A stretch of DNA of 64,000 bases, taken from Microcella alkalica. Lineage in GTDB: Bacteria > Actinomycetota > Actinomycetes > Actinomycetales > Microbacteriaceae. The position numbers and the translations under genes are program-made. The notes beneath the pieces were generated by a model. The model searched no databases, was not told where the DNA came from, and saw only the letters and a program-made list of their open reading frames with translations. Location of the stretch: positions 124,001-188,000 of the forward strand of contig NZ_JACGWX010000001.1 of assembly GCF_014137945.1 (NCBI RefSeq), in the 5' to 3' direction. Below are positions 1 through 64,000 of the stretch, piece after piece (the first letter of the stretch is position 1; each line of letters starts with the position of its first letter).

Positions 1-542
1 TGTCGAACCACGGCACCGGCTGGGTGCGCATGGAGTTCCTGGTCCCGAGCCGCGGCCTCATCGGATTCCGCACCGAGTTCCTCACCACGACCCGAGGCAC
101 CGGCATCGCGAACGCCATCTCGCATGGCTACGAGCCGTGGGCCGGGTCCATTCAGTCGCGCAACAACGGCTCGATCGTTGCCGACCGCGCGGGCGTCGTC
201 ACAAGCAACGCGATGATGACCTTGCAGGAGCGCATGTCGTTCTTCGTGAACCCCACCGAGGAGGTCTACGAGGGCATGGTCGTCGGCGAGAACTCGCGGG
301 CCGACGACATGGACGTCAACATCACCAAGGAGAAGAAGCTCAACAACATCCGCTCCTCCACCGCGGAGGAGCTGGAGCGACTCACACCTCCCCGTCAGCT
401 CACGCTGGAGGAATGCCTCGAGTTCGCCCGCGAGGACGAGTGCGTCGAGGTCACGCCCGAGAAGGTGCGTATCCGCAAGGTCGAGCTCGACCAGACCCTG
501 CGCGCCCGCGCGACCTCCCGCCTCAAGAAGCAGAACGCCTGA
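1..542 (+). CDS. typA: BipA/TypA ribosome-associated GTPase, C-terminal part (5' end outside window)
   Basis: This is the C-terminal portion of a TypA/BipA translational GTPase, a ribosome-binding factor related to EF-G that takes part in stress adaptation and ribosome assembly. The reading frame is already open at the window edge. The segment VPSRGLIGFRTEFLT followed by THGTG-type and YEGMVVGENSR motifs is characteristic of the EF-G-like domain V and BipA-specific C-terminal domain. The GTPase domain lies upstream of the window. The stop is followed after 14 nt by a lipoprotein gene with its own ribosome-binding site. Identification is firm from the C-terminal motifs; only completeness cannot be judged. 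Confidence 0.93.
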   Translation, partial: SNHGTGWVRMEFLVPSRGLIGFRTEFLTTTRGTGIANAISHGYEPWAGSIQSRNNGSIVADRAGVVTSNAMMTLQERMSFFVNPTEEVYEGMVVGENSRADDMDVNITKEKKLNNIRSSTAEELERLTPPRQLTLEECLEFAREDECVEVTPEKVRIRKVELDQTLRARATSRLKKQNA

Positions 543-556
543 CCCGAGGAGCACCC

Positions 557-1066
557 ATGCGCCGACCTCCCCACCGTCTCGCCGCCACTCTCGCCGCCGC
601 TCTCGTCGGTGCGCTCGCCCTCGGGGCGAGCGGCTGCGCGACGGGCACGCCGCTCGACGACATCGTCGAGGGGCTCGTCGACCAGGGCGTCGAGCAGATC
701 ACCTCCGGCATCGACGAGTCCGTCCGCGGTCTCGTCGATGACGTGCTCGGCGGCGTCGAGTTGTCGACCGACGGCGAGCCGCCCGCGAGCTTCCCGCGCG
801 AGGTGCCGCTCGTCGGCGACGTCCTCGGCGGAGGAGCGGGCCCCGACAGCACCGGCTGGGTCGTCCGCACGCGCATCGACGACGCGGGCGCGTTCGCCGC
901 GGCCGCCGCGGCCCTCGAGGGAGCGGGATTCGCCGCGAGCGGCGTCTCGAGCGACACCGATAGCGGGTACGGCGCGTTCACGTCGAGCGCGTACCGCGTC
1001 GACCTGTCGGTCGCGACGGATGCCCAGGGCGAGGTCACGGCGACGTACGTCGTCACGCCGGCCTGA
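557..1066 (+). CDS. Predicted lipoprotein of unknown function
   Basis: A 169-residue protein with a basic N-terminus (MRRPPHR), a hydrophobic stretch and a lipobox-like LGASGC at about residues 22-27, so export and lipidation at the cysteine are likely. The mature part is acidic and has no domain I recognise. Its C-terminal half (from about residue 95) alternates hydrophobic and charged residues and looks like a small alpha/beta fold. The ATG was chosen because a GAGGAG ribosome-binding site sits 6 nt upstream and the signal peptide begins there; the frame extends further upstream inside typA but that part is a GC-driven shadow. It may be co-transcribed with typA. Confidence 0.8.
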   Translation: MRRPPHRLAATLAAALVGALALGASGCATGTPLDDIVEGLVDQGVEQITSGIDESVRGLVDDVLGGVELSTDGEPPASFPREVPLVGDVLGGGAGPDSTGWVVRTRIDDAGAFAAAAAALEGAGFAASGVSSDTDSGYGAFTSSAYRVDLSVATDAQGEVTATYVVTPA

Positions 1067-1166
1067 GCATCCGCCCGATGGTCGGCGATCGCCGGTGCTC
1101 GCGTCCCCGACCGCGCACTCGATGCATTCGCATGAAGCTGGACTGCACAGAAGGTAGGCTCTCGCC

Positions 1167-1946
1167 GTGAAGATCGCCCGATTCAGCACCGACGGATCCC
1201 CCCGGTACGGCATCGTCGACGACGATGAGCTCGTCGTGCTCACGGGCGACCCGATGTACCACGGCTACGACACGTCGGGCGAGCGCGTGCCGCTGTCGGA
1301 TGCGAGAATCCTCGCACCGGTCATCCCGCGCTCGAAGGTGGTGTGCGTGGGCATGAACTACGCGGCGCACCGACGCGAGATGGGCCACGAGGGCCCGGAG
1401 ACCCCGCTCATCTTCCTCAAGCCCAACACCGCGGTCGTCGGCCCCGGCGACCCGATCGTCATTCCGCCCGTCGAGGGGCGCATCGTGCACGAGGGCGAGC
1501 TGGCGCTCGTGATCGGCTCGGTCGCCAAGCGGGTGAAGGCCGAGAACTGGCGCGACGTCGTCTTCGGAGTGACGATCGCCAACGACGTCTCGGCGCGTGA
1601 CGTCATGTTCGCCGACGGCCAGTGGGCGCGCGCGAAGGGCTACGACACGTTCTGCCCGCTCGGCCCGTTCATCGACACCGAGCTCGACCCCACGAACCTC
1701 GAGATAGAGACGTTCGTCGACGGCGAGCTTCGCCGCAAGGGCAACACGGGCGACCTCCTTCACACCATTCCTCAGCTCATCGAGTTCATCAGCGACGTGT
1801 GGACCCTCCTGCCCGGCGACCTCATCCTCACGGGAACCCCCGACGGGCTCGGCGGCTTCGTCGACGGTCAGACGATCGACATCACGATCGAGGGTCTCGG
1901 CACGCTCAGCAACCCCGCGAAGAACCGCGACGACCGCGACTACTGA
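1167..1946 (+). CDS. Fumarylacetoacetate hydrolase (FAH) family protein
   Basis: A 259-residue FAH-superfamily enzyme, a metal-dependent C-C bond hydrolase, decarboxylase or isomerase acting on 2-oxo acids. The metal-site signatures are visible: IVHEGELALVIG with two glutamates and the NDVSARD segment, followed by KGYDTFCPLGPF. The C-terminal LILTGTPDGLG is also typical. Substrate cannot be told from sequence; catechol meta-cleavage products or oxaloacetate are possible. FAH genes commonly precede gltX in actinobacteria, and here gltX follows after two inserted genes. A TAGGCT box at 1155-1160 lies 6 nt before the GTG, so the mRNA is probably leaderless. Confidence 0.92.
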   Translation: MKIARFSTDGSPRYGIVDDDELVVLTGDPMYHGYDTSGERVPLSDARILAPVIPRSKVVCVGMNYAAHRREMGHEGPETPLIFLKPNTAVVGPGDPIVIPPVEGRIVHEGELALVIGSVAKRVKAENWRDVVFGVTIANDVSARDVMFADGQWARAKGYDTFCPLGPFIDTELDPTNLEIETFVDGELRRKGNTGDLLHTIPQLIEFISDVWTLLPGDLILTGTPDGLGGFVDGQTIDITIEGLGTLSNPAKNRDDRDY

Positions 1947-2006
1947 TCGGGGCCTCCGGCCCATGCGGCCCATACGGCGGATGCGCGGCAGGAGCATGAT
2001 GGAGCC

Positions 2007-3296
2007 ATGAGCTCCGTCCCCCCGGTAACGGCGGACGCGCCCGCCGTCGCTCCAGTGATGGATGTCGCGGCCGTCCAGCGCCGGGTCCGCTCGACGCTCA
2101 TGGTCGGGCAGGTGCTCGCCGGCCTCGGCATGGGATCGACGCTGAGCATCGGAGCGATCCTCGCCGCCGAGGTATCCGGGTCGCCCGCCTACAGCGGGCT
2201 CGCGGCGACCGCGGTCACCCTCGGCGCCGCGCTCGCGGCGATCCCGCTCGCCCGACTCGCCGGCCGGTTCGGCCGCGCGCCCGCGCTCGCCGTCGGCGCC
2301 CTCGCGGCCGCGACCGGCGCCGTGCTCGCGATCGTCGCTGCGGGCCTGCCGAGCTTCCCGCTGCTGCTCGGGGCGATCGTGCTCATCGGCGTCGGCACGG
2401 CCGTGAACCTGCAGTCGCGGTTCGCCGCCGCCGACCTCGCGGCTCCTGCGACGCGGGGCCGCGACCTCTCGCTCGTCGTGTGGGCGACTACCGTCGGCGC
2501 GGTGAGCGGCCCCAACCTCATCGGCCCGGGCGAGCAGCTCGGCGCCGCGATCGGGCTACCGCCGCTCTCGGGGCCGTTCCTCTTCACCGTCGTCGCCCAG
2601 GCGCTCGCTGCGGCCCTCTACCTCGTCGCGCTCCGCCCCGACCCCCTGCGGCTCGCGCTTCGACTCGCACGCGATGCCGCCGCCGCGGCGACAGCGGCGG
2701 GGGAGTCGGCAACGGGAGCGGCGCGCAGCGACCGCGCGGGCATCCGGCTCGCCCTCATCGCGCTCGCCCTCAGCCACGCGACGATGGTGAGCGTCATGGC
2801 GATGACGCCCGTGCACCTCACCGACCACGGGGCGAGCCTCGTAGTCGTCGGCTTCACGATCAGCCTTCACATCGCGGGCATGTACGCCCTCTCGCCCGTG
2901 TTCGGCATCCTCGCCGACCGGCTCGGCCGGTGGTGGACGATCCTCGTCGGGCAGGCGCTCCTCGTCGCGAGCCTGCTCTTCACTGCGCTCGGCGCCGAGA
3001 GCGAGGTAGCCGTCGTTACGGGGCTGATCCTCCTCGGCCTCGGCTGGAGCGCCGCGACCGTCGCGGGCAGCGCGTTGCTCACCGAGTCGACCGCGCCCCA
3101 GCGGCGCACGGTCATCCAGGGTCGCAGCGACCTGTTCATGAGCGGCAGCGGTGCGGTCGGGGGCCTGCTCGCCGGGCCGGTGCTCGCCACGTCGGGGTAC
3201 GCGGGGCTGTCGCTCGCGGCGATGGCGCTCGTGGCGGCGGTCGTGGCGACGCTGGTCGCGAATCGCCGAGGCCGCGCTGGGCCGACCACCTCCTAG
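2007..3296 (+). CDS. Major facilitator superfamily transporter
   Basis: A 429-residue integral membrane protein with about twelve hydrophobic helices and a central cytoplasmic loop near residues 215-245 (AAAATAAGESATG). LADRLGRWW between helices 8 and 9 matches the MFS motif A that joins cytoplasmic loops, and RLAGRFGR repeats it after helix 2. The high Gly/Ala content and overall length fit the drug:proton antiporter type. Substrate is unknown. The ATG at 2007 is preceded by GGAG. It lies between the FAH gene and gltX, where other actinobacteria often have no gene, so it is probably a lineage-specific insertion. Confidence 0.88.
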   Translation: MSSVPPVTADAPAVAPVMDVAAVQRRVRSTLMVGQVLAGLGMGSTLSIGAILAAEVSGSPAYSGLAATAVTLGAALAAIPLARLAGRFGRAPALAVGALAAATGAVLAIVAAGLPSFPLLLGAIVLIGVGTAVNLQSRFAAADLAAPATRGRDLSLVVWATTVGAVSGPNLIGPGEQLGAAIGLPPLSGPFLFTVVAQALAAALYLVALRPDPLRLALRLARDAAAAATAAGESATGAARSDRAGIRLALIALALSHATMVSVMAMTPVHLTDHGASLVVVGFTISLHIAGMYALSPVFGILADRLGRWWTILVGQALLVASLLFTALGAESEVAVVTGLILLGLGWSAATVAGSALLTESTAPQRRTVIQGRSDLFMSGSGAVGGLLAGPVLATSGYAGLSLAAMALVAAVVATLVANRRGRAGPTTS

Positions 3297-3417
3297 GTCA
3301 GCGCGCCGACGACCACGGGGGCCACGTTCGGGGGCGTGCCCGTCGCGCGGCGTCGACGCAGGCTGATCGCATGTCGCGACAGGGGGTCGCGGCGTGCAGC
3401 CAGGCTCGGGGGATCCC

Positions 3418-4532
3418 GTGAGACAGCAGTTCGGCCTTGCCACCGTCGGAGTGGTGCTCATGTCGGCGCTGGTCTCGACTCCGTCGGGGAGCGCGCAACC
3501 GGGCGGCGCGGCTGCCGAGGCGAGCCAGACGCGGTCGGTGCCTGCGGCTGTCGGCAGTGCGCTCGAGTCGACTGCGGCGTCCCTGCCGAGTGCCGGCATA
3601 GCTCTCAGCGAGCGAGCGCTGATCCTGCGGAATACGAACGAGCTCCGGGCCGCGAACGGGCTCTCACCCCTGCGCCTCAACCATGCGCTCAACGACGTCG
3701 CGCAGGATTGGGCCGAGAAGCAGGCGGCGAGCGGGGTCATGAAACATCGCGTCGGCCTCGCATCGCTGTACCCCGCCGGGTGGTCGCGGGCGGCCGAGAA
3801 CGTGGCGATGGGCTACCAGCCCGGCTCTGTCCTGGATGCCTGGGCGGCATCGACCGGGCACCGCGCCAATCTTCTCTCCTCGAACACGGACACCGGCATC
3901 GGCGCGGCTAGAGACGCTCGGGGCCGCTGGTTCTACACGCAGAACTTCGGTCGATACGCCAGCGCGCCGCCGCCGGTGCCCGGGTCGATGAACCGGATCG
4001 CCGGTCCGGACCGATACGCCGTCTCCGCGCAGACGTCGGCTCGAACCTTTCCGGCAGGAGCGTCCACCGTGTATGTGGCCTCCGGTGCGAACTTCCCGGA
4101 TGCGCTGAGCGCCTCGGCCCTCGCGGGAGCCGCACGCGGCCCGCTCCTCCTGGTCGCCCCGGATTCCGTCCCCCAGGCAGTGCTCACAGAGCTGCGGCGC
4201 CTGTCCCCTGCCCGGGTCGTCGTTGCCGGCGGACCGGGCTCGGTCAAGCGACTCCGTGGTCGCCGTCCTCCGAACGGTCGTCGCCCGCGTCGACCGCATC
4301 TCCGGAGCCGACCGCTACGAGGTCTCGCGCCGTCTCGCCGTCGATGCCTACGGCGTCACCGGGGCGCCGACGGTGTTCGTGGCGACCGGGTCGGGATTCG
4401 CCGACGCTCTCGTCGCGCTGCATCCCGGCGTCCGTGCACAGCGCGATCAGCGCGCAAGCACCGGCCGACATCGTGCTGCTCGGCGGGCATGCGACGCTCG
4501 CCCCGACGGTGGCCGGCTTCTACCGCTGCTGA
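3418..4532 (+). pseudogene. Secreted CAP-domain protein with cell-wall-binding (CWB2) repeats, frameshifted twice
   Basis: The GTG at 3418 follows a GGGGGAT ribosome-binding site and starts a signal peptide (VRQQFGLATVGVVLMSALVS). A CAP/SCP domain follows (RNTNELRAANGLSPLRLN, then AAENVAMGYQ and TGHRANLLSS), then a cell-wall-binding repeat 2 module (RIAGPDRYAVSAQTSARTF to VVVAGGPGSV). At 4246-4247 one extra A shifts the frame. The second CWB2 repeat continues in the next frame (DRISGADRYEVSRRLAVD) until about 4410-4420. There a second shift, with loss of about 20-30 residues, leads to the final ADIVLLGGHATLAPTVAGFYRC. As read, translation would run into unrelated sequence after residue 276. 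The CAP domain itself is intact, so a truncated secreted protein could still be made. Confidence 0.8.
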
Positions 4533-4568
4533 GCGCCGGCTGCCTGCCCGCCGGTAGGATCGCAGGCG

Positions 4569-6068
4569 ATGACCTCCCCCGCCTTCTCCACCGCCACGGG
4601 CAGCGATGTCCGCGTGCGCTTCTGCCCTTCCCCGACCGGGACGCCCCACGTCGGCCTCGTGCGCACCGCCCTGTTCAACTGGGCGTACGCGCGCCACACG
4701 GGCGGGAAGCTCATCTTCCGCATCGAGGACACCGACACGGCCCGCGACAGCGAGGAGAGTTATCACCAGCTCCTCGACGCCCTGCGATGGCTGGGCATCG
4801 ACTGGGACGAGGGCGTCGAGGTCGGCGGACCGCACGCTCCTTATCGCCAATCGCAGCGCGGCGAGATCTATGGCGAAGTCATCGAGCGGCTGACGGATGC
4901 CGGGCACCTGTACGAGTCGTACCTCACGCCCGATGAGATCGAGGCCCGCAACATCGCCGCGGGCCGCGACCCGAAGATGGGCTACGACAACGCCGAGCGC
5001 GAGCTCACCGACGAGCAGCGCGAGGCGTACCGTTCCGAGGGTCGTCAGCCCGCGCTGCGCCTCCGCGTGCCGGACACGGCGCTGAGCTTCACCGATCTGG
5101 TGCGCGGCGACATCACCTTCCCCGAGGGCAGCTTCGTCGACTTCGTCGTCGTGCGGCCGAACGGCGCCCCGCTCTACACGTTCGTGAATCCCGTCGACGA
5201 CGCGCTCATGGGTGTGACGCACGTCCTCCGCGGCGAGGATCTGCTGTCGTCCACACCGCGGCAGATCGCGCTCTACCACGCGCTCATCGACATCGGCGTT
5301 GCCGAGGCCATCCCGCAGTTCGGACACCTGCCCTTCGTCATGGGGGAGGGCAACAAGAAGCTCAGCAAGCGCGACCCGGAGTCGAACCTCTTCCACCACC
5401 GCGACCGCGGGTTCATCCCCGAGGGCCTGCTCAACTACCTGTCGCTCCTGGGCTGGTCGCTCAGCCACGACCGCGACGTCTTCACCCTCGAGGAGCTCAT
5501 CGCCGCCTTCGACGTGCGCGACGTCAACCCGAACCCCGCGCGGTTCGACCAGAAGAAGGCCGAGGCCATCAACGGAGACCACGTGCGGCGGCTGCCCCTC
5601 GACGAGTTCGTCGAGCGGAGCATCCCCTACTGCAGCGGCGCCGGCCTGTTCAACGACGTCCCGCGCCCGAAGGAGCGCGACCTGCTCGCGAAGGCCGCGC
5701 CCCTCGTGCAGGAGCGCGTCGGACTTCTGGGCGAGGTGCCGAGAATGGTCGGCTTCCTGTTCACCGACGATGACGAACTCGAGATCGAGGCGGATGCTCG
5801 AGCCTCGCTCGATGCCGACGCGGCCGCCGTGCTCGACGCCGGCATCGGCGCGCTCGAGTGGCTCGAGGAGTTCACGCCGGAGGGCATCGAGGCCGCCCTG
5901 CGCGAGGCGCTCATCGACGGCCTCGGCCTCAAGCCGCGACTCGCGTTCGGCCCGCTGCGCGTCGCCGTCTCGGGTCGACGGGTGAGCCCGCCGCTGTTCG
6001 AGTCGATGGAGCTCCTCGGGCGCGACTCGACCCTCGCCCGCCTGAGGGCGCTCCGCGCGACGCTCTAG
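4569..6068 (+). CDS. gltX: Glutamyl-tRNA synthetase
   Basis: A 499-residue class I aminoacyl-tRNA synthetase that charges tRNA with glutamate. The ATP-binding HIGH-type signature is [12 protein letters not shown] (residues 19-30), the class I KMSKS equivalent is KLSKRDPE near residue 260, and the C-terminal helical domain that reads the anticodon is present. Because gatC and gatA occur later in this window, the organism probably uses a non-discriminating GluRS that also misacylates tRNA-Gln, which the GatCAB amidotransferase then corrects. A TAGGAT box at 4555-4560 lies 8 nt before the ATG, so the message may be leaderless. Length and motifs are normal for bacterial GluRS. Confidence 0.97.
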
Positions 6069-6110
6069 CCCGGCCATCCCGGCGCCCCCGGATCGAGCCG
6101 CGTCGACCAA

Positions 6111-6184
6111 ATGAAGGGAGCGGCGGCCCTGGCGACGGCGTGTCGTGTGCGACACGCCGCTGCGCAGGGTGTCCCGCCCTTCAT
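6111..6184. repeat. Long interrupted palindrome between convergent genes
   Basis: Between the ends of gltX and the cytochrome gene, the outer arms ATGAAGGG (6111-6118) and CCCTTCAT (6177-6184) are perfect complements. An inner 9-bp perfect stem, GGCGTGTCG (6137-6145) with CGACACGCC (6150-6158), has a TGTG loop, and CCCT/AGGG pair in between. It could act as a two-way transcription terminator although no T-run follows, or be a REP-like element. Confidence 0.6.
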
Positions 6185-6228
6185 GTGGGACGACCCCGTC
6201 GCGTTGCGGCCGGAACGCCCGAGGTCGG

Positions 6229-7185
6229 CTACGGCCGGTGCGCCTCCTTCGGCGCGGCAGGGGGCGCGGGCATGACCCGCACGTCGGCGACCCTCTGCGC
6301 GATCGCGATCTGTGCGGGGGGCCGCAGGAGCACCCAGGCCGCCGCCATGACGCCGGTGGAGAGAGCGAAGAGCCCGACGCCGAGCCAGCTCTCGGCGTCG
6401 TCGATCCCTGCGTAGATGGCGTTGAGGTTGCCGCGCGCGCCCGTGAGGAGGACGAGCGCGACGTGCGCGACGGTGAACGCCAGGAAGTACCAGAGCACCA
6501 GGCCGTGGGTGCGCCGAGCCGCCCGGTCGGAGAGCGGCCCGCGGGCGCGCATCCACCGATCCGGCCACACGGGTGAGAGCCGCAGCCCGGTGAGAGTCGC
6601 GAGCGGTGCGGCGATGACGACCGTCGCGGCGTAGAAGAGCTGCTGCAGGCTGTTGTACCGGGCCCAGCTGTCGTGGGCGGGCCAGTCGAGGGCGAGGTAC
6701 TGTACGGCCGCCGAGACCGCGTGGGGGATGACTGCGAGGTCGGTGGGAATGAGACGCTGCCAGTGTCCGCTGGCGAACAGGGCGACGAGGTAGATGAGTC
6801 CCGTGATCACCCACAGGGTGTCGACGACGAGATGCCACCACGTGTGGAGGCCGAGGCGCGATGGGCTCTTCGCCGCGAGTGGGCCCGTCGTGCGCCTCGT
6901 GACGAACGCGGGCGGTCGCCGACCGGTGCGCAGGTGCAGACCGGAGCTCACGATGAACAGCAGGAGGAAGGCACTGAGCCAGTGCGTCCAGCGCAGCCAC
7001 GCGGGGAATCCGTCGGGTGTGCCGGGCGGCGGGTCGTACGAGCCGGGGTAGTCGGCGACGAAGGATGCCCCGCTAGGGCTCTCGAGGAACGCGCGCGCCG
7101 CGATCATCGCGGCCGCGAGCACGACCAGAGCCGCGACGACCGCGAGCACGACCGCACGGCGGCGGAGGGCGGTCGGGCGCGGCAC
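6229..7185 (-). CDS. Membrane-bound cytochrome b-like protein (cytochrome b561/formate dehydrogenase gamma type)
   Basis: About 318 residues with an N-terminal anchor and four to five further membrane helices. Histidines lie in or at helices in RWTHWLSAFLLL, GLHTWWHLVVD and RTHGLVLWYFLAFTVAHVALV, as expected for di-haem cytochrome b subunits that pass electrons to or from membrane oxidoreductases. No catalytic partner gene is adjacent, so its redox partner is unknown; a periplasmic molybdopterin enzyme encoded elsewhere would be typical. The GTG at 7185 was preferred over the one at 7194 because a TACGGT box (7198-7193 on this strand) lies 7 nt upstream, the leaderless arrangement common here. 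It is transcribed divergently from the next gene. Confidence 0.82.
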   Translation of the reverse strand: MPRPTALRRRAVVLAVVAALVVLAAAMIAARAFLESPSGASFVADYPGSYDPPPGTPDGFPAWLRWTHWLSAFLLLFIVSSGLHLRTGRRPPAFVTRRTTGPLAAKSPSRLGLHTWWHLVVDTLWVITGLIYLVALFASGHWQRLIPTDLAVIPHAVSAAVQYLALDWPAHDSWARYNSLQQLFYAATVVIAAPLATLTGLRLSPVWPDRWMRARGPLSDRAARRTHGLVLWYFLAFTVAHVALVLLTGARGNLNAIYAGIDDAESWLGVGLFALSTGVMAAAWVLLRPPAQIAIAQRVADVRVMPAPPAAPKEAHRP

Positions 7186-7270
7186 GTGCTCCACCGTATC
7201 GCCCTGTCGGGGGGCAGGCGCTGGGGGAGGGGTGGGCGGGGGCTCGGCGCGACGCGGCTAGGGTGGTCCG

Positions 7271-7942
7271 GTGTCTGACTTCCCCTCGAGAGTGCCCGAG
7301 TGGGTGCGATGGATCCCCGCAGTCGTCCTGAGCGCGATCATCATCGCTGCGGTGGCCTTCGCCGCCTCGCAGGGGCCGCGCCTCGCGGCGGGACCGGGGC
7401 CCGCCGAGACGAACGAGGTCGACGACCTCAACTTCTCGGTGTTCACCGACGAGGGCCTCGCGTTCATCGAGGAGCAGCGCATCCCGCGCATCGATCTGCG
7501 CGAGATCCCCATCGAGGCGGAGTCGCTCGGGCTGCCCGCCAGCGGCGAGGTCGTCATCGGCCCCCACGAGCAGGATCTCGACTACCGGCTCGTGCTGCTC
7601 GCCTCCGGCGGCGACGGCGGCGCGCGATTCACGACGTGGACGTTCACGATCGCGACGGAGGCGGGGGAGGTGCGCGAGCTGCGCGTGGCGCCGCCCCGGG
7701 AGATCACGTTCGGCACTTTCCGCGACGTCGAGGCGTTCGCGGTCGAGTCGGCCGAGCGCTTCGGCTATGCACCGATCGCCGACGGCACGCTCCTCGAGCT
7801 CGTGCTCGCGGCGCAGGAGAGCGGCCAGCCCGAGACGACACGGACGGAGTCCGGCGATCGGATCGGGCTTCCGACGCACCTGGAGATCACGTGCACGGGC
7901 GAGGCGTTCTGCGAGTCGGTCTTCGTCATCGCCGTCGAATGA
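7271..7942 (+). CDS. Membrane-anchored protein of unknown function
   Basis: A 223-residue protein with one membrane helix at about residues 14-33 (IPAVVLSAIIIAAVAFAA) and an exported or cytoplasmic acidic domain rich in beta-type sequence. I recognise no family. Two cysteines near the C-terminus (ITCTGEAFC) might form a disulfide if the domain is outside. The GTG start is supported by a TAGGGT box at 7259-7264 six nt upstream. It is divergent from the cytochrome gene with only about 85 bp between them, so the two promoters may interact, and it precedes tRNA-Gln. Confidence 0.75.
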   Translation: MSDFPSRVPEWVRWIPAVVLSAIIIAAVAFAASQGPRLAAGPGPAETNEVDDLNFSVFTDEGLAFIEEQRIPRIDLREIPIEAESLGLPASGEVVIGPHEQDLDYRLVLLASGGDGGARFTTWTFTIATEAGEVRELRVAPPREITFGTFRDVEAFAVESAERFGYAPIADGTLLELVLAAQESGQPETTRTESGDRIGLPTHLEITCTGEAFCESVFVIAVE

Positions 7943-8075
7943 GCCGGTCGGGGCGGAGCGCGCGCCCGGTCGCAGGGCGCGTTCGTGCCCGCCCGACCGG
8001 TAGGGTAAACTCGCATCTCGGCCCGCCTAGCGGTGTCACGGAGTCACTGCAAGGCGCGAGCCCGCAGTACCCCGG

Positions 8076-8147
8076 TGGGGTATGGTGTAATTGGCAACAC
8101 GGCTGATTCTGGTTCAGTTGTTCTTGGTTCGAGTCCAGGTACCCCAG
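8076..8147 (+). tRNA. tRNA-Gln(CTG)
   Basis: A complete cloverleaf can be folded. The acceptor stem TGGGGTA (8076-8082) pairs with TACCCCA (8140-8146) with discriminator G8147. The anticodon stem GCTGA/TCAGT encloses the loop TTCTGGT with anticodon CTG, and the T-arm contains GGTTCGAGTCC. CCA is not encoded. The 5' flank TACCCC (8068-8073) is an inverted copy of the GGGGTA of the acceptor strand. Confidence 0.96.
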
Positions 8148-8157
8148 CGCTCTGAAG

Positions 8158-8180
8158 CCCCCGGTGATCCCGGGGGTTTC
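8158..8180 (+). terminator. Intrinsic terminator after tRNA-Gln
   Basis: The stem CCCCCGG (8158-8164) pairs with CCGGGGG (8170-8176) around a 5-nt loop and is followed by TTTC. The same stem with the same downstream GTTTCGTCGTCTCAG occurs after tRNA-Glu at 13495-13523, which supports a terminator role. Confidence 0.85.
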
Positions 8181-8239
8181 GTCGTCTCAGTGGACGTCGG
8201 GCGCCCGCGGAGCGGAGGCGGCGCGCGTACGCTCGACCC

Positions 8240-9196
8240 ATGCGATTAGGGGTCATCGACGTCGGCTCGAACACCGTTCACCTGCTCGTCGTCGACGCGC
8301 ACCCCGGCGCGAGCCCGGTGCCGTACCACTCCGAGCGGTCGACGCTGAGGCTCATGCGCTTCATCGACGACGACGGCGCGATCGTCGAGGAAGGGCAGCG
8401 GCTCCTCATCGAGGCGATCGTCAGCGCCGCCGCCACGGTCGCCGAGATCGGCGTCGACGACGTCATCTCGACCGCGACCTCGGCCATCCGCGAGGCGGCC
8501 AACGGCGAGGACGTCCTCGCCCGCATCGTCCGCGAGACCGGCGTCGAGCTCCAGGTGCTCTCGGGCGACGATGAGGCCCGCATCACGATGCTCGCCGTGC
8601 GGCGCTGGTTCGGCTGGTCGGCCGGCGAGATCCTGCTCTTCGACATCGGGGGCGGCTCGTTCGAGATCGCCCAGGGCGCCGACGAGTATCCGGATGCGCA
8701 GGTCTCCCTGCCGCTCGGGGCCGCGAGAGCGACCGTGCGCTTCCTCCGGGGCGACCCCCCGAATCGCGACGCGGTCTCGGCGCTGCGCGCGCACGCCCGC
8801 GCCGCCTTCACCGAGGCGCGCGACACTCTCTTCGCCGACCGGCCGAAGCCCACGCGCGTCGTCGGCACCTCGAAGACCATCCGCTCGCTCGGGCGACTGG
8901 TCGGCGGTCCGGCCGACCCTGTCACGGGCGCCCCGGCTCCGATCTACTACACGGGCCTCCGCGAGTGGGAGCCGACGCTGCGCGAGATGCCCTCCGACGT
9001 CCGGCAGTACCTTCCCGGCATCACGCCCGAGCGGGGCCCGCAGATCCTCGCTGGCGCCATCCTGCTGCGCACGGCGATGAAGGTCTTCGACGTGCCGACC
9101 CTCATCGTGTCGCCGTGGGCGCTGCGCGAGGGCATCGTCCTGCGCTACATCGACGCCCTCGATGCGCCGGGTCGGGTGCTGCCCGCGACGCCCTGA
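8240..9196 (+). CDS. Ppx/GppA family exopolyphosphatase / guanosine pentaphosphate phosphohydrolase
   Basis: A 318-residue sugar-kinase-fold phosphatase that removes terminal phosphates from polyphosphate or pppGpp in the cytoplasm. The phosphate-1 motif VIDVGSNTVHLLV is at residues 5-17 and the phosphate-2 motif LLFDIGGGSFEIA near residue 137. The protein has the short two-domain architecture without the C-terminal HD domain of long Ppx, as in actinobacterial Ppx1-type enzymes. Which of the two substrates is preferred cannot be read from the sequence. A TACGCT box at 8228-8233 lies 6 nt before the ATG, so a leaderless transcript is likely. A MerR gene follows after 50 bp. Confidence 0.92.
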   Translation: MRLGVIDVGSNTVHLLVVDAHPGASPVPYHSERSTLRLMRFIDDDGAIVEEGQRLLIEAIVSAAATVAEIGVDDVISTATSAIREAANGEDVLARIVRETGVELQVLSGDDEARITMLAVRRWFGWSAGEILLFDIGGGSFEIAQGADEYPDAQVSLPLGAARATVRFLRGDPPNRDAVSALRAHARAAFTEARDTLFADRPKPTRVVGTSKTIRSLGRLVGGPADPVTGAPAPIYYTGLREWEPTLREMPSDVRQYLPGITPERGPQILAGAILLRTAMKVFDVPTLIVSPWALREGIVLRYIDALDAPGRVLPATP

Positions 9197-9210
9197 CCTC
9201 CGTGCCGATA

Positions 9211-9242
9211 TGGACAACGGCGATATAGATAGTTACGCTATC
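9211..9242 (+). promoter_or_regulatory. Promoter with palindrome upstream of the merR gene
   Basis: TGGACA (9211-9216) and TACGCT (9234-9239) are separated by 17 bp and fit a housekeeping promoter; the ATG follows the -10 box by 7 nt. The perfect palindrome GATAG-TTACG-CTATC (9228-9242) overlaps the -10 box and is a plausible autoregulatory site for the MerR protein. Confidence 0.6.
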
Positions 9243-9246
9243 CATC

Positions 9247-9954
9247 ATGCGGATGAGCGAGTTGAGCACGACCACGGGCGTTCCCGTGCCGACGCTCAAG
9301 TACTACCTGCGTGAGGGCCTGCTGCACGGAGGTGAGCGGACGAGCCCCAACCAGGCTCGCTACGACTCCAGTCACGTCGCGCGTGTTCGCCTGATCCGTG
9401 CGCTCATCGACGTCGGCGACCTGCCCGTGGCACGCGCCGCCGAGGTGCTCGCCGCGATGGAGCGCCCCGAGCTCGAGCTCAGCCACATCTTCGGCATCGC
9501 GCAGCGCTCCGTGACTGAGCGGCCCGGTGCCGACCTCCCCACGACGCCGACCGAGGAGTCACGCGAGCCATCCCGCGGCGAGCGGCGCATCGCCGAGCTC
9601 TGCGCGCGCCGCGGCTGGCGGGTGCACGGCGACAACCCCGGCCTCGCGATGGCGACGCGCGTGCTCGATGCCTACGAGGCCCTTGACCAGCCGCACCTCA
9701 TCGCCGCACTCGACGACTACGCCGAGGCTGCCGAGCGCATCGCCGCAGCCGACCTCGCGACCGTCGCGGCGGCGGGCGAGCGCACGAGGGGCGATCGTGC
9801 CGCCATGGCGAACGTCGTCGTCATCGGCACGGTGCTCGGCGACACGCTCGCGGCGGGCCTGCGCCGAATCGCCCAGGAGGTCGAGTCGTACCGGCTCTTT
9901 CCGGACGGCGGCACCGAGACCCGACGCGCCGACCGACAGGATCCCTCATGCTGA
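9247..9954 (+). CDS. MerR family transcriptional regulator
   Basis: A 235-residue regulator with an N-terminal winged helix-turn-helix (MRMSELSTTTGVPVPTLKYYLREGLL) and the MerR-type second half (TSPNQARYDSSHVARVRLIRALIDVGDLPV). The C-terminal 130 residues form an effector or dimer region with no metal-binding cysteines, so this is not a mercury or copper sensor; a hydrophobic ligand is more likely. It overlaps the next gene by 8 nt, and such MerR/membrane-protein pairs usually share one function, so the regulator may control its own operon through the palindrome at 9228-9242. TTT, the usual start of such regulators, is not needed: the ATG follows a TACGCT box by 7 nt. Confidence 0.9.
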   Translation: MRMSELSTTTGVPVPTLKYYLREGLLHGGERTSPNQARYDSSHVARVRLIRALIDVGDLPVARAAEVLAAMERPELELSHIFGIAQRSVTERPGADLPTTPTEESREPSRGERRIAELCARRGWRVHGDNPGLAMATRVLDAYEALDQPHLIAALDDYAEAAERIAAADLATVAAAGERTRGDRAAMANVVVIGTVLGDTLAAGLRRIAQEVESYRLFPDGGTETRRADRQDPSC

Positions 9955-11018
9955 CCGACCCCCGCGCATCCCACGCCCCGTCGTCGGCCGCGGCCAGCGG
10001 CTCCGACGGCCGGGCCATGACCCGCCCCGACATCGCCCCAGGGTGGAGACTCGACCTGCCTCGGCAGCACTGGCACCGGCCGCTGCTCGGTCTCGCGATC
10101 GCGCTCGCCGCCCTCACCTTCGTTGCACTCGTCGGCTTCGTCGTCGACGACCGCGAGCTGCTCGGCCGACCGCTGTGGGAGAAGCCGCTGAAGTTCGCGA
10201 TCTCCGGCTCGATCTACGCGCTCACCTGGTCGTGGCTGCTCGGGCACGTCCTGGCGCCGCGCGGCCGCCGGATCGCCTGGTGGGCCGGCACCGTCATCAC
10301 GGTCACGCTGGCGATCGAGCTCGTCGTCATCGTCGGCTTCGCCGCCGTCGGACTCCGCAGCCACTTCATGGTCGACACGCCTCTGGCGGTGACCGCGTGG
10401 TCGATCATGGCGGGCGCGATCACGACGCTCTGGGTCGCCACGATCGTCGCGGGGCTCGCGATGTGGTCCCTCCCCGGTGCCGACCCGGCCCGGCGCGCCG
10501 CGCTTCGGGCGGGCATCCTGATATCGCTCGTCGGTCTCGCCCTCGGTTTCCTGATGACAGGCTCGACGAGCGGTCAGCTCGCCGACTTCCAGGGCGTCGC
10601 GGGCGCCCACACCGTCGGCCTTCCCGACGGCGGCTCTGGCCTGCCGCTCGTCGGCTGGAGCACCGAGGCCGGCGACCTGCGCATCCCCCACTTCATCGGC
10701 ATGCACGCGCTGCAGGCGCTGCCCTTGCTAGCGCTCCTGCTCGAGCTCGCGGCCCGCCGGATCGGCGCGCTGCGCGCCTCTTCGATCCGCCGTCGGCTTG
10801 TGCTCGTGGGCGCGGGCGCCTTCGCGGCGGTCGTCGCGATAGTCACGCAGCAGGCACTGCGCGGGCAATCGATCGTGGCCCCGGATGCTCTCACGCTGTC
10901 ATTCGCGGCCGTCGTCGCCGTTCTCGTCGCGGTGGCGGCCATCGCCGTGCTCGCCGTTGCTCGGCGCCCGACTAGGAGCCCTGGCGCTCGTCCAGACTCG
11001 CGCGCGCTGCGCCACTAG
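9948..11018 (+). CDS. Polytopic membrane protein, co-transcribed with the MerR regulator
   Basis: A 356-residue protein with about nine hydrophobic segments and a proline-rich cytosolic start. Conserved-looking polar stretches are GRPLWEKPLKFAIS between the first helices and RIPHFIGMHALQALPLLA near residue 245. I recognise no named family beyond an uncharacterised actinobacterial membrane protein. Its start overlaps the merR stop region, so translation is probably coupled and the regulator likely controls it. Its stop codon TAG is shared head-on with that of the convergent metallo-hydrolase gene (CTAG at 11015-11018). Confidence 0.82.
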   Translation: MLTDPRASHAPSSAAASGSDGRAMTRPDIAPGWRLDLPRQHWHRPLLGLAIALAALTFVALVGFVVDDRELLGRPLWEKPLKFAISGSIYALTWSWLLGHVLAPRGRRIAWWAGTVITVTLAIELVVIVGFAAVGLRSHFMVDTPLAVTAWSIMAGAITTLWVATIVAGLAMWSLPGADPARRAALRAGILISLVGLALGFLMTGSTSGQLADFQGVAGAHTVGLPDGGSGLPLVGWSTEAGDLRIPHFIGMHALQALPLLALLLELAARRIGALRASSIRRRLVLVGAGAFAAVVAIVTQQALRGQSIVAPDALTLSFAAVVAVLVAVAAIAVLAVARRPTRSPGARPDSRALRH

Positions 11019-11647
11019 ATCTCGAGCGTGTCGCCCGCCACGAGCGCGAAGAATCGGCCGCCGTTCGACTCGACGACGTGCTTGATGCGACCGTTCGCCA
11101 TCGCGTTGCCGGCGTCGGAGTTCGCGCGCTCGTGCGTCGGGAACGCCCGACGCGGCCGCACGGCGTCGAGGTAGTCCATGACCTCGCCGATCTTGAGCCA
11201 CGGCGCGCTCGCGGGCACCGCGAGCACGCCGACGGGCACGCCGGGGTCGGTGTACGAGTCTCCGGGGTAGTAGAGAGTGCCGTCGACCATGACCCCGAGG
11301 TTGTCGACCACCGGGATGCTCGCGTGGATGACAGCGTGCCGACCGCCCGAGAAGGCGAGCGTGAACGGCGCGGCCTCGCGGACATCCCCTGCCGCGACGA
11401 TCTGCCAGTCGTAGCCCGGGTGGGCAGCGGCGACGCCGGCCGGGGCGAACAGCCGCGCCTCGGGGGAGGAGGCGAGCAGGCGGTCGAGGTGCTCGGGGGC
11501 GGCGTGGTCGGCGTGCTCGTGCGTGACGACGATGGCGACGAGACCCGGGGCGTCGAAGGGGGCGGTGAAGCTACCAGGATCGATGACGAGGCTCGCGCCG
11601 TCGCGCTCGATGACCAGGCAGGCGTGCTCGCGCTTGGTGAGGATCAT
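11015..11647 (-). CDS. Metallo-beta-lactamase-fold hydrolase (UlaG-like)
   Basis: A 210-residue MBL-fold protein with the metal-binding signature THEHADHAAPEHL at about residues 43-55 and further ligand candidates in LYYPGDSYTD (Asp) and FPTHERANSD (His). It resembles the short UlaG/YtnP-like group that hydrolyses esters, lactones or phosphoesters; the substrate is unknown. The ATG at 11647 is preceded 6 nt upstream by TACAGT (11659-11654), so a leaderless mRNA is likely. The gene lies back to back with csoR and tail to tail with the membrane protein gene. Confidence 0.9.
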   Translation of the reverse strand: MILTKREHACLVIERDGASLVIDPGSFTAPFDAPGLVAIVVTHEHADHAAPEHLDRLLASSPEARLFAPAGVAAAHPGYDWQIVAAGDVREAAPFTLAFSGGRHAVIHASIPVVDNLGVMVDGTLYYPGDSYTDPGVPVGVLAVPASAPWLKIGEVMDYLDAVRPRRAFPTHERANSDAGNAMANGRIKHVVESNGGRFFALVAGDTLEI

Positions 11648-11705
11648 GCGGCCACTGTAGTCACCGACCTGGCTTGACGCGCCACCCGGGCACGGCTCGC
11701 CAATG

Positions 11706-11725
11706 GTACCCCTGGGGGGTACTAT
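11706..11725 (+). promoter_or_regulatory. CsoR-type operator overlapping the -10 box of csoR
   Basis: TACCCC (11707-11712) and GGGGTA (11716-11721) form an inverted repeat with a 3-bp spacer, the GC-tract palindrome typical of CsoR/RcnR/CstR operators. The right half runs into TACTAT (11720-11725), a -10 box 6 nt before the ATG, so bound repressor would block RNA polymerase. A matching site lies at 40526-40541. Confidence 0.8.
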
Positions 11726-11731
11726 CGAACA

Positions 11732-12013
11732 ATGATCGACGACATCAAGAAGCGCTCACTCCACCGCGCGCGCATTCTGCAGGGCCAGATGCGCGGAATC
11801 GAGCGCATGATCGAGGCGGACGAGTACTGCGTCGACATCATCACGCAGTCGCTCGCCATTCAGAAGAGCCTTCGCAGCCTCAACAAGCTACTCGTCGAGA
11901 ACCACCTGCGCACGCACGTGACCGACATGTTCGACGCGGGCGGCGATGAGCGCGAGAAGGCCGTCGCCGAGCTGCTCTCGGTGTTCGAGCTGCAGAACAA
12001 CCGCGGCAGCTGA
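11732..12013 (+). CDS. csoR: CsoR/RcnR (DUF156) family metal- or persulfide-sensing repressor
   Basis: A 93-residue all-helical repressor of the CsoR/RcnR/CstR family. Sensing residues can be placed on the family pattern: Cys33 (EADEYCVDII), His58 (ENHL) and then His62 in HLRTHV, where copper-sensing CsoR proteins have a second cysteine (C-H-C). The ligand set is therefore C-H-H, which leaves the effector open: Cu(I), Ni/Co or sulfur species. The upstream GC-tract palindrome overlaps its own -10 box, so autorepression is likely. No copper exporter or chaperone gene is adjacent, which is unusual for csoR; the only other matching operator in the window precedes a small Cys-rich protein at 40578. 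Confidence 0.92.
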   Translation: MIDDIKKRSLHRARILQGQMRGIERMIEADEYCVDIITQSLAIQKSLRSLNKLLVENHLRTHVTDMFDAGGDEREKAVAELLSVFELQNNRGS

Positions 12014-12064
12014 GGCGCGCTGCGCCGGAGAGCGTCGGGTGCGTTGCGCCGTCAGCTCGTCTAG

Positions 12065-12113
12065 CGGTCAGTTGTTGCGGGGTCGGCCGAGCCGAGCCGC
12101 AATCGAGTGACCG
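12065..12113. repeat. REP-like hairpin, copy A
   Basis: Nested perfect stems: CGGTCA (12065-12070)/TGACCG (12108-12113), TTGCGG (12075-12080)/CCGCAA (12097-12102) and TCGGC (12083-12087)/GCCGA (12091-12095). The right flank GATAGGCGCG matches that of copy B. It occupies the 376-bp gene-free space between csoR and the lipid kinase gene. Confidence 0.7.
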
Positions 12114-12205
12114 ATAGGCGCGCGTACCGTGCGAGGACGAGGGTCGACATCCGCTCCTGGGGCAACGCCCCGCGCGCCCGTGGCGGTGCACGCCGAGTCC
12201 GTTCA

Positions 12206-12255
12206 TCGGTCAGCTGTCGGGTGTTCGGAGTGGTCGTCCCGTAACTGCTGACCGA
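12206..12255. repeat. REP-like hairpin, copy B
   Basis: TCGGTCAGC (12206-12214) pairs perfectly with GCTGACCGA (12247-12255), with a shorter inner stem CGGG/CCCG. The terminal CGGTCAG and the flank TGACCGATAGACGCG match copy A at 12065-12113. Apart from these two hairpins the stretch 12014-12389 holds only GC-rich sequence with no ORF that looks like a gene. Confidence 0.7.
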
Positions 12256-12389
12256 TAGACGCGATCGCGCCCCGCAGGCCGCGCCCCGCGTCGCGCGGGC
12301 CGCGCAGCGCAGGCGGCGGGCGGATCCCCGGCGCGCCGCACCCCGCCCGCCCCGCGAGCACGATCGTTCCGCCCCCATAATCAGCAACT

Positions 12390-13319
12390 GTGACGACGAT
12401 GCGCACGTTCGCGGTGGCGATCAACCCGACCGCCTCCTTCGGGAAGGGCCGCGACGTGGGACCGCGAGTCGTCGCCCTCCTGCGCGAGCGGGGTCACCTC
12501 GTGCACGAACTGGTCGCTGAGAGTCTCGTCGTGCTCCGCGCCGAGGCGGCCGCGCGGCTCGACTCGGGCGTCGACGCCCTGGTCGTGGTCGGGGGCGACG
12601 GGATGGTCAACCTGGGCGTCGAGCTCACGGCCAGCACGGGCATCCCCCTCGGAATCATCCCGAGCGGGACGGGCAATGACATGGCGCGCGGCCTCGGCAT
12701 CGCTTTCGACGACCCCGACGCGGCGGTGCAGGGGATGCTCGCCGCCCTCGAGCGCGGACCTCGCGTCATCGACGCGGCCCGCATCGATCACGGCGCCGCA
12801 TCGGCGGCAGGCGCGGCGCTGCATCCCGGCTCTCGCCGCTTCGCCTGCGTGCTCTCGGCGGGCTTCGACGCGATCGTCAACGAGCGGGCGAACCGCATGA
12901 GCAGGCCGCGCGGGCGCAGCCGATACACGATCGCGCTGCTCGTCGAGCTCGCGCGACTTCGGCCGATCGACTACCGGCTCGTCGTCGACGGCGTCGAGCA
13001 CCGCGAGCGGGCCCTGCTCGTCTCGGTCGGCAACAACACCTCACTCGGAGGCGGCATGAAGGTCACGCCCGCGGCGCTGCTCGATGACGGCCTGCTCGAT
13101 GTAATGATCGTGCGGCCGCTCTCGCGGCTGGCGTTCCTGCGCATCTTCCCGCGCGTATTCGCGGGCACGCATGTGACCGACGCGCGCGTCGTTACGATGT
13201 GCGGGCGCCGCATCCGCATCGAGGCCGAGGGCATCGTCGCCTACGCCGACGGCGAGCGCATCGCCCCTCTCCCGATCGATGTGGAGGTCGAGCCGGGCGC
13301 GCTTCGCGTGCTCGCCTGA
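12390..13319 (+). CDS. Diacylglycerol/lipid kinase family protein (DagK catalytic domain)
   Basis: A 309-residue lipid kinase of the DagK/YegS/LcbK group, expected to phosphorylate diacylglycerol or a related lipid at the membrane face. The nucleotide-binding glycine motif VVGGDGMVNLG is at about residues 70-80 and the second signature PSGTGNDMARGLG near residue 92. The invariant Thr of the usual GGDGT is Met here. The C-terminal beta-sandwich ends with the typical EAEGIVAYADGE. The GTG at 12390 was used; an ATG three codons later is possible. The next feature is tRNA-Glu. Confidence 0.91.
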   Translation: MTTMRTFAVAINPTASFGKGRDVGPRVVALLRERGHLVHELVAESLVVLRAEAAARLDSGVDALVVVGGDGMVNLGVELTASTGIPLGIIPSGTGNDMARGLGIAFDDPDAAVQGMLAALERGPRVIDAARIDHGAASAAGAALHPGSRRFACVLSAGFDAIVNERANRMSRPRGRSRYTIALLVELARLRPIDYRLVVDGVEHRERALLVSVGNNTSLGGGMKVTPAALLDDGLLDVMIVRPLSRLAFLRIFPRVFAGTHVTDARVVTMCGRRIRIEAEGIVAYADGERIAPLPIDVEVEPGALRVLA

Positions 13320-13414
13320 CGCCCCTCGAATGCCCGCGCTCGCGCGGATCGGAAGCGGCCGCGGCCGGTTTGGATTCCGCCTCGGACGTATGCCATACTC
13401 GTCCAGTCGCAAAC

Positions 13415-13487
13415 GGCCCCATCGTATAGCGGCCTAGTACGCCGCCCTCTCACGGCGGTAACGCGGGTTCGAATCCCGCTGGGGTCA
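13415..13487 (+). tRNA. tRNA-Glu(CTC)
   Basis: Cloverleaf with acceptor stem GGCCCCA (13415-13421)/TGGGGTC (13480-13486), discriminator A13487, anticodon stem CCGCC/GGCGG and loop CTCTCAC giving anticodon CTC, and the T-loop GGTTCGAATCC. CCA is not encoded. TTGGAT (13370-13375) and CATACT (13394-13399), 18 bp apart, are a plausible promoter. Confidence 0.96.
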
Positions 13488-13494
13488 CACTTCA

Positions 13495-13523
13495 CGAAAC
13501 CCCCGGTCATGCCGGGGGTTTCG
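13495..13523 (+). terminator. Intrinsic terminator after tRNA-Glu
   Basis: A 12-bp perfect stem, CGAAACCCCCGG (13495-13506) with CCGGGGGTTTCG (13512-13523), around the loop TCATG. The core and the downstream TCGTCTCAG are shared with the tRNA-Gln terminator. Confidence 0.88.
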
Positions 13524-13587
13524 TCGTCTCAGCCGTCGCGGTCGGATGCTCTGCGAGCCCCCGCCGCGAGCGGCGCTAGACTCACCC

Positions 13588-13690
13588 GAGCGAAGGGGAG
13601 TATCCCGATTCGCCTGATCCGTCACCACGGGCTCCGTTGTCGAGGCCCCGGGCCAGGCGCCGCGATCCGCGGGGGAGAGACTTTCGTCCC
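13588..13690 (+). promoter_or_regulatory. Probable yybP-ykoY (Mn2+) riboswitch controlling terC
   Basis: The conserved yybP-ykoY opening AAGGGGAGTA occurs at 13593-13602. GTCACC occurs in the middle (13621-13626), and the closing GAGAGACTTTCG (13675-13686) matches the second conserved strand, GCAAGACCTTT in characterised members. GCGAAG (13590-13595) can pair with CTTTCGT (13681-13687) to form helix P1. A TAGACT box at 13577-13582 would place the transcript start right at the aptamer. The aptamer ends 29 nt before the GTG of a TerC-family transporter, the gene class most often controlled by this Mn2+ riboswitch. Called by eye; a covariance-model search would decide. Confidence 0.75.
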
Positions 13691-13718
13691 TCACCGCACC
13701 CCTGAACGGAAGGTCCCC

Positions 13719-14801
13719 GTGGACTACGTCATTCCCGCCTGGTTCGAGATCGGTTCGTTCGTCGTCCTGACGCTAATCCTGATCGCCGACCTCCTGCTCG
13801 TCGTCCGTCGCCCTCACGTGCCCAGCCCGAAGGAGTCGGGGCTGTGGGTGGCGTTCTACGTGACGCTGGCGCTGATCTTCGCCGGGCTCATGTTCACGAT
13901 CGTCGGGCCGGACGCGGGCGGCGAGTTCGTCGCCGGCTGGCTGACGGAGTACAGCCTCTCGATCGACAACCTCTTCGTGTTCGTCCTCATCATGGCCCAG
14001 TTCTCGGTGCCCAAGAAGATGCAGCAGGAGGTGCTCATGGTGGGCATCATCCTCGCGCTGCTGTTCCGCGGCGTCTTCATCCTGCTCGGCGCGACGCTCA
14101 TCGAGAATTTCAGCTGGATCTTCTACATCTTCGGCGCGTTCCTGCTCATCACGGCGGCGCAGCAGGCCCTCTCGGGCCGCGAGGACGACGAGGAGCGCGA
14201 GTCGAAGCTCATCGGCTTCCTGCGCAAGCGCATCTCGATCACCGACGAGTTCCACGGCATGAAGATCCGCACGCGCGTGCACGGCAAGACCTCCTTCACG
14301 CCGCTGCTCATCGTCTTCATCGCGATCGGCACGACCGACCTCATCTTCGCGCTCGACTCGATCCCCGCGATCTTCGGCATCACGCAGAGCCCGTTCATCG
14401 TGTTCACGGCGAACGTCTTCGCCCTCATGGGGCTCCGCCAGCTCTACTTCCTGCTCGGCCACCTCGTCGACAAGCTCGAGTACCTCAAGTACGGCATCGC
14501 GTTCATCCTCGCCTTCATCGGCGTGAAGCTCGTCCTGCACGCCCTGCACGAGAACGAGGTGCCCTTCATCAACGGCGGTGAGCCGCTCGCCGTACCGGAG
14601 ATCGACACGTGGACGTCGCTCATCGTGATCGTCCTCGCGATGGCCGTGTCGGTCGCCGCGAGCCTGCTGAAGCTGCGCCGCGAGAACCGGTACATCCCGA
14701 GCCTCACGGGCCCGAGCGACGATGACGAGCCGGCCGTCGTCGAGGCGACTGCGGAGAGCGAAGCGACCGTCCGCGGGGCGCGCGACGCCCGCGAGGGCTG
14801 A
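13719..14801 (+). CDS. TerC family integral membrane protein (probable Mn2+ efflux)
   Basis: A 360-residue TerC/Alx-family protein with about nine membrane helices. The family residues are visible: SIDNLFVFVLIM in an early helix and DLIFALDSIPAIFGIT later, each carrying the acidic residue thought to bind metal within the membrane. Members such as MeeF, MeeY and Alx export manganese, including during loading of secreted metalloproteins. The GTG at 13719 was chosen because GGAAGG lies 5 nt upstream and the first helix follows at once; the frame stays open further 5' only through the riboswitch. The C-terminal tail is acidic and probably cytosolic. Confidence 0.93.
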   Translation: MDYVIPAWFEIGSFVVLTLILIADLLLVVRRPHVPSPKESGLWVAFYVTLALIFAGLMFTIVGPDAGGEFVAGWLTEYSLSIDNLFVFVLIMAQFSVPKKMQQEVLMVGIILALLFRGVFILLGATLIENFSWIFYIFGAFLLITAAQQALSGREDDEERESKLIGFLRKRISITDEFHGMKIRTRVHGKTSFTPLLIVFIAIGTTDLIFALDSIPAIFGITQSPFIVFTANVFALMGLRQLYFLLGHLVDKLEYLKYGIAFILAFIGVKLVLHALHENEVPFINGGEPLAVPEIDTWTSLIVIVLAMAVSVAASLLKLRRENRYIPSLTGPSDDDEPAVVEATAESEATVRGARDAREG

Positions 14802-14938
14802 CCCGGCCCGCCACTGGGCGCTCCGCTCCGAACATCGCAGGGGCGGATGCTCGACCGGAGTGAATCCGGCACTGAGTGCTCCTCAACCAGTCGCTAGGGT
14901 TGTGCACCGACAGGTCGGTGAGCGAAGGGGCGTTGTTC

Positions 14939-15820
14939 GTGCGCGATGAGACGGTCGTTCCCGTCGGTTCCGGGATCACCCGCATCGCCGTCTCAGCGCA
15001 GACCTCGGCGGGCGCTGTGCGCCCGCTCAACGAGGACAGCTTCCGCGCCGAGGTACCCCTCTTCGTCGTCGCCGACGGGATGGGCGGGCACGAGCGCGGA
15101 GACGTCGCGAGCCGGACTGCCATCGCCGCGCTCGCCGAGCGCGTCGCAGCCGACGCGGTGCCGACGGTCGATGAGCTCATCGAGGCCATCGCAGCAGCGA
15201 ACGACGCGGTCCGCGCGCAGTCGGAGCGCGACGGGGTCGACGGAGTCTCCGGAACGACGCTCGTCGTCCTCTCCCTCGTGCGGGGCGGCGGGGATGCCGC
15301 CTACTGGCTCGCGGCGAACATCGGAGACTCGCGCCTCTACGAGTGGACGGGCAGAGAGCTGAAGCAGCTCACGGTGGACCACTCGTTCGTGCAGGAGCTG
15401 GTCGACACCGGGCGACTCACCGCGGAGGAGGCCCTGGTGCACCCCGAGCGCAACGTCATCACGCGCGCCGTGGGCGTCAGGCCCGATGTCGTCGCCGACG
15501 TGTGGCTGCTGCCGGTCTCGGGCGAGCAGGTGTTCCTGCTGTGCTCCGACGGCCTCACTCGTGAACTCAGCGACGACGCGATCGCCGAGGTGCTCATGCG
15601 GCACGGTGCTGCCGGCGAGCCGTGCTCCATCGCGGATGCTCTCGTGGCAGCCGCGGTCGACGCGGGCGGCTCCGACAACGTCACGGTGATCGTCGTCGAG
15701 TCCTCCAGCGCGACTGCGCTCGTCGACGCGGGCGCGCACGACCGGATCGCCTCGACGCGCGACCGCGTCGGCGCCGAGCTGGAGGACACCCTGCCCCGAT
15801 CGGGCGGCGGAGCGGCATGA
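14939..15820 (+). CDS. PP2C-family serine/threonine protein phosphatase
   Basis: A 293-residue soluble PP2C (PPM) phosphatase. The metal and phosphate motifs are intact: RPLNEDSF, VADGMGGHERGDVAS, SGTTLVVLSL, NIGDSRLYEW, NVITRAVG, LLCSDGLTREL and GGSDNVTVIVV. It should dephosphorylate Ser/Thr targets of the kinase once encoded in this operon. The GTG at 14939 has GAAGGGG 8 nt upstream; an in-frame GTG at 14918 is an alternative. The stop overlaps the next ATG (ATGA). This is the first gene of the operon and, unlike several that follow, it is intact. Confidence 0.92.
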   Translation: MRDETVVPVGSGITRIAVSAQTSAGAVRPLNEDSFRAEVPLFVVADGMGGHERGDVASRTAIAALAERVAADAVPTVDELIEAIAAANDAVRAQSERDGVDGVSGTTLVVLSLVRGGGDAAYWLAANIGDSRLYEWTGRELKQLTVDHSFVQELVDTGRLTAEEALVHPERNVITRAVGVRPDVVADVWLLPVSGEQVFLLCSDGLTRELSDDAIAEVLMRHGAAGEPCSIADALVAAAVDAGGSDNVTVIVVESSSATALVDAGAHDRIASTRDRVGAELEDTLPRSGGGAA

Positions 15821-16838
15821 GCGTGGTGTACCGGCCCGGGGTCAGCGCGCTGCTCGCCGTCCGCGACGGCGTGACCGTCGTCATCCTCGATGCGAATGCT
15901 CCACCCGAACTGACGCCCGCCTCGCTGTGGGATGCGCTCGCGCTCGCCGAGCCCGTGACGCACGTCCTCGAGGTGCTCTCCGCCGATGGGCTATCCGCAA
16001 TGCCGCCGTTCGCGATCATCGACACGCGCGGGGCCGTCGCCCGCGCCTTCGTCCGGGGCGTCGTCACGATCTCCGTCGAGTCGAGCGGCGCGCGCGGCAC
16101 GCTCGACGGCGCTGATGTGTCGACGTGGCGCGAGTCGGTCGTGCCCTCTTTCGATCGGATCCGCGTCGAGGCCGGAACGAGCCGCGTCGACGACGGCCAG
16201 GCTCTCCCTCTCGTGTCCGGAGTGGTTCGAGCCGCCGCCGTCGAGATCGGCTCCGCCAGCGCGGCGGTCCAGGCGGAGCCGGCCCCGCAGCTCGCGGCGG
16301 TCGCCGAGCAGACTCTCACCGAGCCGTTCGACTCCGAGCCCTGGCGAGCGGCGACGGCCTCTTCGAGGAGACCGTGGTGCGCACGCCCGCGGAGGCGGCC
16401 CTCATCGGCGACCATGACGGCCTCACCGTCGTCAGCCGGGACATCGCCGGCTTCGCCGAGCGCGAGCGGGTCATCCCTCCCGTCGCGTCGACGGAGCCCG
16501 CCCCGCCCTCCTACGTCGTGGAGGTCGATTCCGGGCGGATCGAGCCGCTCTCCGGCGTGATCGTCGTCGGACGCGCGCCGACGGCGTCGAAGGTGTCGAG
16601 CGGGGCGGTGCCGCGCCTCATCGTCATCCCCGACAACCCCGACATGTCGAGGACGCACGTTCGCGTGGCGCTCGAGGGCGACACCGTCGTCGTGACCGAC
16701 CTCAACTCGCGCAACGGCACGACCGTCCGCATGCCGGGCGCGGCCCCGCAGCTGCTGAGGGCGGGGGAGGCTACGCCCGTTCTCGACGGCACCGTCATCG
16801 ATCTCGGCGGGACGACGCTCGCCGTCAGGAGCCGCTGA
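15817..16838 (+). pseudogene. FHA-domain protein, frameshifted
   Basis: The N-terminal domain (MSVVYRPGVSALLAVRDG) reads in one frame to about 16335 (LTEPFDSEP). The protein then continues in another frame (LASGDGLFEETVVRTPAEAA), ending in a C-terminal FHA domain whose pThr-binding loops are visible: VVGRAP, PDMSRTHVRV and DLNSRNGTTV. The single shift lies near 16335-16341. If the shift is real, the FHA domain would not be made from the upstream start. FHA domains bind phosphothreonine, so it probably was a substrate or partner of the neighbouring kinase. Start and stop overlap the flanking genes by 4 and 1 nt, as in an intact operon. Confidence 0.8.
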
Positions 16839-17190
16839 TGCGGCGCGCTCCCAGCACCCCGCCCGAGCTACCGGTCTACGAGCACGTCCGACTGCTCGGC
16901 GCCGGCGGGTTCAGCGACGTCTTCCTGTATCAGCAGCTCCTGCCGCGCCGCCTCGTGGCCGTGAAGGTGCTCATCGCTGACGGGCTCGACTCGGGAGCGC
17001 GGGCCGCGTTCGTCGAGGAGGCGAACCTCATGGCGCGCCTGAGCGCGCATCCCTCGATCGTCACGATCTTCCACGCCGACATCGCCGTCGACGACCGCCC
17101 CTACTTCGTCATGGAGTACTGCGCGGGCCCGAGCCTCAGCGAGCTGGCCAAGGGCGCGCCCTTCACCGTCGTCGATGCGCTGCGACGCGC
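16838..17190 (+). pseudogene. Serine/threonine protein kinase, N-lobe remnant
   Basis: Only about the first 115 residues of a Hanks-type kinase remain. Present are the Gly-rich loop LLGAGGFSDVFLYQQ, the ATP-lysine in RLVAVKVLI, the alpha-C glutamate in AFVEEANLMARLSAHPSI and the hinge YFVMEYCAGPSLSEL. The catalytic loop (HRD), the DFG motif and everything after are absent. The frame then runs 10 residues into foreign sequence and stops at 17218. Around 17186-17191 the sequence changes to the C-terminus of a MoxR ATPase in another frame, so one deletion removed the end of the kinase gene and the start of the next. It cannot be an active kinase. Confidence 0.85.
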
Positions 17191-17439
17191 GAGCACAAGG
17201 ACGTCGTGCTCGGCGTGAGCATACGCGGTGCGATGGCGCTCGCCCGTGCGATCAAGACGTGGGCGATCGCCTCGGGCCGCACCTACGCGACCCCCGACGA
17301 CGTGCGGGCGCTCGCCGTGCCCGTCCTCGCGCACCGCCTCATCGTCGATCCCGAGAGCGACTTCGAGGGCGTCACGCCCGAGCAGATCGTCGAAGGCATC
17401 CTCGCCGACATCGAACCCCCGGTCTACCGCGCCGCATGA
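17191..17439 (+). pseudogene. MoxR-type AAA ATPase, C-terminal remnant
   Basis: From EHKDVVLGVS at 17191 the sequence matches the C-terminal lid of MoxR ATPases (ALARAIKTWAIASGRTYATPDDVRALAVPVLAHRL, then EGVTPEQIVEGILADIEPP). Walker A, Walker B and the sensor motifs are missing; they were lost in the deletion joining this piece to the kinase remnant. The same segment of the intact paralogue lies near 45630-45850. The stop overlaps the next start (ATGA at 17436-17439), so the original operon spacing survives on this side. Confidence 0.85.
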
Positions 17440-18332
17440 CGTCGGTCATCCAGCCCGAAGCGCGACGGGCGCGGCGATCGCGGCCCCGCCGTCCTATCGG
17501 GGCGTGGATGCCCCGCCGACGCCGAGCTCAGCCGACGGTTCGGGGCCCGGGGCCCATCGCCGCGGCGCTCCTGCTCGTCGGGCGGGCGACGCGAGGCGCG
17601 CTCGCCCCCATCGTCGGCGTCGTCTCACCGCTCGGCTGGATCGTGCTCGGGGCGGCCGTCGTCAGCCTGCTCGTCGGAGCCCTGCTCGGCTGGCTCGAAT
17701 TCGTCGCCCTCGGCGCGGTCCTGCTCGCCGCTCCTGTGGTCTCGATCGCCTTCCACGCGCTCCGCGCCTACGAGCCGGGCGACGACCGCCGATACGTTCA
17801 CTGGCGCACCTCCGCGCGCACGGGGCAGCTCATGGTGCGGCGGTTCGAGGAGACCAGGCGCTCGCAGCTCGTGATCCTCTTCGACGCCGACCGCGACAAA
17901 TACGCGAGCGACGACGAGTTCGAGCTCGCCGTCTCGATCGTCGCCTCGCTCGGCGTGCAGGTCATCCGCGACGGCACGCTGGTCGCCGTGGTGAGCGAGG
18001 CGACCGCGCTGCGCACGGGGACCGCCTCCACGCTCCTCGACGACTCGTGCCGCCTCGAGCCCGTCACGACGAGGCATGCGAGCGCGCGCGAGTTCCCCAG
18101 GGCGGCGACGCTGCGGCTACCGCCGCCGAGCCTCGTCGTCCTCGTCGGAGGCTCCGGGCTCGCCGTCACCGATGCGCGCGCGGTGCAGACGCTCTTCGGT
18201 CGCGATGCCGTCACGATCGGTCTGCGTGCGGACTCCGCCGCCTCGAGCCGGATCGCGACCGTCGATCGGCTCCGGGTCGCGACCGTCGGCTCGCTCGCCG
18301 ACCTCCCGCGACTCGTGCGGGGGATGTCGTGA
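17436..18332 (+). pseudogene. DUF58 protein with internal deletion
   Basis: This 298-residue frame is open, but it is about 150 residues shorter than the intact DUF58 paralogue at 45879-47240 (453 residues). Two N-terminal membrane helices (SPLGWIVLGAAVVSLLVGALLGWLEF) are followed directly, near 17750-17765, by the DUF58 signature RAYEPGDDRRYVHWRTSART. The beta-rich extracytoplasmic region that normally lies between is missing. The C-terminal vWA-like part is complete. DUF58 proteins pair with MoxR ATPases and transglutaminases, and the order here is the same. A shortened product could still be translated, so calling it a pseudogene is an inference from the comparison. Confidence 0.65.
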
Positions 18333-20740
18333 CGCCCCGTACTATCGCCGACGTGCTCGTCCCGGTCGTGCTCACCCGGCGATCGGGCTCATCGGCTTCG
18401 CCGCCGCCTTCGACTCCAGCGCCTATGCGCTCGCCGGTGCCGGAGGGCTCCTCGTCGGCACGGCGACCGCTCTGCTCGCGGCGCGACTGCGTCTCGGGAT
18501 CCTCCCGACCGCGGGCCTCGTGCTCGCCGCCTGTTTCCTGCTCGGGACGCCCTTCGTCGCGCCGTCGGACGGCATCCTCCTGCCGTCGATCGCATCCCTG
18601 GCAGCGCTCGCGATCGGCGCTGTGTACGGATGGGCCGACATCCTCACGCTGCAGGCACCGCTGAGCCTTCCCGATTACGTCATCGCCGTCCCGTACGCCG
18701 CCGCGCTGCTCGTGGCCTTCACCTCGACGACCCTGGCCGTGCGCTGGTTGCATCGTCGGCGCACGGCGCCGCGCGCAGCGCTCCTGCTCATCGGGCCCGC
18801 GGCCGTCTACGCGACGGGTGTGCTCCTCGGCACCGACGAACCCGTGCTCGCCGTCGCCCGCGGTGCGGCGTTCGCCGGCATCGCCCTCGTCTGGCTGGGT
18901 TGGCGGCGTCGGGCCACGGCGACGACCTCGAGCGAGGCCGCACAGCAGCTTCTGCGTCGCAAGCTCGCCGGCACGGCGATCGTCGTCGTCGCGGCCATCG
19001 GGCTGGGCTCGGCCGCGGCGGGGCTGCTCGCCCCGCAGCCCGACAACCGATTCGTTCTCCGCGAGGAGATCGAGCCGCCGTTCGAGCCCCTCGAGTACCC
19101 GAGCCCTCTCGCCGGCTTCCGCGAGTACACCAAGGATCTCGTCGACACCGAGCTGCTCGTCGTCGAGGGGCTCCAGCCGGGCGACCGCGTCCGGCTCACG
19201 GCGATGGACGTCTACGACGGGGTCACCTGGAACGTCGCGGGCGCGAGCGAGGCGCTCGAGGGCTCGGGGCGTTTCCGACTCGTCGGCCGCACGATCCCCG
19301 AGCCGCCGCTCGCGCGCACCGATGGGCCCGAGCCCGTCACCGTCGACGTCGCCGGCTACTCTGACGTCTGGCTGCCGAGTGCGGGCTACGCCGCCGACAT
19401 CGCCTTCCTCGACGGCGCCGAGGAGGGCGACGGAAGCCCCGAGCGCGTCGACGTCCGCTACAACGCCGCGACAGGCGCGACGCTCGTGACCTCCGGAGCG
19501 GGCGAGGGGCTCCGCTACCGGATCGCGACCGAGCGCCAGGTGATCCCCGAGGACGCCGCGCTCCGGGATGCCCCGGTCGCGCCGTTCGCGCCGGCCCCTG
19601 TCGTCGGGGTCCCCGACACGGTCGTCGCGCTCGCGACCGAGCTCACCGCGACCGCTGAGTCGCCCGTGGAGAAGCTCCGAGCACTCGAGCAGCACCTCGC
19701 CACGATCGGCTACTACAGCCGCGGAACGGCGTCGGATCAGGTTCCGTCGCGCGCCGGTCACGCCGCCGACCGCATGAACGACATGGTGACGCTGCCCAGC
19801 ATGGTCGGCGACGAGGAGCAGTACGCCTCGCTCTTCGCGCTGATGGCCCGCAGTCTCGATTACCCCACTCGCGTCGTCATGGGGTTTCGCACCCCAGGTC
19901 TCCGAGGACGGGGGACCCGTGGTGGTGGTGATGGGGGACGACGTGACGGCCTGGGTCGAGGTCGCGTTCGAGGGAGTCGGCTGGGTGCCGTTCTTCCCCG
20001 TCCCCGATGAGACCGACGTGCCGCAGGACCAGATCCCGGAGCCGCGAACCGAGCCGCAGCCGCAGGTGCGGCAGCCGCCGCGCACCGACTCCGAGCAGGA
20101 CGACCTCGTGACGGCGGTCGAGATCGAGGACACGGACGACGAGGAGCGCGACGACGCCGGTCTGCCCGGCTGGCTGCTGGGCGCGCTGCTCGAGCTGAGC
20201 CTCGTGCTCGTGCTCGCTCCGATGCTCGTCATCGCCCTCCTCAAGCGCCGACGGGCCGATCGGCGCCGTCGCGCGGCGGAGGGTCACCGCGCCGTCGCGG
20301 GGGCGTGGGGCGAGCTCGTCGACCGGTATCCAGAACTCGGCGCGGACATCCCGCAGCGCACGACGCGCGTGCACGTCGCGGCCGGCCTCACCGCGGGGGC
20401 TGCGGGGTCGGACGACGGGGCGGGCGCGGAGGGAGCAGCCCAGTCGCTGCACGCCATCGCCGTGCGCACGGACGAGGCCGTGTTCTCGGGGCGCGACATC
20501 GATGCGGGCGAGGCGGACGACCTGTGGGCGGAGGCGCTCGCGGCCGCGGCCGCCGCGCACGAGAGCGCATCGCGCTCGGCGAGGCTCCGCAGCCGCTTCC
20601 GGCTCGGGAGCGTCCGCGCGGCGGGCCGTCGACTCGTCGCCAGAGCGGAGACGGCGAGCCCTCTCCATCGACCTCCGGCCTCGCCCCCGATCCCGCCGAT
20701 CGCCACAACCCCCTCGGCAATGGGCCCGCGCGAAGACTAG
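18329..20740 (+). pseudogene. Transglutaminase-like membrane protein, frameshifted twice, apparently catalytically degenerate
   Basis: A GTG at 18329 (overlapping the DUF58 stop) starts VTPRTIADVLVPVVLT. One nt seems lost at 18374-18376, and the protein continues in the next frame (PAIGLIGFAAAFDSSAYALAG) through several membrane helices and an extracytoplasmic domain. At 19885-19887 one extra T shifts the frame again, and the remainder (PQVSEDGGPVVVVMGDDVTAW) ends with a membrane helix and a cytosolic tail. Where active family members have GYCxHF and an HAW or HTW motif, this copy has DEEQYASLFALMAR and VTAWVEV, so the catalytic Cys and His appear absent even without the frameshifts. The intact paralogue at 47233-49608 keeps both. 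Confidence 0.8.
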
Positions 20741-20768
20741 GATCTCTCGCGACCCTCGAGGGAGCTCG

Positions 20769-21419
20769 ATGACCGAACACGACGACGCCCGGCCCGCCCG
20801 GCCGCTCATCACCCCGCCGCCCGGTCTCGTGCCCGACGCCGAGCGGGCTCCGCGCACGCCCGTCGTCCAGTGCGCGACCGGCGGCCCGCTCATCGAGATG
20901 CCGCCCGGTCTCGCCGATTCCGGCACGGTGCGGATGCCCGCCCCTCGTCCCGCGGGCGTCGTCGCGCCCGCCGCGCCGCCGACACCGCCGGCTCCCGCCG
21001 CCCTCGCGCCGGCACCGGCGACCGAGCGGCCTCCGACCCCCCACCCGACCTCGGTCACCGAGCCGCCGGTCGTGTCACCCGATTCGGCATCGCTCGCGAT
21101 CGAGCTGCCCGACGGTCGCCGTCTTCCCGTGACCGGGCGCATGCTCCTCGGTCGCGACCCCGCCGAGCTCGACGGCTGGAGGGGCGCGGAGCTCGTGCGC
21201 CTGGCCGACCCGCAGCGTTCGGTCTCGAAGACGCACGCGGCGATCGAACCCGATCAGGGCGCTCTGCTCGTCCACGACCTGGCCTCGACGAACGGCACCG
21301 AGCGCGCGACGCCGCGCGGTCAGGTGCTGCCCGTGGCTCCGGGCCACCCGCTGCGCGTCGAGGCGGGCGACGCCCTCCACCTCGGCTCGTTCACGATCCG
21401 CCTCCTCGAGGGCCCGTAG
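20769..21419 (+). CDS. FHA-domain protein
   Basis: A 216-residue protein: a Pro/Ala-rich, probably disordered N-terminal 100 residues, then one FHA domain with GRMLLGRDPAE, RSVSKTHAAIEP and DLASTNGTERATP, which are the pThr-binding and structural motifs. FHA domains dock on phosphorylated threonine, which suits an operon that also carries a PP2C phosphatase and a kinase remnant. It closes the operon and is intact. The ATG follows GAGGGAGCTCG. It would still need a kinase from elsewhere in the genome. Confidence 0.88.
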   Translation: MTEHDDARPARPLITPPPGLVPDAERAPRTPVVQCATGGPLIEMPPGLADSGTVRMPAPRPAGVVAPAAPPTPPAPAALAPAPATERPPTPHPTSVTEPPVVSPDSASLAIELPDGRRLPVTGRMLLGRDPAELDGWRGAELVRLADPQRSVSKTHAAIEPDQGALLVHDLASTNGTERATPRGQVLPVAPGHPLRVEAGDALHLGSFTIRLLEGP

Positions 21420-21454
21420 GCGGTCGGCCCGGGCGCCGATGGTAGTCTGGGCGG

Positions 21455-21499
21455 ATGCTTCTCGGTCGACTCCTCCTTCGTCGCCGCGGCGAGTCCTGA
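21455..21499 (+). CDS. Leucine-rich leader peptide upstream of leuCD
   Basis: A 14-codon [17 protein letters not shown], with five leucine codons (CTT or CTC) among its first eight residues. A TAGTCT box at 21443-21448 lies 6 nt before its ATG, so the peptide would be read from the very 5' end of the mRNA. It ends 74 nt before leuC, and GC-rich inverted sequences follow (for example GCGGAGTCCGC). This is the layout of ribosome-mediated attenuation by leucine starvation. Too short for homology; inferred from position and codon content. Confidence 0.6.
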
Positions 21500-21572
21500 T
21501 CCTCCAGGCCACTCTCGTCGCGGAGTCCGCCGTCGGCCGGAACCCCTGAACGAAGAAGGACACGAACGCGTC

Positions 21573-23072
21573 ATGACCGATCCCTCCGCAGACACCGTCC
21601 GTCCGCGCACGCTCGCCGAGAAGGTCTGGGAATCGCATCTCGTCGCCAAGGGCGAGAACGGCGAGCCCGACCTGCTCTACATCGACCTGCACCTCGTCCA
21701 TGAGGTCACCAGCCCGCAGGCCTTCGACGGCCTCCGCATGGCGGGTCGACCCGTCCGCCGACCCGATCTGACGATTGCCACGGAGGACCACAACACTCCG
21801 ACCCTCGCGATCGACAAGCCCATCGCCGAGCCCACGAGCCGCATCCAGATCGAGACGCTGCGCAAGAACTGCGCCGAGTTCGGGGTCCGTCTGCACTCGC
21901 TCGGCGACGTCGAGCAGGGCATCGTCCACGTCGTCGGCCCCCAGCTCGGGCTCACCATGCCGGGCATCACGGTCGTCTGCGGCGACTCCCACACCTCTAC
22001 GCACGGCGCGTTCGGCGCGCTCGCGATGGGAATCGGCACCAGCGAGGTCGAGCACGTGCTCGCGACGCAGACGCTTCCCCTCACGCCGTTCAGGACGATG
22101 GCCATCACGGTCGAGGGGTCGCTCCGTCCCGGCGTCACCGCGAAGGACATCATCCTGGCCGTCATCGCGAAGATCGGCACCGGCGGCGGTCAGGGCTACG
22201 TGCTCGAGTACCGGGGCTCCGCGATCCGGGCGCTGTCGATGGATGGTCGCATGACGATCTGCAACATGTCGATCGAGGCGGGCGCGCGAGCCGGGATGGT
22301 CGCTCCCGACGAGACGACCTACGCCTATCTGAACGGGCGCCCGCACGCCCCAGAGGGCGCCGACTGGGATGCCGCCGTCGAGTACTGGTCGACGCTCCGC
22401 ACCGACGACGACGCCGTGTTCGACGCCGAGGTCTTCATCGACGCCGACGAGCTCGAGCCCTTCGTCACGTGGGGCACGAACCCCGGTCAGGGCGTCAATC
22501 TCAACGACTCCGTGCCCGACCCCGCGACGATCATCGACCCGAGCGAGCGCGCCGCGGCCGAGCGCGCGCTCGAGTACATGGACCTGCGGGCGGGCACGCC
22601 GATGAAGCAGATCCCCGTCGACGCGGTCTTCATGGGCTCGTGCACCAACAGCCGGCTCGACGATCTGCGCGCGTTCACCTCGATCATCAAGGGCCAGAAG
22701 AAGGCCGACGGCGTCCGCGTCATGGTCGTGCCCGGCTCGGCGCGCGTGCGCCTCGAGGCCGAGGCCGAGGGCCTCGACCGCATCGTCACCGAGTTCGGCG
22801 GCGAGTGGCGCTTCGCCGGCTGCTCGATGTGCCTCGGCATGAATCCCGATCAGCTCGCGCCGGGCGAGCGCTGCGCCTCCACTTCTAACCGCAACTTCGA
22901 GGGGCGTCAGGGCAAGGGCGGGCGCACGCACCTCGTGAGCCCTCTCGTGGCCGCGGCCACGGCCATCCGCGGCACGCTCTCGAGCCCCGCCGACCTCGTC
23001 GCCGACGGCATCCCGGTCGACCCGGCGCTGCTGGACGCGAGCGCGACCGACGCGACGAAGGCGGGTGTGTGA
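21573..23072 (+). CDS. leuC: 3-isopropylmalate dehydratase, large subunit
   Basis: A 499-residue aconitase-family protein that, with LeuD, isomerises 2-isopropylmalate to 3-isopropylmalate in leucine biosynthesis. The [4Fe-4S] cluster ligands are Cys357 in MGSCTNSR and Cys417 and Cys420 in GCSMCLGMN; the substrate and aconitase signatures [15 protein letters not shown] and GTNPGQGV are present. LeuD overlaps its stop codon (TGATG), so translation is coupled. A leucine-rich leader ORF lies upstream, consistent with attenuation control. Length and motifs are complete. Confidence 0.97.
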
Positions 23073-23668
23073 TGGAGAAGATCACGACGATCACCGGGGT
23101 CGCGGTGCCGCTGCGTCGCTCCAACGTCGACACCGACCAGATAATCCCCGCTGTGTACCTCAAGCGCGTGACGAAGACCGGCTACGACGACGGGCTGTTC
23201 TCGGCCTGGAGGCAGGATCCCGATTTCGTGCTCAACAAGCCGGCGTACGCGAACCCGCGCGTCCTCATCGCCGGCCCCGACTTCGGAACCGGATCGAGTC
23301 GCGAGCACGCCGTCTGGGCGCTGCGCGATTTCGGGTTCCGCGCCGTGATCAGTCCGCGCTTCGGCGACATCTTCCGCGGCAACGCCGGAAAACAGGGTCT
23401 GCTCGCCGGTACGGTCGACGAGTCGACGATCGAGCGGATGTGGGCGGCGATCGAGGCGGAGCCCGGCCTTCAGGCCACAGTCGATCTCGAGGCGAGGAAT
23501 GTCCGGATCGGCGATATCGTTGCACCCTTCAACATCGATGACTACACGAGGTGGCGTCTGCTGGAGGGGCTCGACGACATCGGGCTCACCCTCCGGGATG
23601 AGCAGGCGATCACCGATTTCGAGGCCCGCCGCGAGGCATGGCGACCCCGCACGCTCCCCGCCCGGTGA
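23072..23668 (+). CDS. leuD: 3-isopropylmalate dehydratase, small subunit
   Basis: A 198-residue swivel-domain partner of LeuC. Family motifs are [16 protein letters not shown] near the N-terminus, [20 protein letters not shown] and [18 protein letters not shown]. The ATG at 23072 shares bases with the leuC stop (TGATG); a GTG one codon earlier is also in frame. It forms the active heterodimer with LeuC. The next gene, murA, starts 26 nt after its stop and has its own ribosome-binding site, so read-through into cell-wall synthesis is possible. Confidence 0.96.
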
Positions 23669-23694
23669 CCCCGGGCAGAACGGAAGAGGCTTCA

Positions 23695-25062
23695 GTGACC
23701 AGCACCCTCGACATCGACTCGCAGAAGGCTGCAGAACGCGTCGGGCTCACCTCCGACACCATCGTGATCCGCGGCGGCAAGCCGCTCACCGGTCGCATCG
23801 AGGTCCGCGGTGCGAAGAACCTCGTCACGAAGGCGATGGTCGCCGCACTCCTCGCCGACGACCCCAGCACGCTGAAGTCGGTTCCCGAGATCAGCGACGT
23901 CCACGTCGTCCGAGGCCTTCTCGAGGCGCACGGCGTCGTCGTGACCGAGCAGGCGCCCGGCGAGCTGCTGCTCGACACGACGAACGTCCAGAGCGCCCAC
24001 ATCGCCGAGATCAACGCGCACGCCGGATCGAGCCGCATCCCCATCCTGTTCTGCGGCCCTCTGCTGCACCAGCTCGGCGAAGCCTTCATCCCCGACCTCG
24101 GCGGGTGCAAGATCGGCGATCGCCCGATCGACTTCCACCTCAACGCTCTGCGCGCCCTCGGCGCGACCGTCGAGAAGCTCGCCGACGGCATCCGCCTCAC
24201 CGCCCCGAACGGGCTGAGCGGCGCACGCATCGAGCTGCCGTACCCGAGCGTCGGTGCGACCGAGCAGGTTCTGCTCTCCGCCGTGCGCGCGACGGGCACG
24301 ACCGAGCTCAAGAACGCCGCGATCGAACCCGAGATCATGGATCTCATCGCCATCCTGCAGAAGATGGGCGCGATCATCTCGGTCGAGCCCAACCGCGTCA
24401 TCGTCATCGAGGGCGTCGAGAAGCTGCACGGGTACCTGCACTCGGCGATCTTCGACCGCAACGAGGCCGCGAGCTGGGCGTCCGCCGCGCTCGCGACCCG
24501 CGGCGACATCGTCGTCGGAGGAGCGCAGCAGCAGGAGCTCATGACCTTCCTCAACGTCTATCGCAAGGCCGGCGGCCTGTTCGACGTGCTGGAGGACGGC
24601 ATCCGGTTCTGGCATCCGGGCACGCCGTTGCGGCCGGTCATGGTCGAGACCGACGTGCACCCCGGCTTCATGACCGACTGGCAGCAGCCGCTCATCGTCG
24701 CCCTCACGCAGGCCGAGGGCCAGTCGGTCGTGCACGAGACCGTCTACGAGAACCGCTTCGGCTTCACCGAGGCGCTCAACGAGATGGGTGCCGACATCGT
24801 CGTCTACAAGAGCGGCATCGCGTCGATCACCCGCCGAGTGCCCCGCCGACCGCTGGAGCAGGCAGCCGTCATCACCGGCCCGACGCCGCTCCACGGCGCC
24901 GACGTCCGGGTCCCCGACCTCCGCGGCGGCTTCAGCCACCTCATCGCGGCGCTCGCCGCCGAGGGCACCTCGACGATCAGCAACGTCGGCATCATCAGCC
25001 GCGGCTACGAGCTCTTCATCGACAAGCTCGATCAGCTCGGCGCCGACTTCGAGCTCGCCTGA
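23695..25062 (+). CDS. murA: UDP-N-acetylglucosamine 1-carboxyvinyltransferase
   Basis: A 455-residue EPSP-synthase-fold enzyme that adds enolpyruvate from PEP to UDP-GlcNAc, the first committed step of peptidoglycan synthesis. The start RGAKNLVTKAMVAALLADD is the family KN motif. The catalytic loop DLGGCKIGDRPIDFH carries the PEP-reactive cysteine (about Cys138), the residue fosfomycin alkylates, so the enzyme should be of the fosfomycin-sensitive type. The GTG at 23695 with GGAAGAGG 5 nt upstream is preferred; the frame is open 19 codons further upstream, inside leuD. Confidence 0.95.
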   Translation: MTSTLDIDSQKAAERVGLTSDTIVIRGGKPLTGRIEVRGAKNLVTKAMVAALLADDPSTLKSVPEISDVHVVRGLLEAHGVVVTEQAPGELLLDTTNVQSAHIAEINAHAGSSRIPILFCGPLLHQLGEAFIPDLGGCKIGDRPIDFHLNALRALGATVEKLADGIRLTAPNGLSGARIELPYPSVGATEQVLLSAVRATGTTELKNAAIEPEIMDLIAILQKMGAIISVEPNRVIVIEGVEKLHGYLHSAIFDRNEAASWASAALATRGDIVVGGAQQQELMTFLNVYRKAGGLFDVLEDGIRFWHPGTPLRPVMVETDVHPGFMTDWQQPLIVALTQAEGQSVVHETVYENRFGFTEALNEMGADIVVYKSGIASITRRVPRRPLEQAAVITGPTPLHGADVRVPDLRGGFSHLIAALAAEGTSTISNVGIISRGYELFIDKLDQLGADFELA

Positions 25063-25106
25063 GCGGGCATCCCGGCCGCGCTCGCAGCACCGACTAGCCT
25101 GGTGCC

Positions 25107-25901
25107 GTGAGCGACGACACCCCCTCGAGCACGACTGCGGCTCCGCCCCCCGGCGGCCGGCCCGCGAAGCAGCGGAGCGAGAAGACGGCGATCTGGTACT
25201 TCCTCGCGGCGCTGCTTCTGCCGATCCTCACGGTGATGGCGAAGTACGTCACGATCGACGGACACAAGCTGCCGAAGCGCGGCGCGTTCATCCTCTCGCC
25301 GAACCACTACAGCGAGTTCGACCCGGTCGTCATGGGCCGATTCGTCTGGGGGCTCGGGCGCGTGCCGCGCTTCCTCGCGAAGTCGAGCGTCTTCAAGAAT
25401 CCCATCGTCGGCGCGATCCTGCGCGCCTCCGGGCAGATCCCCGTCGAGCGCGAGGGCGGCGGCCGCTCCGCCGACCCGCTCAAGGCCGCGAAGCAGCTCG
25501 TCGACAAGGAGCTCGCCGTGATCATCTACCCGGAGGGAACGCTCACGCGCGATCCCGACCTGTGGCCGATGCGCGGCAAGACGGGCGCGGTGCGGATGGC
25601 GCTCACCGCGGGCGTCCCCATCATCCCCGCCGCCCACTGGGGTACGCAGCAGATCATGGCCCGCTACTCGAAGAAGATCAGCTTCGTCCCGCGCAAGCGC
25701 ATCGTGTGCAAGATCGGCGACCCCGTCGACCTGAGCGACCTCATGGGCCGCCCGATCGACCAGGCAGTCCTCGCCGAGGGCACCGAGCGCGTCATGAGCG
25801 CGATCGCCGCCCTCCTCGGCGATCTGCGCGGCGAGACGCCGCCGGCTGAGCGGTGGGATCCAGTGAAGAACAATCAGAAGGAGACCGGCCGTTTTGAGTG
25901 A
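25107..25901 (+). CDS. plsC: 1-acyl-sn-glycerol-3-phosphate acyltransferase
   Basis: A 264-residue membrane-associated PlsC-family acyltransferase making phosphatidic acid from lysophosphatidate. The HX4D catalytic motif is NHYSEFDP (about residues 70-77), the substrate motif is VIIYPEGTLTRD, and one membrane helix precedes them (ALLLPILTVMAKYV). The N-terminus is basic and proline-rich. GTG start with TAGCCT at 25095-25100 six nt upstream, so a leaderless message. It overlaps gpsA by 8 nt, coupling glycerol-3-phosphate supply with its acylation. Confidence 0.94.
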   Translation: MSDDTPSSTTAAPPPGGRPAKQRSEKTAIWYFLAALLLPILTVMAKYVTIDGHKLPKRGAFILSPNHYSEFDPVVMGRFVWGLGRVPRFLAKSSVFKNPIVGAILRASGQIPVEREGGGRSADPLKAAKQLVDKELAVIIYPEGTLTRDPDLWPMRGKTGAVRMALTAGVPIIPAAHWGTQQIMARYSKKISFVPRKRIVCKIGDPVDLSDLMGRPIDQAVLAEGTERVMSAIAALLGDLRGETPPAERWDPVKNNQKETGRFE

Positions 25902-26976
25902 CGTGACGCCCGCGCGCGAGCATCCGCCGCTGACCGAGGCGCTGCGCCTGCCGCTCGCCCAGATCGAGCCGGATGCCCTCCGCATCGCCGTCCTCGGCGC
26001 CGGTTCCTGGGGCACGACGTTCGCGAAGCTGCTCGCCGACGGCGGCAGCGACGTCGTCCTGTGGGCCCGCCGACGCGAGGTCGCCCAGGAGATCACTGAG
26101 ACGCACCGCAACAGCGACTACCTGCCCGGCATCAATCTGCCGCCGAACCTGCGCGCGCACGACTCGCTCGAGCGCGTGCTCGCCGGCGCCCAGCAGGTCT
26201 ACCTTTCGGTGCCGAGCCAGTCCCTGCGCTCGAACCTGCACTCGATCCGCGACATCGTGCCGCCCGATGTGCCGATCGTGAGTCTCATGAAGGGCGTCGA
26301 GAGAGGCACGGGCCGTCGCATGAGCGAGGTCATCGCCTCCGAGCTTCAGGTCGACCCCGATCGCATCGCCGTCGTCAGCGGACCGAACCTCGCGCTCGAG
26401 ATCGCGAAGAGGCAGCCGACTGCGGCCGTGGTCGCGAGCTCGAGTCGGGAGACGGCGGTCGCCGTGGCCGCCGCGTCGACCAACGAGTACTTCGCCTCGT
26501 TCGTCAACACCGACGTCATCGGCACCGAGTTCGGCGGTGTGCTGAAGAACCTCATCGCCGTCGCGGTGGGCATCGCCGACGGCGTGGGATACGGCGAGAA
26601 CACGAAGGCGTCGATCATCACGCGCGGCCTCGTCGAGCTCACGCACTTCGCCGTCGCCTACGGCGCGCGGCCGGAGACGATGTCGGGGCTCGCGGGGCTC
26701 GGCGACCTCATCGCGACGTGCGAGTCGAAGCTCTCTCGTAACAACACCGCCGGCCGGCTGCTCGGCCAGGGCTACGCCTTCACCGAGGTGATCGCGCAGA
26801 TGAACCAGACGGCCGAGGGTCTGTCGTCTGTCGGTCCGATTCTCGAGCTCGCCTGTCAGCGCGGCGTGCACATGCCGATCGTCGCGCAGGTGGCGCGGGT
26901 GCTCGACGGGACGCTTGACCCGCGCGAGCTGGCCCCGCATCTGGCGACCGACAGCGACGAGCCGCAGGGCGAGTGA
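25894..26976 (+). CDS. gpsA: NAD(P)-dependent glycerol-3-phosphate dehydrogenase
   Basis: A 360-residue enzyme reducing dihydroxyacetone phosphate to sn-glycerol 3-phosphate for phospholipid synthesis. The Rossmann motif VLGAGSWGTTFAKLLAD is near residue 30, followed by SGPNLALEIAKRQPTA and the catalytic-lysine segment FGGVLKNLIAVAVGIADG. A TTG start with AAGGAG about 10 nt upstream is used; a GTG at 25903 is an alternative. The first 25 residues are an extra tail compared with most GpsA. It overlaps plsC, supporting one operon. Confidence 0.96.
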   Translation: MSDVTPAREHPPLTEALRLPLAQIEPDALRIAVLGAGSWGTTFAKLLADGGSDVVLWARRREVAQEITETHRNSDYLPGINLPPNLRAHDSLERVLAGAQQVYLSVPSQSLRSNLHSIRDIVPPDVPIVSLMKGVERGTGRRMSEVIASELQVDPDRIAVVSGPNLALEIAKRQPTAAVVASSSRETAVAVAAASTNEYFASFVNTDVIGTEFGGVLKNLIAVAVGIADGVGYGENTKASIITRGLVELTHFAVAYGARPETMSGLAGLGDLIATCESKLSRNNTAGRLLGQGYAFTEVIAQMNQTAEGLSSVGPILELACQRGVHMPIVAQVARVLDGTLDPRELAPHLATDSDEPQGE

Positions 26977-27055
26977 GGCCCGTGGAACCGGACGGTGCGC
27001 GAGCGCGCCGCATCCTGACCCCTGTTCGGGGGATGCCTGACGGTAGGCTGAACGC

Positions 27056-27796
27056 GTGATCACCTCGCTGGCTGGCGGCCGCGTCCTCGCCGAGAAGACA
27101 GGAGCGACGCCTCCGCGCGTCGTCGCCCTCCACGGCTGGGGGCGCGACGGCACCGACTTCCAGACGATCGTCTCCGGTCTCGACGCCGTGAGCCTGCACC
27201 TGCCGGGCTTCGGCCCGGCCCCGGCACCTGACGAGGTGTGGGGAACCGAGGAGTACGCCGAACTCGTCGCCGAGGCGATCGCCGCGTATGCGCCCGTCGT
27301 GATCGTCGGCCACTCGTTCGGCGGCCGAGTGGCCGTGCGCCTCGCCGCGCGGCGCCCCGAGCTCGTGCGCGGGCTCCTGCTCACGGGCGCCCCGCTCGTC
27401 CGGCTCGCCGCGCCCGCAGCCCCGCCGCTCTCGTACCGCATCGCTCGCTGGGCCAACGGTGCCGGCCTCCTGAGCGACGAGCGCATGGATGCCCTGCGCA
27501 ATCGGCGCGGATCCGCCGACTACCGCGCCGCCCAGGGCGTCATGCGCGGCGTCCTCGTGAAGACCGTCGGCGAGAACTACGACGACGACCTCGCCGCGGT
27601 GACGTGCCCCGTGCGCATGGTGTGGGGCGAGAACGACACCGCCGCCCCGACCGACGCCGGTCGCGTCGCCGCCCAGCGCTGCGACGCGAGCTTCCGGGTC
27701 GTCAGCGGCACCGAGCACCTGCTCACGGGCGACCTCGAGCTCGCCGTGCGCGAGGAGCTCCTGACCTTCCTCGACGAACTGGATCGCACCGCATGA
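27056..27796 (+). CDS. Alpha/beta-fold hydrolase
   Basis: A 246-residue alpha/beta hydrolase with the nucleophile elbow VGHSFGGRVA (Ser near residue 85), an oxyanion-type HGWGRDGTDF near the start and a likely C-terminal acid/histidine pair in ENDTAAPTD and GTEHLLTGD. Substrate unknown. The stop overlaps the next gene by 4 nt (ATGA), so it is translationally tied to a membrane-bound Mur-ligase-like protein and, through it, to a Ddl-like ligase; a role in handling a cell-wall peptide or lipid intermediate is an inference from this. TAGGCT (27044-27049) lies 6 nt before the GTG: leaderless. Confidence 0.88.
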   Translation: MITSLAGGRVLAEKTGATPPRVVALHGWGRDGTDFQTIVSGLDAVSLHLPGFGPAPAPDEVWGTEEYAELVAEAIAAYAPVVIVGHSFGGRVAVRLAARRPELVRGLLLTGAPLVRLAAPAAPPLSYRIARWANGAGLLSDERMDALRNRRGSADYRAAQGVMRGVLVKTVGENYDDDLAAVTCPVRMVWGENDTAAPTDAGRVAAQRCDASFRVVSGTEHLLTGDLELAVREELLTFLDELDRTA

Positions 27797-29385
27797 CCCT
27801 GCTGACCTCGCCGTTCACACTCGTGGCGCTCGGCCTGGCGGTCGTCGCCGCCGTGCCCGTCGCCGCCCGCTGGCTGCGCGTCGCGCAGCGCGAGCACTAC
27901 GTGCCGACCTGGGTGTCGCGCATGGCCGGGCTGTGGCTCAGCCGAGAGCCGGTTACGCTGCTCGGCGCGGCCGTCGCAACCCTTCTGGTCGTCGTCGCCG
28001 CGATCGGCATCGCCTCGACCGGAGCCGGCTCGTCCTTCGCGATCGCGGCCCTCGTCGCGATCGTGCTGATCGCCCTCCTGCCGGTCGGTCTGAAGCCGCG
28101 CGGCACCTCCGCGAAGTTCGTGCTCACCGATCGGGTCAAGCGGCTTCTCGCCGCGTGGGTCGCCGTGCACCTCGTGCTCGCGATCGCCCTCGCCGCGCTC
28201 CTCGGCGCCGCGGGGCCCGCGCTCGTCCTGCTCCTGAGCGCCCCCCTCACCGATCTGGCGCTCGCGATCACGGCCCCGATCGAGAAGGCCGGCTCGAAGC
28301 GGTTCGTCGAGCAGGCGCGCAAGCGCCTCGATCAGGTCAAGCCGCGCGTGGTCGCGATCACCGGGTCGTACGGCAAGACGAGCACGAAGAACTACGTCGC
28401 CCACCTGCTGTCGGCCACGTACACGACCGTCGCGAGCCCGGCATCCTTCAACAACCGCCTGGGCCTCTCGCGCGCCGTCAACGACAAGCTCGTTCCCGGC
28501 ACCGAGATCTTCGTCGCCGAGATGGGCATCTTCGGTGCGGGAGAGATCCGCCAGCTGTCGACGCACTTCCCGCCCGACATCGCCGCGATCACCGTCATCG
28601 GCGAGGCGCACCTGCAGCGGATGCGCTCGACCGACGTGATCTTCCGCGCCAAGGCAGAGATCACCGAGCGCGCGCGGACGGTCGTGCTCCCGATCGACGA
28701 CCCGCGCCTCGCCCGCCTCGCCGAGGAGTGCGCGGCCGCCGGCAAGCGCGTCGTGACCGTGTCGCTGCTGCCCGGGGCCGACGCCGACGTCGTGCTCGAC
28801 GCGACGGGAGCCGACGAGGCCTCCGCGAGCGGCGCGGCGACCATCCGCATCGGGCGCGACGCCGCGCCCGCGCCCGTCACGATCTCGAGCACCGGCCACG
28901 CGATCAACATCGCGGTCGCGGCGGGCATCGCCCTCGCGGCGGATGTCCCCGTCGCGACGATCGCCGGCCGACTTTCCGATCTTCCCGGCTCGCAGCACCG
29001 CGCCGAGGTGCAGCAGGCTCCGAGCGGCGCGCTCATCGTCGACGACACTTACAATTCCAACCCCGTCGGGGCGCATCGCGCTCTCGAGGGCGCTGCGGTC
29101 CTCGCCGCCGAGCGGGGCGGCGGACTCGTCGTCGTGACGCCCGGCATGGTCGAGCTCGGGCCCGTCCAGGCCGAGCGCAACCGCGCGTTCGGCGCGGCGA
29201 TCAAGGCCGCAGGCGCGACGCTCTACGCCGTCGGCCGCACCAACCGCGCCGCCCTCCTCGAGGGCTACGGCGAGGGTGCCCACGCGGTCGACTCGCGCGA
29301 CGCCGCGGTCGCCGACGCCGTCCGAGCCGCCGCCGACCGGGGCGTTATCCTCTACGAGAACGACCTCCCCGACCACTACCCGTGA
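27793..29385 (+). CDS. Membrane-anchored Mur-ligase family protein (MurF-like)
   Basis: A 530-residue protein. The first 170 residues contain about four membrane helices; the rest is a MurF-like ligase with the P-loop ITGSYGKTSTKNYVAHLL, the substrate strand PASFNNRLGLSRAVND, the metal/substrate motif VAEMGIFGAGEIRQLS, a magnesium-carbamate region (GEAHLQRMRS) and the C-terminal DDTYNSNPVGAHRAL. Canonical MurF adds D-Ala-D-Ala to the UDP-muramoyl tripeptide and is soluble and encoded in the dcw cluster, so this membrane-anchored paralogue is probably a separate peptide ligase. It sits directly before a Ddl-like ATP-grasp gene. All ligase motifs look functional. Confidence 0.88.
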   Translation: MTLLTSPFTLVALGLAVVAAVPVAARWLRVAQREHYVPTWVSRMAGLWLSREPVTLLGAAVATLLVVVAAIGIASTGAGSSFAIAALVAIVLIALLPVGLKPRGTSAKFVLTDRVKRLLAAWVAVHLVLAIALAALLGAAGPALVLLLSAPLTDLALAITAPIEKAGSKRFVEQARKRLDQVKPRVVAITGSYGKTSTKNYVAHLLSATYTTVASPASFNNRLGLSRAVNDKLVPGTEIFVAEMGIFGAGEIRQLSTHFPPDIAAITVIGEAHLQRMRSTDVIFRAKAEITERARTVVLPIDDPRLARLAEECAAAGKRVVTVSLLPGADADVVLDATGADEASASGAATIRIGRDAAPAPVTISSTGHAINIAVAAGIALAADVPVATIAGRLSDLPGSQHRAEVQQAPSGALIVDDTYNSNPVGAHRALEGAAVLAAERGGGLVVVTPGMVELGPVQAERNRAFGAAIKAAGATLYAVGRTNRAALLEGYGEGAHAVDSRDAAVADAVRAAADRGVILYENDLPDHYP

Positions 29386-29437
29386 GTCGCCGCCCGGGGA
29401 GGGGCCACGCCGCGGCGCACGACATGACAGGGGAATC

Positions 29438-30595
29438 ATGAGCGCTGCCGCGCAGTCCGCACCGTGGGCCGTCGTCTTCGGAGGGCCCAGCCCCGAGCAC
29501 GAGATCTCCATCCTCACCGGCCTGCAGGCCGAGCGCGTGCTCACCGCCGCGGGCCACGCCGTCGTGCCGATCTACTGGTCGCCCACGGGCGAGTGGTTCC
29601 GGGTGCCCGTCGCGACAGAGGCGAAGGACTATCTCGAGGGCGCGCCGCGCGACTCGGTCGCGCTCGAGGTGAGGCTCTCCGGCGAGCCTGGTCTGTACCG
29701 CCGCAAGAAGTTCGGCGCCGAGAGGCTCGAGCTCGAGGCGTCCCTCCTGTGCCTGCACGGCGGTGTCGGCGAGGGCGGCGGGGCCGCAGCGGTCTTCTCG
29801 CTGCTGGGCATCCCCGCCACCGGGTCGACGCTCTTCGCCGGGGCCGTGGGCATGGACAAGCTCGCGTTCGGGGGCCTCATGACGGCCGCGGGCATCCCCT
29901 CGCTGCCGCGCGAGGCCGTATCGACTCTGCGCGAGCCCGGCTTCGGCGGGCCGTACATCGTCAAGCCGCGTTTCGGCGGCTCGTCGATCGGCATCGAGAT
30001 CGCCGACGACATCGAGGCCGCGCGCGCACTCGCTGGCGCGAGCGTCCACTTGCGCAACGGCGCCGTGCTCGAGCCCTATCGGCCCGAGCTCGTCGACCTC
30101 AACATCTCGTTCCGCACGCACCCCGAGCTCGAGATCACGCAGCTCGAGAAGCCGTTGCGCGGCGAGCGCCAGAGCGCGCTCTACTCGTACGCCGAGAAGT
30201 ACCTCGCCGGCGGCACCGGAGCCGAGGCCGGCCTGTCGAGCGCACCGCGCGAGTTTCCCGCCGAGGTCGCGGAGAGCGTGCACGAGACGGCGCGCGACCT
30301 CGCGGCCCGCGTCGCCGACGTCACGCGCCTCACGGGCGTCGTGCGCGTCGACCTCCTGCTCGACGAGGCGACGGGCGAGCTGTTCGTGAACGAGGTGAAC
30401 TCGATCCCCGGCGCGCTGTCTCTCTACCTGTGGGCGCCGCAGCGGCCGGCGGCCGAGGTGCTCGTCGACGCGATCGTCGAAGCGCGCGACAAGCGCGTCG
30501 TCTTCCCGCAGGCCGGCTTCGGCGGCGGGGCCGCGCTGCGTGCCGCGGGCGGCATCGCGGGCAAGCTCGTCGGGCTCGACGGGCCGCGCGCGTAG
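29438..30595 (+). CDS. D-alanine--D-alanine ligase-like ATP-grasp enzyme
   Basis: A 385-residue ATP-grasp protein with Ddl features: VVFGGPSPEHEIS at the N-terminus, GMDKLAFGGLMTAAGIPSLP, the ATP-lysine strand YIVKPRFGGSSIGIE, the omega-loop-like YSYAEKYLAGG and the metal strand FVNEVNSIPGAL. It departs from canonical Ddl at two places: the usual HGxxGEDGxxQG is HGGVGEGGGAAA, and the serine after the PG motif (usually MTxxS or FTxxS) is not conserved. The gene occupies the ddlA position between gpsA and DUF3515 seen in mycobacteria. Either it is a diverged Ddl or it joins a different amino acid pair for the adjoining MurF-like ligase. The ATG has AGGGGAA upstream. Confidence 0.85.
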   Translation: MSAAAQSAPWAVVFGGPSPEHEISILTGLQAERVLTAAGHAVVPIYWSPTGEWFRVPVATEAKDYLEGAPRDSVALEVRLSGEPGLYRRKKFGAERLELEASLLCLHGGVGEGGGAAAVFSLLGIPATGSTLFAGAVGMDKLAFGGLMTAAGIPSLPREAVSTLREPGFGGPYIVKPRFGGSSIGIEIADDIEAARALAGASVHLRNGAVLEPYRPELVDLNISFRTHPELEITQLEKPLRGERQSALYSYAEKYLAGGTGAEAGLSSAPREFPAEVAESVHETARDLAARVADVTRLTGVVRVDLLLDEATGELFVNEVNSIPGALSLYLWAPQRPAAEVLVDAIVEARDKRVVFPQAGFGGGAALRAAGGIAGKLVGLDGPRA

Positions 30596-30764
30596 CGCCC
30601 GAGCCGAGGCCGGACGCGCCCTGCGCGGCGTGTCGTCGCGGGGGAGCAGTCCGCCAGACCGACAGGCCGGCACGACCCCCCGATGGTGGGCCGCACTTCG
30701 CCGCGTGTCGTCGACGGCAGTCGGTCGGGCAGACGCGCGACGGCACTCGCGCGCGTCGCCGGCG

Positions 30765-31301
30765 CTACTCGTCCGCGGGGTCGTCGGCGCCGTCGTCAGG
30801 AGCGACGGTGCCGCCGCCGAACACGTCGGTCGCGGCGAGGCACCGCGTGGTCGGCTCGGTCGACGCGACGGCGGTGCTCACCGGGCGCAGGGCATCCGGG
30901 CCCCTGACCACGTCGTTGTCGACGATGACCTCGGTCGCCGGCTCGCGGCCGTAGGTCGTGAAGACGTACCGGGGGGCGTCGGACTCGTCGAGCAGCCAGT
31001 CGACGCCGTCGACGGTGAAGCACGGCAGCTCGCTCGGGCCGGGCGCCGGCAGCCCGCAGCGGTAGATGACGGCCGCCGGGTCTCCCCACGCGGCGGTCGC
31101 CTGCGCGTTGGTGGCGCGGCGGTCGAGCCCGGCGATCTCGTCGGGCAGGCGCACCGAGATCTCGGCGCACCCGTAGGCGTTCGACTCCGGGGCCGCATCG
31201 AGGTTGACGGTTCCCGCGCACGCCGCGAGCACGAGCGGAGCGCTCGCGATCAGGGCGACGGATGCCCGCCTCGCGCGGGCAGGACGGCTGCGGGTCGACA
31301 T
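30765..31301 (-). CDS. DUF3515 family lipoprotein
   Basis: A 178-residue secreted lipoprotein: basic N-terminus, hydrophobic stretch and lipobox LVLAACAG with lipid cysteine at about residue 28. The mature part has the actinobacterial DUF3515 pattern of cysteines and aromatic residues (AYGCAEISVRLP, VIYRCGLPAPGP, LPCFTVDGVDWL), with probably two disulfides. Function unknown; it is a regular neighbour of ddl and thiL in actinobacteria, which holds here. The ATG follows a TAGCGT box (31315-31310) by 8 nt. The start region faces a GC-rich 295-bp stretch. Confidence 0.85.
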   Translation of the reverse strand: MSTRSRPARARRASVALIASAPLVLAACAGTVNLDAAPESNAYGCAEISVRLPDEIAGLDRRATNAQATAAWGDPAAVIYRCGLPAPGPSELPCFTVDGVDWLLDESDAPRYVFTTYGREPATEVIVDNDVVRGPDALRPVSTAVASTEPTTRCLAATDVFGGGTVAPDDGADDPADE

Positions 31302-31596
31302 CGGTCACCACGCTACCGCGGCGCGCCTCCGCGGCGGCCGCGAGCCGCGCGGCCGGTCCCGCGCCCGTGGGTCGCCGCCGCGTGCACCGTCGCCCGGACG
31401 CGGAGCGGCGACGCGCTGTCGGCGCGGGCGACACGCCGGATTGCACACGTCCGACTCCGAATGAGCGAACAGGGGCGGGCGCGCGGCGCGGGCGGCGCAG
31501 CGCGGGCGGCGCGGGCGGCACGGGCGGCATGGCGCGGCACGGCGCGGGCCGCACGGGCGGCATGGCGCGGGCCGCACGGCCCGGCGGCGCGCGCGA
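31302..31596. other. GC-rich low-complexity intergenic stretch
   Basis: Between the DUF3515 gene and the next gene on the same strand. It holds no ORF that looks coding. From about 31490 to 31590 it is built of short GCGGGC, CGGCATGGCGCGG and GGGCCGCACG runs; the string CACGGGCGGCATGGCGCGG occurs twice, about 34 bp apart. The promoter of the DUF3515 gene is at its left edge. Confidence 0.6.
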
Positions 31597-31968
31597 CTAC
31601 GGCAGGAGCGCCCCGGCCCTCAGCACGAGCGAGCTCCACAGGGCGCTCAGCACGCCGAGCCCCATGAGCACGAGAGCCGCCGCGATCAGCCCGCGGAAGA
31701 TCACGTCGGCCCGCTCCCGCTCGGGAGCCGCTGCGCCGCCGCCGGTGCGGGCGCGGCGCTCGAGTCGGCGCGCCCGCAGCAGCGCGAGCAGTCCGAGCAT
31801 GAGCGCGAGGGGCGGCCCGACGAACCGCACGCCGTCGATCGCGGTGCGCACGGGGGCGGTCACCGCAAGCGGGGGAGCCACGAGCTGCGCCCCGATCACG
31901 AGCACCGCGCCGATCGCGGCGAGGGTCAGCAGCACGCGCGCCGCCGATCGCAGACGCTCGGGGGTCAC
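31597..31968 (-). CDS. Small membrane protein of unknown function
   Basis: A 123-residue protein with three hydrophobic helices: RVLLTLAAIGAVLVIGAQLVA (residues 11-31), a central one (VGPPLALMLGLLALLRA) and a C-terminal one (IAAALVLMGLGVLSALWSS), joined by an Arg-rich loop (RARRLERRARTG) that should be cytosolic. I recognise no family. It is divergent from thiL with about 80 bp between starts and is followed by the low-complexity stretch. The amino acid composition with clean helices argues for a real gene; start codon certainty is moderate. Confidence 0.72.
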   Translation of the reverse strand: MTPERLRSAARVLLTLAAIGAVLVIGAQLVAPPLAVTAPVRTAIDGVRFVGPPLALMLGLLALLRARRLERRARTGGGAAAPERERADVIFRGLIAAALVLMGLGVLSALWSSLVLRAGALLP

Positions 31969-32048
31969 GGCAGGCGCTCCGTCGTCATGGGGTCCTCTCC
32001 CGCGCCGGCTCCGCTCCGACGCGCGCGGGCCAGGCTAGCGTGGACGCC

Positions 32049-33092
32049 ATGCCCTCCGCCGAGCCTGCGCCCGACCCGCACGGTGGCGCCTCCGACACCC
32101 TCGGCTCCATCGGCGAGCTCGCCGCGCTCGCCCGCATCATCCCGCGCCTGCCCGCGAGCGCGGTCACCGAGCTCGGCCCGGGCGACGACGCCGCCGTTCT
32201 GAGGGCCCCCGACGGCCGCGTCGTGGTGACGACCGACATGATGATCCACGGCCCCGACTTCCGGCTCGCCTGGTCGTCGATGCACGACCTGGGCTGGAAG
32301 GCCGCCGCCACCAACCTGAGCGATGTCGCCGCCATGGGAGCCCGACCCACCGGCCTCGTCGTCGCCCTCGCCGCGCCCGCCGAGACGCCGGTCGCCGACC
32401 TCGAGGCCTTCGCCGGCGGGCTCGCCGAGGCGTGCGCGGCGCTCGCACCCGGCTGCGGCGTCGTCGGCGGCGACTTGAGCGTCTCGCACACCCTCACGAT
32501 CGCGGTGACGGCGTTCGGCGACCTCGAGGGGCGCCCGCCCGTGCGGCGAGACGGCGCGCGGCCGGGTGACGTCGTCGCGGTCTCCGGCCCCCTGGGGCTC
32601 GCCGCTCAGGGTCTCGCGCTGCTGTTCGAGCGCGGCGTCGACGAGACGGGGGCGCCGGATGCCGCGGCGGCCGCTCGACTGCGCTCCGAGCATCCCGTGC
32701 CCATCGCCGCCCAGCTCGCGCCGCACCCGCCGATCGCGGACGGCGCCGCCGCCGCGATCGCGGGCGCGACCGCGATGCTCGACCTGAGCGACGGGCTCGC
32801 GCTCGACGCCCGACGCGTGGCGCGCGCGAGCGGTGTCGTGATCGACCTCGACGGTCGGGCGCTCGCCGCCCACGGCACGGGCGTGCTCGCGCTGACCGGC
32901 GGGGAGGACCACTCCCTGCTCGCGACCTTCCCGCCGAGCGTGACGCTGCCCGCGGGATTCTCGGCTGTCGGCATCGTCGTCGCGCTCGACGAGCACGCGG
33001 GTGGGCGACCGGCGGTGCTCGTCGACGGTCACGTGGTCGACGAGCGCGGCGGATGGGATCCGTTCACGGAGTGGAGCGGCGAGGCGGACTGA
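32049..33092 (+). CDS. thiL: Thiamine-monophosphate kinase
   Basis: A 347-residue PurM-fold kinase converting thiamine phosphate to thiamine diphosphate with ATP. Motifs: ELGPGDDAAVLRAPDGRVVVTTDMMIHGPDFR, WKAAATNLSDVAAMGARP and the late AMLDLSDGLALDARRVARAS, all metal- or ATP-binding in ThiL. The ATG lies 7 nt after TAGCGT (32036-32041): leaderless. ThiL sits between DUF3515 and recG as in mycobacteria, where ung is usually next; ung is absent here and a small immunity-like gene follows instead. Confidence 0.95.
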   Translation: MPSAEPAPDPHGGASDTLGSIGELAALARIIPRLPASAVTELGPGDDAAVLRAPDGRVVVTTDMMIHGPDFRLAWSSMHDLGWKAAATNLSDVAAMGARPTGLVVALAAPAETPVADLEAFAGGLAEACAALAPGCGVVGGDLSVSHTLTIAVTAFGDLEGRPPVRRDGARPGDVVAVSGPLGLAAQGLALLFERGVDETGAPDAAAAARLRSEHPVPIAAQLAPHPPIADGAAAAIAGATAMLDLSDGLALDARRVARASGVVIDLDGRALAAHGTGVLALTGGEDHSLLATFPPSVTLPAGFSAVGIVVALDEHAGGRPAVLVDGHVVDERGGWDPFTEWSGEAD

Positions 33093-33193
33093 GGCGAATC
33101 GCCGCTCCGATGTAAGAACGGGCCGCGTTCCGACATAGACCAGGTGATGAGGCGCTCGCCACCGGGGGCGGAGCCGGAGCAGGGGGTCGAACC

Positions 33194-33619
33194 GTGATCA
33201 GTCCGCACGAGCACCGCGAGCTCGCTCGGTGGGCCGCCGCGTGCGCCGAGCGCGCTCTCCCCCTCTTCGAGGCCGAGCATCCCGACGACCCGCGGCCGCG
33301 TGCGGCGATCGCCGCCGCTCGCGCCTGGGCGAACGGGGCGATCACGGTGCAGGCGGCGCGCGAGATCTCGTTCCTCGCCCATGCCGCTGCCCGCGAGTCG
33401 GCGTGCGCGGCCGCGGCCGATGCCGCCGCGCGCGCCGCCGGGCACGCCGCGGCGACCGCCCACCTGCCGACGCACGCTCCGCACGCCGCCGACTACGCGG
33501 CGCGCGCGGCTGCGGACCCGTCCGATGAGCGGTGCTGGCAGCGCGCGGCGATCGAGGCCGAGCTGCTCGCCGCCGTCACGCGGCAGTCGCAGCGCGAGCT
33601 CGACCGGCAGACGGCCTAG
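33194..33619 (+). CDS. Putative immunity protein (Imm5-like helical domain)
   Basis: A 141-residue, Ala-rich helical protein starting with ELARWAAACAERALPLFEAEHPDDPRPRAAIAAARAWANG, the pattern of a widespread domain annotated as a putative immunity protein. The rest repeats short helices rich in AAR and ADA. In polymorphic-toxin systems such proteins neutralise a toxin, but no toxin gene is adjacent, so the role is uncertain; many homologues are solitary. The GTG is preceded by AGGGGG. Its stop TAG overlaps the convergent rsmD stop in CTAG (33616-33619). Confidence 0.7.
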   Translation: MISPHEHRELARWAAACAERALPLFEAEHPDDPRPRAAIAAARAWANGAITVQAAREISFLAHAAARESACAAAADAAARAAGHAAATAHLPTHAPHAADYAARAAADPSDERCWQRAAIEAELLAAVTRQSQRELDRQTA

Positions 33620-34275
33620 GGTTCTACCCGGGCGTCGCGCTCGCCGTCGCCCGCGACCGTGCCGACGCCCTCGTGGGCGACCTCGGCCTCGCCCCCGCCG
33701 GCGACCTCCCTGGTCGCCGCGAGCCAGAAGATCGCGGTCTCGCCGTAGTCGGAGCGCCGCTCCAGCTCGAGCCCCGACGGCCAGGCCGGCACGGCAGTCC
33801 GCGACGAGCGTTCGAGGACGACCACGGCATCCGCCGCCAATCGGGGCACGAGCGCGGCGAGCACGTGGTCGAGCTCGAGCCCGCCGAGCTCGTACGGCGG
33901 GTCGATGAAGACGAGATCCCACTCGCCGGGCGTGGAGGTCAGGTACGACTGCACCGGCTTCCCGCTGACCTGGATGCTCGGGCTCGACCCGCGCGGAGCC
34001 CGCTGCTCCACGAGCGCGGCGTTGCGCCGACAGACCTGCACCGCTGCGTAGCTGCGCTCGACGAGCAGCACCGACGCGGCCCCGCGCGACGCGGCCTCGA
34101 GCCCGAGCGCCCCCGACCCGGCGTAGAGGTCGAGCACGCGCGACCCGTCGATGAGGTCGCGCGCCTGCAGCGAGCTGAAGATCGCCTCGCGCACGCGATC
34201 GGAGGTGGGGCGCGTGCCGGCGCTCGGCACCTTCAGGGTGAGAGACCCGGCGAACCCGGCGATGATGCGCGTCAC
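33616..34275 (-). CDS. rsmD: 16S rRNA (guanine(966)-N(2))-methyltransferase
   Basis: A 219-residue Rossmann-fold methyltransferase. Motifs: RPTSDRVREAIFSSL near the start, the SAM-binding RVLDLYAGSGALGLEAASRGA and the catalytic DPPYELGGLELD, all typical of RsmD, which methylates G966 (E. coli numbering) of 16S rRNA. The GTG at 34275 directly precedes MTRIIAGFAGS; the frame stays open far upstream antisense to recG but that is a GC shadow. It is divergent from recG with about 65 bp between. Its C-terminal tail (about 20 residues, acidic) exceeds the E. coli protein. Confidence 0.93.
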   Translation of the reverse strand: MTRIIAGFAGSLTLKVPSAGTRPTSDRVREAIFSSLQARDLIDGSRVLDLYAGSGALGLEAASRGAASVLLVERSYAAVQVCRRNAALVEQRAPRGSSPSIQVSGKPVQSYLTSTPGEWDLVFIDPPYELGGLELDHVLAALVPRLAADAVVVLERSSRTAVPAWPSGLELERRSDYGETAIFWLAATREVAGGGEAEVAHEGVGTVAGDGERDARVEP

Positions 34276-34341
34276 GGCTCCACGGTAGCCTCCAGCACGG
34301 CGCGATCGGTGCCGTCGGCGCGCGCGGCTAGCGTAGTGACC

Positions 34342-36549
34342 GTGACCGGCCCCCTCGACGCGAAGCTCGTCTCGGTGCTGGGCGACCGCAGCGCGAAGTC
34401 GCTGAGCAAGGCGTTCGGCATGTCGACGGTCGGCGATCTGCTCGCGCACGTCCCGCGCCGCTACGCCCGGCGCGGCGAGCTCACCGCCCTGAGCGAGCTG
34501 CAGGTGAACGAGTCGGTGACGATCGTCGCCGAGATCCTGAGCGTCACCGAGCGGATGATGCGGGCGCGCCGGGGGAGCATTCTGGAGGTGACGATCGGCG
34601 ACGGCCGGGGCATCCTCGCCCTGACGTTCTTCAACCAGGCCTGGCGCAAGGCCGACCTCGTGAAGGGCCGTCGCGGCATCTTCGCGGGAAAGGTCGGCGA
34701 GTACCGCGGCATCCGGCAGCTCGCCCACCCCGACTATGAGCTGTTCGAGGCGGGCGACGAGCGCGACTCCGGACCGACCGTGCAGAAGTGGGCGATGCAG
34801 CCGATCCCGATCTACCCGGCGACGTCGACCGTCGCGAGCTGGCAGCTGCAGAAGGCGATCGCCGTCGCGCTCGACACGCTCGGGCCGCTCGACGACCCCA
34901 TCCCCGCCGAGGTGCGCGCCGAGCGCGAGCTGCTCGACCACGCGACCGCCCTCGAGTGGATCCACCGGCCGGAGGACGACCGGCAGTGGCGCCGCGCCCG
35001 CGACACCCTGCGCTTCCACGAGGCGTTCCTGCTGCAGGTGGCTCTCCTGCAGCGTCGCGCCCTGCTGCGGGAGCAGCCCGCGACGCCGCGCATCCCGGGC
35101 GCCGAGCTCGCCGAGTTCGACGCCGGGCTGCCGTTCACCCTCACCGCCGACCAGGAGCTCGTCGGCCAGGAGGTCGAGCGGGACCTCGCCTCGCCCGTGC
35201 CGATGAACCGGCTCGTGCAGGGAGAGGTGGGCTCGGGCAAGACGCTCGTCGCCGTGCGGGCGATGCTCACCGTCGCGGAGGATGGCGGGCAGAGCGCGCT
35301 GCTCGCCCCGACGGAGGTGCTCGCGGCCCAGCACCTGCGCTCCATCGTGAGCGTGCTCGGCCCCGACCGCGCGGCCAGGATGCGCCCGGTGCTCTTGACG
35401 GGGCAGCTGAGCGCAGGGGAGCGCCGCGCGACGCTCCTCGCGATCGCGAGCGGGGCATCCCGCATCGTCGTCGGCACGCACGCGCTCTTGGGCGACAAGG
35501 TCCAGTTCGCCGACCTCGGCCTCGTCGTCGTCGACGAGCAGCACCGCTTCGGAGTCGAGCAGCGCGAGACCCTGCGCCGCAAGGGCAGCGTGCCGCCGCA
35601 CGTGCTCGTGCTCACCGCGACGCCGATTCCGCGCACGGTCGCGATGACAGTCTTCGGCGACCTCGACGTCTCGACGATCGCGACGCTGCCGGCCGGGCGC
35701 ATCCCGATCGTGAGTCACGTCGTGCCGCTCGCCGAGCGCCGCGAGCTGTGGCACCGCGTCTGGCAACGACTCGGCGAGGAGCTCGCGCAGGGCCGCCAGG
35801 GCTTCGTCGTCGTGCCCGCGATCGACCCGACGACCCCGGAGGACGACCCCGACGCGCTCGAGCCCGACGCCGAGGCGGCCGGTTCGCGCGGCGCCGACGG
35901 CGACCCGGCGGCTGGGGCGGATGCCCCGCCCCGCCCGCCCGCATCGGTCGCCGAGCTGACGCCCCTGCTGCGATCACATCCCGCGCTCGCGGGGCGACGG
36001 GTCGAGCCCCTCCACGGCCGCATGTCGACCGACGAGAAGGATGCGACGATGCGCGCCTTCGCCGCCGGCGAGATCGACGTGCTCGTCGCGACGACCGTCA
36101 TCGAGGTCGGCGTCGACGTGCCGAACGCCTCGACGATGGTCGTCGTCGAGGCCGACCGCTTCGGCGTGAGCCAGCTGCACCAGCTGCGCGGTCGCGTCGG
36201 CCGCGGCGGCGTGCCTGGCCTGTGCCTGTTCGTCACCGCCGCCGAGCAGGGCAGCCTCGCCCGCGAGCGCGTCGAGGCGGTCGCGTCGACCCTCGACGGG
36301 TTCGAGCTCGCCTCGATCGACCTCGAGCTACGCCGCGAGGGCGACGTGCTCGGCGCGACGCAGAGCGGCGGCCGGTCGAGCCTGCGGCTGCTTCGGGTGG
36401 CGAAGGACGGCGATGTGATCGGGGATGCGCGCGAGGCCGCGGCGCTCCTGCTCGAGCACGATCCGCAGCTGGTGAGCATGCCCGCGCTGCGCGACGCGCT
36501 CGACCGCCGGCTCGACGACGAGGCGCGCGCGTACCTCGAGAAGAACTGA
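34342..36549 (+). CDS. recG: ATP-dependent DNA helicase RecG
   Basis: A 735-residue superfamily 2 helicase that rewinds and remodels stalled replication forks. The wedge/OB domain (ESVTIVAEILSVTERMMRARRG) is followed by helicase motifs QGEVGSGKTLVAV (I), VVVDEQHRFG (II), LTATPIPRT (III), HGRMSTDEKDATM (IV), ATTVIEVGVDVPNAS (V) and LRGRVGRGG (VI). A low-complexity acidic insert (EDDPDALEPDAEAAGSRG) lies between motifs III and IV. The GTG at 34342 was chosen because TAGCGT (34329-34334) lies 7 nt upstream, although a GTG at 34336 is in frame. Confidence 0.95.
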   Translation: MTGPLDAKLVSVLGDRSAKSLSKAFGMSTVGDLLAHVPRRYARRGELTALSELQVNESVTIVAEILSVTERMMRARRGSILEVTIGDGRGILALTFFNQAWRKADLVKGRRGIFAGKVGEYRGIRQLAHPDYELFEAGDERDSGPTVQKWAMQPIPIYPATSTVASWQLQKAIAVALDTLGPLDDPIPAEVRAERELLDHATALEWIHRPEDDRQWRRARDTLRFHEAFLLQVALLQRRALLREQPATPRIPGAELAEFDAGLPFTLTADQELVGQEVERDLASPVPMNRLVQGEVGSGKTLVAVRAMLTVAEDGGQSALLAPTEVLAAQHLRSIVSVLGPDRAARMRPVLLTGQLSAGERRATLLAIASGASRIVVGTHALLGDKVQFADLGLVVVDEQHRFGVEQRETLRRKGSVPPHVLVLTATPIPRTVAMTVFGDLDVSTIATLPAGRIPIVSHVVPLAERRELWHRVWQRLGEELAQGRQGFVVVPAIDPTTPEDDPDALEPDAEAAGSRGADGDPAAGADAPPRPPASVAELTPLLRSHPALAGRRVEPLHGRMSTDEKDATMRAFAAGEIDVLVATTVIEVGVDVPNASTMVVVEADRFGVSQLHQLRGRVGRGGVPGLCLFVTAAEQGSLARERVEAVASTLDGFELASIDLELRREGDVLGATQSGGRSSLRLLRVAKDGDVIGDAREAAALLLEHDPQLVSMPALRDALDRRLDDEARAYLEKN

Positions 36550-36661
36550 CGCGGCCGACTCGCGGCAAGAGCTGGGCATCCGCCGTCGTCGACGTCAAGG
36601 CGCTCATCAGGTTCGCGCGGTCGACTAGCGTTACCCACGGGGTTCCACTGGGGGAGGACGC

Positions 36662-37351
36662 ATGAAGGTCATCAGCTACAACCTCCGCAAGCACGCGGCC
36701 ATCGGCGAGCTCGTCGACCTCGTCGACGCGCACTCGCCGCACCTGGTGTGCCTGCAGGAGATCGACACCGCGCAACTACCCGCCGAGCTTGGCCCCCTCC
36801 ACCTCGCCGACGCGACCAAGCGCAACCGCCTCGGCCTCGCCGTCTACTACGACCGCGAGCGCTTCGAATCGACCGCGACAGCCGCCTTCGCGCTCAAGAA
36901 GTCGCTGCACGACCGCATCGCCGCCCCGGCTCACGAGCGCGTGCTCGGAACGCATCTGCTCGACCACGAGACCGGGCGCGAGCTCGTCGTGGCCTCCTTC
37001 CACGCCGCGCCGCTCACGGCGCTCAACTCGCTGCGGCGCAAGCAGATCCACGCCGCTCACGAGGCGCTCCGCGGCTTCGGAGCCGACCTGCCGACCCTCA
37101 TGGTGGGCGACTTCAACTACCCCGTGTTCAAGGACTTCCTCGGCGCCGACGTCCGCGGCACCGGCTACGACCTGACGCTGAGCGACGCGCGCACCTACAC
37201 CCGCTACAAGTTCTTCCGCGGTCACTTCGACTTCGCGACATCCATGGGGCTCGAGATCGACTCGGTTCGCACCCTCCGGCAGGGCGAGAGCGATCACCTG
37301 CCGATCCTCGTCGCCGCCGACTACCGCGAGCGGGCGGAGGCGGCCGCTTAG
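36662..37351 (+). CDS. Endonuclease/exonuclease/phosphatase (EEP) family protein
   Basis: A 229-residue EEP-fold phosphoesterase. The start MKVISYNLRKH carries the asparagine of the fold, LVCLQEID the metal-binding glutamate, LMVGDFNYPV the Asp-Asn pair and GESDHLPIL the catalytic Asp-His pair, so the active site appears complete. Family members cut DNA, sphingomyelin or inositol phosphates; nothing here decides the substrate. GGGGGAGGA 4 nt before the ATG is a strong ribosome-binding site. It lies between recG and coaD on the same strand. Confidence 0.88.
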   Translation: MKVISYNLRKHAAIGELVDLVDAHSPHLVCLQEIDTAQLPAELGPLHLADATKRNRLGLAVYYDRERFESTATAAFALKKSLHDRIAAPAHERVLGTHLLDHETGRELVVASFHAAPLTALNSLRRKQIHAAHEALRGFGADLPTLMVGDFNYPVFKDFLGADVRGTGYDLTLSDARTYTRYKFFRGHFDFATSMGLEIDSVRTLRQGESDHLPILVAADYRERAEAAA

Positions 37352-37385
37352 CATCCGCCCGGTGCGGCCCCGGTAGGCTGGGTCC

Positions 37386-37874
37386 GTGAGCAGAGTCGCC
37401 GTCATCCCCGGGTCGTACGATCCCGTCACCCTGGGGCATCTCGACGTCATCGAGCGGGCTGCGCGCATCTTCGACGAGGTCCACGTCGTCGTCGTGCACA
37501 ACCCCGGCAAGACGGCCATGCTGCCGATCGCCCAGCGGGTCTCGCTCATCGAGCAGGCGATCGCCGATCGGGCGCTCCCCTCGGGCATCGTCGTGACGGG
37601 CTGGAGCGTCGGCCTACTCGTCGACTACTGCACCGACGTCGGCGCGACCGTGCTCGTGAAGGGCATCCGCAGCCAGATCGACGTCGCGTACGAGACCCCC
37701 ATGGCGATCGTGAACCGCAATCTCGCGGGTGTCGAGACGATCTTCATGCTCCCCGACCCCGCGCACGCCCACGTGTCGAGCTCACTCGTGCGACAGGTCG
37801 CCTCGCTCGGCGGCGACGTCGCGCCGTACGTGCCGCGCGCGGTCGCGGAGTTCCTGCACTCCTTCGACGACTGA
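37386..37874 (+). CDS. coaD: Phosphopantetheine adenylyltransferase
   Basis: A 162-residue nucleotidyltransferase making dephospho-CoA from 4'-phosphopantetheine and ATP. Motifs: [15 protein letters not shown] with the T/HXGH site, [15 protein letters not shown] and the C-terminal [17 protein letters not shown]. Length matches the family. TAGGCT at 37374-37379 precedes the GTG by 6 nt: leaderless transcript. A strong hairpin terminator follows at 37917-37955, so this gene closes the recG-to-coaD stretch. Confidence 0.97.
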
Positions 37875-37916
37875 CCGGGCCCCTTTTCGCCCGCTCGCCC
37901 TGACCCCGCAACGCGG

Positions 37917-37955
37917 AAGGCCGCCACCGGGGCGAGCCTCCGGTGACGGCCTTCT
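37917..37955. terminator. Strong hairpin after coaD
   Basis: GAAGGCCGCCACCGG (37917-37931) pairs with CCGGTGACGGCCTTC (37941-37955) with one mismatch and a 9-nt loop; CTGATC follows. It lies between coaD and a convergent small gene, so it can serve both strands. Confidence 0.82.
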
Positions 37956-38005
37956 GATCGAGCCCTCCGAGACGGGGGGCGGGGATGCGCGGCGCACGAG
38001 CGCGC

Positions 38006-38269
38006 TCAGCGCGGGATGAGCGTCAGCAGCATCGTGCGCTGCATCGCTCGCTCACGCTGCTCGCGGGCGAGCTCCTGGCTGACGCGCGTCGCGCGGCGGT
38101 CGTGCTGCACGGCGACGGTCGATCGGCGGCTCCACTGCACGAGGGCGACGCCGACGTGCAGGGCGATCCGGTCGATCGGGCTGATCCGGCGCGCGGGAAC
38201 GCTCCGGCCGCGTGGGTGCGACGGACGCACCGACTGCGAGTGACTCGGGCGAGTCGTGGTGGTGTTCAT
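38006..38269 (-). CDS. Small basic protein of unknown function
   Basis: An 87-residue protein, MNTTTTRPSHSQ at the start, then the most ordered part PARRISPIDRIALHVGVALVQWSRR at about residues 25-50, and a helical, Arg-rich C-terminus. One amphipathic or membrane-associating helix is likely. I recognise no named family, though small actinobacterial proteins with the same SPIDRxALHxGxALxxWSRR layout come to mind from memory. GAAGGA lies about 12 nt before the ATG. It may share a transcript with the 22-codon ORF at 38554-38622 on the same strand. Confidence 0.65.
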   Translation of the reverse strand: MNTTTTRPSHSQSVRPSHPRGRSVPARRISPIDRIALHVGVALVQWSRRSTVAVQHDRRATRVSQELAREQRERAMQRTMLLTLIPR

Positions 38270-38553
38270 GAGTGGTGGTGATCCTTCACTGCGCGTGGGT
38301 AGCCGCCCGAGCGCGCGGTCGCGCCCAGGCGGAGGCCCGAGGGCGCCGCTCGTGGCGGCGGATGGGGAGCGGCGGCGTCGGCGCATCCTCACCATGGAGG
38401 AGCGGAGCGACTCGCCGTAAACGGGGCGGTGACCCGCAGGTGCACATCGGTCGACGAGCGGCGGCGAGAGCCGACGACCGCGAGCGCGCGGTGCCCGGGT
38501 CGGGCTTCTTCAGCGCCGCCACCGTCGAACCGGCGGCGTTCTGACCGACGCGG
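38270..38553. other. Intergenic stretch, no convincing gene
   Basis: Between the 22-codon ORF and the 87-residue gene on the minus strand. Open frames exist but are arginine- and proline-rich shadows. A hairpin GCCGCCGG/CCGGCGGC-type sequence near 38510-38540 follows the small ORF. Confidence 0.5.
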
Positions 38554-38622
38554 TTAGGCGGTGACGACGCCGACGAAGCCGGCGCGGATACGGGAGATTC
38601 CCGTGAGAGTGGTGATCAACAT
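38554..38622 (-). CDS. 22-residue small ORF with ideal Shine-Dalgarno site
   Basis: The ORF encodes MLITTLTGISRIRAGFVGVVTA. AAAGGAGG (38635-38628) stands 5 nt before the ATG, the best ribosome-binding site in the window, and TAGGTT (38676-38671) is a plausible -10 box. The 5' UTR folds into a strong hairpin, GGGCCCT with AGGGCCC (about 38647-38664). It could be an expressed small amphipathic peptide or a leader for the gene at 38006-38269. Too short for family assignment. Confidence 0.5.
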   Translation of the reverse strand: MLITTLTGISRIRAGFVGVVTA

Positions 38623-38673
38623 GCTGGCCTCCTTTCGGCGTCTCGTGGGCCCTCGTGCAGGGCCCCGAGAAAC

Positions 38674-39453
38674 CTAGCGGCCCTCGCGCGCTGAGCGCAA
38701 GCATTTCGGGGAGATCGGCGCGTCCGCCCCTGCGGCTCGTCGCGGATCAGTCGACCGGGCGGTCGCTTCCCGGCGGCGCATGCTCTCGAGTCCATCGACG
38801 ACGAGATCGGTCATGAGGGCGAATTCGGCCGCGTGATCGTGGTCGGCGTCGGCGATCACGGCGGTGATCGCGGGGTACTCGTCCCGCCGCTCCCCGCGGG
38901 CGACGGCAGCGACCTCCTCGCCCATCTGCGTGAGCGTCGCCCGGCGAAGCTCCTGCAGCGTGAAGCCCGTGATCGTGCCGTCGATGATGTGGAGAGAATG
39001 GCGGGCCAGCTGCGGCGAGAAGCCCGCGCCGAGCATCCTGGCCTGCAGCGATTCGGCGAAGCGCAGGCGGTTGCGGCCGACGGCGGGCCGCGCGGCAATG
39101 AGCTCGCAGGCCCAGGGCCGCGCGAGCAGCACTTCGTGGGCGACCGACATCGTCGCGCGCACCACTGCCGCCCAGTCGTCGCTTCCCGGCAGGGGATCCG
39201 CCCAGTCTCCGACGACGACGTCCACGAGCCCGTCGAGCACGTCGTCCTTGCCCCGGACATGCCCGTACAGCGACATCGCCTCGACGCCCAGCTCGGCTCC
39301 GAGCCGGCGCATCGTGAGCGCAGCCAGGCCCTCGCGGTCGGCGAGGTCGCGAGCGGCGAGCAGGATGCGCTCGCGGGTCAGCGGCGGGCGGGATGCGCGG
39401 GTCGCGCCCGCGCGCTCGTCGCGCTCGGGGGTCGCCTCCGTCGATCTCGCCAT
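38674..39453 (-). CDS. TetR/AcrR family transcriptional repressor
   Basis: A 259-residue repressor with an N-terminal TetR helix-turn-helix (LTRERILLAARDLADREGLAALTMRRLGAELGVEAMSLYGHVRGKDDVLDGL) and a TetR_C-type ligand domain. The ATG at 39453 has AGGAGGCAGG upstream. It is divergent from an oxidoreductase gene; a 28-bp palindrome lies between (39523-39550), most likely its operator, so it should repress the oxidoreductase and perhaps itself until a small molecule binds. The last 35 residues (RSTDPRRAAGADAPISPKC) are an unusual basic tail. Confidence 0.91.
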   Translation of the reverse strand: MARSTEATPERDERAGATRASRPPLTRERILLAARDLADREGLAALTMRRLGAELGVEAMSLYGHVRGKDDVLDGLVDVVVGDWADPLPGSDDWAAVVRATMSVAHEVLLARPWACELIAARPAVGRNRLRFAESLQARMLGAGFSPQLARHSLHIIDGTITGFTLQELRRATLTQMGEEVAAVARGERRDEYPAITAVIADADHDHAAEFALMTDLVVDGLESMRRREATARSTDPRRAAGADAPISPKCLRSAREGR

Positions 39454-39496
39454 CCTGCCTCCTCCGCAGTCGCAGGGGACGCCGCCGAACCGATCC

Positions 39497-39550
39497 TTGA
39501 CACGCGACCGTCGCCACGGCACCCTTACGTCGTAAGCATACAACGTAAGG
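39497..39550 (+). promoter_or_regulatory. TetR-type operator and -35 box between tetR and the oxidoreductase gene
   Basis: CCTTACGTCGTA (39523-39534) and TACAACGTAAGG (39539-39550) form an inverted repeat matching at 11 of 12 positions with a 4-bp centre AGCA, as expected for a TetR dimer. TTGACA at 39497-39502 is a perfect -35 box for the rightward gene. The palindrome ends 6 bp before that gene's start codon. Confidence 0.8.
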
Positions 39551-39556
39551 AACACG

Positions 39557-40525
39557 ATGAGAGCGTTCACCGTTCGCGGGTACGGCGGGCCCGAGGTCCT
39601 GCGCGTCGACGACGTTCCCGATCTCGTCCCCGGCGAGGGCGAGGTCGTCGTGCGCCAGCAGGCGAGCTCGGTGAACCCGCTCGACTGGCACACCATGCGC
39701 GGCACGCCGTACATCGTTCGCGTCGGCCGCGGCCTGCGCCGCCCCGCGAAGCCGGTGCTCGGCAGCGACATCTCCGGCGTGGTCGACGCCGTCGGACCGG
39801 GCGTCACCCGGTGGAGCGTCGGCGACGCCGTGCTCGGCTTCGCGGCCGCTGCATGGGCCGAGCGCGTCCTCGTGAAGGCGGAGGTCGTCGTCGCGCGACC
39901 CGCCGGTCTCGACCCGATCGACGCGGGCGGCGTCGGCGTCGCCGGCATCACCGCGTTGCAGGCGCTCACGCGCGCCGGCGTCGAGCGGGGCCATCGCGTG
40001 CTCATCAACGGCGGCTCCGGCGGCGTCGGAACGTTCGCCGTGCAGATCGCGAAGCTCCTCGGCGCGCACGTCACCGCGACGACGAGCAACCGGAATCTCG
40101 CCCTCGTCGCGCGCATCGGCGCCGACGATGTGATCGACTACGCCGTCGACGATGTCGTGCGGGGGATCCCGCGCTTCGATGCCGTGATCGACTTCGTCGG
40201 AGACCGCGGCATCGGCGAACTGCGCCGCGTGCTCACGCCCGAGGGCGCGCTCGTTCTCTGCGGCGATCCGGGCGGGCTCTGGATCAGGCCCATCGCGACG
40301 ATGGCCGGCGCGCTCGTCACCGACCGGCTCGTTGAGCACCGCGTCATCCCGCTGCTCGCGACGCGCGATCAGGCCGACCTGCAGCGACTCGCCGACTGGC
40401 TCGGGACGACGGCGCTGCGCGTCGTGGTCGACCGCGTCGTCCCGCTCGCCGACGTCGCCGAGGCGGTCGCTCACGTGGAGTCCCGCCGCGCGCGGGGGAA
40501 GGTGCTGCTCGCGGTCGAGCAGTAG
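39557..40525 (+). CDS. NAD(P)-dependent medium-chain oxidoreductase (quinone oxidoreductase type)
   Basis: A 322-residue zinc-free MDR-family reductase. The catalytic half begins MRAFTVRGYGGPEVLRVDDV with SSVNPLDWHTMRGTPY, and the cofactor half has the Rossmann motif INGGSGGVGTFAVQIAKLLGAHVTATT; there is no zinc-ligand set. Such enzymes reduce quinones, enones or other electrophiles with NADPH. Control by the divergent TetR repressor suggests induction by a toxic or signalling compound. Its stop is followed at once (40526) by the CsoR-like operator of the next gene, so that gene has its own promoter. Confidence 0.9.
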   Translation: MRAFTVRGYGGPEVLRVDDVPDLVPGEGEVVVRQQASSVNPLDWHTMRGTPYIVRVGRGLRRPAKPVLGSDISGVVDAVGPGVTRWSVGDAVLGFAAAAWAERVLVKAEVVVARPAGLDPIDAGGVGVAGITALQALTRAGVERGHRVLINGGSGGVGTFAVQIAKLLGAHVTATTSNRNLALVARIGADDVIDYAVDDVVRGIPRFDAVIDFVGDRGIGELRRVLTPEGALVLCGDPGGLWIRPIATMAGALVTDRLVEHRVIPLLATRDQADLQRLADWLGTTALRVVVDRVVPLADVAEAVAHVESRRARGKVLLAVEQ

Positions 40526-40544
40526 ATACCCCCGGGGGTATGCT
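40526..40544 (+). promoter_or_regulatory. CsoR-type operator overlapping the -10 box of a Cys-rich gene
   Basis: ATACCCCCGGGGGTAT (40526-40541) is a perfect 16-bp palindrome containing TACCCC and GGGGTA, like the site before csoR at 11706-11722. Its right half merges into TATGCT (40539-40544), a -10 box, the same geometry as at csoR. Confidence 0.8.
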
Positions 40545-40577
40545 GGGGTCGTCCGATCGACCGAAGGAGACCCCTCG

Positions 40578-40733
40578 ATGTGCCAGCAGACCACGTGCCG
40601 AAAGTGCGGCAGGAAGACCTGGACCGGCTGCGGCCAGCACGTGACTAAGGTGATGCGCGGCGTCCCGCAGTCGCAGCGCTGCCAGGGCCACGAAGCCGAG
40701 CCCGGCTTCTTCGCACGGCTCTTCCGACGCTGA
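40578..40733 (+). CDS. Small Cys/His-rich (zinc-ribbon-like) protein under a CsoR-type operator
   Basis: A 51-residue protein with six potential metal or sulfur ligands in order: C7-x2-C10 (TTCRKCGRK), C18-x2-H21 (TGCGQHV) and C35-x2-H38 (QRCQGHE), plus Cys2. The spacing suggests a small zinc ribbon or a metal-sequestering protein. GAAGGAGA lies 7 nt before the ATG. It has its own promoter overlapped by a palindrome matching the csoR operator, so induction by the CsoR effector is expected. Function unknown; a buffer or chaperone for metal, or a persulfide carrier, are options. Confidence 0.75.
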   Translation: MCQQTTCRKCGRKTWTGCGQHVTKVMRGVPQSQRCQGHEAEPGFFARLFRR

Positions 40734-40776
40734 TCCGGGCCGCACGCGCTCGCACCGCGTGCGCCAGACTGGGGGC

Positions 40777-41778
40777 ATGACCGCCCCGCAGATCGGCTAC
40801 GCCGCCGCGCTCGAGCAGTTCGCGCCGCTCGAGGCGATCGAGCTCGCGGCGCTCGCCGAGCAGCACGGCTTCGCCGGAACCGTCGCGACGGAGGGCTTCC
40901 AGCCCTGGACGCCGCAGCAGGGGCACTCGAGCTTCGTCTGGAACGTCGTCTCCGCGCTGGGAGCACGGACGAGCGGGGCGCTGGGAGTCGGGCCGGTGTC
41001 GCCGACCTTCCGGTGGCATCCCGCGATGGTGGCCCAGGCATCCGCGACGCTCGCCGCGATGTACCCGGGGCGGCACTGGCTCGCGCTCGGCAGCGGCGAG
41101 GCGATGAGCGACCACATCGTCGGCGAGCGCTGGCCCGAGCCCGCCGAGCGCATCGCGCGCATGTTCGAGGCGCTGTCGATCATCAAGAAGCTCTTCGCGG
41201 CCTCGCTCGCCGGCCGCGACACCAAGCACGACGGCGACTTCGTGCGCCTCGAGACCGCGCGGCTCTGGACGATGCCCGAGGTCGCGCCCGACATCCTCAT
41301 CCAGACCGCCGGCCCCCTGACGGCCAAGCGGGCCGGGCGCAGCGCCGACGGTCTTCTCATCGAGGCCGCGCCGATCGACCGCATCGGGATGCTCTTCCAG
41401 CGCTTCGAGGAGGGCGCGCGCGAGGCGGGCCGCGACCTCGCCACCACGACCCGGGTTCTGCGCCTGCACCTGTCGTGGGCTCCGACCGACGAGGAGGCGA
41501 TGGCGAACGCGCTCGCCGAGTGGCCCAACGGCGGCATGCGGTTCGCGAAGAGCGACATCCGCTCGCCGTTCGACCTCGAGCAGATCGCCAAGCTCGTGCG
41601 ACCGGAGGACTTCGCCCGGCGCGTCGTCGTCTCGGCCGATCCCGACGTGCACCGCGCGAACATCCAGGCGCACCTCGACCTCGGCTTCGACGCGGTCTAC
41701 CTTCACAATGTGGGGCGGAACCAGCGCGAGTTCCTCGACGTGTTCGGCCGCGAGGTTCTTCCGAAGCTCACGCGATAG
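40777..41778 (+). CDS. LLM-class (F420-dependent type) oxidoreductase
   Basis: A 333-residue luciferase-like TIM-barrel protein. It begins IGYAAALEQFAPLEAIELAALAEQHGFAGT and has GVGPVSPTFRWHPAMVAQASATLAAMYPGRHWLALGSGEA, the pattern of F420-dependent glucose-6-phosphate dehydrogenase relatives. The presence of cofE 2.2 kb downstream supports F420 as cofactor, but a flavin-using member cannot be excluded. ATG at 40777 with GGGGG upstream; an open frame extends 6 codons further. It is followed after 10 nt by a DUF4287 gene and a YwqK-like gene in one operon. Confidence 0.88.
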   Translation: MTAPQIGYAAALEQFAPLEAIELAALAEQHGFAGTVATEGFQPWTPQQGHSSFVWNVVSALGARTSGALGVGPVSPTFRWHPAMVAQASATLAAMYPGRHWLALGSGEAMSDHIVGERWPEPAERIARMFEALSIIKKLFAASLAGRDTKHDGDFVRLETARLWTMPEVAPDILIQTAGPLTAKRAGRSADGLLIEAAPIDRIGMLFQRFEEGAREAGRDLATTTRVLRLHLSWAPTDEEAMANALAEWPNGGMRFAKSDIRSPFDLEQIAKLVRPEDFARRVVVSADPDVHRANIQAHLDLGFDAVYLHNVGRNQREFLDVFGREVLPKLTR

Positions 41779-41788
41779 GAGAGACGTC

Positions 41789-42091
41789 GTGTCGTTCCAG
41801 GCCTACCTCGACTCGGTCGAGAAGAAGACCGGCCGCACGCCGCGGCAGCTCCTCGACGAGGCGATCGACCGCGGCTACGACGATCCGGCGGTGAAGGCGA
41901 GCGTGATCGTCGAGTGGCTCGCCGACGGTTACGGGCTCGGCCGCGGGCACGCCATGGCGATGGTGCACGTCATCAAGAAGGGCCCGCGGATCTCGATCAC
42001 GCACGTCGAAACCGACGGCGTGCACCGCGACGAGACCGACGTGCTCTGGCTCGACGGAGCGGCGACGAGGCCGTCGAGCACCGCGTCGTGA
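41789..42091 (+). CDS. DUF4287 domain protein
   Basis: A 100-residue protein: SFQAYLDSVEKKTGRTPRQLLDEAIDRGY followed by IVEWLADGYGLGRGHAMAMVHVIKKGP, the full DUF4287 pattern. Function unknown; the domain is often linked to SRPBCC proteins, and one occurs 450 bp further on the opposite strand with a similar N-terminal segment. GTG start with AGGAGA 5 nt upstream. It overlaps the next gene (GTGA). Confidence 0.9.
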   Translation: MSFQAYLDSVEKKTGRTPRQLLDEAIDRGYDDPAVKASVIVEWLADGYGLGRGHAMAMVHVIKKGPRISITHVETDGVHRDETDVLWLDGAATRPSSTAS

Positions 42092-42516
42092 GCGGCGAGG
42101 CGACCGCGGCGCCGAACCCCGGCGAGGGCGACCTCGACGCCGAGGGCCGACGTCACGGCCCGTGGCGCGAGCCCGACCCGCACGGCGGCACGATCGCGGG
42201 CGAATACGTCCACGGCGAGCGGCAGGGCCCGTGGACGCACTTCTTCGCCGATGGCCGCGTGCGCGGCGAGATGACCTACGAGAACGGCGAGCTCGTCGGC
42301 CCCAGCACCTGGTACCGCGCAACCGGCGGACTGCTGCAGCGCGGCGGCTTCCTCGACGGCGAGAAGCACGGTGGCTGGACGCGCTGGGACAGCGCTGGCC
42401 GTCTCATCGACCAGGGCGAGTTCGACCGCGGCGCCAAAACGGGGGAGTGGAGGCAGTACGCGCCCGACGGCTCGGTGCGGAAGGTGACCCAGCATCGCAG
42501 CCGACCCGACCCCTGA
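42088..42516 (+). CDS. MORN-repeat/YwqK-like protein
   Basis: A 142-residue protein made of four to five repeats of about 23 residues around a G-x-Y-x-x-G-x-x-x-G-x-W core: GEYVHGERQGPWTHFFADG, GEMTYENGELVGPSTWY, GGFLDGEKHGGWTRWDSAG, GEFDRGAKTGEWRQYAPDG. Such MORN-type repeats form an extended beta-hairpin ladder; members named YwqK antitoxin exist, but no toxin is adjacent. It overlaps the DUF4287 stop and ends 17 bp before a convergent gene. Confidence 0.82.
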   Translation: MSGEATAAPNPGEGDLDAEGRRHGPWREPDPHGGTIAGEYVHGERQGPWTHFFADGRVRGEMTYENGELVGPSTWYRATGGLLQRGGFLDGEKHGGWTRWDSAGRLIDQGEFDRGAKTGEWRQYAPDGSVRKVTQHRSRPDP

Positions 42517-42533
42517 GCGAGGGGGTGCGGCCC

Positions 42534-43253
42534 TCAGTCGGTCGTGCCCGCCTCCTCGAGCGCCGCGAGCCACTCGGCCCAGAACGCCTTCCAGTGGTCG
42601 CCCTCCTCGAGGGTCGGCAGCTTCGCGTGCGCGACCGTGAGCGTCGTGCGGCCTCCCGGCGCGGGGTCGAACGCGAACGTGACGCGACCGAGAAGCTCGC
42701 CGTCGCGGCGCAGCTCGAACCCGGGCGACCGCACGCCGGGCCTTGAGCGGAGCACCGTCTCGAACCCCGGAAGCAGCGCGGCTCGGGCGTCGTCGTCGTG
42801 GATCATCGCGCGCGCCTCCTCCGGCGCCATGGCGACGATGCGCGAGCGCGAGACCGTGAACGTCCCGTCGGGCATCTGGCCGGGCAGCCGCAGCCCCGTG
42901 ATCCGCTCGTACCCGACGGTCACGCCCTGCGCCCACCAGTCGTCGACGCCCTGCGCGACGAGCCAGGCCGCGATCGCGGGGTGACCGGCAGCGCGACCGG
43001 GCCCGGCGTCGATCGCGTCGACCCAGGCATCCCACCCGCGACCCGTCTTCTCGCGCACGAGCTCATCGGAGTGCTGCGGCTGCGCGACCCAGACGCGGGC
43101 TGGGGATGCCGTGGTCGCGCCGTCCGCGGCGCTCGCGGCAGCGTCGCGCGCCCTCGCCGCCTCGATCAGGGCTCGGCGGGCGGCTCCGTAGCGCTCGCCG
43201 GTCTTCTGCATGCGCTCGCGCACGCGCTTCTTGAAGGCTTCCTGCGTGGTCAT
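42534..43253 (-). CDS. SRPBCC (AHSA1-like) protein with N-terminal DUF4287-related segment
   Basis: A 239-residue protein. Residues 1-35 (MTTQEAFKKRVRERMQKTGERYGAARRALI) and the segment KTGRGWDAWVDAIDAGPGRAAGHPAIAAWLVAQGVDDWWAQGVTVGYE match DUF4287-associated proteins. The C-terminal 110 residues form an SRPBCC hydrophobic-cavity domain ending in a typical HWKAFWAEWLAALE. Ligand unknown. The start at 43253 is inferred from homology to the motif; a longer frame upstream is antisense shadow. It sits tail to tail with the LLM/DUF4287/YwqK operon. Confidence 0.83.
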   Translation of the reverse strand: MTTQEAFKKRVRERMQKTGERYGAARRALIEAARARDAAASAADGATTASPARVWVAQPQHSDELVREKTGRGWDAWVDAIDAGPGRAAGHPAIAAWLVAQGVDDWWAQGVTVGYERITGLRLPGQMPDGTFTVSRSRIVAMAPEEARAMIHDDDARAALLPGFETVLRSRPGVRSPGFELRRDGELLGRVTFAFDPAPGGRTTLTVAHAKLPTLEEGDHWKAFWAEWLAALEEAGTTD

Positions 43254-43412
43254 CTCGACCCTCTCGTGCTCGCTCGACGCGCTGCCTCCGGCTCGCGCCC
43301 GGCGACCCGCGTCGGAACACGACGGTCGTCCTCGTCGAGCGCTCACGGCCCCCTCTGCCTCCTGCCGCGGGCGCGGCGGCCGGCAGCGCGAGCGCCGGCG
43401 GGGAGGTCGGGC

Positions 43413-43886
43413 GTGACGAACCGCCCGCGCCCACGGTACCGCCGCCGTCGTCGCGGGGGCAAGAAGCCCTTCTGGCGCAACCTGCGGAACCCTCACTATG
43501 GTGAGCGCGTGTACATCCTGCTGAGCGCGATCCCCGTCCTCGTGATGATCGCGTCGCTCGCCGACATCATCACGCGAGGCGAGCACGAGGTGAAGAACCT
43601 CAACCGCACCCTCTTGATCATCATCGTGATCCTCCTGCCGCTCGTCGGCAGCCTGCTGTGGTGGGCGGTCGGCCGCGAGTACCGGCGCAGCGAGCCGGCC
43701 GTCGGGTTCGGCGATCCGCTGCGCACCGAGGCGATCGAGCGGCGCCTCGCCGACCGCGCGACCTCGAGCACGGAGGCGGAGCTCGCTCGCCTCGAGGCCG
43801 AGATCGCGCAGGCCGAGAGCGAGGCGCGCATCCGTCGCCTGGAGGACGAGCTGCGGCAACGTCGAGGCGAGCCGACGCCCTCCTGA
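43413..43886 (+). CDS. Membrane protein with phospholipase D-nuclease N-terminal (PLDc_N) type helices
   Basis: About 157 residues: an Arg-rich cytosolic start ([20 protein letters not shown]), two membrane helices enclosing the PLDc_N pattern ([21 protein letters not shown], then [26 protein letters not shown]), and a C-terminal coiled-coil ([28 protein letters not shown]). Alone, this domain has no known activity. A shorter start at GTG 43509, placing the first helix at the N-terminus, is also plausible. It precedes cofE by 44 bp. Confidence 0.75.
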
Positions 43887-43930
43887 GACCGACCCGCCGC
43901 CGCCCCCGCTGCCCCTGCGATGATGGGCCC

Positions 43931-44764
43931 GTGACCTCTCCGCCCCTCGTCGTCTTCGGCATCCCCGGCCTGCCCGAGATCGCGGCAGGCGACGACTTGC
44001 CGCGCCTCATCGCCGACGCCGCGCGCCGGGCCGACGTGCAGCCCGGCGACATCCTCGCCGTCACGAGCAAGATCGTGAGCAAGGCCGAGGGGCGCATCGC
44101 CGCCGCCGAGACTCGAGAGCAGGCGATCACCGACGAGACCGTTCGCATCGTCGCGACCCGCGAGCACCCGGGCGGCGTCACGCGCATCGTCGAGAACCGC
44201 CTCGGACTCGTCATGGCCGCCGCGGGCGTCGACGCGAGCAACACCGCCGACGGCACCGTCCTCCTCCTGCCGCTCGACCCGGACGAGAGCGCGCGCCGCA
44301 TCCGCGTCGCCGTCGAGGGGCGCGTCGGCGCCCCGATCGGCGTCGTCATCACCGACACCGCGGGCCGCGCCTGGCGCGAGGGCCAGACGGACATCACGAT
44401 CGGCGCGAGCGGCGTTCGCCTGCTCGACGACCTCCGCGGAGCCCACGACGCGAGCGGCAAGCTGCTCGCCGTCACCGCTCCCGCCGTGGGCGACGAGATC
44501 GCCGCCGCCGCCGACCTCGTCAAGGGCAAGACGAGCGGGATGCCCGTGGCCGTCGTCCGCGGACTCGACCGCCATCTCGACCCGGCCGCGCCCGGCGGCC
44601 GCAGCCTCGTCCGCCCCGCAGCCGACGACATGTTCTACATCGGGCACCGCGAGGCTCACGAGGCCGGTCGGGCCGAGGGCCGGGAGGCGGGCTTCGCGCA
44701 GGGCTACGCCGAGGGGTTCGCCGAGGGGCAGGCGGAGGAGCGCGGCGCGAGCGGAGCATCCTGA
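43931..44764 (+). CDS. cofE: Coenzyme F420-0:L-glutamate ligase
   Basis: A 277-residue CofE-type ligase that adds glutamate residues to F420-0. The family motifs [32 protein letters not shown] and [25 protein letters not shown] are all present. In mycobacteria CofE is fused to a reductase domain (FbiB); here it stands alone. The last 35 residues form an unusual tail in which glycine recurs every four positions ([23 protein letters not shown]). With the LLM oxidoreductase nearby it implies F420 synthesis in this organism. Confidence 0.92.
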
Positions 44765-44827
44765 CGATTCATCACTCGAAACGGTTCTCTCGGCCGCTTT
44801 CCCGCGTCGGCGTGGAAGAGTGAGCGA

Positions 44828-45868
44828 GTGAGCACGATGACGAGCCCGATCCCCGATTCGCACCCGCACGCCGATCAGCCCCGAACCGCCCAGCCACTCG
44901 ACGCGGATGCGTTCGCCGGGTACGGCGACGCGATCCGCCGCGCGATGAACGGCGTGCTCGACGGCAAGCCCGAGGCCGTCGACACTGCGCTCACCGTGCT
45001 GCTCGCCGAGGGCCACCTGCTCATCGAGGACGTCCCCGGCGTCGGCAAGACCGTGCTCGCTCGCGCGCTCGCGCGCTGCATCGCCGGCAGCGTCAGCCGC
45101 ATCCAGTTCACTCCCGACCTGCTGCCCGCCGACATCACGGGCGTGAGCGTCTACCGCCAGCAGCAGGGCGTCTTCGAGTTCACGCCCGGCCCCGTCTTCG
45201 CCCACATCGTCATCGGCGACGAGATCAACCGCGCGAGCCCGAAGACCCAGTCGGCGCTACTCGAGTGCATGGAGGAGGGGCAGGTCACCGTCGACGGCCG
45301 CACCCACCGCCTCGAGGCGCCGTTCCTCGTCGTCGCGACGCAGAACCCCGTCGAGATGGAGGGCACCTATCCGCTCCCCGAGGCGCAGCGCGACCGCTTC
45401 ATGGCCCGCATCTCGATCGGGTACCCGGATGCCGAGAGCGAGCAGCGCATGCTGCGCGACCGCGAGCACGGGTCGCCCCTCGATCGCCTCGACCCGATCG
45501 TCGACGTGGCGGGCCTGCGCCGCATGATCGCGACGGTCCGCGAGGTCTACGTGAGCCCCTCGGTCGAGGCGTACGCCGTGGCGATCGTGCAGGCCACGCG
45601 CGACGACACCGCGCTGCGCCTCGGGGCGAGCCCGCGCTCGACCCTGCAGCTCGTGCGCGCCGCCCGAGCCCGGGCCGCCCTCGACGGCCGCGACTTCGTC
45701 GTGCCCGACGACGTGGACGCGCTCGCGACGACGGTGCTCGCGCACCGGATGATCCTCGTGCCCCGGGCGCAGCATCCCGACGGCCGGCCCGTGCGCGGCG
45801 TCGAGGAGGTCGTCCAGCGCATCGTCGCCGCGACCCCCGTGCCGGTGCCGCAGGCGCCCCGCGCGTAG
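44828..45868 (+). CDS. MoxR family AAA+ ATPase
   Basis: A 346-residue AAA+ ATPase with Walker A EDVPGVGKTVLARAL, Walker B IVIGDEINRASPKTQSALLECMEE, sensor ATQNPVEMEGTYPLPEAQRDRF and the C-terminal lid (RAALDGRDFVVPDDVDALATTVLAHR). MoxR proteins act as chaperones that assemble or activate partner complexes, usually with DUF58 (vWA-like) proteins, as encoded next. GTG start. It begins an intact MoxR/DUF58/transglutaminase operon paralogous to the broken one at 17.2-20.7 kb. Confidence 0.94.
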   Translation: MSTMTSPIPDSHPHADQPRTAQPLDADAFAGYGDAIRRAMNGVLDGKPEAVDTALTVLLAEGHLLIEDVPGVGKTVLARALARCIAGSVSRIQFTPDLLPADITGVSVYRQQQGVFEFTPGPVFAHIVIGDEINRASPKTQSALLECMEEGQVTVDGRTHRLEAPFLVVATQNPVEMEGTYPLPEAQRDRFMARISIGYPDAESEQRMLRDREHGSPLDRLDPIVDVAGLRRMIATVREVYVSPSVEAYAVAIVQATRDDTALRLGASPRSTLQLVRAARARAALDGRDFVVPDDVDALATTVLAHRMILVPRAQHPDGRPVRGVEEVVQRIVAATPVPVPQAPRA

Positions 45869-45878
45869 GGCGCGGCTC

Positions 45879-47240
45879 ATGCGGGCACGGCGCGAGCGCG
45901 CGAGCGGAGGCCTCCCGAGGCTCACCGGACGCGGCTGGGGCTTCCTCGTCGTCGCCGCGAACCTGTTCGCGCTCGCGTACGGGCTGCAGCGCCCCGAGCT
46001 CGTGCCCGCCGCCGTCATCGCCGCCGCCGCGCCGCTCATCGCCCTGCTCGTCGTCGGCGCCTCCCGCCCGCGGGTGCGCGTCACCCGCCACCTCGACCCG
46101 GTCGTCGCGACCGAGGGCGAGCCCGTGCGCGTCGGCGTGCAGGTCTCCGGCCGCGCCCGCTCGGCCGAGTGGATCGAGCGCGTCCCCATGCGCCCCGGCT
46201 ACGCCGGCCCCGGCCAGCTGCTCGAGGTGCGCGCCGGCCGCCCGCGCTCGCTCGGCTACCGCTACTGGCCAGCGCATCGCGGCCTCGTGAGCGTCGGGCC
46301 GCTGCTCATCGAGGATCGCGACCCGTTCGCCCTCGCGGTGCGCGTCACCGACACGATCGCCGTCGCGACGCAGCTCGTCGTGCCCGAGGTCGTGCCGCTC
46401 TCGCCCGGACCGGTCCCGGATCCCTCCGCCGAGAGCGGCCCGCGCACGACGCGCTCGCGCGAGCGAACCGCCGACGACGTCGTGACGCGCGAGTACCGGC
46501 AGGGCGACGCGCTGCGCCGCGTCCACTGGAGGGTCTCGGCGCGCCAGGGCGAGCTCATGGTGCGGCAGGACGAGCCGCAGGCCGGGCCGCGAGCGCGCGT
46601 GCTCCTCGATTCGCAGCGGGCCGGGCATCCCGATCTCGCCCGCGTCGCGGCGGCCCCGCCGACCGGGTCGCGCACCTTCGAGTGGAGCGTGCGCATGACC
46701 GCCGCCGTTGCCTCGCACCTCGCCGAGCGCGGGTACGCCGTCGACCTGCAGACCCCGGCGGCGCGACCGGCGGAGGCTCCGCGCGGCGACGGACCGATCG
46801 GCGAGCTTCTCGGCGAGCTCGCCATCCTCCCGCTCGCCGACCGCGGGCCGCTGCCGCCCGCGACGGCCGCGCCCGGCTCGGTGCCGATCGTCGCGATCGC
46901 GAGCAGCCCCGACGATGCGACGCTGCGGTGGATGCTCGCCCAGCGCTCCGCGGGAGCCCTCGGCGTCGCCCTGCTCGTGCGATCGGCGTCGACCGCGGCC
47001 GACGACCCGGGCGCTCTCGCGATCGAGGCCGCCTTCGCCGCCGCCGACTGGAACGTCGTGACGGTGCCGGTGGGGACGCCGCCCGATGCCGCGTGGCTCG
47101 CGCTCGTCGGGCAGCAGCCCGAGCTCACGGGGGCCGAGGCGCTCGCGGCGCGGGTCGCGGGGTCGGGCGGCGGGGCCGCTATGTCGGCCTCGGTCGCCTC
47201 GTCTTCCGCCGCCGGGGCTTCAGGGGGCGCGCGTGGCTGA
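45879..47240 (+). CDS. DUF58 domain membrane protein
   Basis: A 453-residue protein: two N-terminal membrane helices (GWGFLVVAANLFALAYGLQ and a second), a beta-rich region (RVRVTRHLDPVVATEGEPVRVGVQV), then the DUF58 signature DVVTREYRQGDALRRVHWRVSARQGELMVRQDE and a C-terminal vWA-like part. Partner of MoxR; the pair is thought to help assemble envelope or secreted complexes, but the client is unknown. Starts 10 bp after moxR and overlaps the next gene by 8 bp. It is the full-length reference for the truncated copy at 17436-18332. Confidence 0.9.
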   Translation: MRARRERASGGLPRLTGRGWGFLVVAANLFALAYGLQRPELVPAAVIAAAAPLIALLVVGASRPRVRVTRHLDPVVATEGEPVRVGVQVSGRARSAEWIERVPMRPGYAGPGQLLEVRAGRPRSLGYRYWPAHRGLVSVGPLLIEDRDPFALAVRVTDTIAVATQLVVPEVVPLSPGPVPDPSAESGPRTTRSRERTADDVVTREYRQGDALRRVHWRVSARQGELMVRQDEPQAGPRARVLLDSQRAGHPDLARVAAAPPTGSRTFEWSVRMTAAVASHLAERGYAVDLQTPAARPAEAPRGDGPIGELLGELAILPLADRGPLPPATAAPGSVPIVAIASSPDDATLRWMLAQRSAGALGVALLVRSASTAADDPGALAIEAAFAAADWNVVTVPVGTPPDAAWLALVGQQPELTGAEALAARVAGSGGGAAMSASVASSSAAGASGGARG

Positions 47241-49608
47241 GACCGAGGGCCCGGGCCTGCGCCGGGCGGGGGCGCGCGCCGGCCGTGCGGCCCTCCTCGT
47301 CGCCCTCGCCGCCCTGCTCATGCTCGCCGCAGCGCTCACCGCCTTCACGGTCGTGCTCGACGAGGGGCCGTGGTTCGCGACCACGATGGTCGTCGTCGCG
47401 GTCGTCGTCGGGGCCGGGCTGATCGCACGCCTGCGCGTGCGGCGCTGGCGTCCTCTGTGGTCGGTCGTCGTGTCGAGCGCCGCGCTCGTCGTCGCGCTCA
47501 CCGCCGTGTTCGCGGCAGAGGTGTCGTTTGCCGTGGTGATCCCTACCCGCGAGACGTTCGAGCGCTTCGCCGAGCTCGTGGCGCTCGGGGAGCAGTCGAT
47601 CGCGGAGCAGTCGATTCCCGCGGAGGCCGACACGGGCATCCGCTTTCTGCTCGCCCTCGGCGTCGGAGCGATCGCGATCGCGACCGACGCGCTCGCCGCG
47701 CTCAGCCGACGGCCGGCGCTCGCCGCCGTGCCGGCGACGGGGATCCTCGCCGTGCCCGTCGTGCTCGACCCCGGGGCTCTGCCGCTGGCGACCGTCGCCG
47801 GGACGGCAGCCGCGTACCTCCTGCTGCTCGCGCTGCATCGTCCCGCCGCGAGCGGCGGCGGCCGCGGACTCACGCGCGCCGTCGCCGCGACCGCGGCCGT
47901 GATCGTCGCCGCGCTCGTCGTGCCGCCCGCCCTGCCGTCGGTGCTCGCCGGCGACCGGCTGCCCGGCTCGGGTCCTGCGGGGCTCGTCACAGGCATCAAC
48001 CCCGTCGTCGAGCTCGGCAACGACCTGCGCAGGCAGAACCCGATCACGGTGCTCACCTACACGACCGCTCTCGCGGGCGGGCAGTACCTGACGCTGTCGC
48101 ACCTCGCCGAGTTCTCCGGCCAAGAGGTGTTGCCGGTGCTGTTCGACGCGCCCGTCGAGGACGCCGGAACGATCGGCCCTCCCGCCTGGTTCGACGACGA
48201 CGTCGCGTTCACGAGCGTCGAGACGACCATCACGCTGCGCAGCGTGCGTTCGCGCTGGGTGCCGCTGCCGTCGGCGCCCGTGCAGGCCGACGGGCTCTCG
48301 GGCGGGTGGGTCATCGACCCCGACGGCGTCACGATGCGCACTGCCGAGGGGTCGATCCGGAACGGGACGTACACGGTCGAGAACCGGGTAGCGCGGCCGG
48401 CGCCCGAGCAGCTGCGTGCGACGACCGTGGACGCGGACGGGCTCGAACAGTACCGGGCGCTGCCAGAGGACCTCGACCCGGTCGTCGAGGCCACGGCGCG
48501 CGAGGTCGTCGCGGGAATCTCGAATCCGTACGAGCAGGCCGTCGCGCTGCAGCGCTTCTTCACCGACGGCGGCTTCACCTACTCGGAGGACGCCCCCGTC
48601 GCGGGCGGGTTCGACGGATCCGGTGCGGCGATCGTCGCGGCGTTCCTCGAGGCGCGGGCCGGGTACTGCGTGCACTTCGGCTCGGCGATGACGCTCATGG
48701 CGCGCACGCTCGGCATCCCCACGCGCATGGCCGTGGGATTCCTGCCGGGGTCGCGGAATCCGGTGATCCCGAGCGAGTACACCGTGTCGTCGGACGACCT
48801 GCACACATGGCCCGAGCTGCACTTCGACGGCATCGGGTGGGTGCGCTTCGAGCCGACCCCCTCGCGCGGCGTGACCCCCGACTACGCGACCGAGGAGGCC
48901 CTCACCCCCAGCGGCGCGCCCTCGCCCGACCCGTTCAGCCCGGAGCCGACCGAGCCGACCGCGACGGCCGCGCCGGGCGCGCCCTCGCCGGGGTCGTCCG
49001 GCGGGCCCGACCTCCCCGACGAGGAGATCGACGCGGGCGGGACCGGTTCGGGCGGCCTGCTCGGGGGTCGTTCGACGATCGGCGGCGTGGATGCCCGGCT
49101 CGTGCTCGGCCTCGCGCTCCTGCTGCTCGTCGCGCTACTCGCCGCGCCCGGAGTCTGGCGCGCCGTGCTGCGCGCGCGTCGACTGCGCTCGCCGGATCCG
49201 CTCGACGCCTGGCGCGAGCTGCGCGACACGGCCCGCGACCTGGGGCTCCCCGCCGAGGCGACCCGCACGCCGCGCGAGCTCGCCCGCGCATGGGCTGCGG
49301 CCGGCGGCGCCGCCAGCGGTGCGACGGGCGCTGGCGCCGCTCGAGCCCCCATCGCGGAGGCCCCCGTCGTCCCAGGCCCGACGGCCGAGGAGCTCGAGGT
49401 CTTCGAGGCCGTGCGCCGCGCACTGGAGGCGCGGGCCTACGGAGCGCCGGCGCCGGTGTCGGGCGCCTCGGACATCCGCCCCGCCCTGCGCGCCCTGCGC
49501 GCGCGGACGCCGTGGTGGCGTCAGGTGCTCGCGACAGCCTGGCCGCGCTCGCTCGCGTCGCTCGAGCCGCGCGACCCCGCCCTCGAGCTTCCCGCCACCC
49601 CCGCCTGA
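47233..49608 (+). CDS. Transglutaminase-like membrane protein (DUF3488/TgpA type)
   Basis: A 791-residue protein with about six to seven N-terminal membrane helices, an extracytoplasmic transglutaminase core and a further C-terminal helix (VLGLALLLLVALLAAPGVW) with a cytosolic tail. The active-site motifs are intact: ARAGYCVHFGSAMTLMARTLGIPTRMAVGF (Cys479) and DDLHTWPELHFDGIGWVRFEPTPS (His524). Family members crosslink or hydrolyse peptide amides at the cell surface; the substrate here is unknown. A Pro/Ser/Thr-rich linker (EPTEPTATAAPGAPSPGSSG) precedes the last helix. Overlaps DUF58 by 8 bp. Paralogue of the broken copy at 18329-20740. Confidence 0.92.
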   Translation: MAETEGPGLRRAGARAGRAALLVALAALLMLAAALTAFTVVLDEGPWFATTMVVVAVVVGAGLIARLRVRRWRPLWSVVVSSAALVVALTAVFAAEVSFAVVIPTRETFERFAELVALGEQSIAEQSIPAEADTGIRFLLALGVGAIAIATDALAALSRRPALAAVPATGILAVPVVLDPGALPLATVAGTAAAYLLLLALHRPAASGGGRGLTRAVAATAAVIVAALVVPPALPSVLAGDRLPGSGPAGLVTGINPVVELGNDLRRQNPITVLTYTTALAGGQYLTLSHLAEFSGQEVLPVLFDAPVEDAGTIGPPAWFDDDVAFTSVETTITLRSVRSRWVPLPSAPVQADGLSGGWVIDPDGVTMRTAEGSIRNGTYTVENRVARPAPEQLRATTVDADGLEQYRALPEDLDPVVEATAREVVAGISNPYEQAVALQRFFTDGGFTYSEDAPVAGGFDGSGAAIVAAFLEARAGYCVHFGSAMTLMARTLGIPTRMAVGFLPGSRNPVIPSEYTVSSDDLHTWPELHFDGIGWVRFEPTPSRGVTPDYATEEALTPSGAPSPDPFSPEPTEPTATAAPGAPSPGSSGGPDLPDEEIDAGGTGSGGLLGGRSTIGGVDARLVLGLALLLLVALLAAPGVWRAVLRARRLRSPDPLDAWRELRDTARDLGLPAEATRTPRELARAWAAAGGAASGATGAGAARAPIAEAPVVPGPTAEELEVFEAVRRALEARAYGAPAPVSGASDIRPALRALRARTPWWRQVLATAWPRSLASLEPRDPALELPATPA

Positions 49609-49645
49609 CGCCCGGCCTGCTGCCCGTCAACCTCGCTAGGACCCC

Positions 49646-49732
49646 TTGCCAATTGCAGGCACAACTGCACGCTGCCACCACGGCCGCCCGGCAGCGGGGG
49701 CCCCGGCCCTGGTTTGTGCCTGCACCTGGCAA
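49646..49732. repeat. Bipartite inverted-end element, copy 1 (87 bp)
   Basis: Left end TTGCCAATTGCAGGCACAA (49646-49664) and right end TTTGTGCCTGCACCTGGCAA (49713-49732) are inverted copies. Copies 2 (50663-50748) and 3 (54897-54983) have the same ends and size but unrelated interiors. Copies 1 and 2 flank the DUF559 gene remnant. Confidence 0.78.
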
Positions 49733-49796
49733 TGACAGTCGCACGACGAACAGTCGACCGGAGGTACGGATCAGGCGGTCCCCGCCGAAAGGCGAC

Positions 49797-50569
49797 TCAG
49801 CGGTGATGATCGCCGCGACTGATCGCCGCGAGCACAGCGGCTTCGACAGCCGGCCAGTCGTGCATGACCTGCGCGTAGCTGAACCTGAGAACGCGATACC
49901 CGCGACGCGAGAGCTCGGCATCGCGGCGTCGATCGTTCTCGAAAGCGCTCGCCGTGTCGTGGAACTCTCGCCGATCGACTTCCACGACGAGCGCCGCCCC
50001 GATCAGGAAGTCGACCCGGCCAACGCCGGCGATGAGCACCTGGCACTGCAGCTTCGGCGTTCGACCCGCCATGCGCAACCGGAAGAGCGTTTCTGTTCCT
50101 GACTCGCAAACGCCGTCGATGCCATCGCGCCCGACTGGGTGTCCTCGGGCCGCCAGTTCCACGTGAAGTGAGGGCGCGACATGAAGGGCCGAGTCGAGCG
50201 ACGCGAGATACAACTCGCGCGGCTGGCATTCACGCAGAGCAGTCAGAGCGTCGACCGGCGCCGCGCATCGCCGGGGGTTCGGAGTCGGGATGCTCCGTGC
50301 CCGACGAGGACATGGAGTCGGTGATCGTCGACGGCCCAGATCCCGTGAGTGCGAAGCGCCGTCGCGCAACTGATGACGCCGCCGATACGCGTCGCGTGCA
50401 CCGCCTCCCTCGCGAGGTCGGGCCGGGCGAACCATCCCTGGCGAACGCGTCTGAGCACCCCGCGCCGCACCAAAGCGGCCACTCCGCCTCGGGTGAACCC
50501 GTGCGCATACAGCTCGTGCGTTGCCAGGAGACCGCCATGTTCCTCGAGAAGTCGGTGAAGATCGAGCAC
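49797..50569 (-). pseudogene. wHTH (AbiEi-type) plus DUF559 endonuclease-like protein, disrupted
   Basis: The N-terminal half reads LDLHRLLEEHGGLLATHELYAHGFTRGGVAALVRRGVLRRVRQGWFARP, a winged-helix domain of the AbiEi antitoxin type, to about 50270 (GHGASRLRTPG). The C-terminal half, in another frame (VDALTALRECQPRELYLASLDSALHVAP), carries a DUF559 domain related to Vsr endonucleases (VGRVDFLIGAALVVEVDRREFHDTASAFENDRRRDAEL and the final RVLRFSYAQVM). About 20-30 residues that normally lie between are missing, so a deletion with frame change is likely. The start is uncertain; GTG at 50569 was used. Function of the intact family is not established; it is flanked by two inverted-end elements. 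Confidence 0.75.
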
Positions 50570-50662
50570 GGTGTCACCGTGCGCCACCGCCACCGTCGAC
50601 TGTCGCGCGATCGGAACTCTGGTGGTGGCGACGGCGGCCCGGAGAGCTGTGGAGGGACTGCG

Positions 50663-50748
50663 TTGCCAGATGCAGGCGCAGCAGGCGGATCCGCGGGCAC
50701 AGGCCTGAGCCATCGTGAACAAACGGTGACGGTGCCTGCATTTGGCAA
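50663..50748. repeat. Bipartite inverted-end element, copy 2 (86 bp)
   Basis: Left end TTGCCAGATGCAGGCGCA (50663-50680), right end GGTGCCTGCATTTGGCAA (50731-50748). Same ends and spacing as copies 1 and 3. It lies upstream of the DUF559 gene remnant and downstream of ybaK's 3' end. Confidence 0.78.
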
Positions 50749-50797
50749 CGACACCACGGGCTGGGAGCTCCGAGGGGGACGGCCGTCGGGTCGGCCG

Positions 50798-51292
50798 CTA
50801 CTGCGCGATGTCGCCGAGCACCCCGCCGGTCGCGCGCAGCAGGTCGGCGGGCGCGAGCTCGAGGTCGAAGCCGCGCCGACCCCCCGACACGAGCACGGTC
50901 TCCCACAGTGCCGCGCTCTCGTCGATGACCGTCGGCAGAGCCGTCTTCTGCCCGATGGGCGAGATGCCGCCGACGACGTACCCGGTCTTGCGCTCGGCGA
51001 GCTCGGGCGCCGCCATTGCCGCCCGCTTCGCTCCGACGGCCGATGCGAGCGCCTTCAGGTCGAGCTTCGCGCTCACCGGCACGACTCCGACCACGAGCCG
51101 CCCGTCGGCTTCAGCGAGCAGCGTCTTGAACACGCGCACCGGCTCGACGCCGAGCGCCGCCGCCGCTTCGAGCCCGTACGCGGTGACCGATGCGTCGTGC
51201 GCGTACGCCCGCGGCGTGAACGGGATGCCCGCGGCCGTCAGCGCGACCGTCGCCGGAGTCCCCGGCGCGGCCTGCGATCGCGGCCTAGCCAT
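50798..51292 (-). CDS. ybaK: Cys-tRNA(Pro)/Cys-tRNA(Cys) deacylase (YbaK/EbsC)
   Basis: A 164-residue trans-editing protein that hydrolyses mischarged Cys-tRNA(Pro). The YbaK motif GGISPIGQKTALPTVIDES carries the catalytic lysine, preceded by VFKTLLAEADGRLVVGVVPVSAKLDLKALA. Fold and length are standard. The ATG at 51292 overlaps the glgX stop by 8 nt, so it is translationally coupled to glgX, an unrelated pathway. Confidence 0.93.
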   Translation of the reverse strand: MARPRSQAAPGTPATVALTAAGIPFTPRAYAHDASVTAYGLEAAAALGVEPVRVFKTLLAEADGRLVVGVVPVSAKLDLKALASAVGAKRAAMAAPELAERKTGYVVGGISPIGQKTALPTVIDESAALWETVLVSGGRRGFDLELAPADLLRATGGVLGDIAQ

Positions 51293-53432
51293 CCCCGTGG
51301 TCCGAGTACTCGGGGCCGTCCGCCGACACGACCCCCGGCCCACCGCTGCCCGGCCCCGCGACGGGCCCGCCGTGCGCCCGGAACAGCAGCATCGACGCCG
51401 GTTCGACGCACAGCCGCTCGCCCGGAACATGCGACGGCTGGAGCCCGGAGATGTCGTCGTGCGAGCTGTCCCACAGCAGCGTGTACCCGGTGACGCCGAC
51501 GTGCGAGGGCAGCGTGACCTCGACCGATTCCTCGAGCCCGTGCACGATGAGCAGCACGCGGTTGAACGCCTCGAACTCGGGGGTCGAGGCGGCGAGGTAC
51601 TGCAGGGTGCGCTCCTGCGGAGAGTCCCAGTCGAGCATCGTCATCGACCGGCCCTCCTTGTTGTACCAGTCCATCTGGGTGGCGCTCGGCACGGTCTCGC
51701 CCCACTTGCCGTACCGCACGGGTCGCAGCGCGGGGTTCTCCCGCCGCAGCGCGAGCAGTCGCGCCGTCACGCGCTGCAGGTCCTCCTGCCACCCGGCGCG
51801 ATCCCACGAGTGCCAGGTGAGCTCGCTGTCGTGACAGTAGGCGTTGTTGTTGCCGCGCTGGCTGCGGCCCCATTCGTCTCCCGCGGTGATCATGGGGATG
51901 CCCGCGCTGAGCAGCAGGGTCCCCATGAGGTTCCGCATGGCCTTGCGCCGGTCGGCGATCACGCGCTGATCGTCGGTGGGGCCTTCGATGCCGAAGCTGT
52001 ACGACCGGTTGCTGTCGGTGCCGTCGCGGTTGCCCTCACCGTTGCCGAGGTTGTGCTTGCGGTCGTAGGCGGTCAGGTCAGCGAGGGTGAATCCGTCGTG
52101 GGCGGTGATGAAGTTGACGCTCGCGAGGGGCCCGCGCTCGGCGGCGAACACGTGGGCGGAGCCGGTCATGCGTCGGGCGAGCGAGCCGATTCCTTCGGGC
52201 GCGGAGCCGGCGTGACGGGCGGCCGCGGCATCCGTCAGCCAGAAGTTGCGGGCGCGGTCGCGGAATCCGTCGTTCCACTCCGAGTACCCGGCGGGGAAGT
52301 TGCCGACCTGCCAGCCGCCGAGCCCGACATCCCACGGCTCGGCGATCATCTTGACGCCCTGCAGCGTCGGGTCGTCGAGGATCGCTCTCAGCAGAGGGTG
52401 GTCGGGGTCGTAGTGGGCGCGCCGGTCGCGGCCGAGGGTGGCCATGAGGTCGAAGCGGAACCCGTCGACCTGCACCTCGTCGGCCCAGTACCGCAGCGAG
52501 TCGAGGACGAGCCGCTGCGCGGCGGGGAGGGAGAAGTCGACGGTGTTGCCGCACCCGGTCGTGTCGATGTACGCGCCGTCGGGGGTGTGCCGGTAGTAGG
52601 AGGCGTTGTCGATGCCGCGGAGGCTCGAGGTGGGGCCATCGAGTCCCTCCTCGGAGGTGTGGTTGTAGACGACGTCGAGGACGACTTCGAGCCCGGCCTC
52701 GTGCAGCAGGCGCACCATGCCCTTGAACTCGCGGAGGACGGCTCCGGTGCCGCCGAACTGCGCCTGTCGGGTGGCGTACGCGGCGTGCGGGGTGAAGAAG
52801 TTGAGGGTGTTGTAGCCCCAGTAGTTGGTGAGGCCCTGCTTGATGAGGCGCTGCTCGCTGATGCTCTGGTGCACGGGCAGCAGCTGCACGGTCGTGACGC
52901 CGAGGTCTTTCAGGTACGCGATCGTCGTGGGATGGGCGAGGCCGGCGTAGGTGCCGCGCAGCTCCTCGGGCATGGCCGGGTTGAGCTTCGTGAGTCCTCT
53001 GACGTGCGTCTCGTAGAGCACCGTGTGGTCGAGGGGGATGCCCGGCTTGACCACTCCGCCCCAGTCGAAGTCGTCGTCCTGCACGTACGAGCGCCACTCA
53101 CCGCTCGTCGTGCGGGCGAGGCCGCGCGCGTACGGGTCGATGAGGTGCCGGTGCGGGCCGAAGTCGTGGATCGGCCCGTCCGGCCCGTCGACGCGGATCG
53201 AGTAACGCGCGCCGACCCGCAGGTCGGGGTGCTCGGCGCTCCAGACGTGGTGGCGGTTGGGCCGCATCTCGACGGTCTGGGCGACCCAGTTGGCGTCGTC
53301 GGGGTCGAAGAGGCAGAGCTCCATGCGGGTGGCGTGTCGGCTGTAGACCCGCAGTCGGCCGCCGTGGGCCGTGGGGGTCACGCCGAGGTGGCCCAGGTGG
53401 CCGTGGGGGCCCGGGGCGTCGGCGCGAATCAT
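51285..53432 (-). CDS. glgX: Glycogen debranching enzyme
   Basis: A 715-residue GH13 isoamylase-type enzyme cutting alpha-1,6 branches in glycogen. An N-terminal CBM48 (SRHATRMELCLFDPDDANWVAQTVEM) is followed by the barrel with DGFRFDLMATLGR (nucleophile Asp), KMIAEPWDVG (acid/base Glu) and NFITAHDGFTLADL (His-Asp), then AGDEWGRSQRGNNNAYC. TAGCCT (53444-53439) lies 6 nt before the ATG: leaderless. It is divergent from a cysteine desulfurase gene. All catalytic residues appear present. Confidence 0.95.
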   Translation of the reverse strand: MIRADAPGPHGHLGHLGVTPTAHGGRLRVYSRHATRMELCLFDPDDANWVAQTVEMRPNRHHVWSAEHPDLRVGARYSIRVDGPDGPIHDFGPHRHLIDPYARGLARTTSGEWRSYVQDDDFDWGGVVKPGIPLDHTVLYETHVRGLTKLNPAMPEELRGTYAGLAHPTTIAYLKDLGVTTVQLLPVHQSISEQRLIKQGLTNYWGYNTLNFFTPHAAYATRQAQFGGTGAVLREFKGMVRLLHEAGLEVVLDVVYNHTSEEGLDGPTSSLRGIDNASYYRHTPDGAYIDTTGCGNTVDFSLPAAQRLVLDSLRYWADEVQVDGFRFDLMATLGRDRRAHYDPDHPLLRAILDDPTLQGVKMIAEPWDVGLGGWQVGNFPAGYSEWNDGFRDRARNFWLTDAAAARHAGSAPEGIGSLARRMTGSAHVFAAERGPLASVNFITAHDGFTLADLTAYDRKHNLGNGEGNRDGTDSNRSYSFGIEGPTDDQRVIADRRKAMRNLMGTLLLSAGIPMITAGDEWGRSQRGNNNAYCHDSELTWHSWDRAGWQEDLQRVTARLLALRRENPALRPVRYGKWGETVPSATQMDWYNKEGRSMTMLDWDSPQERTLQYLAASTPEFEAFNRVLLIVHGLEESVEVTLPSHVGVTGYTLLWDSSHDDISGLQPSHVPGERLCVEPASMLLFRAHGGPVAGPGSGGPGVVSADGPEYSDHGDG

Positions 53433-53543
53433 GGACTTAGGCTAGGCGACAGCAGCCCGCGCACCCTGCCCGCACGCCGTGCGACGGGTGCGGGCGACGC
53501 GCCGTCGCCGCCGTCGCCGTCGTCGCAGCAGAGAGGGGATGCC

Positions 53544-54839
53544 GTGGTCGTCTATCTCGATCACGCCGCCGGTTCTCCGATGCCGGCCTCCATCCGCGGC
53601 GCTTACCTGTCGGCGCTCGAGCACGTCGGCAACCCGTCGTCGATCCACTCGGCGGGGCAGGCCGCGCGCGGCATGCTCGAGGATGCCCGCGAGCGCCTCG
53701 CCGCGACCCTCGGCGTCGACGCGGTCGAGGTGGTGCTCACGGGCGGCGGCACCGAGGCCGTGAACCTCGGGGTGAAGGGGCTGTTCTGGCAGCGGCAGGG
53801 CGGGGCGCTGACCGGCCTCGCCGCGTCACCCGCCGCTGGCGCCGCGCCCGACCGCGACGCCCGCCCACGCCCGCGCATCCTCGTCCCGCGCGCCGAGCAC
53901 CACGCGACGCTCGACGCCGTCGAGTGGCTCGCCGCCCACGAGGGCGCCGAGCTGCGCTGGCTCGAGGTCGACGAGGTCGGCGCGCTGCGGCTCGACGACC
54001 TCGAAGCGGCACTGGGGGAGGCCGACAACGTCGCCCTCCTCACGATGCTCGCCGCCAACAACGAGGTCGGAACCCTCCAGCCCGTCGCGGAGGCCGCGGC
54101 GCTCGCCGCCGTCCACGGCATTCCCGTGCACGTCGACGCGATCGCCGCCTACGGGCAGATCCCGCTCGAACCGCTGCCACCGGGGGTGTCGGCCGTGTCG
54201 CTCTCGGCCCACAAGATCGGCGGACCCGTCGGCGTCGGGGCTCTCGTGCTGCGCCGCGGCGCCGACGTCGTTCCGCTGCTGCACGGCGGCTCGCAGCAGC
54301 GCGGCCGCTCCGGAACGATGGATGCCGCGGGAGCGGCCGTCTTCGCCGCAGCCTCCGATGAGGCCCACGCCGCGATCGCGGAGCGCGCCGCCCGCAAGGC
54401 GCAGCTGCGCGACCGCCTGGCGGCGGGCATCCTGGCTGCTCTGCCGCAGGTCGGGCTGCGCGGCGCCGCGGGCCGCGCAGCCGCTGCGCGCGCGGCCGGC
54501 CGCGATGCCGAGGCCGCGCCGTGGGCCGCGCGCGCCCTGCCCGGAACGCTGCACCTGACCGTGCCGGGGGCCGAGGGCGACTCACTGCTGATGCTGCTCG
54601 ACCTCGCGGGATTCGCGGTCTCCACGGGCTCGGCGTGCCAGGCCGGGGTGCCGGAGCCGAGCCACGTGCTGCTCGCGATGGGCCTCGACGAGCAGACCGC
54701 GCGCGGTGCGCTGCGCGTGTCGCTCGGGCCCGAGACGACCGAGGTGGAGGTCGATGCTCTGCTCGCGGCCCTCCCGGCGGCGGTCGAGCGCGCCACGTCG
54801 GCGGGTCTTGCGGCGCGCATGCCGACCCTCGGGCGCTAG
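53544..54839 (+). CDS. Cysteine desulfurase (NifS/IscS family)
   Basis: A 431-residue PLP enzyme taking sulfur from cysteine. It starts VVVYLDHAAGSPMPASIRGAYLSALEHVGNPSSIHSAGQAAR. The histidine region is VPRAEHHATLDAVEW, the PLP lysine Lys224 lies in SLSAHKIGGPVGVG, and the persulfide Cys365 in VSTGSACQAGVPEPSHVL. An Ala/Arg-rich insert (GRAAAARAAGRDAEAAP) precedes the last domain. The GTG has GAGAGGGG 5 nt upstream. The next gene is mnmA, so it likely supplies persulfide for tRNA 2-thiolation, the usual arrangement in actinobacteria. Confidence 0.94.
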   Translation: MVVYLDHAAGSPMPASIRGAYLSALEHVGNPSSIHSAGQAARGMLEDARERLAATLGVDAVEVVLTGGGTEAVNLGVKGLFWQRQGGALTGLAASPAAGAAPDRDARPRPRILVPRAEHHATLDAVEWLAAHEGAELRWLEVDEVGALRLDDLEAALGEADNVALLTMLAANNEVGTLQPVAEAAALAAVHGIPVHVDAIAAYGQIPLEPLPPGVSAVSLSAHKIGGPVGVGALVLRRGADVVPLLHGGSQQRGRSGTMDAAGAAVFAAASDEAHAAIAERAARKAQLRDRLAAGILAALPQVGLRGAAGRAAAARAAGRDAEAAPWAARALPGTLHLTVPGAEGDSLLMLLDLAGFAVSTGSACQAGVPEPSHVLLAMGLDEQTARGALRVSLGPETTEVEVDALLAALPAAVERATSAGLAARMPTLGR

Positions 54840-54896
54840 TCACGCGGCGGCGCCCGCACCGCCGATCTCCCGCTGCCCGGTTCTGCGTCGACACCA

Positions 54897-54983
54897 TTGC
54901 CAAATGCAGGCACCGGCCGCGGCGTCGCCCGGATTCGCGCGGGACGACCCTTTGTCTATGCGTCCACTGCCTGCATTTGGCAT
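54897..54983. repeat. Bipartite inverted-end element, copy 3 (87 bp)
   Basis: Left end TTGCCAAATGCAGGCACC (54897-54914), right end ACTGCCTGCATTTGGCAT (54966-54983), in the 190-bp gap between the desulfurase gene and mnmA. Ends match copies 1 and 2, interior does not. Confidence 0.78.
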
Positions 54984-55032
54984 CGACCCTGCGCGACCAG
55001 TCAGCCCCGACGACCGCGCGTACCCTTGACGG

Positions 55033-56229
55033 GTGCGAGTTCTGGCAGCGATGAGCGGTGGCGTCGACAGCGCCGTCGCCGCGGCGCGCGCGGTCGACGC
55101 GGGCCACGACGTCGTCGGCGTGCACCTCGCGCTGAGCCGCATGCCCGGCACGCTGCGCACTGGCAGCCGCGGCTGCTGCACGATCGAGGACAGCCTCGAT
55201 GCCCGTCGCGCGGCTGATCTGCTGGGCATCCCGTTCTACGTGTGGGATTTCTCCGAGCGCTTCCGCGCCGACGTCGTCGACGACTTCATCGCCGAGTACG
55301 CCGCCGGCCGCACCCCGAACCCGTGCATGCGCTGCAACGAGCGCATCAAGTTCGCCGCCGTGCTCGAGAAGGCCCTCGCCCTCGGCTTCGACGCCGTGGC
55401 GACGGGCCACTACGCGCACATCGTCACCGACGAGCAGGGCAATCGCGAGCTCCACCGCGCGAGTGACGAGGCCAAGGACCAGTCGTACGTCCTCGGCGTC
55501 CTCACGACCGAGCAGCTCGCGCACGCGATGTTCCCGCTCGGCACGACCCCGTCGAAGGCGGTCGTGCGCGCCGAGGCGGCCGCGCGCGGGCTCACGGTCG
55601 CCCAGAAGCCCGACAGCCACGACATCTGCTTCATCCCCGACGGCGACACGCGCGGCTGGCTCGCCGGCCGCATCGAGCCGCAGCACGGCAGCATCGTCGA
55701 CCGCGCCGGCATCCCCGTCGGCGAGCACGACGGAGCCACGAGCTTCACGGTCGGCCAGCGCCGCGGCCTCAACCTCGGAGTCCCCGCCCCCGACGGACGC
55801 CCGCGCTTCGTCCTCGAGGTGCGCCCGCGCACGAACGAGGTCGTCGTCGGGCCGAAGGAAGCCCTCGCGATCCGCGAGCTCGCCGGCGCCCGCGTCTCGT
55901 GGGCGGGCCTCGACCCGGTCGCGAGCGGGCTCACCCGCGTGACCGCTGAGGGGGATGCCTGGGCCCCGTTCCCGTGCGAGGTGCAGGTGCGCGCGCACGC
56001 CGACCCGGTCGCGGCGACGGCCCGGCTGGCGCCGAGCGCCCCGCCCGCCCCCGGGGCCGCCCCGGGCGCCGCCGGAGCAGCGGGCGCCGCCGAGCTCGTC
56101 GTCGAGGTCGACGAGCCCCTGTTCGGGGTGGCTCCCGGGCAGACCGCCGTGCTCTACTCGGGAACGCGCGTGCTGGGTCAGTGCACGATCGACCGCACCG
56201 TGAGCGCCGTCCCGGCCACAGCATCCTGA
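55033..56229 (+). CDS. mnmA: tRNA-specific 2-thiouridylase
   Basis: A 398-residue PP-loop enzyme that thiolates U34 of Lys, Glu and Gln tRNAs. The ATP motif is [16 protein letters not shown]; the catalytic cysteines are Cys98 in [13 protein letters not shown] and Cys199 in [17 protein letters not shown] and [16 protein letters not shown] are also typical. A Pro/Ala/Gly low-complexity insert ([18 protein letters not shown]) sits in the C-terminal beta-barrel. GTG start 6 nt after TACCCT (55021-55026): leaderless. The upstream cysteine desulfurase is the likely sulfur donor. Confidence 0.96.
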
Positions 56230-56269
56230 CCGGACCTGTCCGGACCGGACCGGACCTGTCCGGAGCGGA
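56230..56269. repeat. Two tandem 20-bp palindromic units after mnmA
   Basis: CCGGACCTGTCCGGACCGGA (56230-56249) is followed by CCGGACCTGTCCGGAGCGGA (56250-56269), one mismatch. Each contains the inverted repeat TCCGGA/TCCGGA, so a two-hairpin terminator for mnmA or a protein site are possible. Confidence 0.75.
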
Positions 56270-56331
56270 CCGCGCCCGAGCCCCGCGCCGCAACCCCCGG
56301 TCGCCCGTCAGTGGTCGCTCCTAGACTCTGA

Positions 56332-58635
<2,304 letters not shown>

Positions 58636-58748
58636 GCGCGCGGCGTCGTAGAACGTTCTGTTTCGGCACCAACTCCGACCCTCGCGAACCCCTTTGACCA
58701 CTCCAGTCACACGGGCAACAACCCTGGATTTCCGCGGATTCTCGGCCC

Positions 58749-58774
58749 GCGTGTCCTCCTTTTTGTGGACACGC
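58749..58774. terminator. Hairpin downstream of ligA
   Basis: GCGTGTCC (58749-58756) pairs with GGACACGC (58767-58774) around TCCTTTTTGT. It lies in the 279-bp gap 58636-58914. The rest of that gap holds TAGCAT (58843-58848, possible -10) and a second hairpin, CCCCGGTTCGGGG within TCAGT/ACTGA arms (58859-58893), in the leader of the next gene. No small gene was seen. Confidence 0.6.
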
Positions 58775-58914
58775 ATACGGCACAGGTGGTGAACATTGCG
58801 GACGAATCCCAATGAGACCCCCCGATCAGAGGGCATTTCCCCTAGCATGAAAACGCGTCAGTCGACCCCGGTTCGGGGTTGTCCCCCACTGATGCCCTAG
58901 AGGGGAACCCGACC

Positions 58915-60333
58915 TTGCTGCTTGAGGCAACGGCAGTTCTGCTGGCCTCGTTGACCGTCGCGACGGTCACGGGGCCCGCCAGCATGCCCCGCTCGAGCGC
59001 CGTCCCGCACTCCGTCACGATCGAGGCGCCCAACTCGATGCGCGTCGTCGACACCGTGATCGGAGGCGTCGATCCCTCGTCCCCGCAGATCGTCGACGCC
59101 GCAGCTGTGAGCGTTCCCGCACTGCGCACGGCCCGCCCGCTCGCCGAGCTGGCCTCCCTCGGCGGCACGAGCCTCCTGCGCGAGCTCGCCGCGACCTCGC
59201 CCGCGACCGTCGCGACGCTCGCCGACCGCCACCCCGATACCGTTCGGCAACTGCTCTCGTCGCCGCCTGCACCGAGACTCGTCGAGAGCTGGTGGCGCAA
59301 CCTCGATTCGCGCGCGCAGCTCTCGCTCGCAGCATCCGCACCGGAGCTCGTCGGCAACCTCGACGGCGTTCCCTTCGCCACCCGTAACCACGCGAACCGC
59401 AGCGTGCTGCGCGACACCATCCGCGATCTGGAGCTGAGCCTCGTCGGCGAGACGAGCCGCGCGCTCGCGACGCAGAGCAACGAGCGCCTGCAGATGCTCT
59501 ACTCCGTCGCCGACGCGCTCGGCCCGTCGACCGCGAACCCGCAGCGCCAGCTCATCACCCTCGACACCGAGGGGGCGGGCAAGGCCGCGATCGTGCTCGG
59601 CGACCTGCAGACCGCCGACTACGTCAGCTACCTCGTCCCCGGGATGTTCATCAGCGTCGGCGGCAACATCGTCGAGTGGACGGACACCGCCGCCCGCCTC
59701 TACGACGAGCAGGTGGCCTGGCTCAACCTCCTCGCCGACGTCGGCGCCGAGCCCGAGACCCGGACCGTCGCGACCGTGGCGTGGATCGGCTACCAGACCC
59801 CGCACCTTCTCAACGTCGGCAGCCTCGACCTCGCCTACGAGGGCCGCGACGCGATCAGCGACGCCCTCATCGGACTCGAGACGCTGCGCCGCAACGACCA
59901 GCCGCACGTGAGCCTGCTCGCCCACTCGTACGGCTCCACCGCGGCGATGCTAGCCCTGACCGAGACCGAGGCCTCGGTCGACTCGCTCGCGATGATCGGC
60001 TCGCCCGGCTCGCCCGTCACGACGGCCGAGGAGCTGCACGTGCGCGGCGCGGTCTTCGTCGGCGAGGCGGCGTGGGATCCGATCTCGAACAGCTCCTTCT
60101 TCGGCGGCGACCCCGGATCGAGCGACTTCGGCGCGGCCGCGATGAGCGTGCGCGGCGGCATCGACGTCGTCACCAACCAGGTCCTCGTCGGCTCGACCGG
60201 CCACAACGAGTACTTCAGCCCCGGCACCGAGGCGATGCGCAACATGGCGCTCGTCGGCATCGACAAGGCCGAACTCGTCACCGACGGCACCGAGCGCGAC
60301 AGCGGTCGCACCCTCGCCCTCGCGCTCGACTGA
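58915..60333 (+). CDS. DUF1023-type alpha/beta hydrolase, probably exported
   Basis: A 472-residue protein. The N-terminus is hydrophobic (LLEATAVLLASLTVATVTGPASMP), like a signal or anchor. A helical region follows, then an alpha/beta hydrolase of the DUF1023 family with the nucleophile elbow VSLLAHSYGSTAAML and a C-terminal HNEYF histidine. The TTG at 58915 was chosen for the AGGGGAA 8 nt upstream. Substrate unknown; related actinobacterial proteins are secreted or cell-wall-linked. A structured leader with a stable hairpin precedes it. Confidence 0.85.
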   Translation: MLLEATAVLLASLTVATVTGPASMPRSSAVPHSVTIEAPNSMRVVDTVIGGVDPSSPQIVDAAAVSVPALRTARPLAELASLGGTSLLRELAATSPATVATLADRHPDTVRQLLSSPPAPRLVESWWRNLDSRAQLSLAASAPELVGNLDGVPFATRNHANRSVLRDTIRDLELSLVGETSRALATQSNERLQMLYSVADALGPSTANPQRQLITLDTEGAGKAAIVLGDLQTADYVSYLVPGMFISVGGNIVEWTDTAARLYDEQVAWLNLLADVGAEPETRTVATVAWIGYQTPHLLNVGSLDLAYEGRDAISDALIGLETLRRNDQPHVSLLAHSYGSTAAMLALTETEASVDSLAMIGSPGSPVTTAEELHVRGAVFVGEAAWDPISNSSFFGGDPGSSDFGAAAMSVRGGIDVVTNQVLVGSTGHNEYFSPGTEAMRNMALVGIDKAELVTDGTERDSGRTLALALD

Positions 60334-60464
60334 GCCACGACCACCGCCGTCAGCGGCGCCTCGACCGCCGCCGACCGCCGACGCGCAGAACGATCCGTGC
60401 ACGCTCCGCACGGCGGGCGCGTCCGAGCGCGGTGCTACTGTGCCCTGGCACCCCGCGCGAACGG

Positions 60465-60914
60465 ATGAGAATGCTGAGACCGTCGTTCCTCGGGCCCGTG
60501 GCGGCGATGATGCTCCTGGGCCTCAGCGGGTGCGCCCTCGAGAGCGCGAGCGAGGTCTCCGACACCGAGGCCCGCGACCGCTTCATCGCGGTCATCGACG
60601 ACACGCAGCGCACGGTCGGCGGCGACTGGCAGGTCGACGACGACCCCACCTCGCGCGAGTGCACCATTCCGCTGTGGGTGAGCGGCCATCGCTACCCGGC
60701 CCTCCGCATCGGCGAGGCCCCGGCCTCGGTCGAGCGCACCGCCGACGCCGTCGAGCAGGCGTGGCGCGACGACGGGATGTCCGTGGAGCGCCAGCTCGTC
60801 GGCGACGTCGTCGAGGTCTCCGCGACGAGCGAGTTCGGCGAACTGTTCATCCTCCGGGTCAGCGAGAGCGCCGCGACGCTCCAGGGCGAGAGCGAGTGCC
60901 GCCCGGCGGCCTGA
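60465..60914 (+). CDS. Predicted lipoprotein of unknown function
   Basis: A 149-residue lipoprotein: MRMLRPSFLGPVAAMMLLGLSGCALE with lipobox LSGC and lipid cysteine near residue 23. The mature domain alternates charged and hydrophobic residues (DTQRTVGGDWQVDDDP and ILRVSESAATLQGESEC) and has two further cysteines. No family recognised. An ATG two codons later is a possible alternative start. It is convergent with a META-domain lipoprotein gene. Confidence 0.78.
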   Translation: MRMLRPSFLGPVAAMMLLGLSGCALESASEVSDTEARDRFIAVIDDTQRTVGGDWQVDDDPTSRECTIPLWVSGHRYPALRIGEAPASVERTADAVEQAWRDDGMSVERQLVGDVVEVSATSEFGELFILRVSESAATLQGESECRPAA

Positions 60915-60962
60915 GCCCCCGGCCGCCCGTCCGCGACGCAGCCCGCCCGCCCCGCAGCCCGC

Positions 60963-61394
60963 TCAGTCGGCCGCGAACACGAGCTCGACGCCCGGGCCGG
61001 TGAGCACGAGCTCGCCCGCGCTGCGCTCCGCCCGCTCGACTTCGCCGAGGGCGGCGTAGTAGCGGCCCTCGAGCTCCATCTGCTCCGGGTCGGCGCACGC
61101 CGCCTCGGTCGTCGCGAATGAGCCGAGCCCGAGGCCGCCCATCGACGGGTCGAGGGTGCCGCTGTAGCTGTTGCACGTGCTGCGGCCCGAGAAGTCGCGG
61201 CCCTCGACCTCGAGGGTGATGGGGCTCGCCGCGTCGATGAACGCGCCTCGAGCATCCGCCCCGCTCGTGAGCACCCACGCGCCCTGCAGGGGCTCCGCGG
61301 CGACGGTCGCGTCGGCGCAGCCGGTCAGGAGCGCCGCGAGCGCGAGCGGAGCGAGCAGCGCGAGGGCGCGCATCCGTCGTCTGATCGTGGTCAT
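60963..61394 (-). CDS. META (HslJ-like) domain lipoprotein
   Basis: A 143-residue lipoprotein with signal peptide RRRMRALALLAPLALAALLTGCAD and lipobox LTGC. The mature part is a META domain: LQGAWVLTSG, FSGRSTCNSYSGTLDP and TEAACADPEQMELEGRYYAAL, as in HslJ, a heat-inducible outer-layer protein linked to novobiocin tolerance in E. coli. Function in actinobacteria is not known. Two cysteines in the META core could form a disulfide. Confidence 0.87.
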   Translation of the reverse strand: MTTIRRRMRALALLAPLALAALLTGCADATVAAEPLQGAWVLTSGADARGAFIDAASPITLEVEGRDFSGRSTCNSYSGTLDPSMGGLGLGSFATTEAACADPEQMELEGRYYAALGEVERAERSAGELVLTGPGVELVFAAD

Positions 61395-61527
61395 CGTCGA
61401 CCGCCTCTCGGGAGGTTCCGCAGCGGATCAGGGTCGTGCTGCGCCCAGTATGGCCGCCCGCGGAACGCCCCGCGAGCCCTCACTAGACTGGGGGAATCCC
61501 CCCACTGACGGCCCTCGAGGGAGCTGC

Positions 61528-61827
61528 ATGTCTGAGATCACGCCCGAGCGCGTCGCCCATCTGGCGATGCTCGCGCGCATCGCCCTGACCGACGACGAGA
61601 TCGGGAAGCTCACGGGTGAGCTCGGCGCGATCGTCGACTCCGTGGCGAAGGTGCAGGAGGTCGCGACGCCCGAGGTCGCCGCGACGAGCCACCCGATCCC
61701 GCTCACGGGCGGCATGCGCCCCGACGTGCCCGGCCAGACGCTCACCACCGAGCAGGCTCTCGCGGGCGCGCCCGACCACGACGGCAGCCGCTTCCGCGTC
61801 ACCGCGATCCTGGGGGAGGAGCAGTGA
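61528..61827 (+). CDS. gatC: Glutamyl-tRNA(Gln) amidotransferase subunit C
   Basis: A 99-residue Gat[26 protein letters not shown], then the family end [35 protein letters not shown]. It stabilises GatA in the GatCAB amidotransferase. GAGGGA precedes the ATG by about 7 nt. It overlaps gatA (GTGA), so expression is coupled. A TAGACT box lies about 40 nt upstream, which suggests a normal leader rather than a leaderless mRNA. Confidence 0.95.
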
Positions 61828-63344
61828 GCGACCACAGCGCCGATCAGATCATTCGCTCCACCGCCGCCGACCTCGCGCACCGCCTCAGCACGGGCGAGGT
61901 CTCGAGCGTCGAGGTCACGCAGGCCCACCTCGACCGCATCGCCGCCGTCGACGGCGACGTGCACGCCTTCCTCCACGTCTCCGAGAGCGCGCTCGAGACC
62001 GCCCGCCAGGTCGACGCCGACCGCGCCGCCGGTGTCGCGCTGCCCGAGCTCGCGGGCGTGCCGATCGCCATCAAGGACGTGCTCTGCACGCTCGACATGC
62101 CGTCGACGTCAGGGTCGAAGATCCTCGAGGGGTGGGTGCCGCCGTACGACGCGACCGTTGTCGCGCGCCTCCGCGCCGCCCGCATGGTGCCGCTCGGCAA
62201 GACCAACATGGACGAGTTCGCGATGGGCTCCTCCACCGAGCACTCGGCCTACGGCCCGACGAAGAACCCGTGGGATCTCGAGCGGATCCCCGGCGGCTCG
62301 GGCGGCGGCTCGGCCGCGGCCGTCGCCGCATTCGAGGCGCCCGTCGCGCTCGGCTCCGACACGGGCGGCTCGATCCGCCAGCCCGGCGCCGTCACCGGGA
62401 CGGTCGGCGTCAAGCCGACCTACGGCGGCGTGAGCCGCTACGGCGCGATCGCCCTTGCGAGCAGCCTCGACCAGGTGGGCCCCGTGTCGCGCACGGTGCT
62501 GGATGCTGCGCTCGTGCACGACGTCATCGGCGGGCACGACCCCCGTGACGCGACGAGCATCCCCGACCAGTGGCCCTCGATGGCGGCGGCCGCGCGGCGC
62601 GGGCTGACGGGCGACGTGCTGAAGGGCATCCGCGTCGGGGTCGTGACGGAGCTCGAGGGCGAGGGCTTCCAGTCCGGTGTGAAGCAGCGGTACCACGAGA
62701 CCCTCGACCTGCTGGCCGCGGCCGGCGCCGAGATCGTCGAGGTGAGCTGCCCGCACTTCGAGTACGCGGTCGCCGCCTACTACCTGATCCTTCCGGCGGA
62801 GGCGTCGAGCAACCTCGCGAAGTTCGACTCGGTGCGCTTCGGCATGCGCGCGGACGTCACCGGAACGGTCGAGGACGTCATGGCAGCGACCCGCGAGGCG
62901 GGCTTCGGGCCGGAGGTGAAGCGTCGCATCATCCTCGGCACCTATGCGCTGAGCGCCGGCTACTACGACGCCTACTACGGCAGCGCGCAGAAGGTGCGCA
63001 CGCTCATCCAGCAGGATTTCGACGCCGCGTTCGAGAAGGCGGACATCCTCGTCTCGCCCTCGGCGCCGACGACGGCGTTCAGGTTCGGCGAGAAGCTCGC
63101 CGACCCGCTCGCCATGTACCTCAACGACGTCACGACGATTCCCGCGAACCTCGCCGGGGTGCCCGGCATGGGCCTGCCGATGGGCCTCGCGCCCGAAGAC
63201 GGCCTGCCGACGGGTCTGCAGCTCATGGCGCCCGCGCGCCACGATGCGCGTCTCTACGAGGCCGGTGCAGCGATCGAGCGGTTGCTCGAGGTGCAGTGGG
63301 GCGGCCCGCTGTGGGCGATGGCCCCGGAGCTGCGGCAGGCGTAG
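61824..63344 (+). CDS. gatA: Glutamyl-tRNA(Gln) amidotransferase subunit A
   Basis: A 506-residue amidase-signature protein. The Ser-cisSer-Lys triad is visible: the lysine in [11 protein letters not shown] and the serine-rich [15 protein letters not shown] with [13 protein letters not shown]. It releases ammonia from glutamine to convert misacylated Glu-tRNA(Gln) (or Asp-tRNA(Asn)) with GatB, which is not in the window. Length and motifs are normal. A 22-bp tandem repeat follows its stop. Confidence 0.96.
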
Positions 63345-63363
63345 CGCGTTCGGCCCGCTTCGG

Positions 63364-63473
63364 GCGCGACCGGGGCTCGGTTCCGGCGCGACTGCGGCGA
63401 GGTTCAAGCGCGATTGCGGCGAGGTTCAATCGCGATTGCGGCGCGATTCAAGCGCGACTGCAGCGAGGTTCGG
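63364..63473 (+). repeat. Five tandem 22-bp units after gatA
   Basis: Units start at 63364, 63386, 63408, 63430 and 63452, with consensus GCGCGAYTGCGGCGAGGTTCAA; the second and third differ by one base, the outer ones by more. The rest of the gap to the HNH gene (63345-63638) shows no gene. Confidence 0.85.
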
Positions 63474-63638
63474 GCGCGGTTTGAGCATGGTTGGGAACGC
63501 TGTTCAGCCTCGGCCCGCGCAGCCTGGCACCTGCGGCCGCACACCCACCGCGAGGCCGACCCGTTGTGGTTCACGCGGCCAGGTCGACGCTGGTTATCCC
63601 GAACCCGCTTGAGCGTGCGCGTGCGCGTACGCGTACTC

Positions 63639-64000
63639 TCATGCGGGCTGTCGGTCGCGTTCGCGCGGGCGCTCGCGGTCGCGTTCGAGTTCTATGATGG
63701 GGTTCTTGCTCCTGGCGGGCATCGGTCTCTGCTCGGAATCGACCGATCTGGGCGGGATCAGTACGAGCTCTCCGCTCGATCGTTCGAGTCGCCAGCCGTT
63801 GTTGTGAAGCAGTAGGTGATGGTGACGGCAGAGCAGCACGCCGTGAGCGAGGTCGGTCGTTCCGCCTTCGGACCAGGGCACGATGTGGTGCGCCTCCGTC
63901 CACGATGGCGGGCGGTCGCATCCGGGGAACCGGCAACCGCCATCTCGAGCGGCGAGGGCGATGCGCTGGCGGCGCGTGTACAGCCGCGTCTCGCGGCCGA
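63639..64000 (-). CDS. HNH endonuclease (DUF222-HNH type), C-terminal part, 5' end outside window
   Basis: The frame is open to the window edge. It reads RRQRIALAARDGGCRFPGCDRPPSW, then the HNH core EAHHIVPWSEGGTTDLAHGVLLCRHHHLLLHNNGW with two CxxC-type metal ligands and the HH-N-H residues, and a charged tail ending in RERDRQPA. This is the C-terminal HNH domain of the large DUF222-HNH family that is highly multiplied in actinobacteria. Function is not established; a role in mobile DNA or recombination is often suggested. Confidence 0.88.
   Translation of the reverse strand, partial: GRETRLYTRRQRIALAARDGGCRFPGCDRPPSWTEAHHIVPWSEGGTTDLAHGVLLCRHHHLLLHNNGWRLERSSGELVLIPPRSVDSEQRPMPARSKNPIIELERDRERPRERDRQPA

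Follow-up and report, generated by a model that had tools for sequence, protein, structure and literature searches.

The closest described counterparts of the elements analysed here are the REPINs, and in Pseudomonas fluorescens SBW25 the GI REPINs consist of two conserved inverse 16-mers 71 bp apart, as described in passages of PMC3116915. In TIRtrons, long inverted repeats lie on both sides of the gene of a Y1 transposase (TIRYT), and some of them are also present elsewhere; REPs measure 20-40 bp, and CGTC REPs have no known enzyme, their units being reported not to flank transposase genes, according to PMC3733652. Two groups of proteins are also relevant. I-Bth0305I, an EDxHD enzyme among the Vsr-like homing endonucleases, forms a dimer on its very long target, which measures nearly 60 bp (passages of PMC3943268), and AbiEi proteins, the type IV antitoxins, bind inverted repeats and thereby regulate their own expression (PMC7319586). 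In addition, VsrA of Caulobacter is a protein with DUF559, a Pfam domain of unknown function that is Vsr-like; it is reported to be tied to a solitary cytosine methylase and to repair, and palindromes are not mentioned in the passages of PMC12907096 that describe it.

Our study analysed a window of 64,000 nucleotides (C1:124001-188000 of a 2.74 Mb genome, G000) with three palindromic elements, two of which bracket a DUF559 gene (Table 1). The window is matched at 90.8% over an 8 kb stretch of a Microcella sp. assembly, which suggests a Microcella-like actinobacterium (family Microbacteriaceae) as its source. Like REPtrons (REPIN-RAYT systems), the elements have inverted conserved ends of about 16 bp at a constant distance, 71-72 bp between the first residues of the end 16-mers, as well as a less conserved spacer, a predicted hairpin, an extragenic location, and an adjoining enzyme gene with its own repeat type. 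Unlike REPtrons, the enzyme is DUF559/AbiEi-like and not a Y1 HUH transposase, there is no constant GTAG or CGTC tag, the arms are non-complementary and of fixed length, and some families carry a central palindrome. REPIN-RAYT membership is ruled out by the lack of a constant tag and of a Y1 transposase, since the RAYT profile (PF01797) matched in 0 of 10 genomes at E 0.001, the same search having matched in 5 of 14 named control genomes. An enzyme gene between inverted repeats that also occur elsewhere is shared with the TIRtrons, which differ in their Y1 enzyme and in the length of REPs; the CGTC REPs, for which no enzyme is known, differ in not flanking transposase genes. The nuclease domain is related by sequence to that of the EDxHD homing endonucleases, but here it is encoded by a standalone chromosomal gene, situated between two copies of its putative site and with further copies scattered, and not by an intron or intein gene; relative to the AbiEi antitoxins, the winged-helix N-terminus is similar and a C-terminal nuclease domain replaces the antitoxicity domain. 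The pairing of palindromes with a DUF559 gene, found here in a family of actinobacteria, is apparently undescribed: no link between the two was found in the literature searched, where subscription papers lay mostly outside the scope, and a search with the motif returned no related paper by title.

Table 1. Features of the window, with positions counted from its first nucleotide.
Feature	Position	Strand	Remarks
Element 1, palindromic, 87 bp, TTGCCAATTGCAGGC .. GCCTGCACCTGGCAA	49646..49732		past the 3' end of the nuclease gene
C-terminal gene piece, DUF559 (PF04480) nuclease domain	49797..50435	-	65% identity over 162 aa to a full-length homologue
N-terminal gene piece, other frame, homology from about 50569	50243..50722	-	63% identity to the same homologue, in its N-terminal part, over 105 aa
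Element 2, 86 bp	50663..50748		upstream of the nuclease gene, which it brackets with element 1
Element 3, solitary, 87 bp	54897..54983		between NifS-like cysteine desulfurase and MnmA-like genes (named by inspection)
AAG element, ACCAAATGAAGGGAGC end type, central CGGCGTGTCG..CGACACGCCG palindrome	6106..6189		right end with 4 mismatches

The original prediction gave the coordinates and lengths of the three elements correctly, and its description of conserved inverted ends with dissimilar interiors is borne out for all of them; it overlooked that two of the three bracket a nuclease gene and that such genes have end sequences of their own. The right end of element 3 deviates at its outermost base, and the genes around this element are tandem by the listed ORFs. 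Within the window, TTGCCANNTGCAGGC with 0-1 mismatch is found at these six ends only, and at 3 mismatches there are 17 matches, near chance (mean 11.8). A search of window positions 45000-60000 against the Rfam RNA families gave 0 matches at gathering score.

We named the end type of these three elements CAG. Genome-wide, TTGCCANNTGCAGGC with at most one mismatch gave 16 matches (0 for the reversed pattern), and a paired search for TGCAGG..CCTGCA at 46-74 bp gave 27 places (4 for the reversed pattern), 11 of which we counted as elements. This count rests on the flanking bases: 10 of the 11 show the strict GCC..GGC form, and the remaining one (C3:150278) has ACC..GGT. The checks proposed for the prediction thus yielded 11 CAG elements in the whole genome, a constant span of 84 or 85 bp between the TGCC and GGCA positions in every one of them, and the absence of some elements at orthologous loci of sister species. 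The strict paired pattern had no match in five other species of the same genus; in the family sample it was found in 8 of 299 genomes, several of them with single, perhaps chance, matches. GTDB contigs provided three stretches from two assemblies, and viral contigs 0. It is important to note that Microcella assembly G299, which is perhaps incomplete, keeps a CAG-type element, and that its sole DUF559 hit (L148) has other ends. At L123:10940-10985, the end of a CAG element is repeated in tandem alongside it (CGGCATTCGGCATTCGGCACCCGGCA), and a similar end tandem is found at L312.

The claim that the interiors share nothing holds for the three copies in the window and fails for three CAG copies elsewhere (C3:135039, C3:150278, and C4:155866), which have in common a CGGCGTGTCG..CGACACGCCG palindrome at their centre, in the first of them in degenerate form. 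This palindrome occurs nine times in the genome (0 for the reversed control), and seven of the nine sit in elements of another end type, AAG, which has its own bracketed DUF559 gene in this genome on contig C11 (L166). A further type, GCA (TGCGCAACTCAGGA..), is present with more mismatches, and in the sampled 464 kb all three GCA elements have a CAG copy no more than about 200 bp away, a biased count because some of these stretches were picked for their CAG/AAG content. In G074 the GCA family is intact, with five elements and 0-1 mismatch per end; in G000, where the gene at that locus has other ends, it shows more wear, with three elements and 0-2 mismatches per end. The CAG and GTG end types were each found, in the stretches sampled from four genomes, only in the genome having that gene.

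The anatomy of the elements was examined in three families. In 14 AAG elements from G000 and G074, an end of 16 bp is followed by an arm of about 14 bp and a central half-palindrome of 10 bp, and then by the mirror image. The AAG arms are non-complementary (pairing of 0.29 within elements and 0.35 between them), as are those of the 11 CAG copies (0.24 and 0.32), and in G048 the arms pair below chance (0.30 vs 0.38, with 0.9987 of shuffles reaching the observed value), perhaps because long perfect palindromes are unstable; a hidden stem in the arms is therefore ruled out. All 20 G048 copies are exactly 89 bp long, and the outer 16 positions of their 40 arms each show one base in at least 97%. 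Their interiors have a median identity of 0.45 in the better of two orientations, against a shuffled expectation of 0.38, with 5 of 190 pairs above 0.6. Interiors are mostly unrelated in G000 and G048 and common to many copies in G029. Of the 30 G029 copies examined, 18 have an interior that recurs on other contigs, but within a larger dispersed repeated unit, for which reason they are not evidence of the palindrome moving alone. At L304-L319 in G029, this larger repeat carries one to three palindromes each and is spread over several contigs. The adjacent G048 elements L320:1011 and L320:1174 share the same right interior and differ in the left arm; such a mosaic may point to copies having exchanged sequence. 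By inspection, a GTAG tag at the repeat end is absent from the CAG, GCA, and AAG families, and CGTC occurs at an end in some AAG copies only, most having GGTC there. Insertion into pre-existing terminator stems was rejected: the G048 flanks looked complementary, yet their element-specific pairing is not above that of shuffles (p 0.06 in G048 and 0.74-0.99 in AAG, CAG, and G029). A de novo scan for 16-bp inverted repeats of whatever sequence was also discarded, as the GC-rich background dominates it (117 hits in 464 kb of G000).

The gene between elements 1 and 2 is split into two frames in the window's genome. Since the palindrome family of the window is well kept, this loss may be recent. At the same locus of two sister species, the DUF559 gene lies between two GCA elements (G074) and between two elements with TGCACAAATGCAGGA-type ends (G137). 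The intact proteins that we scanned are of 282-305 aa. Their N-terminus is an AbiEi-type winged helix by sequence similarity, with a PADLOC AbiEi match in 4 of 4 proteins (E 0.01 or better) and Pfam AbiEi_4 above its cut-off in one of nine proteins and below it in another; NCBIfam gave no match among four proteins. Their C-terminus is DUF559/MTES_1575 by PF04480 profile match, and the solved relatives of this domain are 3hrl (E 1.3e-8) and 3r3p, a 'Mobile intron protein' (E 5e-6) that we take to be I-Bth0305I. Residues E192, D219, E229, H236, D243, R246, and D247 are invariant in 11 of 11 aligned proteins and would be compatible with a site of the EDxHD type. Against 3r3p, however, alanine stands opposite both the D of VDF and the H, and the alignment does not extend to the first E; against 3hrl, D, E, and D align and the H column is not kept. 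Plasmid and phage collections gave 4 and 1 records, respectively, with weak protein matches.

DUF559 (PF04480) was found in 63 of 90 genomes searched in the bacterial family. Special attention was given to whether bracketing is general, using the 60 loci that head the list once G000, G074, and G037 are set aside (35 genomes by hand count, 6 kb on each side), which are the best-scoring ones and not a random draw, one flank being cut by a contig end. Matching palindromes bracket 28 of these 60 loci (18 genomes by hand count) and 74 of 1074 control anchors taken from the same stretches (Fisher p 1.4e-15); with a strict cut-off of at least eight shared 8-mers, the counts are 21/60 and 0/1074. By this test, 32 of the 60 genes are unbracketed. 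The distances from the middle of the domain match are clustered, at 114-338 bp for the nearer element and 688-892 bp for the farther one. A first version of the test was too loose (32/60 loci but 240/716 control anchors); the tighter cut-offs were chosen after seeing that result, and the test was then repeated at three stringencies. Among the first 23 DUF559 loci, from 10 genomes mostly chosen because elements were present in them, the scan scored 10 as pairs, to which inspection by eye added L147; L150 and L157, both of the window's genome, had no pair in the first scan. When the cut-offs were changed, 40 of 83 loci were flagged, among them L144, L157, and L162 but not L147 and L160. By eye, bracketed genes are widely spread in a tree of the domain and seemingly rare in two clades. 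A sample outside the family, drawn from the whole phylum, gave three flagged loci out of 28, of which L282 and L287 look real and L267 was discounted as AT-rich.

The ends follow the gene. DUF559 genes of many genomes have the same layout with different ends. The pattern GAAATGCAGG..CCTGCATTTC has 20, 4, and 34 copies (bracketing copies counted) in three genomes where it forms the ends around a DUF559 gene, occurs once in 17 other genomes, and has 0 matches for the reversed control in all 20. In a set of 39 bracketed loci, the more alike the proteins, the more alike the ends (Spearman 0.36 for the C-terminal and 0.32 for the N-terminal part, Mantel p 0.0005), the ends having been transcribed by hand from program output.

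Comparison of orthologous sites separates the parts of the element. At two sites, the ends (25/28 and 29/32 identical), the centre (20/20 twice), and the length are kept, and the arms have diverged (10/34 and 14/28 identical). One site shows opposite decay, with an intact CAG and a worn GCA element in G000 and the reverse in G074, which fits upkeep by the cognate gene at this one site. The elements at L118:8022 and L118:16511 and element 3 are absent in G074; the spacer of element 3, between flanking alignments, measures 166 bp in the window vs 10 bp in G074. Of L120:16784, the left end alone was found in G074, and no clear orthologous site was found for L117:17370 and L119:7746. No target-site duplication was seen where the sister species lacks an element, these sites not being clean. 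In G189, the nifS-mnmA spacer, where element 3 lies in the window, holds a palindrome with other ends (L103:2606-2693), and in G235 it has an apparent palindrome remnant (L100); different families may reuse the same intergenic sites. Also in G189, about 2.8 kb separate the mnmA alignment from that of the next gene (L103:3841-6634), compared with about 0.2 kb in the window. According to a crude gene caller, 19 of 20 G048 copies are intergenic (11 convergent, 7 tandem, 1 divergent, and 1 overlapping an ORF), as are 18 of 20 in G000 (11 convergent, 3 tandem, 4 divergent, and 2 overlapping an ORF); the caller is error-prone, for it placed element 3 between divergent genes, though they are tandem by ORFs.

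We consider a chromosomal system of two parts the probable explanation (about 0.6), with the palindromes as its DNA part and, as its protein part, the AbiEi-like winged-helix/DUF559 (Vsr-like) nuclease encoded between copies. Bracketing, gene-specific ends, scattered copies with the same ends, fixed length, and conservation of ends and centre at two sites are best read as a REPIN-like system built on an unrelated nuclease, which, we infer, recognises the ends and moves the palindromes. Both ideas of the original prediction hold in part. A bipartite protein-binding or processing site agrees with ends kept at fixed spacing in CAG, in G048, and at the orthologous sites; a REP-like mobile element with a fast-changing interior agrees with the copy number, the absence at some orthologous sites, and the intergenic placement, but the type of enzyme is unlike that of known REPs. 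Considering the dimer of I-Bth0305I on its long target and the binding of inverted repeats by AbiEi, the protein would span the element as a dimer, in which each winged-helix domain would read one end of about 16 bp and the two nuclease domains would be brought to the middle. Because they would meet there, the arms would matter for length only. Cutting or nicking at the middle could then lead to copying of the palindrome into new intergenic sites, and might also keep it intact, as RAYTs are thought to do for REPINs. If the cognate gene were lost or its specificity changed, its palindromes would decay and those of the new specificity would take over.

Some of these observations could also be explained by operator or architectural sites, at which an AbiEi-like protein binds the palindromes and controls its own and other genes or shapes the chromosome, selection keeping ends and spacing with no protein-driven movement. 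The autoregulation of AbiEi antitoxins through inverted repeats (PMC7319586), the two orthologous sites with conserved ends and centre, and the strict length of G048 copies all suit this explanation. It is, however, difficult to reconcile with the few copies between divergent genes (1/20 in G048 and 4/20 in G000, crude caller), the second copy downstream of the own gene, the presence or absence of copies between sister species, and nuclease-type residues that are invariant in 11 proteins, and we regard it as unlikely.

There is only a slim chance, in our estimation, that the elements are transcript-ending or stabilising hairpins, or else REP/MITE-like repeats that an unrelated transposase moves, in which case the DUF559 gene would be a passenger or a favoured target. 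The ends accompany and covary with the neighbouring nuclease gene, the layout is kept with different ends in the DUF559 genes of many genomes, no Y1 transposase matched in 10 of 10 genomes (PF01797 and PF04480 being the profiles searched genome-wide), and the variable arms of G048 pair below chance, unlike a terminator stem, all of which speaks against it; in its favour is the intergenic and often convergent placement that the elements have in common with REPs (PMC3733652). Slimmer still is the chance of protective or decoy sites, by which the palindromes would soak up, or mark against, a harmful nuclease and the host would keep enough of them while the gene is present, in an addiction-like manner: upkeep of a family does seem tied to its cognate gene, but the family of the window persists though its gene is broken.

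This persistence of a well-kept CAG family beside a broken gene we also counted against the two-part system, together with the following: no movement has been observed, the empty sites are neither clean nor marked by a target duplication, G299, perhaps incomplete, keeps a CAG-type element beside a sole DUF559 hit that has other ends, 32 of 60 loci are unbracketed by our test, 18 of the 30 G029 copies belong to a larger unit, and the D and H columns do not match in 3r3p, nor the H column in 3hrl.

There is about an even chance, in our view, that this system represents a new class of genomic replicator, in which a dedicated nuclease of the Vsr-like DUF559 type, equipped with an AbiEi-type DNA reader, would copy and maintain short palindromes with gene-specific ends. 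It would be an analogue of REPIN-RAYT with unrelated chemistry, in which each nuclease lineage would have its own palindrome alphabet and changes in specificity would leave fossil families behind. If true, the partner DNA of AbiEi-like proteins with a DUF559 domain could be read off the genome beside the gene, making their specificity testable, and the many pairs of genes and ends would be a ready set for learning how winged-helix nucleases choose their sites; the REPIN way of life would then have arisen with a second, unrelated type of enzyme.
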